DNA from: Candidatus Parabeggiatoa sp. nov. 3 | Lineage (GTDB): Bacteria > Pseudomonadota > Gammaproteobacteria > Beggiatoales > Beggiatoaceae | Assembly: GCA_003645185.1 (NCBI GenBank) | Contig: QNEL01000007.1 | Location: 1 to 40,462 of the forward strand | Direction: 5' to 3' | Length of the DNA: 40,462 bases | Shown here: positions 1 through 40,462 of the stretch, one piece after another | Position numbering within the stretch: the stretch's first letter is position 1 | Layout of the letters: the number at the start of each line of letters is the position of its first letter | Notes under the pieces: generated by a model | What the model was told of the DNA's origin: nothing | Database searches by the model: none | The model's input: the letters and a program-made list of their open reading frames with translations, nothing else | Translations under genes and position numbers: made by a program

Positions 1-1226
1 AGCCCGGTGCCGATCAACTCTCCTGTTGGCGTTTTGAGTTGAAAATTGATCACTTCTCCTAATAGGGCATTCTTGAAGGCATCGGTCAATTTGAAATGGA
101 TCGTTTCTGATGTTTTGCCGCCTGGGATGGTTTGATTGTCGCCTTCAATCACTGTCAATTGAGCGGCGCTACCTGCGACAACTATGACTGATGTGCCAAT
201 GAACAGTGCAGTATTGTTTTCTAATACGCCTGTCAGGGTATGATTGCCGACGGTGTGCGTGCCTTTGAGACGGGTAATGGCTTGCCCATTATCATCGGTG
301 TCGGCCGTATAAGCGGTTAATCCGTCTTCATTGATGGGATTCCCCTTTGGATCGACTAGATTAAAATTGACGGTGAGGCCGGTTTTGGGATTGCCTTGTT
401 CATCAATGACTGAAAAGGTGATATCGCTCGATTCTGCGCCAGCGGGTACCATTTGACTACTGCCATTGATAACCGTGATAGCCGCTGCGGCGGGTATGAT
501 TTGTACAAAAGCGTGCGCGATCAGTGTACCTGAATTGGCTAATGCGGCCGTTATGGTATAAGTGCCTTTCAGATCGGTGATGGCTAAGCGCGTTGTAACC
601 TGTCCGTAGGCATTGCTGGTTGCTGTACTGGGATCGAGTCTGGTGTTAGTGGTTTCACCTGTTGGCGTTTTGACATAGAAATTAACGACTTGCCCTGGTA
701 CCCTATTATTGAAAGCGTCGGTTAAGGCAAAATGGATGTTTGCAGAAGGCTTTCCTTTGGAAATCTTTTGATGCTGGCCTTCAATCGTTGTCAAATGAAC
801 AACGCTGCCGGGTATGACTGTGATACGCGCCTGCGCGGTTTGCGCGGCATCGGTTCCAAAAATCGCTGTGATCGTGTAATCACCCAGACTGCCCCTACCC
901 ACAAGACGAGTAGACATTTCCCCTTTATCATCACTGATAGCGATATCAGGGGTTAAACCGTTTTCAATGGTATTGCCCTCAGAATCGGCTAGGGTAAAAT
1001 TCACCGTGACACCTGTGCTTGGATTCCCGTGTTCATCCGTGAGGGCAAAAACAATATCCGCAGAGGCCAAACCAGCATTCACTTGTTGATCATTGCCAGC
1101 TGTGATACTGATAGCGGCAAAGGCTGATTGCCATATCAATAATGTGGCCAATATCAGTGGAAAAGTGACTAGGCGTAAGGCCTTCATGCAAAGGCGCGGT
1201 TTAAAATAGAGTTCAAAATTCAACAT
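1..1226 (-). CDS. secreted Ig-like (Big_1-type) repeat protein, 5' part only
   Basis: The frame is open on the minus strand from an ATG at 1226 to the window edge, about 408 residues, with the C-terminus outside. An AAGAGG ribosome-binding site sits about 9 bases upstream of this ATG; an in-frame ATG at 1187 lacks one. The N-terminus is a signal peptide (hydrophobic LVTFPLILATLLIW, then QSAFA-A). After it come four tandem modules of about 90-95 residues, each with an A-x-I-x-F-x-L-x-D-x-x-G-N-P type opening (for example DIVFALTDEHGNPSTGVTVN) and a T-Y-T-I-T-A closing strand. These are typical of bacterial Ig-like group 1 domains of invasin/adhesin proteins. The product is probably exported and structural, perhaps an adhesin; the missing C-terminus would show how it is anchored. 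The family call is fairly secure, the function is inferred. Confidence 0.8.
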   Translation of the reverse strand, partial: MLNFELYFKPRLCMKALRLVTFPLILATLLIWQSAFAAISITAGNDQQVNAGLASADIVFALTDEHGNPSTGVTVNFTLADSEGNTIENGLTPDIAISDDKGEMSTRLVGRGSLGDYTITAIFGTDAAQTAQARITVIPGSVVHLTTIEGQHQKISKGKPSANIHFALTDAFNNRVPGQVVNFYVKTPTGETTNTRLDPSTATSNAYGQVTTRLAITDLKGTYTITAALANSGTLIAHAFVQIIPAAAAITVINGSSQMVPAGAESSDITFSVIDEQGNPKTGLTVNFNLVDPKGNPINEDGLTAYTADTDDNGQAITRLKGTHTVGNHTLTGVLENNTALFIGTSVIVVAGSAAQLTVIEGDNQTIPGGKTSETIHFKLTDAFKNALLGEVINFQLKTPTGELIGTG

Positions 1227-1557
1227 GGCTAATCGCCTCTTATTAAGTTAATTGGGATAGTATTAACTAAAAGAGTAGCAATAATCAGTTGATTTGTCAC
1301 AGCGATTGGATTTTTGACTTAGCATCTATCTATCAGTTTTCTTTAAGTTATTGAAATATATAGTACAGCGGATTAACTTCATCCCCGAATTAGTTTATTA
1401 ATCGCATTGAGTCAATCCGTTTATTCCGTTAATCCGTTGTACTACATGATTGCTTTTCAGATCGAACTTTGGCGTAATTATTTGAGTATCTTATATAATA
1501 AAAATTATTCTGCCATTCAACACAAGCCATTAATCCTCTATTCTATTAAACAAAACT
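1227..1557. other. intergenic region with a 16-bp inverted repeat
   Basis: No gene is supported here. The stretch separates two divergent genes and should hold both promoters. It contains an inverted repeat: TAGTACAGCGGATTAA at 1361-1376 and its near-perfect complement TTAATCCGTTGTACTA at 1429-1444. The same motif recurs near 11050-11430 and 29213-29245, so it belongs to a dispersed family and is unlikely to be a private operator. Confidence 0.6.
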
Positions 1558-2601
1558 ATGCGCCCTGCCCAATTAAGCATTATATTAGAACGTGAATTTT
1601 TAAGCACTTATGAAGGCTATCATACTCCGGTGATGTTATGGGGGCCGCCTGGTGTGGGGAAATCTCAAATTGTTGCACAAGTGGCCGCCAAACATCATGC
1701 GCCTGTGATCGATATTCGCCTTTCGCAAATGGAACCGAGTGATTTACGCGGTATTCCATTTCGAGTCGATAATCATGTTGAATGGGCTGTGCCGGCCTTA
1801 TTGCCTGATGTGAAGCGCCATGCTTCGAGAGGCATTTTATTTTTAGATGAAATCACTTCAGCTGTGCCCAGTGTCTCGGCGGCCGCTTATCAGTTGATTT
1901 TAGATCGCCGTTTAGGCGAGTACGAAGTGCCTGAAGGCTGGGCCATTATCGCGGCCGGTAATCGTCAAGGTGATCGGGGCGTGACGTATACGATGCCGGC
2001 CCCTTTAGCGAATCGTTTTTCTCATTTTGATGTCGATGTTTATTTAGATGATTGGGTAGCTTGGGCTTATCAACATGAAATCGATGACAAAATCATTGCC
2101 TTTTTAAGATTTCGTCCCGAATTATTATTCGATTTTGATCCGGCCCATAATCCTGTCGCTTTTCCCTCGCCACGATCATGGGAATTTGCACATCGTGCCT
2201 TACAAAAATTTGGTGATCATCCTGATTTATTGTTAGGGGCTTTACAAGCTTGTGTGGGCCCGGCGGCGGGCATTGAATTAAATGCGTTTATTGCTAATTT
2301 AGATAAGCTGCCTGATTTAGAGGCCATTTTACGGGGCGAACCTGTGCAACCGCCTCAAGAAATTGATTTAAAATATGCGGTTGCAGCAGCCCTAGTCGGA
2401 TTGGCGATTCGTTCTCAAGATAAAGCGAATTGCCAACAGATTTATGGTAATATACTTAAATTCGCTGGGCGATTTAAACACCGTGAGATGGGTGTGATGT
2501 TAGTTTCGGATATGCAACGTGCCATAGGCTCGGTGTTATTTGAAGTGCCTGAATTTGGCGAATGGGCCCAAATCATTGGGGATATTATGCTTTATGAGTA
2601 G
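1558..2601 (+). CDS. MoxR-type AAA (AAA_5) ATPase
   Basis: A 347-residue AAA+ ATPase. Walker A GPPGVGKS is at residues 29-36, Walker B ILFLDE at 93-98, and a sensor-1 segment IAAGNRQGD near 131. This is the AAA_5/MoxR architecture. Such ATPases act as chaperone-like motors and are usually encoded beside a VWA-domain partner. Here the natural partner, a DUF2201 metallopeptidase/VWA protein, is encoded about 10 kb away on the opposite strand (12593-13852). The two are otherwise commonly neighbours, so the pair was probably split by rearrangement. The start is the first ATG; no strong ribosome-binding site is visible before it. Substrate unknown. The family call is secure, the pairing is inferred. 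Confidence 0.88.
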   Translation: MRPAQLSIILEREFLSTYEGYHTPVMLWGPPGVGKSQIVAQVAAKHHAPVIDIRLSQMEPSDLRGIPFRVDNHVEWAVPALLPDVKRHASRGILFLDEITSAVPSVSAAAYQLILDRRLGEYEVPEGWAIIAAGNRQGDRGVTYTMPAPLANRFSHFDVDVYLDDWVAWAYQHEIDDKIIAFLRFRPELLFDFDPAHNPVAFPSPRSWEFAHRALQKFGDHPDLLLGALQACVGPAAGIELNAFIANLDKLPDLEAILRGEPVQPPQEIDLKYAVAAALVGLAIRSQDKANCQQIYGNILKFAGRFKHREMGVMLVSDMQRAIGSVLFEVPEFGEWAQIIGDIMLYE

Positions 2602-3024
2602 GTGAAAGGGGATAAAGGGGGCCGCGATAAATCGTACCATGCTTTAAGCAGTATAAGTTGCCCAAGTTGCCCAAGGCCAAAAATAGATAAATTCTGGACA
2701 CCTGAACTTTTGAACAAAACTATATTTCACGCAAAAGTTTCGCGTAGCGAAACTGTATTTCACGCTAAAGTTTCGCGAGCGAAACTTTAGCGTGAAATGT
2801 GAAATAATGAACAGTCAATGTTCACGCCAGTTTTGAGTTTTACTGATATTAATGTTCTATTCACATTCAATACCTTCGCTATTGTTAAATAACATTTTTT
2901 AATCCGTATTTTAGAGGCCTTTGACAAACACCAAAACTTAGATGGTGGGCAAGTTCGTTTCGACTCCGTCGAAACGAACTTACCCACCCTACATTTATTT
3001 TTAAACAACAATAGGAATCACAAT
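2602..3024. repeat. intergenic palindrome cluster before the 5'-nucleotidase
   Basis: No gene is supported. Two palindrome families are present. One is the TTTCACGC...GCGTGAAA family: a half copy from about 2724 and a complete 40-bp palindrome at 2758-2797. The other is a long hairpin at 2941-2993 with outer arms GATGGTGGGCAAG / CTTACCCACCC and inner arms CGTTTCGAC / GTCGAAACG. A TTGACA at 2921-2926 could be a -35 element, but the hairpin begins only 14 bases after it and no good -10 follows at normal spacing. AGGAAT just before 3025 is the ribosome-binding site of the nucleotidase gene. Confidence 0.7.
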
Positions 3025-4818
3025 ATGACAAAACCTTTTACAAACAAGAGATTACCTCTTGTGCCTGTCTTAACAGGCGTTCTGATTTTTGGAACGCAGG
3101 GCTGTCAGGATGAGAATCAGGCCAGTTCCACCACGAACACCCCTTTTCGTGTTCACTTGCTCCACATTGATGATCATCATTCCCATTTGGTGGAAGAAGA
3201 CTATGATCTGAAATTTGACAGCGTAGAAACGCGGGTTAAACTGGGCGGTTTTGCCAGAGTCGCTGCCAAAATTAAGGAACTGAGAAACAGTGCGGTAAAT
3301 CCGCTGGTACTCCACAGCGGGGATGCGTTGCAAGGTACACTGTACTATACCTTATTTAAAGGTGATGCTGATGTGAAACTGATGAACACAGTCGGCTTTG
3401 ATGCCTTTGAGTTGGGCAACCATGAATTTGATGATGGCAATGCCGTATTAGCGAACTTTCTCAAACAGGCCAATTTCCCGGCCATTGCGGCTAATATCGA
3501 TTTTTCTCAAAGTGCGGAATTGAAAGGACTGGTTAAGCCTTACCTGATTAAAGAGGTGGGTGGTGAACAAGTCGGGCTGATTGGCATAGACACCCTGAAA
3601 ACCCTTTATAGTTCCTCACCCGGTAAGGACTTAAAGTTCTCGGGTGAAGTCGAAACGGCCACAAAAATGGTTAAAGAACTCGAAGACAAGGGCATCAATA
3701 AAATCATCCTGATGACCCATTACGGCTATACCCAAGATCAGGCCCTTGCCAAACAGGTTGGCGGCATTGATGTGATTATTGGCGGGGATTCCCACACACT
3801 TTTAGGTGACTTAACCGAGCTTGGCCTGACTTCAAAAGGCCCTTATCCCACCCAAGTCACTTCACCTCGTGGTGAACCGGTTTGTATTGCCCACGCATGG
3901 CAATATTCTTATGTGGTGGGTTCTTTGAATGTGGCTTTTGATGACAAAGGGCTTGTCACAGAATGTGAAGGCAATCCGGTTTTGCTGGTTGGCGATAGTT
4001 TTCAACAGTGGGATACCAATGGCGAGAGAAAACCGGTGGATGCTAAGACACAAGCCAATATTGAGGCTATTATTGCCAACAACCCCAATATCGACATTGT
4101 CAAACCTGATCCCATCATAGCCCAACAATTGGCGGGTTATACTGAACAGGTAGAAAAACTCTCCCAAGAAGTAATTGGGGAAGCCGCTGAGAACTTATTG
4201 CATATCCGTATCCCCGGCACTCATGAATCGGGTGTTGAACTACCCAATGGCAGCCAGATTGTCCCTGTCGTTGCAGAAGCCTATCTCTGGCAATTGAACA
4301 GTCGAAACTATGACGCTGATCTCATTATCCAAAATGCCGGTGGGGTGCGTATTGATCTAGCCAAGGGTGATATTACCATTGAAACGGCCTACACCTTACT
4401 GCCGTTCACTAACACCCTTTACGTGTTGGAAATGAGCGGGGCTGAAGTCAAACAAGTGCTTGAAGATGCCTTGAGTAATTACTTGGATAAGGGCGGTTCC
4501 GACGGTTCTTTTCCTTATGGTGCCAGTATCCGCTATACGATTGAAGCCAAACGTCCTTTGAATCAACGTGTTACCCAGCTTGATATCCGAGATAAGGCCG
4601 GTAAATGGTTGCCTCTTGAGCTGGCTCAAATGTACAAAGTGGGAACGATTGCTTTTCTCACCAACGGCCTAGATGGTTATAGCACCTTTGCTCAAGTTGT
4701 AGAAGATGGGCGAGGTATTGATACCTATTTTGACTATGCCGAATCGTTTGTCAATTATGTCAAGGAAGTGGGTACCCTGACAGTACCTGAAGAGACTGGT
4801 GTGACTTACATCAAATAA
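3025..4818 (+). CDS. 5'-nucleotidase / UDP-sugar hydrolase family lipoprotein
   Basis: 597 residues. An N-terminal export signal ends in GTQGC at Cys27, a plausible though imperfect lipobox, so the protein is probably anchored in the envelope facing the periplasm. Metallophosphoesterase motifs are in order: LLHIDDHHSH (45-54), LHSGDALQG (96-104), ELGNHEFDDG (129-138), THYGYT and GGDSHTLLG; these supply the two-metal site. The C-terminal half is the 5'-nucleotidase substrate domain, with NAGGVRIDLAKGDIT and LLPFTNTLYVLEMSG. Length and order match UshA/YfkN-type enzymes that hydrolyse nucleoside monophosphates or UDP-sugars outside the cytoplasm. AGGAAT gives the ribosome-binding site. Its leader and first four codons are repeated at 5208-5254. 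Exact substrate cannot be read from sequence. Confidence 0.93.
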   Translation: MTKPFTNKRLPLVPVLTGVLIFGTQGCQDENQASSTTNTPFRVHLLHIDDHHSHLVEEDYDLKFDSVETRVKLGGFARVAAKIKELRNSAVNPLVLHSGDALQGTLYYTLFKGDADVKLMNTVGFDAFELGNHEFDDGNAVLANFLKQANFPAIAANIDFSQSAELKGLVKPYLIKEVGGEQVGLIGIDTLKTLYSSSPGKDLKFSGEVETATKMVKELEDKGINKIILMTHYGYTQDQALAKQVGGIDVIIGGDSHTLLGDLTELGLTSKGPYPTQVTSPRGEPVCIAHAWQYSYVVGSLNVAFDDKGLVTECEGNPVLLVGDSFQQWDTNGERKPVDAKTQANIEAIIANNPNIDIVKPDPIIAQQLAGYTEQVEKLSQEVIGEAAENLLHIRIPGTHESGVELPNGSQIVPVVAEAYLWQLNSRNYDADLIIQNAGGVRIDLAKGDITIETAYTLLPFTNTLYVLEMSGAEVKQVLEDALSNYLDKGGSDGSFPYGASIRYTIEAKRPLNQRVTQLDIRDKAGKWLPLELAQMYKVGTIAFLTNGLDGYSTFAQVVEDGRGIDTYFDYAESFVNYVKEVGTLTVPEETGVTYIK

Positions 4819-4822
4819 AAAT

Positions 4823-4957
4823 GTAGGGTGGGTAAGTTCGTTTCGACGCCCCGCGTCGAAACGAATTTGCCCACCATCTTGCCCACCATCTTGCTCGCTT
4901 GCCCACCATCTTGCCCACCATCTTGCTCGCTTGCCCACCATCTTGCCCACCATCTCT
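4823..4957. repeat. GTAGGGTGGG palindrome with an expanded tandem arm
   Basis: Directly after the nucleotidase stop is a copy of the GTAGGGTGGGTAAG hairpin family (inner arms CGTTTCGACG / CGTCGAAACG). Its right arm is not single. The 12-mer TTGCCCACCATC appears six times between about 4865 and 4954, in pairs separated by TTGCTCGC, giving a unit of about 32 bp. The tract therefore looks like a short tandem expansion of one arm of a dispersed palindrome. The primary hairpin could act as a transcription terminator or mRNA 3' stabiliser; that is inferred. Confidence 0.75.
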
Positions 4958-4959
4958 TA

Positions 4960-5115
4960 TAGCGTTTCCCGATTGAATAAAATACAAAATCAATCATAAA
5001 AAAGATTAAAATGCTAAGGCCCCGAAGAGGTTGAATATGAATAGCCCCAGGTTTCACCTGGGGTTGCATGGAGGAGGCATAAAATGTTTGTATTTAACCC
5101 AATCGGGAAACGCTA
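4960..5115. mobile_element. MITE-like element with TAGCGTTTCCCGATT terminal inverted repeats
   Basis: A 156-bp non-coding element. Its left end TAGCGTTTCCCGATTGAATA is mirrored at the right by the complement ending AATCGGGAAACGCTA. TA dinucleotides flank both ends (4958-4959 and 5116-5117), as expected for TA-target insertion by Tc1/mariner-IS630-like transposases. The interior holds a small hairpin, GCCCCAGG TTTCA CCTGGGG. A second copy is at 20305-20591 and a single end is at 30060. No transposase is encoded; mobilisation in trans is inferred. Confidence 0.75.
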
Positions 5116-5254
5116 TAGATGGTGGGCAAGTTCGTTTCGACTTCGTCGAAACGAACTTACCCACCATTTCACGCTAAAGTTTCGCGGAGCGAAACTTTAG
5201 CGTGAAATACATTTATTTTTAAACAACAAGAGGAATCACAATATGACAAAACAG
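5116..5254 (+). repeat. duplicated leader and first codons of the 5'-nucleotidase gene
   Basis: This stretch repeats 2939-3037: the GATGGTGGGCAAG hairpin, the CATTTATTTTTAAACAACAA leader, the ribosome-binding site (AGAGGAATCACAAT) and the start codon with MTK. The frame then closes after five codons (MTKQK). Compared with the upstream copy, a perfect 41-bp palindrome (TTTCACGC... with 19-bp arms, 5167-5207) is inserted between the hairpin and the leader. The result is a translation-competent start that leads nowhere, upstream of the ATP-grasp gene. Confidence 0.85.
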
Positions 5255-5376
5255 AAGTAGCACGGCATATTGAATAATCAACATTGTCTGCATCGGAGTA
5301 TATTAAACGCTATCCTCATCTCTATAAACAATATTGTATTAATTTATATTATGCTAAAAAAAGGAGGGATGTGATT

Positions 5377-6168
5377 ATGGTTGAACGAATTTGCTTGGTT
5401 GGTTTAGATGAACCTGAATATACAGATATTCAAAATCGGCTTGATATGCGTGTTGTCGCTTACGAGATGTTACCGCAGATTATGGTTAAAGAGGGGCAGC
5501 TTTTGGTGGAGTCAAATAGTGGGGCGCGGATGTTGCCAGTTTCAAAGGTGGTTTTTCAGGGTATTTTTGAAGATGATCTAGATTTTATCACCGCCTTGGC
5601 TTTGTGGGGAGGCCCTTGCCTACCCAATCCACGGGGAATGATGGATTGTCGGCTAAAATTTCCCTGTTTGGTTCGGGCTTTGGCGCATACACGCTTTGGA
5701 TCGCTTCAACGAGGGTATGCCGGGCCAAGGGTATCGTTTGAGTCGCAGATAGAGCGCGTTGCCAAATGGGGCAATTGGCACTGTGGCGAGAATAAAGCCC
5801 GTTTTACAGAGACTTGGCAAAGTGAAGAGGCCTGTATTATTGAGAATTTTTTGCCTGGTCAAGCGGTGCGTATTGTTATTATTGGGGAACAATACTGGCA
5901 AATCGGTCTTGAAGGAGATAGCTGGCTTAAGTCAATTCACGCCTCTAACGCTTCTTTTATGGCGGTTGATGAGGAATTGTTGGCCGATACGCGCACCATC
6001 CAAAAAGCAATTGGGCTTGAGATTGTTGCCAATGATTACATTATCACAAAAGAAGGCTCTAAGCATTTATTGGAAGTCAACCATATTCCAAATGTAACCC
6101 GTTTCCCCGAGATTTGGGAGGCTTACCGCAATTATGTGCTGGCGTGGGCTAATGATGGATTACAATAA
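5377..6168 (+). CDS. ATP-grasp domain protein
   Basis: 263 residues from the ATG at 5377, which has an ideal AGGAGG at 5362-5367. The frame is open upstream to a TTG at 5284, but no ribosome-binding site supports that start. The C-terminus carries LLEVNHIPN (E233, N235), the metal-binding end of the ATP-grasp fold, as in RimK-like ligases. The stretch CIIENFLPGQAVRIVIIG matches the central ATP-grasp strands. Members join a carboxylate to an amine or thiol using ATP. Its substrate is not evident and no pathway partner is adjacent. The in-frame residues before Met1 (EYIKRYPHLYKQY, after a TAA at about 5275) could be the tail of a decayed gene that now reads into this one. The fold call is reasonably secure, the function unknown. 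Confidence 0.7.
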   Translation: MVERICLVGLDEPEYTDIQNRLDMRVVAYEMLPQIMVKEGQLLVESNSGARMLPVSKVVFQGIFEDDLDFITALALWGGPCLPNPRGMMDCRLKFPCLVRALAHTRFGSLQRGYAGPRVSFESQIERVAKWGNWHCGENKARFTETWQSEEACIIENFLPGQAVRIVIIGEQYWQIGLEGDSWLKSIHASNASFMAVDEELLADTRTIQKAIGLEIVANDYIITKEGSKHLLEVNHIPNVTRFPEIWEAYRNYVLAWANDGLQ

Positions 6169-6445
6169 TTAAAATAAGATGGGGCCGGCAACAAAAACAC
6201 GTTACCCACCATTTCACGCAGCGAACCTTCGGTGTGCTACGCTAAACTTTAGCGTGAGCCGAAGGCCAGCGAAGCTAAATACATAAAAGTTTAAATTTAT
6301 AACCGCGTGCAGTGTATAAAAATTGCTAGAATTTAAGAAATTAATGGTGTTTTTCCATTCTTTGAAAGCTTTCATAACGAAAATCACAAGTATCAGCGCA
6401 ATAGGTTCATTCAATTCGCCATGAATCAGCTAACCCGATACGTGC
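6169..6445. repeat. intergenic, degenerate palindromes
   Basis: No gene is supported. From 6190 to about 6280 lies a mosaic of a partial GTTACCCACCAT arm and a decayed TTTCACGC...GCGTGA palindrome containing GCTAAACTTTAGC. The rest is AT-rich and featureless to my reading. The region separates convergent genes. Confidence 0.5.
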
Positions 6446-7498
6446 TTATTTTTCATCTTTATCACCAAACAAATCTTTAACAATAGCTAATCTGTCTGCA
6501 ATGACTTCTGGTGCGGGTAGATATTGACGGTATTCTTCCGGTAGGGAAGACGAGGTGCTATAGGTTGCTACGCCAATAGGTTGCGTCGTTGTTTTAAGTG
6601 AATATTCCACGATAGTTTTGTCTTTACTTTTGCAAACAATAATGCCGATGGCATCATTTTCATGGTCTTCTTTATATTGTTCGTTCAGAACAGTCAGGTA
6701 AAACTCCATTTTTCCCTTGTATTCTGGTTTAAACTCTCCAATTTTGAGTTCCAAAGCAACAAATCGTTTTAATTTCCGATGAAAGAGAAGCAAATCAATA
6801 TAATATTCTTTTTCTGAAATCTCTACTCTAAATTGGTTGCCGACAAAGGTAAACCAGGGGCCCATTTCGATCAGAAATTTGCGTATGTTCCGTACCAGAG
6901 CTTGTTCTAATTCATGTTCGCTGTGTTCCTCTGCCAGTTCCAAAAAATCGAAAGTGTAATGATCTTTTACCGCTAACTTTGCTTGATGCTGGTATTTTTC
7001 AGGTAGGGTTTGGTCGAAATTGGTTTGATTCAGCAGATATTTTTCGTAGGTTTTATTTTCAATCTGATGAACCAGTACATCCTTAGTCCAACCAAACTTT
7101 TTGACATGCAACAGGTAAAATTCCCGTTCTAAAGAATCTTTGCATTTGGTTAGAATTAGGATATTTTTAGTCCAGCTAATTTCTGCAACCAGTGGTTGCA
7201 GTTTTTCATTTTGCTGTAATTCTGAATAAAACAGCCTCATATTCCAAAGGTTTCGTACAGAAAAACCTTTAATGCCGGGATATTCTTTCAATATATCTTT
7301 TGAAAGCTGTTCAACAACAGATTTTCCCCAACCAAGCCGTTGCTGTTTATCTACAATCATTTGCCCAATGTCCCAATAAAGCTGTATTAATTCTTTATTG
7401 ACCGATTTAAGGGCCTTATATTGAGAACGGCGTATGCGCTCCTTAATTTCAGCAAAAAAGCTGATGTATTCACTATTTGAGTTAGATAGGTTACTCAT
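6446..7498 (-). CDS. YhcG/DUF1016 family PDDEXK nuclease
   Basis: 350 residues in the two-part layout of the family. The N-terminal DUF1016 domain (about 15-150) contains ELIQLYWDIGQMIVDKQ and GFSVRNLWNMRLFY. The C-terminal PDDEXK nuclease domain (about 175-345) contains EYYIDLLLFH with D235 and VALELKIGEF with E250 and K252, the expected catalytic triad, so the enzyme looks intact. YhcG-type proteins are common beside restriction or other accessory genes, and some have been linked to defence. Here the gene stands alone between the ATP-grasp gene and the antiporter operon. The role in this cell is not known. Confidence 0.93.
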   Translation of the reverse strand: MSNLSNSNSEYISFFAEIKERIRRSQYKALKSVNKELIQLYWDIGQMIVDKQQRLGWGKSVVEQLSKDILKEYPGIKGFSVRNLWNMRLFYSELQQNEKLQPLVAEISWTKNILILTKCKDSLEREFYLLHVKKFGWTKDVLVHQIENKTYEKYLLNQTNFDQTLPEKYQHQAKLAVKDHYTFDFLELAEEHSEHELEQALVRNIRKFLIEMGPWFTFVGNQFRVEISEKEYYIDLLLFHRKLKRFVALELKIGEFKPEYKGKMEFYLTVLNEQYKEDHENDAIGIIVCKSKDKTIVEYSLKTTTQPIGVATYSTSSSLPEEYRQYLPAPEVIADRLAIVKDLFGDKDEK

Positions 7499-7624
7499 TT
7501 TTTTACTTTAGCAAACTCTGGAAGGGGAATGGGGGACAACAAAAACAGGTTACCCACCCTACAAATAAGGGTTCAGGTGGGCAACAATCTTTACCCACCC
7601 TACAAAGACTATCTATTCAAATAC
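7499..7624. repeat. partial TTACCCACCCTAC repeats
   Basis: Two incomplete copies of the GTAGGGTGGGTAA hairpin family lie between mrpD and the nuclease gene. TTACCCACCCTAC occurs at about 7550-7562 and again near 7592-7604. Confidence 0.6.
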
Positions 7625-9106
7625 TTACGGCTTTGTACTGCTTTTGAAAGACTCATGAAAAACAGGTGAAGTGTGTTCGATATACACGTTTTTATCCGCT
7701 GCTTCAGAAGCGACTGCTGTTAAACTTTTACCAATTGGGCCGACAGCTAAGGCGCTAAACAGGAGTAGGCCAAGTAACGCAAGGGCAGGTGCGAGTTCTC
7801 GTGATTCGAGTGCGCTGACGGGTTTTTCAGGTTTGTCGTGTTGAAACATTAAACGCGCAATGCGTATGAAATAGGCTGTTTCTATCACGGTGGCTATTAA
7901 GACGATTGCGATTGCAAAAATATACCAACTGTTTTCTAGGGCTAATGCGCCTTTGAGCAATAACAATTTGGCCCAAAATCCGGGAAGGGGGGGGATGCCT
8001 ACCAGTGATAGGGTGAGCACTAAAAAGAGTATGCTGTTCAGCATGGACACTTTTGCGGCACCGGCTAAGCGGCTTAATTGTCCGCCCCATGCTTCAATAA
8101 ACATAAATAAGGCGGGTTTGACGATGGCGTGATGTAGGGCTAAAGCGGTTCCTGCCATGATTCCGGCTGGGCCGGGTATGGCAAAGGCGATGGCGACTAA
8201 ACCCAGTTGTGCAATAGAGGAGTAAGCCAGTACTTGCCGTAAGTCGGTTGCCCGTAGGGCAGCTAATTCGCCGCTGATCACGCCTAAAATGCCTAAGTTC
8301 AGTAATAATAAATGTGCTTCGGTGTTGTCGGCGTAAATCAATACGAGAAACCGTAATATGACTAATAACGCTAATTTGGATATGATGCCGCCAAGTAGTG
8401 CCGAAACACGCGGAGGCGCAGTGGCATAGACTTCCGGTACCCAAGTATTGATGGGAAACAGTTCAGCTTTGACACCCAATCCGATTAACATGAGCGCGAA
8501 AGCGACTAACCCGACGGTATTATTTAAGTGTTCAGGAGCGAGTTCGGCAAGGTGGGATAAATTCAAGGTGCCAGTGACAGCATAAATCAAGGCGATGCCG
8601 AGTAATAGCAGCGAGGAGCCTAATGCACTTAATATGAGAAAGCGTAAGCTGGCGGCATAGCCGGCACCTGTACCTCGGCTGGCGGCTAAACCGTAGGAAG
8701 CGACGGCAACGATTTCGTAGAAGACGTAAATATTAAATAAATCGCCTGAAAGGGCGAGCCCACAACTGCCGCCGACAATCAATAATAGCAAGGTTTCTTC
8801 TCGAATTTTCCCGATTTTATTGCCTAGCCAGAGTATCAGTGTGCCTAGCACAACCATGATGATAAATAATAAGGCTAATTTATCCACATAAAAAACAATG
8901 CCTAAAGGTGCCTTAAAACCGCCCATAGCAATACTGTGTGGCCCTTGTTCAGGGGTAATGCTACGCCAGATTTCAAAAGCGATTGCGAGATTGACAAGCA
9001 ATATGAAGGGGCCTGTCCAATAGCCCAGCATCGTGCTTCGACGGTATATAATAGGCAATAGAAATGCGCCGAGTAATGGTAAAGCGACTAACCAAATAGC
9101 ATTCAT
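7625..9106 (-). CDS. mrpD: Mrp-type Na+/H+ antiporter subunit D (proton-pumping fold)
   Basis: 493 residues and about 14 membrane segments. It belongs to the proton_antipo_M family shared with NuoM/NuoN of complex I. GLGVKAELFPINTWVPEVY is the conserved lysine-bearing helix, and FYEIVAVASYGL carries the membrane glutamate, both key to proton transfer. It is the last gene of the leftward antiporter operon and overlaps mrpC by 4 bp (ATGA), so it is translationally coupled. It is probably the principal ion-translocating subunit here, because no full-length MrpA is encoded in the cluster. It exchanges cytoplasmic Na+ (or K+) for external H+. Confidence 0.95.
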   Translation of the reverse strand: MNAIWLVALPLLGAFLLPIIYRRSTMLGYWTGPFILLVNLAIAFEIWRSITPEQGPHSIAMGGFKAPLGIVFYVDKLALLFIIMVVLGTLILWLGNKIGKIREETLLLLIVGGSCGLALSGDLFNIYVFYEIVAVASYGLAASRGTGAGYAASLRFLILSALGSSLLLLGIALIYAVTGTLNLSHLAELAPEHLNNTVGLVAFALMLIGLGVKAELFPINTWVPEVYATAPPRVSALLGGIISKLALLVILRFLVLIYADNTEAHLLLLNLGILGVISGELAALRATDLRQVLAYSSIAQLGLVAIAFAIPGPAGIMAGTALALHHAIVKPALFMFIEAWGGQLSRLAGAAKVSMLNSILFLVLTLSLVGIPPLPGFWAKLLLLKGALALENSWYIFAIAIVLIATVIETAYFIRIARLMFQHDKPEKPVSALESRELAPALALLGLLLFSALAVGPIGKSLTAVASEAADKNVYIEHTSPVFHESFKSSTKP

Positions 9107-9573
9107 GCTGATTTTTCCTCCACGAGTTGTCGAGTAGCGGGTACGGGTAGGGAGACGGGTATGCCATCAACGATGCGCGTCCCACTTTCTTGGGCAATTT
9201 TCTCTGCCAATTCTTGAGTATCCAATGTGCCATAGGCTTTATACGTTTTCACGACTAGCGCGAGTGCTAAAGCTTGAACAGCAACCCCAATAACAATGGC
9301 AGTGAGTACCAGTGCTTGTGGTATTGGATCTACCATGATTGCAGCGGGCACTTGTCCATCTACTAAAATAGGGGCAACGCCATTGGCGCGATAGCCTATC
9401 GTGATCAAAAAGAGGTTCACACCAGCTTCGAGTAGCATTAATCCGAGTATGATGCGAATCAGATGTCGAGAGATAACCATGCCGATAATGCCTAATAGGA
9501 TGAGGCCGAGGGCACCAGAATAAGATAAGATATATATCCAAGCTGTTTCTTCTATTGTCATGATATTTTCCAT
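9103..9573 (-). CDS. mrpC: Mrp antiporter subunit C (NuoK-like)
   Basis: 156 residues with three membrane helices in the NuoK/MnhC fold. RIILGLMLLEAGVNLFL contains the conserved intramembrane Glu, and PIPQALVLTAIVIGVAVQAL is the diagnostic third helix. A polar C-terminal tail of about 40 residues extends beyond the fold. It starts 3 bp after mrpB and overlaps mrpD by 4 bp. It forms part of the membrane arm that couples the antiporter modules. Confidence 0.95.
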   Translation of the reverse strand: MENIMTIEETAWIYILSYSGALGLILLGIIGMVISRHLIRIILGLMLLEAGVNLFLITIGYRANGVAPILVDGQVPAAIMVDPIPQALVLTAIVIGVAVQALALALVVKTYKAYGTLDTQELAEKIAQESGTRIVDGIPVSLPVPATRQLVEEKSA

Positions 9574-9576
9574 TAA

Positions 9577-10269
9577 TTAATCACTTGCTTCTGTTTCTGA
9601 AAGACGCGCTAATAAGCCTGCTAATTCGGCACCAACTTTCAATCCAACGGCCAAATATAGCAAAGGTAAACTACCAGCAGAAAATAATTCCCCCACTTCA
9701 CCGGTTCCAAATAGGGGCGCTAGAAAATACTCTTTTCCGAACAGTGCAATGAGGCCAATAATGATAAAGGCCGCACCCGCTAAACCTTCAATCAAACTAC
9801 TGACGTGATGGTTGAGTGAACTAGCCGGTGAGGCTAAAAGCGGGATAAAAAAAGCGGCTGCTAAAATCGCCCCGCCTTGGAATCCACCGCCAGGGGTGAG
9901 ATGTCCATGTAATATGATATAAGCCCCAACAACAATGAGAAAGGGAAATAACAGATCAGCCGCGCTACGCAAGATAAAACCGGCTTCAGGATCGTATGGT
10001 GTATCAGGGCGACGTTGCCCTAATACCAAACCTATGGCCGTTGCGGCGACAAATAAAACGGTTAATTCGCCCAGTGTATCTAGGCCGCGATAGGCGAGTA
10101 ATACGGAAGCGACGATATTAGCCGTTCCGACTTCTTCAGGGGCCCGATCAAGAATGACAGGCCCGATACCTGTGACGATTTCACCATAAGGCAAGGTTTT
10201 CAATACCGCGTATAAGAGAAAACCTAAGCCAAAGATGAAAATCAGACTCGTGATTTCACGTAAATTCAT
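9577..10269 (-). CDS. mrpB: MbhE-like plus MnhB fused antiporter subunit
   Basis: 230 residues, longer than the usual MnhB of about 140. The first 100 residues (TLPYGE..., then GTANIVASVLLAYRGLDTLG) match the MbhE-type segment that corresponds to the end of MrpA. From about 105, LRSAADLLFPFLIVVGAYI and HGHLTPGGGFQGGAILAAAF are classic MnhB. It is therefore a fusion of two subunits that are separate in Mbh hydrogenase clusters. AAGGAG lies 10 bases before the ATG. A triple tandem repeat separates it from the upstream operon gene. Confidence 0.9.
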   Translation of the reverse strand: MNLREITSLIFIFGLGFLLYAVLKTLPYGEIVTGIGPVILDRAPEEVGTANIVASVLLAYRGLDTLGELTVLFVAATAIGLVLGQRRPDTPYDPEAGFILRSAADLLFPFLIVVGAYIILHGHLTPGGGFQGGAILAAAFFIPLLASPASSLNHHVSSLIEGLAGAAFIIIGLIALFGKEYFLAPLFGTGEVGELFSAGSLPLLYLAVGLKVGAELAGLLARLSETEASD

Positions 10270-10290
10270 TGATGAATGTCTCCTTTTTTT

Positions 10291-10427
10291 GTAGGGTGGG
10301 TAACGTCTTTATGTTGCCCACCATTTATTTAAATTAATGTAGGGTGGGTAACGTGTTTTTTGTTGCCCACCATTTATTTAAATTAATGTAGGGTGGGTAA
10401 CGTGTTTTTTGTTGCCCACCATTTAAA
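10291..10427. repeat. three tandem copies of the GTAGGGTGGGTAACG hairpin inside the mrp operon
   Basis: Three near-identical units of about 45-49 bp are laid head to tail. Each reads GTAGGGTGGGTAACG ... TTGCCCACCATTTA and ends in AAATTAAT. They fill the gap between the MbhD-like and mrpB genes. The stop codon of the MbhD-like gene (complement of TTA at 10428-10430) lies within the repeat-flank sequence. In the mRNA each unit would fold into a hairpin, which could attenuate transcription or protect one side of the message; this is inferred. Confidence 0.9.
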
Positions 10428-10697
10428 TTAATGTTTTTCGTTTTCGTCAGGCGTTTCAATTTTCCAAAGGCCTACACGGCGTAAGGTTAAAGCGAGGATA
10501 ACACCACTGATGCCTGTGCCAACGGCGGCTTCTGTTAAAGCGACATCAGGGGCTTGTAGTACAACAAATAAGACGGATAGGGCTAGGGATACGACGGAAA
10601 TGGCTGCGATAGCGGCTAAATAATTTTTTAAAAAGAGTACGGCAAAAGCAGCGCCTAGCATAACGCTTACACTGATTAAGGCGATCCAAAATAACAT
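10428..10697 (-). CDS. MbhD-like (DUF4040) antiporter subunit, equivalent to the MrpA C-terminal part
   Basis: 89 residues and three hydrophobic helices. The core LQAPDVALTEAAVGTGISGV is the conserved DUF4040 signature found in the C-terminal part of MrpA and in free-standing MbhD. The start overlaps the mrpG stop by 1 bp. Because the large antiporter-like N-terminal part of MrpA is absent, this small subunit with the MbhE segment of the next gene stands in for the MrpA C-terminus. The last codon and stop merge into the tandem repeat that follows. Confidence 0.9.
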   Translation of the reverse strand: MLFWIALISVSVMLGAAFAVLFLKNYLAAIAAISVVSLALSVLFVVLQAPDVALTEAAVGTGISGVILALTLRRVGLWKIETPDENEKH

Positions 10698-11026
10698 TAG
10701 CTTTCCTCCTGCTGACTTAAGTAGCGGGTTTTTTCTTTGGATGAGAGGGTGAATGGTTTTAAACCGGCTAAATAAGCTGCACGGGCAATGGTAGATGAGC
10801 CCACTGGTGAAGTGAGTAAAATGAACAGCGCAATCAATAACAATTTAGGCAACCAAGCGGGGTGATGGAAGGCTACGCCGAACAGGAGGGCTAATGAGCC
10901 CAGTGTGACGGCTTTTGTTCCCGCTTGAATGCGGTTGTAAACATCTGGCATACGTACCAATCCTAATGCGCCTAAAAATAAAAAGGCTGCGCCGAGTATT
11001 ATAAAGAGGTTTCCAAGTATTATCAT
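10697..11026 (-). CDS. mrpG: Mrp antiporter subunit G
   Basis: 109 residues in the MnhG/PhaG family: three helices with FLFLGALGLVRMPDVYNRIQ and AGTKAVTLGSLALLFGV, the family signatures. A short polar C-terminus follows. Subunit G is a small scaffold of the membrane complex. It overlaps the MbhD-like gene by 1 bp. About 410 bp of repeats separate it from mrpF, where these genes are normally contiguous. Confidence 0.94.
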   Translation of the reverse strand: MIILGNLFIILGAAFLFLGALGLVRMPDVYNRIQAGTKAVTLGSLALLFGVAFHHPAWLPKLLLIALFILLTSPVGSSTIARAAYLAGLKPFTLSSKEKTRYLSQQEES

Positions 11027-11040
11027 GGCGTTAATTTATA

Positions 11041-11420
11041 TTATGTTAATCAGTACAACGAATGATGGGGAGTACAACGGATGACGTGGATAAACGGATA
11101 AGGCCTCAAATTTTTCTGATTATAACGGATTTTGGAGACTTTCTTGTTTTAATTCGTTTATCCACGTCATTCCTTGTACTACCTTAACGGATTTTGGAGA
11201 CTTTCTTGTTTTAATTCGTTTATCCACGTCATCCGTTGTACTACCTTAACGGATTTTGGAGACTTTCTTGTTTTAATTCGTTTATCCACGTCATTCGTTG
11301 TACTACCTATGAAAGGGGAGAGCGAACACGCTGGTGCGCCCCAACAATTGGCGTAGGAGTGAAGCTATGTGTTCGCCCTTGTTTTAATCCGTTTATCCAC
11401 GTCATCCGTTGTACTACCTT
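11041..11420. repeat. 62-bp tandem repeats and an inverted copy inside the mrp operon
   Basis: From about 11111 to 11300, three direct copies of a 62-bp unit (AACGGATTTTGGAGACTTTC ... TTATCCACGTCATYCGTTGTACTACCTT) are laid in tandem. A partial fourth copy lies near 11380-11418. At 11050-11100 the motif appears inverted (GTACAACGGATGACGTGG), making the whole stretch a large inverted-repeat structure. Between the direct copies lies a different short element, about 11309-11375, with GGGAGAGCGAACACG / GTGTTCGCCC arms. Short open frames here are products of the repeat and are not genes. Confidence 0.88.
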
Positions 11421-11439
11421 CTCTTTCTGTTTTGAGTAT

Positions 11440-11709
11440 TCAACGATGCGATCCTTCAATCGCACGCGCTATCGCGACAACCGCAACAAAAGCCAATACC
11501 CCATAAACCAGCGCGATATCCAAATAAATCGGGTTATCTAATTGACTAGCCAGCCAAACTAAACCGGCCGTTACAATAATGGCCAAAGTATCTGCCGCGA
11601 CAACACGATCAGGTACTGTCGGGCCCTTAAATAAGCGCCATAGCCCCAACACTAATGCACCGACTATTAAAATCAAGCCGAAGATTTCTAAGTATAAATG
11701 TAGGTTCAT
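11440..11709 (-). CDS. mrpF: Mrp antiporter subunit F
   Basis: 89 residues in the MnhF/PhaF family: three helices with WRLFKGPTVPDRVVAADTLA, the diagnostic segment, and YLDIALVYGVLAFVAVVAIA near the end. It overlaps mrpE by 4 bp, so the two are co-translated. Subunit F is a small membrane component of the antiporter complex. Confidence 0.94.
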   Translation of the reverse strand: MNLHLYLEIFGLILIVGALVLGLWRLFKGPTVPDRVVAADTLAIIVTAGLVWLASQLDNPIYLDIALVYGVLAFVAVVAIARAIEGSHR

Positions 11710-12383
11710 TCAAGAAATTCCCGTAAATGACGTTCAAAAGATTCTGCAATCGCATGGGTAGCCGATTCTAAATCTTCACCAGGCGTACTGTCTACCCAAT
11801 GCACTTGTAAACGATTTTCCACAACATCTATTGTTAATGTGCCCGGAGTAAGCGTAATACTGTTAGCAAGCATTAATTTGCCCAAGGAAGAGTGCAGTTG
11901 TGTTTCCACTTCAACCAAAACGGGGTTAATTGGCAAACGAGGTGAGAGTACTCGACGTGCCATATCAATATTAGCACGTACTAAAGCGACAAAAAAAACG
12001 TGTAGATATCGCAAAATATGCAAAGGCATAGTTGGACTGAATTTAATATGATCAGTAAAAGCTAAATGGTTGCTTGACAACCACGCAGTCAACGCGGCAA
12101 CCATCAAACCCACCCCTATTTCGCTCCAAGTCAGCGTACCGACTAACAACATCCAAACAATAAAAAGCGTCACCGTCGCCACAAAAAAACGGCGTTGTTT
12201 GGGTTCATGTTTCAAATCTATCTTACGATATTGCTCATTAAGCGCATGAGAAAAGCGCCGGACTTGTGGCATAACTTGACTTTGTAAAGGCTTAATGACA
12301 CGATGTGCCTGATGGCCTAAGTCTTTGAATTTAGACAATTTAGCAGAAGTATCGGTTTCAGGAACCGGTTCAGTATTAGTCAT
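11706..12383 (-). CDS. mrpE: Mrp antiporter subunit E, with an N-terminal extension
   Basis: 225 residues, about 60 longer than typical MnhE. The extra part is a hydrophilic N-terminus (residues 1-65) with several basic residues and no recognised domain. The family core follows: two hydrophobic helices, a conserved VALVRANIDMARRVL, and NSITLTPGTLTIDV, a strong MnhE hallmark. This is the first gene of the leftward operon E-F-G-MbhD-B-C-D, so the promoter should lie in 12384-12592. Confidence 0.92.
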   Translation of the reverse strand: MTNTEPVPETDTSAKLSKFKDLGHQAHRVIKPLQSQVMPQVRRFSHALNEQYRKIDLKHEPKQRRFFVATVTLFIVWMLLVGTLTWSEIGVGLMVAALTAWLSSNHLAFTDHIKFSPTMPLHILRYLHVFFVALVRANIDMARRVLSPRLPINPVLVEVETQLHSSLGKLMLANSITLTPGTLTIDVVENRLQVHWVDSTPGEDLESATHAIAESFERHLREFLE

Positions 12384-12592
12384 TCATTTGTCCTTATTTA
12401 TTTTTAAAGTGAATTGCGAAGCAAAAAACAATCAAACGTGCATTGTGAATTATTTGTTCAATCAGCGTAAATCATGACAATCAGTTCAATCAGCGTTCTA
12501 TCCATTTTAAATAATCAGCATCAATCATGACAATCAGTTCAATCAGCGTGCTATCCTTTGATAACTTATAACTGATAACTGATAACTGACAA
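12384..12592. repeat. CAATCAGTTCAATCAGCG repeats upstream of the mrp operon
   Basis: The motif AATCATGACAATCAGTTCAATCAGCG, in slightly different forms, occurs twice (about 12469-12500 and 12525-12553). It is followed by GATAACTGATAACTGACAAT. The same family lies at 27300-27460 and 38525-38573, always next to gene ends. No convincing promoter hexamers stand out for the mrp operon. Confidence 0.65.
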
Positions 12593-13852
12593 TCAATTCA
12601 ATTGAATCCGCTGCCCCCAAGGCACTTTTTGTTTACCCTTCACTAACCATATCACAGGATAAGCTGGCATAGTTGGCGGAAATTCCCCTTCCGCATCGCT
12701 AAAATAAACCAATAAATCAGGTGATTGCAATTCGCGCTCAACATATTCAAATACCGGTTTAAAAGAAGTGCCCCCACCGCCAATCAAATCACGGGGCGCG
12801 GTAAACTCTTCCCAAGGTTCATATATCCAAGGCCCCCCCTCTGCCAATTTGGCATCGCAAGCCAATAACGTGATTTTCGCCGACAACTGGCCTTTAATCG
12901 CATTGATTTCGGCCAAACAGTGCGCGATTTCCTCATCACTCACCGAACCGCTGATATCTAAAGCCACCACGATATCTAATTGAGTAGAGCGTAAACTGGG
13001 AAAAATCGCCGTTCCCTCGCGTCGTGAAGGGCGCGTATAAGTATAATCGTTTCGGGCCCCCATTGTCATATAACGCGCCAACAACATACGCCAAGGTAAT
13101 TGCGGTTGCAAGAGATGATCAACCATTCGCGCCATCGCGCCACCCAGTTTACCCGATTGCATAGCTTGTTGCGCCGCACCCGCTAAACGTTGTTGCCATT
13201 GGACATCAAGATTTTGGCGCTCATTATCATTTAAAGGAGGCGGTTGCGGTACACCAGCAGACTGTTCTTTCACCTCCGGCTGCCCAAGACTCGGGGCCTG
13301 TTGATTGTCGTCCTGCTCATCGCACGACTGCCCAGGCTTATCGCCAGAATCATCAGGCTGCTTATTCAAATCACTCCCTTGCCCATCGGTTTGCCCCCAA
13401 GCCTCATTTTCATAAACATGCCTATCCATTGGTTCATCGCTATTATTCTCATCAATAGTGGGATAAATTTCTTCGGCCGTCATCCCTTCATGGCTTTCAT
13501 CAACCCACACACCAGGCGGTGGCGTTAAACCCTCCTTGAGTAATAAGGGATTAATAGCATAATCACAAGCCAAATCCCAACGAAATTTCTGACGATGTTG
13601 ACGGCGAGCAAAATGCGATAACGCACAATGTAAGGCCTCATGGGCCAAGACAAATTGCACCTGCTCCACACTCAAAACCTCAATATAATCAGGATTATAA
13701 TAAAAACGCCGCGCATCAGTCGCCGTAGTCGGACACCATTTCGGTTCAGCGGCCAGCATCGGTAAACGCAATACCAAGGCCCCTAAAAAGGGTTTATCCA
13801 TAATCAACTTAGTACGGGCTCTCGCTAATTTCGTTTCAATCTCTTTTTGCAT
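12593..13852 (-). CDS. DUF2201 putative metallopeptidase with VWA-like domain
   Basis: 419 residues. The N-terminal metallopeptidase-like domain carries HEALH at 71-75 and, downstream, WDLACDYAIN with a likely third metal ligand. A low-complexity, acidic, Gln-rich linker (about 150-215) follows. The C-terminal VWA-like domain holds a MIDAS motif DISGS (299-303) and GGGGTSFKPVFE. This pairing of domains is the DUF2201 family, normally encoded beside a MoxR-type ATPase; the likely partner here is at 1558-2601. Function is unproven: probably a protein-remodelling or protease-like complex. The start ATG at 13852 is conserved in both decayed copies (16221-16505 and 19497-19992). No good ribosome-binding site is visible. 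Confidence 0.9.
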   Translation of the reverse strand: MQKEIETKLARARTKLIMDKPFLGALVLRLPMLAAEPKWCPTTATDARRFYYNPDYIEVLSVEQVQFVLAHEALHCALSHFARRQHRQKFRWDLACDYAINPLLLKEGLTPPPGVWVDESHEGMTAEEIYPTIDENNSDEPMDRHVYENEAWGQTDGQGSDLNKQPDDSGDKPGQSCDEQDDNQQAPSLGQPEVKEQSAGVPQPPPLNDNERQNLDVQWQQRLAGAAQQAMQSGKLGGAMARMVDHLLQPQLPWRMLLARYMTMGARNDYTYTRPSRREGTAIFPSLRSTQLDIVVALDISGSVSDEEIAHCLAEINAIKGQLSAKITLLACDAKLAEGGPWIYEPWEEFTAPRDLIGGGGTSFKPVFEYVERELQSPDLLVYFSDAEGEFPPTMPAYPVIWLVKGKQKVPWGQRIQLN

Positions 13853-14241
13853 GGGTTGTCAGTTATCAGTTATCAGTTATCAATTATCAATTATCAATTA
13901 TCAACAGACTGTGTGGATATTTTATCCAGTCGCAACGCCCGATATCAATTAATCGGCCAAACCTGACAGGTTTTGAAAACCTGTCAGGTTTTCAAAGTCA
14001 TTGATAATTGATAATTAGTCATTAATACGATAAGTGTTCTTTTATCGGTTAGATTTCGCCTCTAGGCCTCTTTTCCTTTTTATATTAATTTGTCATAATA
14101 CGCGCTCTATTTTCTGGCTAAATGGAACTGTGGTGTTTTTTTGCCACATTTACGCCTTGACTGAAAAGACTGACGTGAATAAAACTTATAAAATCAAGCC
14201 TTTAAAAAAACTATCGTTGGCAATCCAATGAGAGGCAGTTA
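13853..14241. repeat. copy A of the upstream repeat unit
   Basis: The DNA upstream of the intact DUF2201 gene is repeated at 16506-16812, 19993-20235 and, in part, 20236-20633. In order it holds tandem CAGTTATCA/CAATTATCA units; a block containing CTGTGTGGATATTTTATCC and CGATATCAATTAATCGGCC; the double palindrome AAACCTGACAGGTTTTG...CAGGTTT at 13959-13991; and about 250 bp of unique-looking sequence ending near GAGAGGC. A short open frame in the last part is not conserved in copy B and is not called as a gene. Confidence 0.85.
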
Positions 14242-14490
14242 TCAGTAACACCAAAAATGTGGGCCACGTCAAATGTGTGCGCTTTTAATTAACCAGGCAT
14301 CACAAAGTTGTGATATAACAATTAATTGATATCTTTAAACTGTCATTACGCCGCTTTAAAAAAAAGTGTGAAGTGATTTTATTTATTACGGTTAATTTGA
14401 TGGAGTTACTAAGCTTGAAAATGTTTAAAGTCGTGGGAGCAAATTGACAAATCCAGAAGGGATGGCTATATCAAGTCTTAAATTGCAGTT
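14242..14490. other. intergenic, little visible
   Basis: No gene is supported. A small hairpin ATCACAAAGTTGTGAT is at about 14298-14313. The rest is AT-rich with no recognised signal before the toxin-antitoxin promoter. Confidence 0.5.
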
Positions 14491-14493
14491 TGC

Positions 14494-14529
14494 TTGACAT
14501 GAATTGACAATCACTATTTTATTTAGTGA
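14494..14529 (+). promoter_or_regulatory. candidate promoter and operator of the toxin-antitoxin pair
   Basis: TTGACA at 14494-14499 is followed, 15 bases later, by TATTTT at 14515-14520. An inverted repeat TCACTA (14511-14516) ... TAGTGA (14524-14529) overlaps the proposed -10, where an autoregulatory antitoxin would be expected to bind. The spacing is short and the call is tentative. Confidence 0.4.
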
Positions 14530-14561
14530 CTATTCTCTTTCACATCACTCATTTCAAAAAA

Positions 14562-14840
14562 ATGGAAAAACAACTCGTTTTACAATTTGAGCTATTACCA
14601 GAAAATCTGCAACAAGAGGTATTAGACTACATCGAATTTCTGGTCAAAAAATATGTTAATTCTCGGCAAACTAAAAAAGAGACTGCGATCTCAGTCAAAA
14701 AGTTAGATCCCTTTGCCCACTCAACGCCAATTCAATGCGACATGACAGAAGACTTAACTCATGTTAAGCCTTTTGCCCATGTCAAAAATAGTGCTGAATA
14801 TGCCAAAGAATTAAGAGAAAAAGCTTGGGAAAGAAGATGA
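14562..14840 (+). CDS. DUF2281-like antitoxin
   Basis: 92 residues from the ATG at 14562; an in-frame GTG at 14526 overlaps the proposed operator and is less likely. The N-terminus, LQFELLPENLQQEVLDYIEF, matches the DUF2281 pattern of small antitoxins. The middle repeats a PFAH motif twice (residues about 49-52 and 74-77). The C-terminus is basic (KELREKAWERR) and would be the toxin-binding tail. The stop overlaps the toxin start by 4 bp (ATGA), typical of a coupled toxin-antitoxin pair. It is expected to neutralise the PIN toxin and repress its own promoter. Confidence 0.75.
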   Translation: MEKQLVLQFELLPENLQQEVLDYIEFLVKKYVNSRQTKKETAISVKKLDPFAHSTPIQCDMTEDLTHVKPFAHVKNSAEYAKELREKAWERR

Positions 14841-15220
14841 ATAAAACGTTATTATGTGATACCTGTGTCATCATTGATTTGATTAATGAAAATGATTTAC
14901 TCTTATCTAAGCTGTTAAAAGAAGAGCACTTTACTCTTTTTGTAAATAGCATTATTGAGATGGAATTATTGCAAGGCGTGCATAACAAACAAGAATTGAA
15001 AAAAGTTGAACAAAAATTAACGCTTTTTCATCGTTTGGAAATTAATCAAGATATTTTAGAGACGGCAACCGATTTGGTTAAACAATATTCATTATCTCAT
15101 CAATTAAAATTAGCAGATGCAATCATTGCGGCAACGGCAATGACTTATGATGTGCCCTTTTATACCTATAATAAACGAGACTTTAGATATTTTTCTGGTA
15201 TTCGGCTCTGGGCCCATTAA
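14837..15220 (+). CDS. vapC: VapC-type PIN-domain toxin ribonuclease
   Basis: 127 residues from the ATG at 14837, which overlaps the antitoxin stop and follows GGGAAAGAAG. The acidic PIN residues are visible: D8 in LLCDTCVIID, E43 in IIEMELLQG, D94 in KLADAIIAATA, and D115 in YNKRDF. The set is complete, so the toxin looks active. VapC proteins are Mg-dependent endoribonucleases that cut tRNA or rRNA when the antitoxin is lost. The pair lies between copies A and B of the DUF2201 repeat unit. Confidence 0.9.
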   Translation: MNKTLLCDTCVIIDLINENDLLLSKLLKEEHFTLFVNSIIEMELLQGVHNKQELKKVEQKLTLFHRLEINQDILETATDLVKQYSLSHQLKLADAIIAATAMTYDVPFYTYNKRDFRYFSGIRLWAH

Positions 15221-15300
15221 ATTAGCAACAATGATCATATAGCTTTCTGGGCAGAATGGCTGTGATTGAACGGTTTTTTTTTCTCAAAATGTGTACCCTT

Positions 15301-15638
15301 CAAGGGGCGCATTCCCAAAAAAAGGGTCATTTTGCTTTCATAAATTTTTCGGCCCGCTTTTAGTGAAAAATTCATTTTTCGGCAGTTTTTAGTGAAAAAT
15401 TCATTTTTCGGCCGCTTTTAGTGCAAAATTCATTTTGCGGCCCACTTGGAGTGCAAAATTCATTTTGCTGCCCGCTTTTAGTGAAAAATTCATTTTGCGG
15501 CCCGCTTGGAGTGCAAAATTCATTTTGCTGCCCGCTTTTAGTGAAAAATTCATTTTGCGGCCCGCTTTTAGTGAATGTTATTTTGCTGATCGCCAAGATT
15601 GATAATGAGCTTTTTTTGGGAATGCGCCCCCCTTCAAG
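15301..15638. repeat. eight-unit 30-bp minisatellite framed by inverted repeats
   Basis: An inverted repeat, GGGGCGCATTCCCAAAAAAAG at 15304-15324 with its exact complement at 15610-15630, encloses a tandem array at 15350-15578. The array has eight units of 28-30 bp of the form CGGCCCGCTTTTAGTGAAAA / ATTCATTTTG. Two variants (CTTTTAGTGA and CTTGGAGTGC) alternate in the middle. There are no spacers, so it is not CRISPR. Open frames across it are produced by the repeat. It could be a non-autonomous element or a protein-binding array. Confidence 0.85.
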
Positions 15639-15728
15639 AGTCTTGAGAACATTTTGCCCCCTTCCTATTAATCCTCTGTCTTGACGACTTGTCTTTCTTG
15701 TAGGAGTAATTTAACTGCTACTTTAAAG

Positions 15729-15765
15729 TTGGACAAAGTTAGACTTTCTTAGACAATTTGTCCAA
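15729..15765. other. inverted repeat TTGGACAAA / TTTGTCCAA
   Basis: TTGGACAAA at 15729-15737 pairs perfectly with TTTGTCCAA at 15757-15765. It lies just upstream of the candidate structured RNA and could be a regulator-binding site or a hairpin at its 5' edge. Confidence 0.45.
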
Positions 15766-15787
15766 TACAATTATAATCACTTGAAAA

Positions 15788-16050
15788 AGGTACTCAGTGA
15801 TCCTATAATAAGGGTTTGAGTCAGGTTGGCTCATGACGAGAAAGGTTTTCTCGTACCTGGTATTGAGAAATGAAGGCTGGTAAATGAGTCTTCAAGCCTT
15901 GGTTTGGAGGTGATTTTGACCCAATGGGACTGCTTTCATTTCGTACAGTACAAGGTTGCATGAAACCGCAAAAGCGGGATTGAATGCCAACGGTTGGGAC
16001 TGCTCAACCAGGACTCTAGTTGCAATCCGTTTGGATTATCAACAGAGAGC
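15788..16050 (+). ncRNA. candidate structured RNA of unknown class
   Basis: About 260 bases without a reading frame but dense in possible stems: GGTAC (15789) with GTACC (15854); ACGAGAAA with TTTCTCGT (15836-15854); TGAAG with CTTCA; CCGCAAAAGCGG (15966-15977) nested in GTTGCA / TGCCAAC; GGTTG with CAACC (15992-16009); and ATCC with GGAT (16026-16036). The segment from about 15976 to 16042, with AGGACTCTAGTTGCAA and TTATCAAC, recurs on the minus strand near 40369-40432 with the hairpin sequences changed but pairing kept. That covariation is the main evidence. Orientation is taken from the second copy, which precedes a gene. I recognise no known family. Confidence 0.5.
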
Positions 16051-16220
16051 GAATTACCTAAATGGGCAACTTTGTCGGCCACTTTTTAGGAACAGACATC
16101 AATAGAGTTTATACCGATTTAACACAACTTATTGATTAGCCGTCCTATTTTTAAGAAACTGAATGAAATCAAGCATTTAAATTTAATCGGTCTAATGTCT
16201 AATATTCCTATTTTGGAAAA

Positions 16221-16505
16221 CGAGCAAAATGCGATAAAGCACAAGGCCTCATGGGCCAAGACAAATTGCACCTGATCCACACTCAAAACGTCAATATAAT
16301 CAGCATTTCACGCTTCTGTTTTTGCGCGCAAAAACTTCTTAAGTGAAATATAATAAAATCGGCGTGCATCAGTGGCCGTAGTCGGACACCATTTAGGTTC
16401 AGCGGCCAGCATAGGCAAACGCAATACCAAGGCCCCTAAAAAGGGTTTATCCATAATCAGCTTAGTACGAGCCCTGGCTAATTTGGTTTCAATCTCTTTT
16501 TGCAT
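16221..16505 (-). pseudogene. copy B: truncated DUF2201 gene fragment
   Basis: This copies the first ~80 codons of the intact gene at 12593-13852. Translation starts at 16505 and matches to residue 52 (DARRFYY). There a TTTCACGC-family palindrome (about 16304-16347) is inserted, and the frame ends 13 codons later. Beyond the insertion the homology resumes (VEQVQFVLAHEAL region) with small deletions and stops near 16221, where unrelated DNA begins. It is not expected to make a working protein. Confidence 0.92.
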
Positions 16506-16812
16506 GGGTTATCAGTTATCAGTTATCAGTTATCAGTTATCAACAGACGGTGTGGATATTTTATCCAGTCGCAACTCCCGATATCAATTAATCGGCCAAA
16601 CCTGACAGGTTTTGAAAACCTGTCAGGTTTTCATTTTAATTTTAAGCTGTCATAATACGCGCTCCATTTTTTGGCTAAAACTGTGGTGTTTTTTTACCAC
16701 GTTTAGGCATCAAGTGAAAAGGATTACGCGAATAAAACCCGTAAAATCAAACATATAAACAAAAACGTACTTCTTTTGGTGGCAATTAAATACACTGAGA
16801 GGCTGTTATCAG
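16506..16812. repeat. copy B of the upstream repeat unit
   Basis: This corresponds to 13853-14241: tandem CAGTTATCA units, the CTGTGTGGATATTTTATCC block, the AAACCTGACAGG palindrome (16598-16630), then the segment with CATAATACGCGCTC and GTGGTGTTTTTTT. It diverges by scattered substitutions and small deletions. The homology ends near GAGAGGCTGTTATCA, after which the Septu operon leader begins. Confidence 0.85.
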
Positions 16813-17026
16813 GCGCTTGGTGGGTTTTCGCACAGCGAATACCCACCCTACAAATGATTTAAATATGACGTTGTCAAACTACAACCTCCCCAAAATTCAA
16901 AACAATCAGTCAAATTCATATCAAAAGAGTTTTCAACAAGTTATAATCAAAAATAATCAATTATGGCACGAATCAGGCTATCTGTTCTCTGCTATCGTTT
17001 TGTATTATTTGAATTAAGGTATTTTT
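16813..17026 (+). promoter_or_regulatory. leader of the Septu-like operon
   Basis: A small GGTGGGTTTTCGC ... GCGAATACCCACC hairpin (16820-16849) is followed by about 170 AT-rich bases. TTAAGG eight bases before the ATG at 17027 is the ribosome-binding site. TATTAT at 17003-17008 resembles a -10 box, but no matching -35 is clear. A short frame here (16817-17017) has no coding character. Confidence 0.4.
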
Positions 17027-18478
17027 ATGACCTATTGGCATATGCAATTACACCCCAATGCCCCCCATTTTAACCCTGAAAGAAAGATTCTGGAACAAAA
17101 GCAGGTTATTGGCTTAGGTGACTGGCCGGAAGGCAAGGGGCAAATCGCTCAATTTAAACAAGCAATGAGTCTATGCGATATTGTTTTGATCAAGCATGGA
17201 AGTCGGCCGATTGCTTTGGTTGAGGTGATTGGCGAGTACGACTATATTAAAAAGGTGAATAAGGATTTGGACTGGTTTCCACATCGCCGCAATATCAAAG
17301 TCATTGCTTTTATGGATGAGGTTAAGAATGATTTTCCCTCCCCCAGAGGCACTTTAAAAAAATCGGTCAATAGATATACCCCAACGTATCAATATATTAA
17401 CCAGTGGTATAGCAGCGTTATGGCACCCGATTTAAACAAACAAGGACTTAAAATCAGAACACTGTATATTAATCACTACAAAATGTTCTATGACTTTAAA
17501 CTGAATTTTTTAGATAAAGACAATAAATTGCCATCTGTTACCGTTCTTGCTGGTATTAATGGCAGTGGCAAGACAACGCTTTTGGAATATATTGGTGGTT
17601 TTGATACCAGCCCGAAGTTCGATGGTGAGGAATATCTTGAAATTTATTTAAATGGTGAACCATTAACCATTTATAAAGACAGTAAAAAGAAACAGACTAA
17701 TGGTATTCGAGAATATAAAAGCAGTGTGATTTATTGTCCGGTTGATTTTGGCAATCTAGTCGATTTAGAAGAAAAGATTAAAAGCTATATTGATGAGTTA
17801 ATGTTTGAACGAGACTTAAAAGCCAGTGAGGCTTACGGAGAGTTGCGTCAGAATATCAGTGAAATCTTCTCTGAGTTGGGTTTGGGGATCAACTTTAGCG
17901 GGTTGGATAGGAACAAAGAGATTTATTTTGAAAATCAGAATGGTGAACGTTTTGGTATTGATGCGCTTTCTACCGGGGAAAAGACTCTGTTAACGAAAGT
18001 GCTGTATCTGTATCTGAGTGAAATTAAAAATAGCCTTATTCTTATTGATGAGCCGGAATTATCCTTACACCCAACTTGGCAAAATCACATATTGCAACAG
18101 TATGAAAATTTTGCAGACAAGAATAATAACCAGATCATATTGGCAACCCATTCACCCCATATATTAGCCAGTGCTAAAAGCAATAGCATAAGACTGCTGA
18201 ATTTCAATAAAGGGAAAGTTGAAATATTCGATAGTTTTGACCAAAGCTATGGCCTTGAGTTTAGCCAAATATTAACGGATATTATGGGAGTCAAGCATTT
18301 AAGAACACCAAAAGTAGAAGAGCAGCTTGGCACAATCAAAGAACTGATTGCCTCTGATCAGTTTAAAACGGAGGAGTTTAAAAGTTTATGGCAGGAACTT
18401 GAAAAGCATTTAGGTTCAAAGGATGTCGATTTAAACTTATTGAAACTTGAAATGCGTATGAGAGAGAAAAGTGTTTAA
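17027..18478 (+). CDS. ptuA: Septu-like ATPase (PtuA-type) with an extra N-terminal PUA/EVE-like domain
   Basis: 483 residues. Residues 140-425 are an SMC/ABC-type ATPase: KIRTLYINHYKMF (142-154), Walker A GINGSGKTT (176-184), signature LSTGEKT (314-320), Walker B LILIDEPELSLHP (337-349) and the switch histidine in LATHSPHI (372-379). With the HNH gene that follows, this matches the two-gene Septu anti-phage system, in which the ATPase binds the nuclease and releases or activates it on infection. The first ~130 residues are unusual: GLGDWPEG, then AMSLCDIVLIKHGSRPIALVE and VIGEYDY resemble the F-x-x-M-x-x-G-D-I-V-x-V pattern and beta-strands of PUA/EVE-like readers of modified bases. The truncated paralogue at 20703 starts exactly at the ATPase core, showing the front domain is an addition. 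The front-domain call is inferred. Confidence 0.85.
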   Translation: MTYWHMQLHPNAPHFNPERKILEQKQVIGLGDWPEGKGQIAQFKQAMSLCDIVLIKHGSRPIALVEVIGEYDYIKKVNKDLDWFPHRRNIKVIAFMDEVKNDFPSPRGTLKKSVNRYTPTYQYINQWYSSVMAPDLNKQGLKIRTLYINHYKMFYDFKLNFLDKDNKLPSVTVLAGINGSGKTTLLEYIGGFDTSPKFDGEEYLEIYLNGEPLTIYKDSKKKQTNGIREYKSSVIYCPVDFGNLVDLEEKIKSYIDELMFERDLKASEAYGELRQNISEIFSELGLGINFSGLDRNKEIYFENQNGERFGIDALSTGEKTLLTKVLYLYLSEIKNSLILIDEPELSLHPTWQNHILQQYENFADKNNNQIILATHSPHILASAKSNSIRLLNFNKGKVEIFDSFDQSYGLEFSQILTDIMGVKHLRTPKVEEQLGTIKELIASDQFKTEEFKSLWQELEKHLGSKDVDLNLLKLEMRMREKSV

Positions 18479-19085
18479 AATAACAAAAAGTAATCCGCCG
18501 GATTATTTTGAAAGAGCTAAGCAGAAGGTTGAACGGCCATTACAATCTGATGCTTGGAAAGATCGGCATATAAATGGTATTAGAAAAGCACTGCGGGAAC
18601 ATATCTTATTGGAGGAACAATTCATACTTTGTGCTTATTGTGAGAAAGAGATTGATGAAACATCTGAAAAATCGAATATCGATCACTTTAAAACCAGACA
18701 TTTATTTCCCAAATTGACGCTTGATTATAATAATTTATTGGTATCGTGTAATTCAGTTGGCAGATGTTCAAATTATAAAGATCAAAATATTAGGTTAGCT
18801 GATTATAACAAAATTATTAACCCTGTTTTAGATAATCCTAATGATTTTTTTAATTACCATCTGACGGGTGAAATCTATCCTAAACACAGTTTAAGCCCAA
18901 GCGATAAAGAGCGTGCTGAATCGACACTTGAGTTTTTTCAGCTCAATCATCGTGGCTTAACTGAAGAAAGAAAAAAGATTTCCAAGCAATTAGAAAAATT
19001 AAGAGGACAAATAACGAAAGAAGAAGTTTTTAAATACTTCTCAAGTTATAAAAGTTTTATAGAATATCTTTTTGCAATGTTATGA
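18471..19085 (+). CDS. ptuB: Septu-like HNH nuclease (PtuB-type, TIGR02646-like)
   Basis: 204 residues from a GTG at 18471 that overlaps the ATPase stop by 8 bp, so the two are co-translated. The HNH core is intact: CAYC (C54, C57), NIDHF with D71-H72, LTLDYNNLLVSC with N87/N88 and C93, then RCSNYKD with C99. The four cysteines would bind a structural zinc and the Asp-His-Asn set the catalytic metal. The C-terminal FIEYLFAM is usual for the family. It is the effector that would cut nucleic acid when released by the ATPase. No reverse transcriptase is nearby, so this is plain Septu and not the retron-associated form. The last 40 bases overlap the antisense tail of a decayed toxin gene. Confidence 0.9.
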   Translation: MFKITKSNPPDYFERAKQKVERPLQSDAWKDRHINGIRKALREHILLEEQFILCAYCEKEIDETSEKSNIDHFKTRHLFPKLTLDYNNLLVSCNSVGRCSNYKDQNIRLADYNKIINPVLDNPNDFFNYHLTGEIYPKHSLSPSDKERAESTLEFFQLNHRGLTEERKKISKQLEKLRGQITKEEVFKYFSSYKSFIEYLFAML

Positions 19086-19192
19086 AATTTCTTAACAAGT
19101 AACAATTCAATAGCCATTTGCTTTTTTGGACTCTCATTGTCTACAGCATAGATTAAAACATTAGTATCAGCAAAACAATGATTATCGTTCAT
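19046..19192 (-). pseudogene. truncated PIN-domain (VapC-like) toxin
   Basis: An ATG at 19192 overlaps the upstream antitoxin stop. About 35 residues of a PIN domain follow: HCFADTNVLIYAVDNE with the first catalytic Asp, then KKQMAIELL. The homology then runs into DNA antisense to the end of the HNH nuclease gene, and the frame closes after 48 codons, where about 135 residues are normal. All downstream catalytic residues are gone. The Septu operon appears to have joined the middle of this toxin gene. Confidence 0.82.
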
Positions 19193-19415
19193 TGGCTTCA
19201 TCCCTATTAAAACGGTACTGGCTTAAATCAATTTGGATATTTTCAAAAAAACTTTTAACCTCTTCATTTATGCGGTCTTGTGATGAGGTAAGGGGTGTGG
19301 ATTCCTTATTTTCCTTTAAAATGACTTTAAAAGATTTTCTAAACCAATCCTTATACTGTTTTGGTATTGAAATCATGCCATCGCGTGATTCTGTCGTAAA
19401 TTCAATAGTTTGCAT
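19182..19415 (-). CDS. antitoxin of the truncated PIN toxin
   Basis: 77 residues with GGGGAG six bases before the ATG. The N-terminal part, FTTESRDGMISIPKQYKDWF, reads like the beta-strand DNA-binding region of small AbrB/MazE-like antitoxins. The C-terminus (LSQYRFNRDEANER) is a charged tail. It overlaps the toxin remnant by 11 bp in the usual antitoxin-toxin order. With the toxin broken it is an orphan and may only repress its own promoter. The sub-family is not certain. Confidence 0.7.
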   Translation of the reverse strand: MQTIEFTTESRDGMISIPKQYKDWFRKSFKVILKENKESTPLTSSQDRINEEVKSFFENIQIDLSQYRFNRDEANER

Positions 19416-19496
19416 GACTAACTCCCCATTAATGAAATTTGCTCAATAAGTCTATCATAATTTCCGATATTGAGTGTTATAAACTGAAAATTTTGC

Positions 19497-19992
19497 GCCC
19501 CCATTGTCATATATAATTAGGGCGCTCAGAAAAATCACTGCCCATCTGTTTGCCCTGAAGCCTCATTTTCATAAACGGCCCTATCCGCTGTTATTCTCTG
19601 AAATAATCGGATAGATTTCCTCGGCCATTATCCCTTCATGGCTTTTTTCATCAACCCACACACCGGGCGCTGGTGTTAAACCCTCTTTGTTGTGAAGGGA
19701 TTGATAGCATAATCACAAGCCAAATCCCTATTTCACATTTCACGCGCTACAAAGCGCTTCGCTTCACCGCGCGCGTGAATCGAAGATCAGCGAAGCTAAA
19801 TAATGTTTTTGCGCGCAAAAACTTCTTAAGTGAAATATAATAAAAACGGCGCGCATCAGTCGCCGTAGTCGGACACCATTTAGGTTCAGCGGCCAGCATA
19901 GGCAAACGCAATACCAAAGCCCCCAAAAAAGGTTTATCCATAATCAGCTTAGTACGCGCTCTGGCTAATTTGGTTTCAATTTCTTTTTGCAT
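19497..19992 (-). pseudogene. copy C: decayed DUF2201 gene fragment
   Basis: Reading leftward from the ATG at 19992, residues 1-52 match the intact gene at 12593-13852. The same palindrome insertion as copy B follows (about 19797-19838 plus extra palindrome DNA to 19737). Homology then resumes at codons for FRWDLACDYAIN and continues, with frameshifts and deletions, through the DESHEGMTAEEIYP and ENEAWG regions. It ends in a short piece like 13054-13075. About 60% of the N-terminal half is represented. It is clearly non-functional. Confidence 0.9.
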
Positions 19993-20304
19993 GGGTTTTC
20001 AGTTATCAGTTTCACGCAAAAGTTTTGCGCGCAAAACTGTATTTCACGCAAAAGTTGCGCGCAACTTTTGCGTGAAATGTGAAAATCAGTTATCAGTTTC
20101 AGGCAAAAGTTTCGCGGAGCGAAACTTTTGCCTGAAAATCAGTTATCAATTATCAATTATCAATTATCAAGAGACTGTGTGGATATTTTATCCAGTCGCA
20201 ACGCCCGATATCAATTAATCGGCCAAACCTGTCAGGTTTTCAATTGTCAATTATCAACAGACTGTGTGGATATCTTATCCAGTCGCAACGCCCGATATCA
20301 ATTC
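19993..20304. repeat. copy C of the upstream repeat unit and start of copy D, with inserted palindromes
   Basis: The CAGTTATCA tract seen clean in copies A and B is here broken by TTTCACGC-family palindromes: a half copy at 20010-20038, a full copy at 20042-20077, and a TTTCAGGC variant at 20097-20137. The CTGTGTGGATATTTTATCC block then follows. It is repeated again at 20256-20303 as copy D, which is split by the MITE at 20305. Confidence 0.88.
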
Positions 20305-20591
20305 TAGCGTTTCCCGATTGAATAAAGTACACTTATGCACCGACGCAAAATAACATGCACTCCAAAAACGGCAAAATAAGTACTGAACCATAAATTTTCA
20401 GGTATTTTAATAGAAACAACCGGGGCATGAGCAAGGGATTGCCCCTACGGGTACGGTTGTAGGGGCAATCCCTTGCTCATGCCCAAAATACCTGTTTATT
20501 TGTGCTTCAGTACTTAACATGCATTCCAAAAACGGCAAAATAAATTTTTTACTAAAATCAAATTTGTACTTCATTCAATCGGGAAACGCTA
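20305..20591. mobile_element. second TAGCGTTTCCCGATT MITE, containing a nested element
   Basis: The terminal inverted repeats TAGCGTTTCCCGATTGAATA and their complement enclose 287 bp. The insertion splits copy D exactly at the TA in CAATTAATCGGCC, which is intact in copies A, B and C. The right TA is kept and the left now reads TC. A second element (20379-20514) is nested inside, at a TA between two copies of TAACATGCAYTCCAAAAACG. No transposase is encoded. Confidence 0.85.
20379..20514. mobile_element. nested AGTACTGAA inverted-repeat element, copy 1
   Basis: A 136-bp element. Its ends AGTACTGAACCATAAATTTT and the complement of AAATTGTGCTTCAGTACT-like sequence form ~30-bp terminal inverted repeats flanked by TA on both sides (20377-20378, 20515-20516). 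The interior is a long hairpin, GGCATGAGCAAGGGATTGCC mirrored across CTACGGGTACGGTTGTAG. A second copy is at 20850-20957. Confidence 0.82.
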
Positions 20592-20702
20592 TAATCGGCC
20601 AAACCTGACAGGTTTTTAAAACCTGTCAGGTTTTCAGGGAACGATAAAACTCGGTCAAACTAACATTTAATTAATGAACAAAAATACAAAGTGATATTCA
20701 AT

Positions 20703-20864
20703 ATGAAAATCAGGAAAATTCAGATTAAAAATTACAAAATGTTTAATGACGTGACGCTAGATTTTACGGATAGTAATGGAGAAACTTTAGAGACTATTGT
20801 CATAGCGGGCCTCAATGGTGCCGGAAAAACCTCTTTACTCCAGTTATTAAGTACTGAACCATAA
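20703..20864 (+). pseudogene. N-terminal stump of a second Septu-type ATPase
   Basis: A 53-codon frame from ATG 20703. KIRKIQIKNYKMFNDVTLDF and the Walker A GLNGAGKTS align closely with residues 142-184 of the intact ATPase at 17027. The similarity begins at Met1, so this paralogue lacks the extra front domain. After LLQLL the frame enters the AGTACTGAA element at 20850 and stops within it. No continuation of the ATPase or a second HNH gene was found beyond. Confidence 0.88.
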
Positions 20865-20957
20865 ATTTTCAGGTATTTTAATTAAAAGAAACAACCAAGA
20901 AGAGGGGCATGAGCAAGCCTTTGCTGTAAAATACCTGTTTATTTGTGCTTCAGTACT
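20850..20957. mobile_element. AGTACTGAA inverted-repeat element, copy 2
   Basis: A 108-bp element with the same ends as 20379-20514 and TA on each side (20848-20849, 20958-20959). The internal hairpin is shortened and degenerate. It interrupts the second ATPase gene just after the Walker A motif. Confidence 0.82.
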
Positions 20958-20959
20958 TA

Positions 20960-21126
20960 TTTTCACGCCAAAGATTTTGCGCGCAAAATCTTTTTCACGC
21001 AAAAGTTGAGCGAAGCGAAACTTTTGCTTTGCGTGAAAGCGTGAAAAGCTGTTGGCTGATGGGGTCTCGATATTTTCGCTCTCTTGCACTAGGCAACCCG
21101 TTTTTGTTGTATTAACTGATATTACC
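20960..21126. repeat. TTTCACGC palindromes downstream of the TPR-OmpA gene
   Basis: Two overlapping members lie at about 20960-21045: one with GATTTTGCGCGCAAAATC at its centre, one with AAAGTTGAGCGAAGCG. The remaining 80 bases to the OmpA-gene stop hold no recognised signal. Confidence 0.65.
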
Positions 21127-22077
21127 TCAATAACGCACTTCAATTTCCACACGCTGATTTGAAACCCACGCTACCTCATCATGGCCTCTCACAACAGGCC
21201 GTGTGTCGCCATAACCATACGTTTTTATTCGCTTTTCTGCAATACCGCGTTGACTCAACGCGGTTTTAACCGCTTTAGCGCGATCTTGTGATTTCTGCCA
21301 CGGGCGATAACGCGCCGCTTTCGCTTTACTGCTAAAAGCGGGATTATCGGCATATCCTCGAATGATAACATGCTTTACCTTCATTTCAGTGAATATCAAA
21401 GCCATGTTATCCAGTTGCTCATTCAAAACTTCAGTGAAATCCTGTTCATCTTCTTCAAAGTCAATGATTTGGAACACTACAATGGGTTGTAAAATGGCCC
21501 TAACAGTATTGACATCAGGCGCGATACTGCGATCCTGGTTTCGACATCGCGCTACTTTTTGATGAAGACGTTGGAGTCGTTTTTTGTCATAAAGTAATAT
21601 CAAACTGTCATAGTTTAATACCCTGTTAGCATCCGTGATACGATAGCGGCTATCACGCAATAACTCAGCCACACGTTGACGCGCCTTTTGATGCCTCGTG
21701 CAAACCTGTAAATAAGCTGCCAAACTTAAAGGCCATTGATTTTGTTGATAATAAAGCTCCCCAATGCCAAACCAAGCTTGTGGAGAATCAGGCCGTGTTT
21801 TCAGGGCCTGTTGGAAATGATAAAGCGCCTCGCTGTTTTTGTTTTCCAGTGCCAAAATCACAGCAAGATGATTATGCGCTTCTGGATGATTCGGGCACAA
21901 GGTGAGGGCTTGTTGAAGTAAGTCTTTTTGCAGCGTTCGGTGGATGAGGCTGTCCAAATACTCAACTTCTGTGACATAATCATTCGCCTCTTCACAGGGC
22001 GTTACCGCCCACAGCATCGCTGGAAAAATCAGCATCGCAGCCAATTGGCTGATGAGTAATGTTTGTAGAGGTTTCAT
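21127..22077 (-). CDS. TPR and OmpA-like peptidoglycan-binding domain protein
   Basis: 316 residues. The signal peptide (LLISQLAAMLIFPAMLWA) is followed by TPR-type helices at about 35-145 (ALTLCPNHPEAHNHLAVILA, ALKTRPDSPQAWFGIGELYY). The C-terminal OmpA-like domain (about 200-316) has HVIIRGYADN, KSQDRAKAVKTALSQRGIAE, TYGYGDTRPV and NQRVEIEVRY, the strands and helix that bind peptidoglycan. It is likely a periplasmic or outer-membrane-associated adaptor tying a protein complex to the cell wall. The start codon region is itself repeated upstream (see 22078-22362). The specific partner is unknown. Confidence 0.87.
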   Translation of the reverse strand: MKPLQTLLISQLAAMLIFPAMLWAVTPCEEANDYVTEVEYLDSLIHRTLQKDLLQQALTLCPNHPEAHNHLAVILALENKNSEALYHFQQALKTRPDSPQAWFGIGELYYQQNQWPLSLAAYLQVCTRHQKARQRVAELLRDSRYRITDANRVLNYDSLILLYDKKRLQRLHQKVARCRNQDRSIAPDVNTVRAILQPIVVFQIIDFEEDEQDFTEVLNEQLDNMALIFTEMKVKHVIIRGYADNPAFSSKAKAARYRPWQKSQDRAKAVKTALSQRGIAEKRIKTYGYGDTRPVVRGHDEVAWVSNQRVEIEVRY

Positions 22078-22362
22078 GTTGTTCTATAGTAGAGACGCGA
22101 TGCCTCGCGTCTCTGTTTCATGTTGTTCTAAATCCATCGCGTAGAGACGCGATGCCTCGCGTCTCTGTTTCATGTTGTTCTAAATGCCTCGCGTCTCTGT
22201 TTCATGTTGTTCTAAATGTTATGTTTATCATAGAGACGCGAGGCATCAGAGACGCGAGCATCGCGTCTCTACCCATATAACCAAACATAGTAGAGACGCG
22301 AGGCATCACAGACGCGAGGCATCACAGACGCGATGTATCAGAGACGCTTCGCAATAGCGTCT
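22078..22362. repeat. AGAGACGCGA repeats with duplicated start-codon segments
   Basis: At least eight copies or part-copies of AGAGACGCGAtgccTCGCGTCTCT fill the gap between the TPR-OmpA and kinase genes. Interleaved are four copies of GTTTCATGTTGTTCTA (about 22072, 22116, 22168, 22198), which on the minus strand is the start-codon region of the TPR-OmpA gene (AACAACATGAAAC). One upstream ATG (22121) opens a 15-codon frame whose stop overlaps the real start as ATGA (22074-22077). Confidence 0.88.
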
Positions 22363-25300
22363 CTACCGATATAACCAAACTCGCATGAGTGAAATCAGTT
22401 TATCTGTATCCACCGGTTTCGCAAGATAGTCATTCGCACCGACTTCTATACATTTCGCTTTATCCCCTTTCATCGCTTTCGCTGTTAGCGCAATAATAGG
22501 CAGTTTACGGTAACGGGCTTGGGCCCGAATGTGATGTATCGCTTCATAGCCGTCCATTTCGGGCATCATTATATCCATTAATACGAGAGAAACGTCAGGG
22601 TGTTTTTCCAGTAATCGTAAACCTTCTTGACCGTTTTTACCCACAACCACTTCCATATCTTTGTCTTCCAGCACCGTTACCAAAGCAAAAACATTGCGGG
22701 CATCATCATCTACTATTAATATCTTCTTATCTCTCAGGATAGCTTCTTTATCATGCACCATTCGTAGCATCTGACGTTTATCCTTGGGTAACTGATCTTC
22801 CACTTGATGGAGAAATAGCATCGCTTCGTCTAACAAACGTTCTGGTGAACGTACTGCTTTGATTGTCAGATCATTAGCGCATTGTTGTAAGACGCTTTCT
22901 TCCTCTTGTTCCAGATCGCGATCTGCATAAATAATCACCGGAATCTGACACAGTTTCTCTTCATAACGCAATTGCTCAAGCAAGTGGATACCCGAGCCTT
23001 GTTCAACCTCTAAATCCAGAATAATACAATCAAATTGCGCGGTATTCAATTGTTGTAATGCTTCCGCTTGATTTATCGCGATCTTTGAGTGAATATTGGC
23101 ACTCCCAACTAAATCAAGTATGTCTTGTTGGCGTGGTTTATCGTCCACGACGACTAACAGGTTTTTTACGCTATCGCTAATAAACCGTTCTATTTTTCTG
23201 AAAGCCTCCCCAAGCGCTTTCATGTTAATAGGTTTGAGTAAATAGCCGATCGCACCCATTTTTTTCGCATCCATTTCTTGATCAGAAGCCGACATAAAAT
23301 GTACAGGAATATGCCGCGTCTTGGGATTCTCTTTCAGTTTATCCATGACGCTCCAACCATCCATTTTAGGTAAACCCACATCAAGCACAACAGCATGAGG
23401 TTGGTATTGTTCAGCAAGTTGCAAACCCGTTTTGCCATCAGTCGCAATAAGACATTTAAAGCCCTTATCCCTAGCCAGTTCCATCAGAATGTGAGAGAAC
23501 TTACCATCATCTTCAACGATTAAAAGCGTTTTATCCTGAGGTTTCAGATCATCTCTATCATCTGCAATCGGCTCAGCCGATATCGCTTCTTCGTTAAGCG
23601 CAATGGGTGTCATGGTTTCACTAGACATGAGGGCAGCAGTTTGCGCTGTTGAAGGCACGCTTGAAGCATGAGGCCGGAGGCCTGATTCCTGAACGCCTAC
23701 AATTTCTGACTTCTGACTCCTGAACGTCTGACTCCCTACTCCTGATTTCTCATGAATGACTCCTGACTCCTGATTCTTGTTTTCTTCAAAAGTTTCGGGC
23801 AAATAAAGCGTAAACGTACTCCCTTGATCCTCTTTGCTCACCAACTGAAGATCGCCACCAAGCAGTTGCGCCAACTGGCGCGAAATAGACAAACCCAGCC
23901 CGGTGCCGCCGTAATGTCTACTGGTGGTGCCATCGACTTGCTTAAAAGCTTCAAATATTAAGGATTGTTTTTCTTCAGGAATACCGATACCCGTATCGCT
24001 AATGCTTATCGCCATAATAGCCGTATTAGCCGAATCAAGTAAATCCTTAGGAGGAAGAGAGACTGGGCGTTCTACTGTCAGCTTAATTTCACCTTGACTC
24101 GTGAATTTAAAAGCATTGGAAAGCAGGTTGTTAAGAATTTGTTTGAGCCGTTGTAAATCCGTATACAATATGGGCGGCATATTTTCAGCAACCGTGATAG
24201 TGAAAGCCAATCCTTTTTGGTCAGCAATATGGCGGAATTTATGTTCAATCATTTCCATACAGTCAACCAGCGAAACCTCCTCTGGAACCACTTCCATTTT
24301 CCCCGCTTCTACCTTGGATAAGTCAAGAATATCATTAATCAACGACAACAAGTCTGAACCTGCACTATGCATGGTTTGTGCATATTCCACTTGTTTTTGA
24401 GTTAAATTACCGGTTTTGTTGTCACCCAGCAGTTGTGCCAAAATCAGTAAACTATTCAAAGGGGTACGCAATTCATGCGACATATTCGCCAAAAATTCAG
24501 ATTTATATCGCGTACTCAGTTCTAAAGCACGCGCTTTTTCTTCTAATACCAACTTATTTTCTTCCAAGGCTTGAGTCTTGTCTTCCAAATCGGAATTGGC
24601 TAATTTGAGTTCTTCCCGTTGTTCTTGCAATTCTTCATTACTGGCTGCCAGCTCTTCCTGTTGCGTTTGCAATTCTTCATTAGCAGATTGCAATGCTTCT
24701 TGTTGGGCACGCAGTTCTTCATTAGCGGATTGAAGTTCTTCCTGTTGTATTCGTAGCACTTCTTCTGCATTTTTCCGTTCTGTGATATCTCGAATAATGC
24801 CAACAAACATACGCCTTTCGCCAATCAGCATTTCTGCAACCGCTAAATCTATTGGAAAAGTAGAACCGTCTTTATGCTGACCTGTGACCTCGCGCAACTT
24901 GCCTATCAGTTTTGCACGACCTGTCTGTAAATAGTTCTGGAGATACCGATCATGTTCACTGTGATAGGGTTCTGGCATCAGCATTTTGATATTCTGATCA
25001 ACTACTTCAGACCATGAATAGCCAAATATTTGCTCTGCGGCAGAATTAAACGAATCAATAATACCGTTTTCGTCAATGGTTATTATAGCATCCACAACGG
25101 TATCAACAATAGCACGAATATGCTCTTCTCTCTCTAGGATTTCTTCTTGTCTGTTTTGCAGAGTCAGCGTCATTTGCTGAGAGTCTTCCAGCAAGGCTTG
25201 CATACGCAAACGAGATTGTGCCGAATTGAGCGTGATAGCAATATTATCAGCCACTAAATCCAACCATTCGATTTCGGTAGCCGTCAAATGACGAGAGGTG

Positions 25301-27120
25301 GCTAATTCCAAAACCCCCAAAACTTGCTCTTCATAAAGCAGAGGCAATACCAAAATATCATGCGGTTTTGATTCACCCAATCCTGAATGGATTGATAAAT
25401 TGAGATGTTCTTCAGGCACTTGGCTAAAAAGAAGCGTTTTTTTCTCTAAGGCCGCTTGTCCAATTAGCCCTTCTCCCAACTTAAATTCATTATAATTATG
25501 CTTACGCTGTTGATAGGCGTAACTACTCACTAATTTGAATTTTTCCTTTTCCGCTAAAAAAAAGACACCAACTACTGCATGAATATAATCCGCAATGTAA
25601 GTCAGAATATTTTGCGTTAAAGATACGAGAGTCTGTTCACCGCGCATTTTTTCATTCAATTCAGTCTGCCCTGTTTTAAGCCAATCCGATTTTTTGCTTT
25701 CATCGGTGACTTGTTGCAATTGACGAGTCATCTGATTAATGGCCTGTCCCAGCAGATCACTTTTGCCCTTGCAATCAATTTGGCGACTATAATCGCCTGC
25801 GACAATCGCTTCTGAAATAGTAGTAATCTCTCCCAACCGTTGCGTCATTTCAAACAGGGCTTTACCCAATATATCCTTCTCAGAACGGGGGATAATTTGC
25901 ACAGAATAATCACCTTGAGCCAGTCGATGTGCCTGTTTCACAATTTCTTTCAGGCCCTGAACCATGTCTTGCAGGGAAGCATAAATACCCGTAACCTGAG
26001 TGCGCTTTGATTCAAACGCTCGATCAAGATTACCGGCCGCCACACATTTCGTGATTTGTGCCATTTCAACAGGTTCTCCGCCGACTTGCTTGAAAATGTG
26101 ACGACTAATCAACCAGGCAAAAAAGCCGGCCAGCAAAAAAGCCAGTCCTAATAAATACCATTCTATTCTAATCAGGTTGTGAATAAGTGCATTGATTTGT
26201 TCACCATGCTGCTGTGATAAGTGTTGCTGGTGAGTACTCAATTCTTCAAGTCTTTCAACTAACTGTGCAGCGAGAGGGGCGGCCTGGGTTGCCAACCAAT
26301 AGTTGCCACGATTCCAGTCAGGCTTTTCACGCATTGCCAACATTTGAGTACTGAGTGGCATAAAACGGTTACGGCTTTGAGAAAATAATTCAAAGGCTGT
26401 CAACTGTTCCGGTGTGAGCAGGTTTTTTTGCGCCTTCAATTCATTAAAACGTGTCTCGTTTTGGAGCCAGAGTGCCTCAAAATCGCTTCTAAATGCGGAT
26501 TTTCCAGACAGTAAAAAAGCGCGAATATTAGCAAGTGATAAACCAAGCGTGCTTCTCACATCAGCCATCATACCTAATAACGCTTTACGCTCAGGATTGG
26601 CCTTTTGTTTAAGTTCAAGGTCAATCATTTGTGTCAGATTATTCGACATGATGTTGGATAACGAGACGGCTTGTTCAAAAAACAGCTTGAGGGCTGGTAT
26701 ATTGTCTGGCGTTTGAGCAATCTCTTCAATCTCCTGTTGAATTTGTTTCAATTGAGACAATAGCGTCTTAATTTCTCTTAGCCGCTCGATCTGCTCTGAA
26801 TGAATCCAGTTAACCGAGAGTTTTTTCAGTTCCCGTAGCGGTGCCTGAACTTGTGTTGCCCAGATTTCCTGTCTGTCTTGTTTAAATTTAGCCTCTCCTA
26901 GCAGCATCCAATTTTGCAAAGCGGCTAATGCCTGATTCACCCCATTCAACATGATCATGCTGTTTTTGGCCGTTGGGGTGTGTATATCAGTCATGTGGTG
27001 CGACAAGTCTAGGGCTGTGCGTACTTGCACGATATTAATGGATACGATGATTGCGATTATGGCAACCATGACGGAAAAGCCTAATATTAATTGACTTTTC
27101 ATTCTGATGGGTTTAAGCAT
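22363..27120 (-). CDS. hybrid sensor histidine kinase with GAF, PAS and three receiver domains
   Basis: 1585 residues. Membrane helix 1 (11-31) and helix 2 (about 318-338) enclose a helical periplasmic sensor. HAMP-like linkers follow (about 340-445), then a GAF domain (about 490-640) and a PAS domain (about 665-785, with VDAIITIDENGIIDSFNSAA). A Glu/Gln-rich coiled coil (EELQSANEELRAQQEALQSA) leads to the kinase core: SHELRTPLN with phospho-acceptor His882, and GTGLGLSIS in the ATP lid. Three receiver domains end the protein: 1197-1319 (LDVGLPKMDGW), 1320-1438 (divergent, LDLEVEQGSG) and 1466-1585 (MDIMMPEMDGY). No DNA-binding or enzymatic output domain is present, so phosphate probably passes to an outside Hpt or regulator. 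The signal is unknown. Confidence 0.95.
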   Translation of the reverse strand: MLKPIRMKSQLILGFSVMVAIIAIIVSINIVQVRTALDLSHHMTDIHTPTAKNSMIMLNGVNQALAALQNWMLLGEAKFKQDRQEIWATQVQAPLRELKKLSVNWIHSEQIERLREIKTLLSQLKQIQQEIEEIAQTPDNIPALKLFFEQAVSLSNIMSNNLTQMIDLELKQKANPERKALLGMMADVRSTLGLSLANIRAFLLSGKSAFRSDFEALWLQNETRFNELKAQKNLLTPEQLTAFELFSQSRNRFMPLSTQMLAMREKPDWNRGNYWLATQAAPLAAQLVERLEELSTHQQHLSQQHGEQINALIHNLIRIEWYLLGLAFLLAGFFAWLISRHIFKQVGGEPVEMAQITKCVAAGNLDRAFESKRTQVTGIYASLQDMVQGLKEIVKQAHRLAQGDYSVQIIPRSEKDILGKALFEMTQRLGEITTISEAIVAGDYSRQIDCKGKSDLLGQAINQMTRQLQQVTDESKKSDWLKTGQTELNEKMRGEQTLVSLTQNILTYIADYIHAVVGVFFLAEKEKFKLVSSYAYQQRKHNYNEFKLGEGLIGQAALEKKTLLFSQVPEEHLNLSIHSGLGESKPHDILVLPLLYEEQVLGVLELATSRHLTATEIEWLDLVADNIAITLNSAQSRLRMQALLEDSQQMTLTLQNRQEEILEREEHIRAIVDTVVDAIITIDENGIIDSFNSAAEQIFGYSWSEVVDQNIKMLMPEPYHSEHDRYLQNYLQTGRAKLIGKLREVTGQHKDGSTFPIDLAVAEMLIGERRMFVGIIRDITERKNAEEVLRIQQEELQSANEELRAQQEALQSANEELQTQQEELAASNEELQEQREELKLANSDLEDKTQALEENKLVLEEKARALELSTRYKSEFLANMSHELRTPLNSLLILAQLLGDNKTGNLTQKQVEYAQTMHSAGSDLLSLINDILDLSKVEAGKMEVVPEEVSLVDCMEMIEHKFRHIADQKGLAFTITVAENMPPILYTDLQRLKQILNNLLSNAFKFTSQGEIKLTVERPVSLPPKDLLDSANTAIMAISISDTGIGIPEEKQSLIFEAFKQVDGTTSRHYGGTGLGLSISRQLAQLLGGDLQLVSKEDQGSTFTLYLPETFEENKNQESGVIHEKSGVGSQTFRSQKSEIVGVQESGLRPHASSVPSTAQTAALMSSETMTPIALNEEAISAEPIADDRDDLKPQDKTLLIVEDDGKFSHILMELARDKGFKCLIATDGKTGLQLAEQYQPHAVVLDVGLPKMDGWSVMDKLKENPKTRHIPVHFMSASDQEMDAKKMGAIGYLLKPINMKALGEAFRKIERFISDSVKNLLVVVDDKPRQQDILDLVGSANIHSKIAINQAEALQQLNTAQFDCIILDLEVEQGSGIHLLEQLRYEEKLCQIPVIIYADRDLEQEEESVLQQCANDLTIKAVRSPERLLDEAMLFLHQVEDQLPKDKRQMLRMVHDKEAILRDKKILIVDDDARNVFALVTVLEDKDMEVVVGKNGQEGLRLLEKHPDVSLVLMDIMMPEMDGYEAIHHIRAQARYRKLPIIALTAKAMKGDKAKCIEVGANDYLAKPVDTDKLISLMRVWLYR

Positions 27121-27458
27121 TCTATTTATCAGTTATCAGTTATCAGTTATCAGTTATCAGTTTCACGCAAAAGTTGCGCGCAACTTTTGCGTGTGAAATG
27201 TGGAAATCAGTTATCAATTATCACTGATAATTTTAGGGCGTTTTATTTTACTAAAAATAGGCGGGTTGTAGTAGTGGCTTGATGGGTAGGGTGAAGAGAT
27301 AGGATAGAACGCTGATGAGACTGATTGTCATGATCAACACTGATTTGTTGATAAGCAGAAATCAGATAGAACGTTGATGAGACTGATTATCATGATAATC
27401 GCTGATCTTTTATATTTAATCAGTGTTAATCAGTTCAATCAGTTCAATCAGTGTTCTA
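27121..27458. repeat. intergenic repeat cluster between kinase and SPINDLY genes
   Basis: Tandem CAGTTATCA units start at 27127. A TTTCACGC palindrome is inserted at 27161-27199, after which the tract resumes (ATCAGTTATCAATTATCA). From 27300 to 27458, GATAGAACGNTGATGAGACT and its neighbours (CTGATTGTCATGATCAACAC, CAGTTCAATCAGTGTTCTAT) form the same family as 12460-12560 and 38525-38573. No gene is supported. Confidence 0.75.
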
Positions 27459-29192
27459 TCATAAAAAACGCCTTTCCCACATTTGCCGATAAGCCGCTTC
27501 CAAATGACGAGTAAAACGGATACCGTCTAAAAGTGGAGCGGTTTGCATCCGATCACGCATTCCCACTCGTAATGTTTGTAAATGATCAAGATCATTTGCC
27601 AGTTTAATCACCCTTTCTACATAGTCTTCTTGTGTATAAGCAATCAGTTCAGTCAATCCGACGGTAGATAAAATACTCAATCCCATGCGTGAAACGGATC
27701 GATCTCCGACTAATGTCATCACTGGAATGCCCATCCATAAGGCATCACAAGTTGTCGCGCCGCCATTAAACGGATAGCTGTCTAGTGCTATATCGATCTG
27801 ATCATAGATTTTAAGATAATCGCTGTAAGGCACCGACTCTCTCACTATCAGTCGTTCAGGGGCAATGCCTAATTCGGCAAACCGATCTTGCAAAGCGTGT
27901 TGAATGGCGACGCTTTTTAGACTTTTGTTTTGTATTACCAATTTGGCATCAGAAACAGCATGAAGTATTTTCGCCCAGAGGGCAAAAGTGTCTTGATTTA
28001 ACTTAGAATGGTTATGAAATGCGCTAAATGTGATATAACCCTTTTGAATTGCGGGTAATGGGCTAACCGGTGGGCTGTTTTCATGGGGGTGGTAACAAAA
28101 AAAACTGGCCGGCATTCTCAACGGGATTTCTGAACTCAATGGATCACTCATGCCTTCAGGATCGAGATAATTATCCGTTATCCGATAATCAATTGCCGTT
28201 AAACCCGTTGTATTGGGATAACCCAAATAAGTCATTTGAATTGGGGCCGGTTTTCTAGCAAAAACTAGAATACGATTATCGGCCGTATGCCCACCTAAAT
28301 CAATCAAAATATCAATGTGATCCTGTTTGATTTGTTCAACCAGTGCCTCATCAGACAGGTTAACGCAGTTTCGCCAATGATGCGCGTATTGTTGAAAGCG
28401 TTGAGTCGCGTCATCATGTTGTAAGTGATTGTAATAACAAAAGATTTCAAACTTTTCGCTATCGTGATGTGCCAGCACAGATTCAATAAAATCGGCAACA
28501 GCGTGTTTGCGAAAATCGGCCGAAACGTAACCGATTTTCAATCGCAGAGGATTGTCGTCATTATCAGCATTATGAGGCTTGATCAAGGCCGATAACGGCA
28601 TAGCCTGTTGTTCATTAAAACGCTGATGTTCAGCAAAAATGGCTGCACGATCAGAATCTATGGCATAATTCAAAGTGAGTATGAGATCCTGATGCGCTAA
28701 CAGATAATTGGGTTGTATGCCAATGGCACAACGATAATGGGATATCGCCTCATCAATCAAGCCCTGATTTTTCAAAGCACTGCCTAAATGACAATGCGCT
28801 TCTGCAAAATTAGGATTTAAGGAAAGCGCCTGTTGATAACAGGTAGCCGCTTTATCGAATAGATTTTGATTAGTAAAGACATTGCCTAAGCTATTATAAA
28901 AATTGGGTACCGTGTTATTGATACTGATAGCTTTTTGAATCAGTTCGATGGCTGTGTCATAATCATTAGATTGGGCTGCGATCATGCCCAGTAAATGTAG
29001 GGCATCGCTATGATTCGGATCATGTTGCAAGATTTGGCGATAAATCGTTTCTGCCTCCTGCAATTGTCCAGCCGTATGATATTGCATCGCCTGTTGCAGT
29101 GCTTGAGAAACGGTTAATTTTTTATGCTGTGGCTTAAGCGATTTTTGAGGCTTTTTCTTGGGGCTTTTTTTAGAGAGTTGTTTTTTGGACAT
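27459..29192 (-). CDS. TPR-SPINDLY (GT41-type) glycosyltransferase
   Basis: 577 residues from the ATG at 29192 (MSKKQLSKK). Further ATGs upstream in frame (29249, 29234) would add a stretch lying in repeat DNA. A basic N-terminus (KKKPQKSLKPQ) precedes about four to five TPR units (residues 30-180, such as AETIYRQILQHDPNHSDALH). The catalytic GT41 region has IGYVSADFRKHAVADFI, IDLGGHTADNRI, KPAPIQMTYLGYPNTTGL, SAFHNHSKLNQDTF and LDSYPFNGGATTCDALWMG. GT41 enzymes transfer O-linked GlcNAc or fucose onto Ser/Thr of target proteins, docked through the TPR helices. A paralogue lies at 38574-40319. Confidence 0.93.
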   Translation of the reverse strand: MSKKQLSKKSPKKKPQKSLKPQHKKLTVSQALQQAMQYHTAGQLQEAETIYRQILQHDPNHSDALHLLGMIAAQSNDYDTAIELIQKAISINNTVPNFYNSLGNVFTNQNLFDKAATCYQQALSLNPNFAEAHCHLGSALKNQGLIDEAISHYRCAIGIQPNYLLAHQDLILTLNYAIDSDRAAIFAEHQRFNEQQAMPLSALIKPHNADNDDNPLRLKIGYVSADFRKHAVADFIESVLAHHDSEKFEIFCYYNHLQHDDATQRFQQYAHHWRNCVNLSDEALVEQIKQDHIDILIDLGGHTADNRILVFARKPAPIQMTYLGYPNTTGLTAIDYRITDNYLDPEGMSDPLSSEIPLRMPASFFCYHPHENSPPVSPLPAIQKGYITFSAFHNHSKLNQDTFALWAKILHAVSDAKLVIQNKSLKSVAIQHALQDRFAELGIAPERLIVRESVPYSDYLKIYDQIDIALDSYPFNGGATTCDALWMGIPVMTLVGDRSVSRMGLSILSTVGLTELIAYTQEDYVERVIKLANDLDHLQTLRVGMRDRMQTAPLLDGIRFTRHLEAAYRQMWERRFL

Positions 29193-29387
29193 ATTTTTAT
29201 CTGAGTACAACTGAGTACAACGGATTAACTTCATCCCCGGATTGATCAATCGATCTTATGGGATTTTGGAAATCATGTAGGGTGGGTAAGCGGGCGGAAC
29301 GATCTCAAACAAAAACCATCAAGCCTACCGCCCGCTTGCCCACCATTTATGTCTAATCGTCTAATCAATTAATAAAAAAAGAAAACA
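29193..29387. repeat. GTAGGGTGGG hairpin with a GC-rich centre
   Basis: GTACAACGGATTAACTTCAT at about 29215 is a copy of the repeat at 1361. At 29277-29345 lies GTAGGGTGGGTAAGCGGGCGG with the complement CCGCCCGCTTGCCCACCAT across about 30 bases. This hairpin lies between divergent genes. Confidence 0.75.
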
Positions 29388-30062
29388 ATGGAACAAGAAG
29401 TGATGATTTACACCGATGGCGCTTGTCTTGAAAACCCAGGCCCTGGTGGCTACGGCGTTGTTTTAAGCTACGGCAAGCATAAAAAGGAATTCTCCGGCGG
29501 TTTCGATTTCACCACAAACAACCGCATGGAAATAATGGCTGCCATTGTCGGACTAGAATCCCTTCAAAGGCCCTGTCAGGTTAAGTTATATTCTGATTCA
29601 CGATACCTAGTCGATGCCATAACAAAAGGATGGGCCCAAAAATGGCGTAATAATAATTGGTGGCGAAACAAGACTGAAAAAGCACTCAATCCCGATTTAT
29701 GGGAACGACTGCTTGATTTATGTGATAAACGTCAAGTTGAATTCACTTGGATTAAAGGCCATGCCGGCCACACCGAGAATGAACGCTGTGATGAACTCGC
29801 CACCAGTGCAGCGGAACAAGAAGAACTACCCGAAGACGAGGGTTATGATCCCGATGCGATTTCTGGGAAAATAAAGATGACATCGGAAGGCGATCCATGC
29901 AGAAAGTGTTCAACGCCGGTTATCAAAAAAATCCCTCGCACAAAACGAAAGGAAAACCAAACTTATTACTACGAATACTATTTGTACTGTCCAGATTGCA
30001 AAAGGATGTACATGGTTGAAGACGCAAAAAGAGAAATCAGTACACCTGAGGAACTTTTATAG
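29388..30062 (+). CDS. rnhA: ribonuclease HI with C-terminal zinc ribbon
   Basis: 224 residues. Residues 1-145 are RNase HI: IYTDGACLENPGPGGYG with D10, NNRMEIMAA with E48, LYSDSRYL with D70, and GHAGHTENERCDELA with D135, the complete DEDD set that cuts the RNA strand of RNA-DNA hybrids using Mg. After a short acidic linker comes an extra domain with CRKC (171, 174) and CPDC (201, 204), a likely zinc ribbon, not present in E. coli RnhA (155 residues). The stop codon TAG is formed by the first bases of a TAGCGTTTCCC element end at 30060. Confidence 0.94.
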   Translation: MEQEVMIYTDGACLENPGPGGYGVVLSYGKHKKEFSGGFDFTTNNRMEIMAAIVGLESLQRPCQVKLYSDSRYLVDAITKGWAQKWRNNNWWRNKTEKALNPDLWERLLDLCDKRQVEFTWIKGHAGHTENERCDELATSAAEQEELPEDEGYDPDAISGKIKMTSEGDPCRKCSTPVIKKIPRTKRKENQTYYYEYYLYCPDCKRMYMVEDAKREISTPEELL

Positions 30063-30523
30063 CGTTTCCCGATTTTCTTTCAGTACAAAGGCGAATCAAT
30101 CCTAGATATTAAACCTGACAGGTTTTGAAAACCTGTCAGGTTTGGTTGACACGGGCCTGTCGCGAGCGAGTTCAAGGGAAAGAGATCACATAAATAATTA
30201 AAGGGAATTAACCTCAAATGTACTCTATTTGATACTTACCTTGTCATACCCTTTTATAGTATCATGCTCGCCCACTCAAGGAAGAGTTGAGTCGCTATTG
30301 TCTAATTAGATAATATTAAACCTGACAGGTTTTGAAAACCTGTCAGGTTTGGTTGACACTAATTAGATAAGATTAGAATTTGTGGCTTAATGCGTTTTTT
30401 TCACTCACTTTCACCTCGAAGGCATCCCTTTCTCTTATATTATATAGGCCCCCCATTATAGGAGAAAGCGCCTTTAGGGGTGACTTTCGATGAGTGTCAC
30501 TTATCGAATTTTGAGGTGTTGTA
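30060..30523. repeat. intergenic: lone MITE end and two copies of the AAACCTGACAGG palindrome
   Basis: TAGCGTTTCCCGATT at 30060 matches the MITE ends at 4960 and 20305, but no right end was found. GATATTAAACCTGACAGG...GGTTTGGTTGACAC occurs twice (about 30104-30151 and 30312-30358). Each copy contains the 33-base double palindrome (30111-30143 and 30318-30350). The last 150 bases hold the promoter region of the propeller gene; no hexamers are convincing. Confidence 0.75.
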
Positions 30524-33500
30524 ATGATATTCAATTTCAAAAACAGTCTCAGCTTGTGTGCTGTACTGATATTGTGTCTCTTTTCCCATTTGCTCACCGC
30601 AGATATTTTGCGAAACAATGCGATTTGGGAAGTCTTTACTAATCGTAGCTCGGTTTTAGCCATTGAACCGTCTAAAGAAACTGAAATGCTGTGGGTAGGT
30701 ACCGTTGGTGGGCTTGAACAACGTGATCTTAAGACCGGTCAATTAATGCGGGTATTGACTAATTTAGATGGCCTGCCTTCCAATAATATCAGGGCATTGC
30801 TTGCTGATGACGGCGGCCTGTGGATAGGCACGCAGGATGCGGGCCTCGCTTATTTGACTCATGAGGGACAATGGCAGGTTTTTAATACTGATAACTCCGA
30901 TTTACCCCACGATACGATTCATGTCTTAATCAGCGATGAGCGCGGTGGCTTATGGATTGGGACTGATGAAGGGGGCTTGGCTCACTTGAATGCCAGCGCG
31001 AAGTGGCAGGTTTTTAATACTGATAACTCCGATTTACCTCACAATTATGTCAAAGCCTTGGTTAGTGATGGCAGTGGTGGGGTATGGGTAGGCGGGGCCG
31101 GTATTGCCCATTTGGATAATCGAGGGCGAGGCGAGGTTTTTGACACCGAAAATTCGGGCTTGCCGCTTAACGGCATTTTGGCCCTTGCCAGTGATGGCGA
31201 AGGTGGATTATGGGTTAGCACTTATGAAATTGAGGAGGGAGAACGGCAATATGGCGGCCTGACGCATTTCACGCGCAGTGGTGAATGGCAAGTCTTTAAT
31301 AGCAGCAATTCCGAATTGCCCTATAATGGCATCTACGCTTTAGTCAACGATGGCAGCGGCGGGGTATGGATTGCCACCATAAAAGCGGGTTTAGTTCATA
31401 AAACCAATCGCGATGACTGGACACATTTTGATCCCCATAATTCTAAGTTGCCAGATAACACCGTGTATAGCTTGGTTGCTGACAATAACGGTAACCTGTG
31501 GGTTGGCACTGATCTCGGCCTGGCCCGTAAAAATAACCGTGATGAATGGCTGGTTTTTAACGATGATAATTCGGATTTGCCCGATAACATTGTTCAAGCC
31601 TTTATCAGCGATGAAGCAGGGGGCCTGTGGATCGGTACCCGATTTGGTGGTGTCACGTATTTTAGCGCGGCCGGTGATTGGGAGAGTTTTAACACGGAAA
31701 ACTCGGCCTTACCGACTAACGATGTGAATGCACTATTAAATGATGGTAATGGCGGTATCTGGATTGGCACTTATGGCAGCGGCCTCGCGCAGCGGCGCAG
31801 CACTGGAAAATGGAAAGTCTTTAACACGCTTAACTCCGATTTACCCAAAAACGAGATCAATGCCTTTGTCGATGATGGCAGTGGCGGGGTGTGGATAGCG
31901 ACTGATGAGGGCGGATTGGCCCATTTAAATGCCGCAGCTCAATGGGCAGTGTTTAACAGCGATAACTCCGATTTGCCAAACAATGATGTCAATATCGTGA
32001 TCAGCGATGGAAAAGGCGGATTGTGGATGGGTACGAATGAGGGCTTAGCTCACTTTGATGCGCGTTCACAGTGGCAGGTATTTAATATTGTCAATTCTGA
32101 TTTACCGGCCAATCAAATTGTGGCACTTGCGAATGATGATAAAGGGGGCATCTGGGTAGGCACCTATAAAGGAGGATTAGCGCACTTTAATGGCAGCAGT
32201 CAATGGCAGATTTTCAATACCAGCAATTCTGATTTACCCGATGACACCGTTGTTGGGTTAGTACCCGAAAACGAGGGATTGTGGGTAGCGACTTTACGTG
32301 GCGGCCTGACTTATAAAAATAATCGGGGAAAATGGACGACTTTCAATACTGATAATTCTAGCATCCCGACTAATATTCTGCTGACTCTGATGAGTGATGG
32401 TTACAATGGCTTATGGATAGGCCTGTCTTGGGGCGGCGGATTAGCCCATCTGAGTTTTGGAAATCCATTAAGTGGCGAACATGCCGCTATTTTAATTCAT
32501 CCCAAACTGCGAAATCGCAGTGAAATCAAACACTTATCAAACAAAAAGATTGTAGGCCATATTTATCATGCCTTATCTGAACGTTATTACACCCATGAGG
32601 AAATTTATTTCCTCTCTTATGATGTGCTTGATGTGAATGGAGATAGCATCACTGACAGACAGGTTGTCGATGCCCTGAAAAACAGGGAGCCGATGAATTT
32701 AGAAGATATTCGTCAGGCTTTCAATTGGGCGAAAACCCAAGGCAGCTTAAATGAACCCCTGTTAATGACGATTGTGGCAGATAGCCTTTCTGATGGCCAA
32801 TTGATACTCAACGCCGATCCCATGGTGTCTTTAAGTGGCACTGATCTCAAAACCGTGTTGGATGATTACCAACAGACTACCTCAAATGAAGTCATTGTCG
32901 TGATTGAAAGCAGTCGCGCAGGCCGACTCATTCCTCAATTAGAGAATGAAGCATATAAGGGTAAACGCATCATCATTACCAGTACTGATGCCGATAAGCC
33001 CACACAACATCAAGACGTGTTAGGAACAGATGCCTTTAGCTGGGGTTACTTTAACGCCTTACGTCGTGGTAGTAGTTTTGGCGAAGCCTTCGAGAACAAT
33101 CGTGATAAATCACAAACACCACAGTTAAATGATGATGGCGATGGTTCAGCGAATGGTAGTCAAGATGGCCGGATAGCGAAACGCTTCTGTCTGAATGGTT
33201 GTTTTGCGCCATCTTCTGCTAAAACGGTTTACCGTAATGGCGATATCTTACAGATCACCTTAAAAAAGGAACTGTTGCGGGATAAGAGAAAAGACGTTTA
33301 TGTGGCTATCGGTTTACCCAATGGAGGCCCGTTATTTATCTTGACGCGACAGAATGAATTAGTCCCATTTGAAGGAACAAGCTTGTCAGCTTGGGAAGGA
33401 GAAGACGTGGTTGTCGAATTGCCAGTGAATCCAGATTGGCCGCGTGGCGAGTATTCATTGTATTTATTGCGGGTTAAAAAGGGCCAGGAACCCTTAGCAA

Positions 33501-33547
33501 ATCGTGATGATTGGGAACTGAATCTGGGAACGATGGTGATTGAATAA
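30524..33547 (+). CDS. secreted propeller protein with a degenerate C13/caspase-like domain
   Basis: 1007 residues. A signal peptide (SLCAVLILCLFSHLLTA) is followed by about 13 repeats of ~43 residues with the pattern W-x-V-F-N-T-x-N-S-D-L-P then GGLWIGT-x-x-GGLAH (residues about 45-645). These are two-component-regulator propeller (Reg_prop) blades, enough for two propellers. Residues 646-880 resemble the caspase-like C13 peptidase domain of filamentous sulfur bacteria. The expected His-Gly is replaced (V751-A-D-S754), and the expected Cys in the D-A-C-x-S-G motif is Ser797 (IESSRAG, 794-800). It should therefore be non-peptidase. A last ~100-residue beta domain contains the cysteines FCLNGCFA. 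It may form a binding scaffold in the envelope. It is followed 120 bp later by another secreted protein, possibly in one operon. Confidence 0.85.
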   Translation: MIFNFKNSLSLCAVLILCLFSHLLTADILRNNAIWEVFTNRSSVLAIEPSKETEMLWVGTVGGLEQRDLKTGQLMRVLTNLDGLPSNNIRALLADDGGLWIGTQDAGLAYLTHEGQWQVFNTDNSDLPHDTIHVLISDERGGLWIGTDEGGLAHLNASAKWQVFNTDNSDLPHNYVKALVSDGSGGVWVGGAGIAHLDNRGRGEVFDTENSGLPLNGILALASDGEGGLWVSTYEIEEGERQYGGLTHFTRSGEWQVFNSSNSELPYNGIYALVNDGSGGVWIATIKAGLVHKTNRDDWTHFDPHNSKLPDNTVYSLVADNNGNLWVGTDLGLARKNNRDEWLVFNDDNSDLPDNIVQAFISDEAGGLWIGTRFGGVTYFSAAGDWESFNTENSALPTNDVNALLNDGNGGIWIGTYGSGLAQRRSTGKWKVFNTLNSDLPKNEINAFVDDGSGGVWIATDEGGLAHLNAAAQWAVFNSDNSDLPNNDVNIVISDGKGGLWMGTNEGLAHFDARSQWQVFNIVNSDLPANQIVALANDDKGGIWVGTYKGGLAHFNGSSQWQIFNTSNSDLPDDTVVGLVPENEGLWVATLRGGLTYKNNRGKWTTFNTDNSSIPTNILLTLMSDGYNGLWIGLSWGGGLAHLSFGNPLSGEHAAILIHPKLRNRSEIKHLSNKKIVGHIYHALSERYYTHEEIYFLSYDVLDVNGDSITDRQVVDALKNREPMNLEDIRQAFNWAKTQGSLNEPLLMTIVADSLSDGQLILNADPMVSLSGTDLKTVLDDYQQTTSNEVIVVIESSRAGRLIPQLENEAYKGKRIIITSTDADKPTQHQDVLGTDAFSWGYFNALRRGSSFGEAFENNRDKSQTPQLNDDGDGSANGSQDGRIAKRFCLNGCFAPSSAKTVYRNGDILQITLKKELLRDKRKDVYVAIGLPNGGPLFILTRQNELVPFEGTSLSAWEGEDVVVELPVNPDWPRGEYSLYLLRVKKGQEPLANRDDWELNLGTMVIE

Positions 33548-33558
33548 AGATTTAGATC

Positions 33559-33591
33559 AAACCTGACAGGTTTTGAAAACCTGTCAGGTTT
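33559..33591. repeat. AAACCTGACAGG double palindrome between secreted-protein genes
   Basis: A 33-base palindrome (AAACCTGACAGGTTTT G AAAACCTGTCAGGTTT), each half itself near-palindromic. It follows the propeller gene stop by 12 bases and could act as a terminator-like hairpin, although no T-run follows. A partial TACCCACCCTAC arm lies at 33603. Confidence 0.8.
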
Positions 33592-33667
33592 TCACGAAGC
33601 TCTACCCACCCTACGAAATATTCATTTATTTCAATTTTATTATGACATTTAACGGAGGAATATTTAA

Positions 33668-36600
33668 ATGAAGTTAAAAACAAACGCGCTCGCAACGGCC
33701 ATTGCGCTGTCATTAGCGAGTGGGCCGCCAGTTTTGGCGGAAACCAGTACTGTCGAAGGACAACTGATCCTTGATAAGACGAGCATCAAGGAAAGTGAGA
33801 CGATCAATCTCAGCTTACTGGGTTTAAATCAAGATGGTCAAGTCGACCGTTTTGGCGAAGCCAACGGTTCTACCATCATGGCAGTCATCAATAGCATCAA
33901 AGGCGAAATTCAAGGGGGCAGTCTGCGTCCAGGTGCGATCCCAAAAGATACTGATCCTTATGATGGCTATTTTGCTTCCCAAGTCAAGTATGTCAAACTG
34001 GCACAAGGTGTCGGGCGGGTAAGTATTTTATACCCTTGTGATACCGTGACGACTATCGGTGAGAATACGACAGATACGGTTACAGTGTATCTGCAAGAAA
34101 GAGTCCCTACCAGCGAAGGTGGTGTGAACTTTGTACCAATTGGTGAGCCGATTGAGAAAACCATTTCCATTGCGGAAAGCTGTGGAACGAAATTGGCCCT
34201 TAAAATAGATGAAGTTGAAATCAATCCCGAGGATGAGGAAGCTAAAGTCGAGGATAGAGCAGATGGTGGTATTACAATTTGGATGACAGCAGGTAAAGGC
34301 GGTACGAAAATTCATGTTAAGGATGAGAATTTTGGTAAGCTGCGACGTGGGAAACGTGCTCCACGCAACATCAGAGTGGACTTGGATTTTGAGTCAGAAG
34401 AACTAGGTGTGGATGGCAAAAAAGCTGATGGCGAACCTGAATACACTTATACGGGCAAAATGATACGAGGCGAAGCGATCATCACGTTAGATGAGAAGAT
34501 TACCAAGAGAGGTACTTATGATCTAACGATCTCGCCTGAAGATGGCGAAGAGGAAGAAACGGATGCCCTGAAGCCTCCAAAAAATAAGCTTGTTGTGCGT
34601 CCAAGAAAACAAGCGCGTGGTTTAAGACTCGATTCTGATAGAGAACGTATCACGATGCCGTCTCCTGACATTTTTGATGCCTACGGTGAATGTCCCTACA
34701 CTTTTCCGGAAAACCAAGTATGCTACGGTGCCGAGATCACGTTGACGGTACTGGATGAATTTGGAAACAGAATTGAGAACACGAAAAATAATGATTTTAG
34801 AGTGTCGGTGATTGATCAGGAAGGCGTGGCAAGCAACTCTGCTCTTAAATTCAAAGTGGAGAAAGGCAGTAGTTATGGCAAAGCAAATCCCACTATCCTC
34901 GAAACAGATACGGGTATCGAAACAGAACGTCTTGATAAGTTCTTGGGTAATCAAAAAGATGAAATTCTCAGATTAGGTACCACCTCATTAGTCGCACAGG
35001 CTGAACATTCTGGGATTACTGACTCCGAACCCTTGGCTATTGAAGTGATAAAAGACGCATTACTGGTGGAAGTGTTAGGGCCAGAACAATCGCACAAAGT
35101 CGGTACTGAGTTTGAAGCCTTTATTCTCAGAGTCGGTAATGGCCTCGGTCAAGTGTACTTGCAGGATAAAGAGGAAGTCGTCGATTATCACAGCATCGGC
35201 AATAAACCAACGCATGATCCGGGTTCTGTCGAAGTACTCACTCAGGCAGGAGAGAGCAGAAGCTTTTCTCGTCTCCCTGATGGCACAGATAAGGTGGAAG
35301 CCTTCTTTAAACAGGACAGCCAGGGAAGTAGAAGCTATATCGTTTCTGATACTGCGGGTCAATATTCTGAAGTGCGATTAGTTAACGCTTGGGAAATCAA
35401 GCCGGGAGCCGTGAACCAAATCGCCTTAAAAGATTATGAAGGAAACAAAGTCGAAATCAAGCCGGTTTTGATATCGGCTGAGAAACGCTATAAAACCAGC
35501 ATCCGAGAAAACGCATTTGAGGTATTTGATGTTTATGGTAATTTGATTACCCATACCAGAACGACCAGTATGGTGTTGGATAGCTTTGGGAATCCGAATA
35601 CGAGCTACCATCAGTTAGATTTAGGCCAAGTGAGGGCAAAAACAGAACAAGGTTATGTCCAGTATTCTGCGGGAGATGATTACGGAAACGTAGGCGGAAG
35701 TGGGCTGATTGAAGTGGTTTATGGCAAGGGATTTTTCGGTCAGAACACTATTGAACTGAGTTTTACTCATCCGGGTTTAACTGACAAGAAGATCTATGTC
35801 ACTTCTGATGTGCCGTCACTTGAGGAACCAGAAGAAGATAAAAAAGGCAGTATTAAAGCCTACATTGAAACCACAAACATTCCTGTGGATGGTGAAGTGG
35901 CCGTGACTTTGGAAACAAGCTTAAAGAATGTTGCAATTCTGTTTAGCGGAAAGGCAGGCGATGATTTAGTCCCTAATGTGTACGAATTGGTTTGGGATGA
36001 TGCGCCATTCAGTGAGCAACAGTGTGATAAGGCAGGGGGCACATTTGAGAATGACGAGTGTCAAATCACAGAAACACACTGTCAAGCAAGCGGTTACCTC
36101 TTCTTTAAAGACAAGTGTCAAGAACAAGAAGAGAAGCTCCTCGGTTCGGGTAGTACATTGGATATCACAGATGTGCGTGATAAAAAAGTATTAGTGGTCA
36201 AAGCTGGGCCTCGTGAAGGACAGTTTAGCATCACCTTTACAGATCCGAATAACCCTGAGATCGAAGAATCTCTGACGTTCAACGTCACAAAAAGCGCACA
36301 AGAACCTGTTGGGCCAACAGAGCCTGAGCCAACAGAACCGACTGATCCAACAGAACCGACTGATCCAACAGAACCGGATGACTCAAAACCTGTCCCCGCT
36401 ACACAAGAAGAATGCCGTGCTGAAGGCTACCTCTGGGATAACGAGGCTTGTGAGGCCTTGCCAACAGTCAATAATCTTATTGCGAACGGTAAGACACCTA
36501 TGCTCTTACCAGATGGTCAATATGCTACGGCAGATGCAAAAATCACTGGCGGATTTAATATTGGCGCGAACTATGAGGCTTCGCCAGCTTTTAGTTTAGC

Positions 36601-36982
36601 AGATAGCGCCGATGTGACACTGGTCAGTATCATTCAATTTGATCCAAGCCATGTTGGGGAAACGGTTGATATATTGGCCGTATTCAGTTACGCGATCACT
36701 AATCCCCTTGCAATTGGTGGGACGGTTGATACGCTCTGGTATGTGCTTTCAGAAAGTCAAGGGCTGACACCTTTTGAGAGTATTGACAGTTTAGAAGCGT
36801 TTATGCCCAAATACGAGATAACTGAGGAAAGCAATCCTCTAGTGCTAGGGCCCTATCCTTTTGGAAATTTCAATAGTGATAATTTCAGCCCAGGCACATT
36901 GGGTTTTCAGTTTGGTTATCGTTTAGAAGCCGGTCAGATCATTTACAATGGTCAACCTATTTCTCTGATCATGCTGCCTTGA
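33668..36982 (+). CDS. large secreted protein of unknown function, Cys-loop and Thr-Pro linker
   Basis: 1104 residues, with ACGGAGGAAT before the ATG. The signal peptide (ALATAIALSLASGPPVLA) ends near residue 24. The body is strand-rich and acidic with spaced blocks such as LTVLDEFGNRIENTKNNDFR and AFEVFDVYGNLITHT, which look like Ig-like/beta-sandwich modules. A C-x11-C motif with inner C-x3-G-[YT]-x-[FW] occurs three times: CDKAGGTFENDEC, CQASGYLFFKDKC and CRAEGYLWDNEAC. The third lies after a Thr-Pro linker (about 880-905, repeats of TEPTDP). The final 160 residues form a separate domain ending LIMLP. I recognise no enzyme. Probably a surface or matrix protein, perhaps co-expressed with the propeller protein before it. 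Confidence 0.75.
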   Translation: MKLKTNALATAIALSLASGPPVLAETSTVEGQLILDKTSIKESETINLSLLGLNQDGQVDRFGEANGSTIMAVINSIKGEIQGGSLRPGAIPKDTDPYDGYFASQVKYVKLAQGVGRVSILYPCDTVTTIGENTTDTVTVYLQERVPTSEGGVNFVPIGEPIEKTISIAESCGTKLALKIDEVEINPEDEEAKVEDRADGGITIWMTAGKGGTKIHVKDENFGKLRRGKRAPRNIRVDLDFESEELGVDGKKADGEPEYTYTGKMIRGEAIITLDEKITKRGTYDLTISPEDGEEEETDALKPPKNKLVVRPRKQARGLRLDSDRERITMPSPDIFDAYGECPYTFPENQVCYGAEITLTVLDEFGNRIENTKNNDFRVSVIDQEGVASNSALKFKVEKGSSYGKANPTILETDTGIETERLDKFLGNQKDEILRLGTTSLVAQAEHSGITDSEPLAIEVIKDALLVEVLGPEQSHKVGTEFEAFILRVGNGLGQVYLQDKEEVVDYHSIGNKPTHDPGSVEVLTQAGESRSFSRLPDGTDKVEAFFKQDSQGSRSYIVSDTAGQYSEVRLVNAWEIKPGAVNQIALKDYEGNKVEIKPVLISAEKRYKTSIRENAFEVFDVYGNLITHTRTTSMVLDSFGNPNTSYHQLDLGQVRAKTEQGYVQYSAGDDYGNVGGSGLIEVVYGKGFFGQNTIELSFTHPGLTDKKIYVTSDVPSLEEPEEDKKGSIKAYIETTNIPVDGEVAVTLETSLKNVAILFSGKAGDDLVPNVYELVWDDAPFSEQQCDKAGGTFENDECQITETHCQASGYLFFKDKCQEQEEKLLGSGSTLDITDVRDKKVLVVKAGPREGQFSITFTDPNNPEIEESLTFNVTKSAQEPVGPTEPEPTEPTDPTEPTDPTEPDDSKPVPATQEECRAEGYLWDNEACEALPTVNNLIANGKTPMLLPDGQYATADAKITGGFNIGANYEASPAFSLADSADVTLVSIIQFDPSHVGETVDILAVFSYAITNPLAIGGTVDTLWYVLSESQGLTPFESIDSLEAFMPKYEITEESNPLVLGPYPFGNFNSDNFSPGTLGFQFGYRLEAGQIIYNGQPISLIMLP

Positions 36983-37018
36983 TGTTTAATCTGTTCTGGG
37001 TTTAGGTTTCAATTTGCA

Positions 37019-37050
37019 AGCCCCTTGGCGTATGCCTTGGGGCTGTTTGT
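37019..37050 (+). terminator. rho-independent terminator-like hairpin
   Basis: AGCCCC TTGG CGTATG CCTT GGGGCT forms a stem with a TT/TT mismatch, followed by GTTTGTT. It lies about 35 bases after the stop of the 1104-residue protein and probably ends the propeller/secreted-protein transcript. Confidence 0.6.
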
Positions 37051-37186
37051 TATAGAGGCGTTTTGGGTTTTAATAGATGATTGATGGTTTGTATATAATC
37101 CATTGTTAATTTGTGTGTGTTAATTGTGTGTGTTAATTACAAACCTATCAAAGCGTGAACGTTAACAATTAACATGCTATACAAAC

Positions 37187-38479
37187 CTAAAACCTAATCC
37201 CCCAACTCACTGCCAGCTCATACTGCGACATTTCTAAAAAGCTCGTCTGTGGGCCCGTATTGGGATTCATACCCTCTAGCTTTTCAGTCGGCGAGTAAAT
37301 AAAAGTCACGTTGAAATCCACTTTTTTTGAAAGCGCTGTACTTAAACCAAAAGTATAATGCGTTCTAATCACGTTAGGCGCTAAAATGTTAAACAAGGCT
37401 TGCGTATTGGGAAACGGGTTATTGGCATGACTATAACCAACACGCAGAGTCAGATCAGGGCTATATTCCCACTGTAACCCCGCTTTCAAAATATTCATAT
37501 CTTCCCAACCAAAACCCAGTCCATCAGGTGTACCCAGTGCAGTCTCGCCCGGCGTAAAAACCAGATTAGAAGGATTGGACAAAGCCTTAACGCCGCTATA
37601 CTCAATGCGTTGATACTCAAGTGCCAAATTCACTTTTGGCATCAGAAGAAGCTTTATCCCCAAATTATAAGTGGCCGGAATATCGAAACTGCCTTCCTCA
37701 GCCAACAGCCCTTTATAATCATCAAACTCACTCATCCACATTTTGGTTTGATAAGAGGCACCCACTGTCAGATGCTTATCAAGTTCACCCAACCAACCTA
37801 TACGTATACCGCCACCATAAGCGTAATTAGTCCCATTATTGGTCAGCTTATCTGGGTACTTTGAAAACGGTTTAAAAGGCTGCAAGCCTTGCGCTTCAAA
37901 TCCCTGAACCGCAAAAATAGGCGCGATACCCAAAGCATGTTGCGCCGTAATCTTTCTGGAGTAAGTCAGCCCAACGAACATTTGCATTAAATCAGCACCG
38001 GTTGGCGAAGAAGCCAAGGTGCTGGGATCAGCCGGATCACTAAAATGCTTAAAAACGGGGCTATCGTACTCCGTATTCATTCCCCCATTGCCCGCCACAA
38101 AAATGCCAATAGCCGTATTGTCATCCAACATACGATTATAGGCCAAATTAGGGATCACAAACCAATCGTTATTGCTTTCATAAGTGCCCTGATCAATTGA
38201 GGCCGGTGGCATCGTCGGTGACGCATCATCATTAGCCGTAAAGCCCCGTTCAGGCATAAAAAACGCCAAACCGTAATCCAAACGATTGCCCACCATAGCC
38301 AATGTGCCGGGATTAGTCATACCACACATCGCACTGAATGTCAGAGCGACGCATGCCCCCCCCATTGATTTCGATTTCGCCCCATAGCCGTTGGCAAAAT
38401 AGCCATTTGTAGCGTAAGCATTTGAAGAAAAAGCCAATGTTAGGCTAAGGCCGAGTAATACTGTTCGACATCTTTTCAT
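37187..38479 (-). CDS. FadL/OMPP1-type outer-membrane transport protein
   Basis: 430 residues from the ATG at 38479, which has AAGGA seven bases upstream; an in-frame ATG at 38515 lacks one. The signal peptide ends near YATNGYFANGYGAKSKSMGG. That first mature segment (N-G-Y-F-x-x-G-x-G-x-K-x-x-x-M-G-G) is the FadL/TodX family signature. Beta strands run throughout, with GGGIRIGWLG, LGIKLLLMPKVNLALEYQRI and a C-terminal strand ending in aromatic-hydrophobic GIRF. FadL porins carry long-chain fatty acids or other hydrophobic compounds across the outer membrane. Substrate here is unknown. Confidence 0.92.
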   Translation of the reverse strand: MKRCRTVLLGLSLTLAFSSNAYATNGYFANGYGAKSKSMGGACVALTFSAMCGMTNPGTLAMVGNRLDYGLAFFMPERGFTANDDASPTMPPASIDQGTYESNNDWFVIPNLAYNRMLDDNTAIGIFVAGNGGMNTEYDSPVFKHFSDPADPSTLASSPTGADLMQMFVGLTYSRKITAQHALGIAPIFAVQGFEAQGLQPFKPFSKYPDKLTNNGTNYAYGGGIRIGWLGELDKHLTVGASYQTKMWMSEFDDYKGLLAEEGSFDIPATYNLGIKLLLMPKVNLALEYQRIEYSGVKALSNPSNLVFTPGETALGTPDGLGFGWEDMNILKAGLQWEYSPDLTLRVGYSHANNPFPNTQALFNILAPNVIRTHYTFGLSTALSKKVDFNVTFIYSPTEKLEGMNPNTGPQTSFLEMSQYELAVSWGIRF

Positions 38480-38573
38480 GTATAAATCCTTATAAAGGGT
38501 TAAATAATAATGCAATGTGGGTGATGATTTTAATCAGCGTTAATCATGATCATCAGTCTAATCAGCGTTCTAT
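38480..38573. repeat. AATCAGCGTTAATCATGATC repeat
   Basis: AATCAGCGTTAATCATGATC, then CAGTCTAATCAGCGTTCTAT (about 38531-38573), is the third copy of the family seen at 12460-12560 and 27300-27458. It lies directly after the stop of the second SPINDLY gene, and the first kilobase-side FadL leader overlaps it. Confidence 0.7.
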
Positions 38574-40319
38574 CTATTGTTTATTTTCCCACATTTCCCG
38601 ATAACGCGCCTCTAAATCCCGTGTAAAAGACACACCATCCATCAGAGGTGATGTCTGCATTTTTTCCCGCATTCCTCCTCGCAACTGCTGCAACGCTTGG
38701 ATATTCCTTGCCAGTTTAACGGCCCGATCAATATACGCGAAAGGCGTATCAACAATCAAATCCGTCAACCCCAACACCGATAATATACTCAATCCTTGTC
38801 GAGAAACCTGCCTCTCCCCCACCAACGTCACCACTGGCACGCCCATCCACAGCGCCTCAAAAGTCGTCGTCCCTCCTGTAAAAGGAAAACTATCCAAAGC
38901 AATATCCACCTCATGATAACTCATCAAATGTTGTGGAGATTGCGTATACTCAGAAACAATCAAGCGATCAGCCGCGAGTCCTAACTCAGCGAACTGCGCC
39001 AGCAAAGCCTCTCTAGTCGCTTGATCCGCAAGACTTTTCGCCTTAATCAACAACTTAGAATCAGGCACTGCCCCTAATATCTGAGCCCAAAGGGCAAACA
39101 ATTCTGCATTCAACTTGCAATAATTATTAAAAGAGCCAAATGTCACATAACCCTGCTCAATTGCCGGCAACTCGCTCACAGGTGGACTATTTTCAATTGG
39201 AGAGTAACAAAAATAACTCCCCTGCATCCTAACAGGCGTTTCTGAATTAAGCGATTCAAGGCCATCAACCGGATCCATGTAACCATCCGTAATGCGATAA
39301 TCAATCATCGTCAAGCCCGTCGTACAAGGATAACCCAAGTAAGTCACTTGCACTGGGGCCGGCCTCATGGCCAACATCAATAAACGATTTTTAGCCGTAT
39401 GCCCCGTTAAATCAACCAAAATATCAATTTGATCTAAACTGATTTGATCTGCCAATTTCCCATTTGAAAGTGCAGCACAATCAAACCAATGATCGACATA
39501 TTGTTGAAGATGGCGCGTCACCTTATCAGTTTGAGGATAACTATAATAACAAAAAATTTCAAACTGCTCATGATCATGGTGTGCCAAAATCGGAGCCATA
39601 AAATAAGCCACCGGATGATCTCGCAAATCTGGAGAAACATAGCCAATTTTTAAGCGGCCCCCACGCGCCACCGAGCGAGATTGCTGATAAAAAGCCTGTG
39701 CCGCCACAGGCAGCGCATATTGCTCATTAAACTGTTGATGTTCAGAAAAAATCCAACTCGCCTCATAACCCACGGCATAATTCAGCGTCGTTAACAAATT
39801 ACTATGAACCTGAGCAATGGGATGGTTTTTCAAAATGGCGCGATAATGCTCAATAGCCTCCCCAATTCTCCCCCCTTCTTTCAAAGCATTCGCCAGATTA
39901 TTCAGAGGCTCCAGCGCATCAGGATTTAAAGCCAAAGCCTGTTCACAAGACTCAATAGCCTTCGTCAACAAGCCCTGTTCCAAAAAAACAACGCCCAAAC
40001 TGATATGAGCATCAACCAAATCCGGTTGTAAATCAATAGCGCGTTGATAATGTTCAAGCGCTTCATCCAGCAAACCCTGATTTTTAAACACTACCCCCAA
40101 ATTACGATAAGCCTCAGCAAAATTAGGATCCAAAGCCAAAACTTGGCGATAACAGGCCAGCGCCTCCTCAAGCTTGCCCTGATCACTCAGCGCATTACCT
40201 AGACTATTATAAAAATTCGGAGCCGTATCATTAATCTGTATAGCCTGCGAGATCAAGTCAACCGCCACATCATAATTTTTAACTTGATAAGCGATAACAG
40301 CTTCTTTTTTCTTACTCAT
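38574..40319 (-). CDS. TPR-SPINDLY (GT41-type) glycosyltransferase, shorter N-terminus
   Basis: 581 residues, starting MSKKKEAVIAYQ. It has about four clear TPR units (for example ALACYRQVLALDPNFAEAYR, ALEHYQRAIDLQPDLVDAHI), then the GT41 catalytic region: LKIGYVSPDLRDHPVAYFMA, VDLTGHTAKNRL, RPAPVQVTYLGYPCTTGL, SFNNYCKLNAELFALW and LDSFPFTGGTTTFEALWMG. Compared with its paralogue at 27459-29192, the basic tail and first TPR unit (about 65-70 residues) are missing, and MSKK joins directly to the AYQVKNYDVAVDLI unit. It should still be catalytically intact. The leader carries a copy of the candidate structured RNA. Confidence 0.93.
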   Translation of the reverse strand: MSKKKEAVIAYQVKNYDVAVDLISQAIQINDTAPNFYNSLGNALSDQGKLEEALACYRQVLALDPNFAEAYRNLGVVFKNQGLLDEALEHYQRAIDLQPDLVDAHISLGVVFLEQGLLTKAIESCEQALALNPDALEPLNNLANALKEGGRIGEAIEHYRAILKNHPIAQVHSNLLTTLNYAVGYEASWIFSEHQQFNEQYALPVAAQAFYQQSRSVARGGRLKIGYVSPDLRDHPVAYFMAPILAHHDHEQFEIFCYYSYPQTDKVTRHLQQYVDHWFDCAALSNGKLADQISLDQIDILVDLTGHTAKNRLLMLAMRPAPVQVTYLGYPCTTGLTMIDYRITDGYMDPVDGLESLNSETPVRMQGSYFCYSPIENSPPVSELPAIEQGYVTFGSFNNYCKLNAELFALWAQILGAVPDSKLLIKAKSLADQATREALLAQFAELGLAADRLIVSEYTQSPQHLMSYHEVDIALDSFPFTGGTTTFEALWMGVPVVTLVGERQVSRQGLSILSVLGLTDLIVDTPFAYIDRAVKLARNIQALQQLRGGMREKMQTSPLMDGVSFTRDLEARYREMWENKQ

Positions 40320-40344
40320 CCATGATCATTTATCCCTGATAATT

Positions 40345-40462
40345 CCATCGAAGTTGATAACTCAAAAACCGAGTTGCAACTGGAGTCCTGGATGGGCTGT
40401 CTCATCCGAACGGCCACTTGTATCCAAGCGACTTAATGGGGGATGCGCGTCAAAAGTCCCTA
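40345..40462 (-). ncRNA. leader of the SPINDLY gene: second copy of the candidate structured RNA
   Basis: On the minus strand, from the window edge toward the gene, the order is GTGGCCGTTC, the hairpin GGATG-AGACAGCC-CATCC, the single-stranded-looking AGGACTCCAGTTGCAA, the hairpin CTCGGTTTTTGAG, then TTATCAAC. The same order, with different stem bases but pairing kept, is at about 15976-16042. It lies 50-140 bases before the SPINDLY start, as a 5' leader or riboswitch-like element would; more of it may lie outside the window. The class is unrecognised. Confidence 0.5.

Follow-up and report, generated by a model that had tools for sequence, protein, structure and literature searches.

Filled and empty sites of a probable family of mobile DNA hairpins in Candidatus Parabeggiatoa sp. 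nov. 3

Most jumping DNA leaves a duplicated target. Among described systems, the one that appears closest in behavior to the palindromes analyzed here is GC42 of yeast mitochondria, a GC cluster formed by a mobile palindrome of 42 nt for which merging and shuffling with other hairpins are described (PMC4478555). The two have in common a similar size, mobility, a mostly intergenic location, hairpin merger and shuffling, and a non-coding nature (PMC4478555), whereas GC42 is mitochondrial and has a putative AG target duplication, and the Parabeggiatoa palindromes are located in a bacterial chromosome, have another sequence, show no duplication, and replace 2 to 3 bases. In cyanobacteria, SDR5 inserts into the repeated palindrome HIP1, and does so at a fixed position (Elhai et al. 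2008, as relayed in PMC4390886). By the behavior described there, this very small mobile repeat with its fixed-point entry may be compared with the use of a single TAACTGA phase reported below, although sequence and host differ (PMC4390886). REP and REPIN elements with a RAYT are likewise short, palindromic, extragenic, and dispersed in hundreds of copies (PMC3116915, PMC3733652), and REPs combine a tag with a RAYT (PMC3733652); here, in contrast, the perfect palindrome itself is the unit, with neither a GTAG/CGTC tag seen nor a cognate RAYT found. In the related giant sulfur bacterium Candidatus Thiomargarita nelsonii, dispersed palindromic repeats have been reported as consensus sequences, several of which were left unidentified by the authors; the MITE in its hupL measures about 200 bp and has a direct repeat of 10 bp, whereas the palindromes here are 41 bp and have none (PMC4853749). 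Finally, the TAACTGA heptads of Beggiatoaceae (PMC4679880) are direct tandem repeats rather than palindromes, and in this genome they constitute a preferred target, that is, a host and not an element.

The window, by which we mean the whole stretch of DNA that was analyzed (40,462 nt, contig C7), belongs to a draft genome of 8.37 Mb in 853 contigs, and detailed counts and statistics are drawn from a 2.38-Mb sample, or 28% of that genome. The palindrome at 5167-5207, TTTCACGCTAAAGTTTCGC-GGA-GCGAAACTTTAGCGTGAAA, has arms that are complementary at 19 of 19 positions, or at 20 of 20 when A5166 and T5208 are included. It is located within a duplicated nucleotidase leader (Table 1), which a preliminary description had stated to equal its source plus exactly one perfect 41-bp palindrome. 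The palindrome is as described, but "exactly" holds only nearly: once the palindrome is excised in silico, the copy (from 5116) is 96.9% identical to the source (2939-3034) over 96 nt, with the junction base also altered from C to A (empty, CCCACC-C-TACATTT; filled, CCCACC-A-palindrome-TACATTT) and two further SNPs. The nucleotidase of the window shares 78 to 80% identity with homologues in two Candidatus Parabeggiatoa genomes, and the palindrome was looked for in the sister-species nucleotidase leaders and is absent from them. Directly upstream of the duplicated leader, at 4958-5117, there is a copy of an inverted-repeat element of about 160 bp with the ends TATAGCGTTTCCCGATTG / CAATCGGGAAACGCTATA, which is also represented at 20304-20328 and 20572-20594 and whose ends have 92 matches (at most 2 mismatches) in the 2.38 Mb.

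Table 1. Positions in the window of palindrome family members and of the sites with which they are compared
Feature	Positions	Strand	Remarks
Source leader, 5'-nucleotidase gene; empty site CCCACC-C-TACATTT at about 2983-2995	2939-3034	+	By alignment; sister-species leaders also empty
Duplicated nucleotidase leader with palindrome inside	5116-5253	+	Aligned to source leader
Filled site: perfect palindrome, 20-bp arms, GGA triloop	5166-5208		Core 5167-5207
Composite: truncated hairpin (2725-2757), 40-nt palindrome (2758-2797), TGTGAAA closing arm	2725-2804		
Derivative copy, right arm lengthened by mini-hairpin tail GCCGAAGGC-CAGCGAAGCTAAATA	6212-6281	+	
Intact DUF2201 gene (copy A); empty site at about 13694-13696	12593-13852	-	Pfam PF13203 and PF09967; orthologue L241 ungapped there
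Imperfect 43-nt palindrome, DUF2201 fragment B	16306-16348		Gene A continuous at that point
Right part of fragment-B palindrome, kept in fragment C	about 19804-19835		Left part (19738-19803) overwritten by another family member
Nested composite of two hairpins in the copy C CAGTTATCA (TAACTGA) array	20010-20084		Inner 36-nt perfect palindrome 20042-20077
41-nt TTTCAGGC palindrome, same copy C array, between ATCAG and ATCAG	20097-20137		
Another composite (TTTCACGCCAAAG... and TTTCACGCAAAAG...)	20961-21038		
Slightly eroded copy, edge of another TAACTGA array (TTATCAG/TTTCACGC)	27161-27198		

The DUF2201 copies provide further sites of this kind. It had been proposed that fragments B and C share a palindrome absent from the intact gene and that three more palindromes split the CAGTTATCA tract in C. 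For B this was found to be correct, with a palindrome of 43 nt, whereas C holds the right part only; the tract in C is indeed split, not by three independent palindromes but at two places, by a nested pair and by one 41-mer. The latter, at 20097-20137, has a 59-nt match of 100%, array flank included, in the sister genome G028. The palindromes of the window are not due to chance: TTTCACGCNAAAG has 18 matches with at most 2 mismatches (shuffled mean, 5.6; maximum, 11), and 20 mononucleotide shuffles of the window yielded no inverted repeats with arms of at least 14 and a loop of at most 5.

Several other features of the window were observed. Between DUF2201 fragments B and C, at 17027-19085 (+), lies a Septu-type two-gene defense system, consisting of a PtuA ATPase and a PtuB HNH protein with PADLOC matches at E values of 2.5e-85 and 1.9e-49, respectively. 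An element with the ends AGTACTGAACCATAAA..., for which 2.38 Mb contain 119 end matches, is found at 20376-20520 and 20849-20960, and its second copy appears to break a fragment of an ATPase gene (about 20700-20850). A separate palindrome family, AAACCTGACAGGTTTTGAAAACCTGTCAGGTTT, occurs at 13959, 16598, 20601, 30111, 30318, and 33559, with 149 matches in 2.38 Mb. Finally, a 30-nt tandem array (AAAATTCATTTTGCGGCCCGCTTTTAGTG) is positioned downstream of a PIN-domain gene at 15344-15600, and 132-nt periodic repeats, possibly propeller blades, are present within a 1007-aa ORF at 30842-32238.

Filled and empty pairs extend genome-wide, beyond the three originally noted. A paralogous site matching both flanks was found for 94 of 179 elements in the 2.38-Mb sample; about 70 of these sites are clean and empty, and the remainder are family members themselves. 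Palindromes in general are deletion-prone, and partial deletion remnants exist, so it is conceivable that empty sites arose by precise deletion of an ancestral palindrome. At the DUF2201 site this is contradicted, since the insertion point is ungapped coding sequence in both gene A and the G028 orthologue (L241), and the palindrome there is therefore a gain. A member of the genus (G030) that has zero palindromes, and remnants that are partial rather than clean, also speak against ancestral palindromes, which we regard as extremely improbable. The outgroup comparison that might have revealed an ancestral palindrome thus gave the opposite polarity, with the DUF2201 orthologue ungapped and the sister nucleotidase leaders empty. 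In several host repeats, moreover, pre-insertion states outnumber filled ones, with 248 empty ACCCACCCTACA versus 33 with a palindrome arm for the GGTGGG repeat and 264 empty versus 25 filled for the TAACTGA arrays. From the orthologue, the sister leaders, and these counts, the polarity is that of insertion. A palindrome of about 40 nt is present or absent at homologous sites, as for GC clusters, and the notion of a mobile palindrome family finds support in the genome-wide pairs and in this polarity.

When filled sites are compared with clean empty paralogues, the palindrome is usually found in place of 0 to 3 bases. These are TT or AA in TAACTGA arrays, TT in GGGAATAAAC-TT-AACTTTT, TGA or TCA in AACCCCNNNGGGGT-TGA-ATGTGAATAG, and TTT in CAACTGC-TTT-AGCTGTTGG, and at the ACCCACC-C-TACA site one base is substituted; the replaced bases differ by site, and no single cut rule emerges. 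The earlier remark that there is no obvious target duplication is correct outside tandem arrays but overlooked the 2 to 3 bases that are usually replaced. Across 113 non-array contexts, there were no direct repeats of 5 to 8 nt, and 3-nt matches amounted to 4.4%. Direct repeats of 2 nt at the junctions amounted to 2.3% versus 9.1% when shuffled, and no duplication of the AG type was found. Of 49 arms in the TAACTGA heptad arrays, 46 lie against one phase of seven (TTATCAG/TTTCA or AACTGAT/TTTCA); inside an array, the loss of 2 bases and the duplication of 5 look alike. The immediately flanking bases can pair with each other in 68% of 131 contexts versus 41% when shuffled, and consequently the unit is often 43 bp.

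Part of the spread is the copying of host repeats already carrying the palindrome. At least one flank is shared with another element by 138 of 159 elements, some clusters of 7 share both, and the same host sites are also filled in other species (G029, G032, and G033); the 159 elements reduce to 128 contexts without both flanks in common. As host repeats are shared, independent insertions are fewer than copies. The same observations would be expected if the palindromes were immobile and merely carried along when GGTGGG hairpins, AACCCC/CACCTGGGG repeats, and TAACTGA arrays are copied or gene converted. Such carriage does not readily accommodate the occurrence of the same palindromes in eight or more unrelated types of host, in a DUF2201 coding segment, and in 21 contexts that have no flank in common with another element, or the nesting of insertions within arms of the family itself, and as an account of the whole family we consider it unlikely.

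Insertion of a mobile palindrome raises the question of a mobilizing enzyme, for which a Y1/REP-associated transposase had been suggested. REP-type elements that depend on a Y1 (RAYT/IS200-like) transposase for their movement would be short extragenic palindromes at high copy without target duplication, much as seen here, and four Y1_Tnp genes are present in this genome. However, 3 to 7 such genes are present in each of the seven genomes tested, independently of palindrome numbers that range from 0 to 631, and none of the 28 Y1 loci in these genomes has a gene flanked by these palindromes. A palindrome is nearby at one locus only (L031), inside a different repeat family that flanks the gene on both sides. 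In addition, no conserved unpaired GTAG/CGTC tag was detected in the flank base composition of 159 elements, and 2 to 3 target bases are replaced, which together make this route quite improbable and leave the earlier suggestion without support. L031 (G000:C17:2086-5433), where GACTTGAGCTTTTAGACAAC...GCTGTTGGC repeats are found on both sides of the Y1 transposase gene, could itself be a RAYT with its own REP-like family.

The presence of terminal inverted repeats, together with the MITEs reported in the related T. nelsonii (PMC4853749), could point instead to a DDE transposon whose MITEs would carry TTTCACGC as terminal inverted repeats. This seems very improbable, as target duplication is absent outside arrays, only a loop lies between the arms, and no long autonomous parent with TTTCACGC ends was found among repeats of at least 400 bp in 2.38 Mb of the draft genome. 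PD-(D/E)XK nucleases of the YhgA type (PDDEXK_2), a candidate suggested by the T. nelsonii MITE, were rejected, as G030 has the most genes (24) and zero palindromes. A search of viral contigs for carriage by phage gave 0 matches, and an Rfam search of the window gave no family match.

Genome-wide, 631 closed palindromes were counted, compared with 0 in the reversed control, and as in REP and REPIN families these are short, dispersed, and extragenic. Only 2 of 162 sampled palindromes are within ORFs, and 72% of the sequence consists of ORFs of 120 aa or more. Among relatives in the genus, two sister species have 86 and 105 closed palindromes and a third (G030) has 0, and three genomes of another genus have 5, 6, and 13; single-arm pattern searches of the rest of the order and a sample of the class identified no further genome with the palindrome. 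TTTCACGC occurs 359 + 371 times in the 2.38 Mb versus 42 + 40 times for its reverse. As TTTCAGGC is the prevailing form in both the other genus and the sister species, TTTCACGC looks like a derived form that was expanded in this genome.

The palindrome is about 41 bp, with the ends TTTCA-SGC...GCS-TGAAA. Its loop is GRA or the complement about equally often (47:56 by orientation), with 103 of 107 closed 41-mers having TCC (30), GGA (27), TTC (26), or GAA (20). The arms exist in at least eight self-complementary versions, and over 11 stem pairs, 1133 of 1177 cells are paired (shuffled mean, 1033; maximum, 1051). Homogenized arms and inverted spacers are known products of template switching between inverted repeats (PMC8604942; likewise the abstract of PMC8794818), and arm covariation therefore needs no RNA function; both the loop balance and the complementary divergent arms are predicted by template switching. 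A single strand folds into one hairpin (-22.4 kcal/mol; shuffled mean, -4.7). The idea that the two loop orientations fold differently was rejected, as the energy model gives an identical value for both strands.

Insertion into the family's own arms occurs mostly at the junctions CTTTA/ and CTGTA/, and nine places have composites with either junction, two of these places being TAACTGA arrays entered in the standard phase. Some right arms also bear small-hairpin tails (GCC-GAA-GGC, ACC-GAA-GGT, and ATC-GAA-GAT) that vary in a paired fashion, and these tails and composites amount to hairpin merger and shuffling of the GC-cluster type. Half-arm remnants, AAAC-TTTTGCCTGAAA-AACTTT, are present in three host copies and may reflect slippage between AAACTTT repeats. 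Target duplication followed by footprint excision, at which AAC-TT-AAC sites had hinted, was rejected, as the host repeat reads AAA[C/T]T[T/G]AACTTTT in many copies; a search for spacer-less host copies yielded none except the half-arm remnants.

Taken as a whole, these sequence comparisons suggest that the TTTCACGC/TTTCAGGC palindromes are probably a family of non-autonomous mobile DNA hairpins. The palindrome enters extragenic DNA as a unit, usually swapped for 0 to 3 target bases and with no target duplication outside tandem arrays, and prefers a few types of site, including one phase of the TAACTGA heptad. Insertion into its own arms produces composites that recur at separate sites. The patterns in arms and loops suggest that template switching during replication keeps the arms identical and flips the loop, and some copies are eroded to half-arm remnants, probably through slippage between short direct repeats. 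It could be speculated that the mobile form is an extruded or single-stranded hairpin, and that a host or transposon enzyme acting in trans places it into breaks or into single-stranded gaps. A more far-reaching reading is doubtful at present: it takes the palindrome as a self-contained mobile hairpin that passes through an extruded or single-stranded intermediate, exchanges itself for 2 to 3 bases of the target without DDE, Y1/HUH, or known site-specific recombination, and regenerates its arms from one another by fold-back synthesis.

In conclusion, tiny mobile palindromes have been known from mitochondria for decades and very small mobile repeats from cyanobacteria, with the mechanism still unsettled. 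The present case is a bacterial chromosome in which more than 600 copies are accompanied by clean empty sites and by a fixed-phase array target that makes insertion countable. Relatives in the genus with 0, 86, and 105 copies constitute a natural experiment for enzyme discovery. The family shows how spreading hairpins can remain perfect, and it serves as a warning that compensatory changes in such repeats are no evidence of RNA function.
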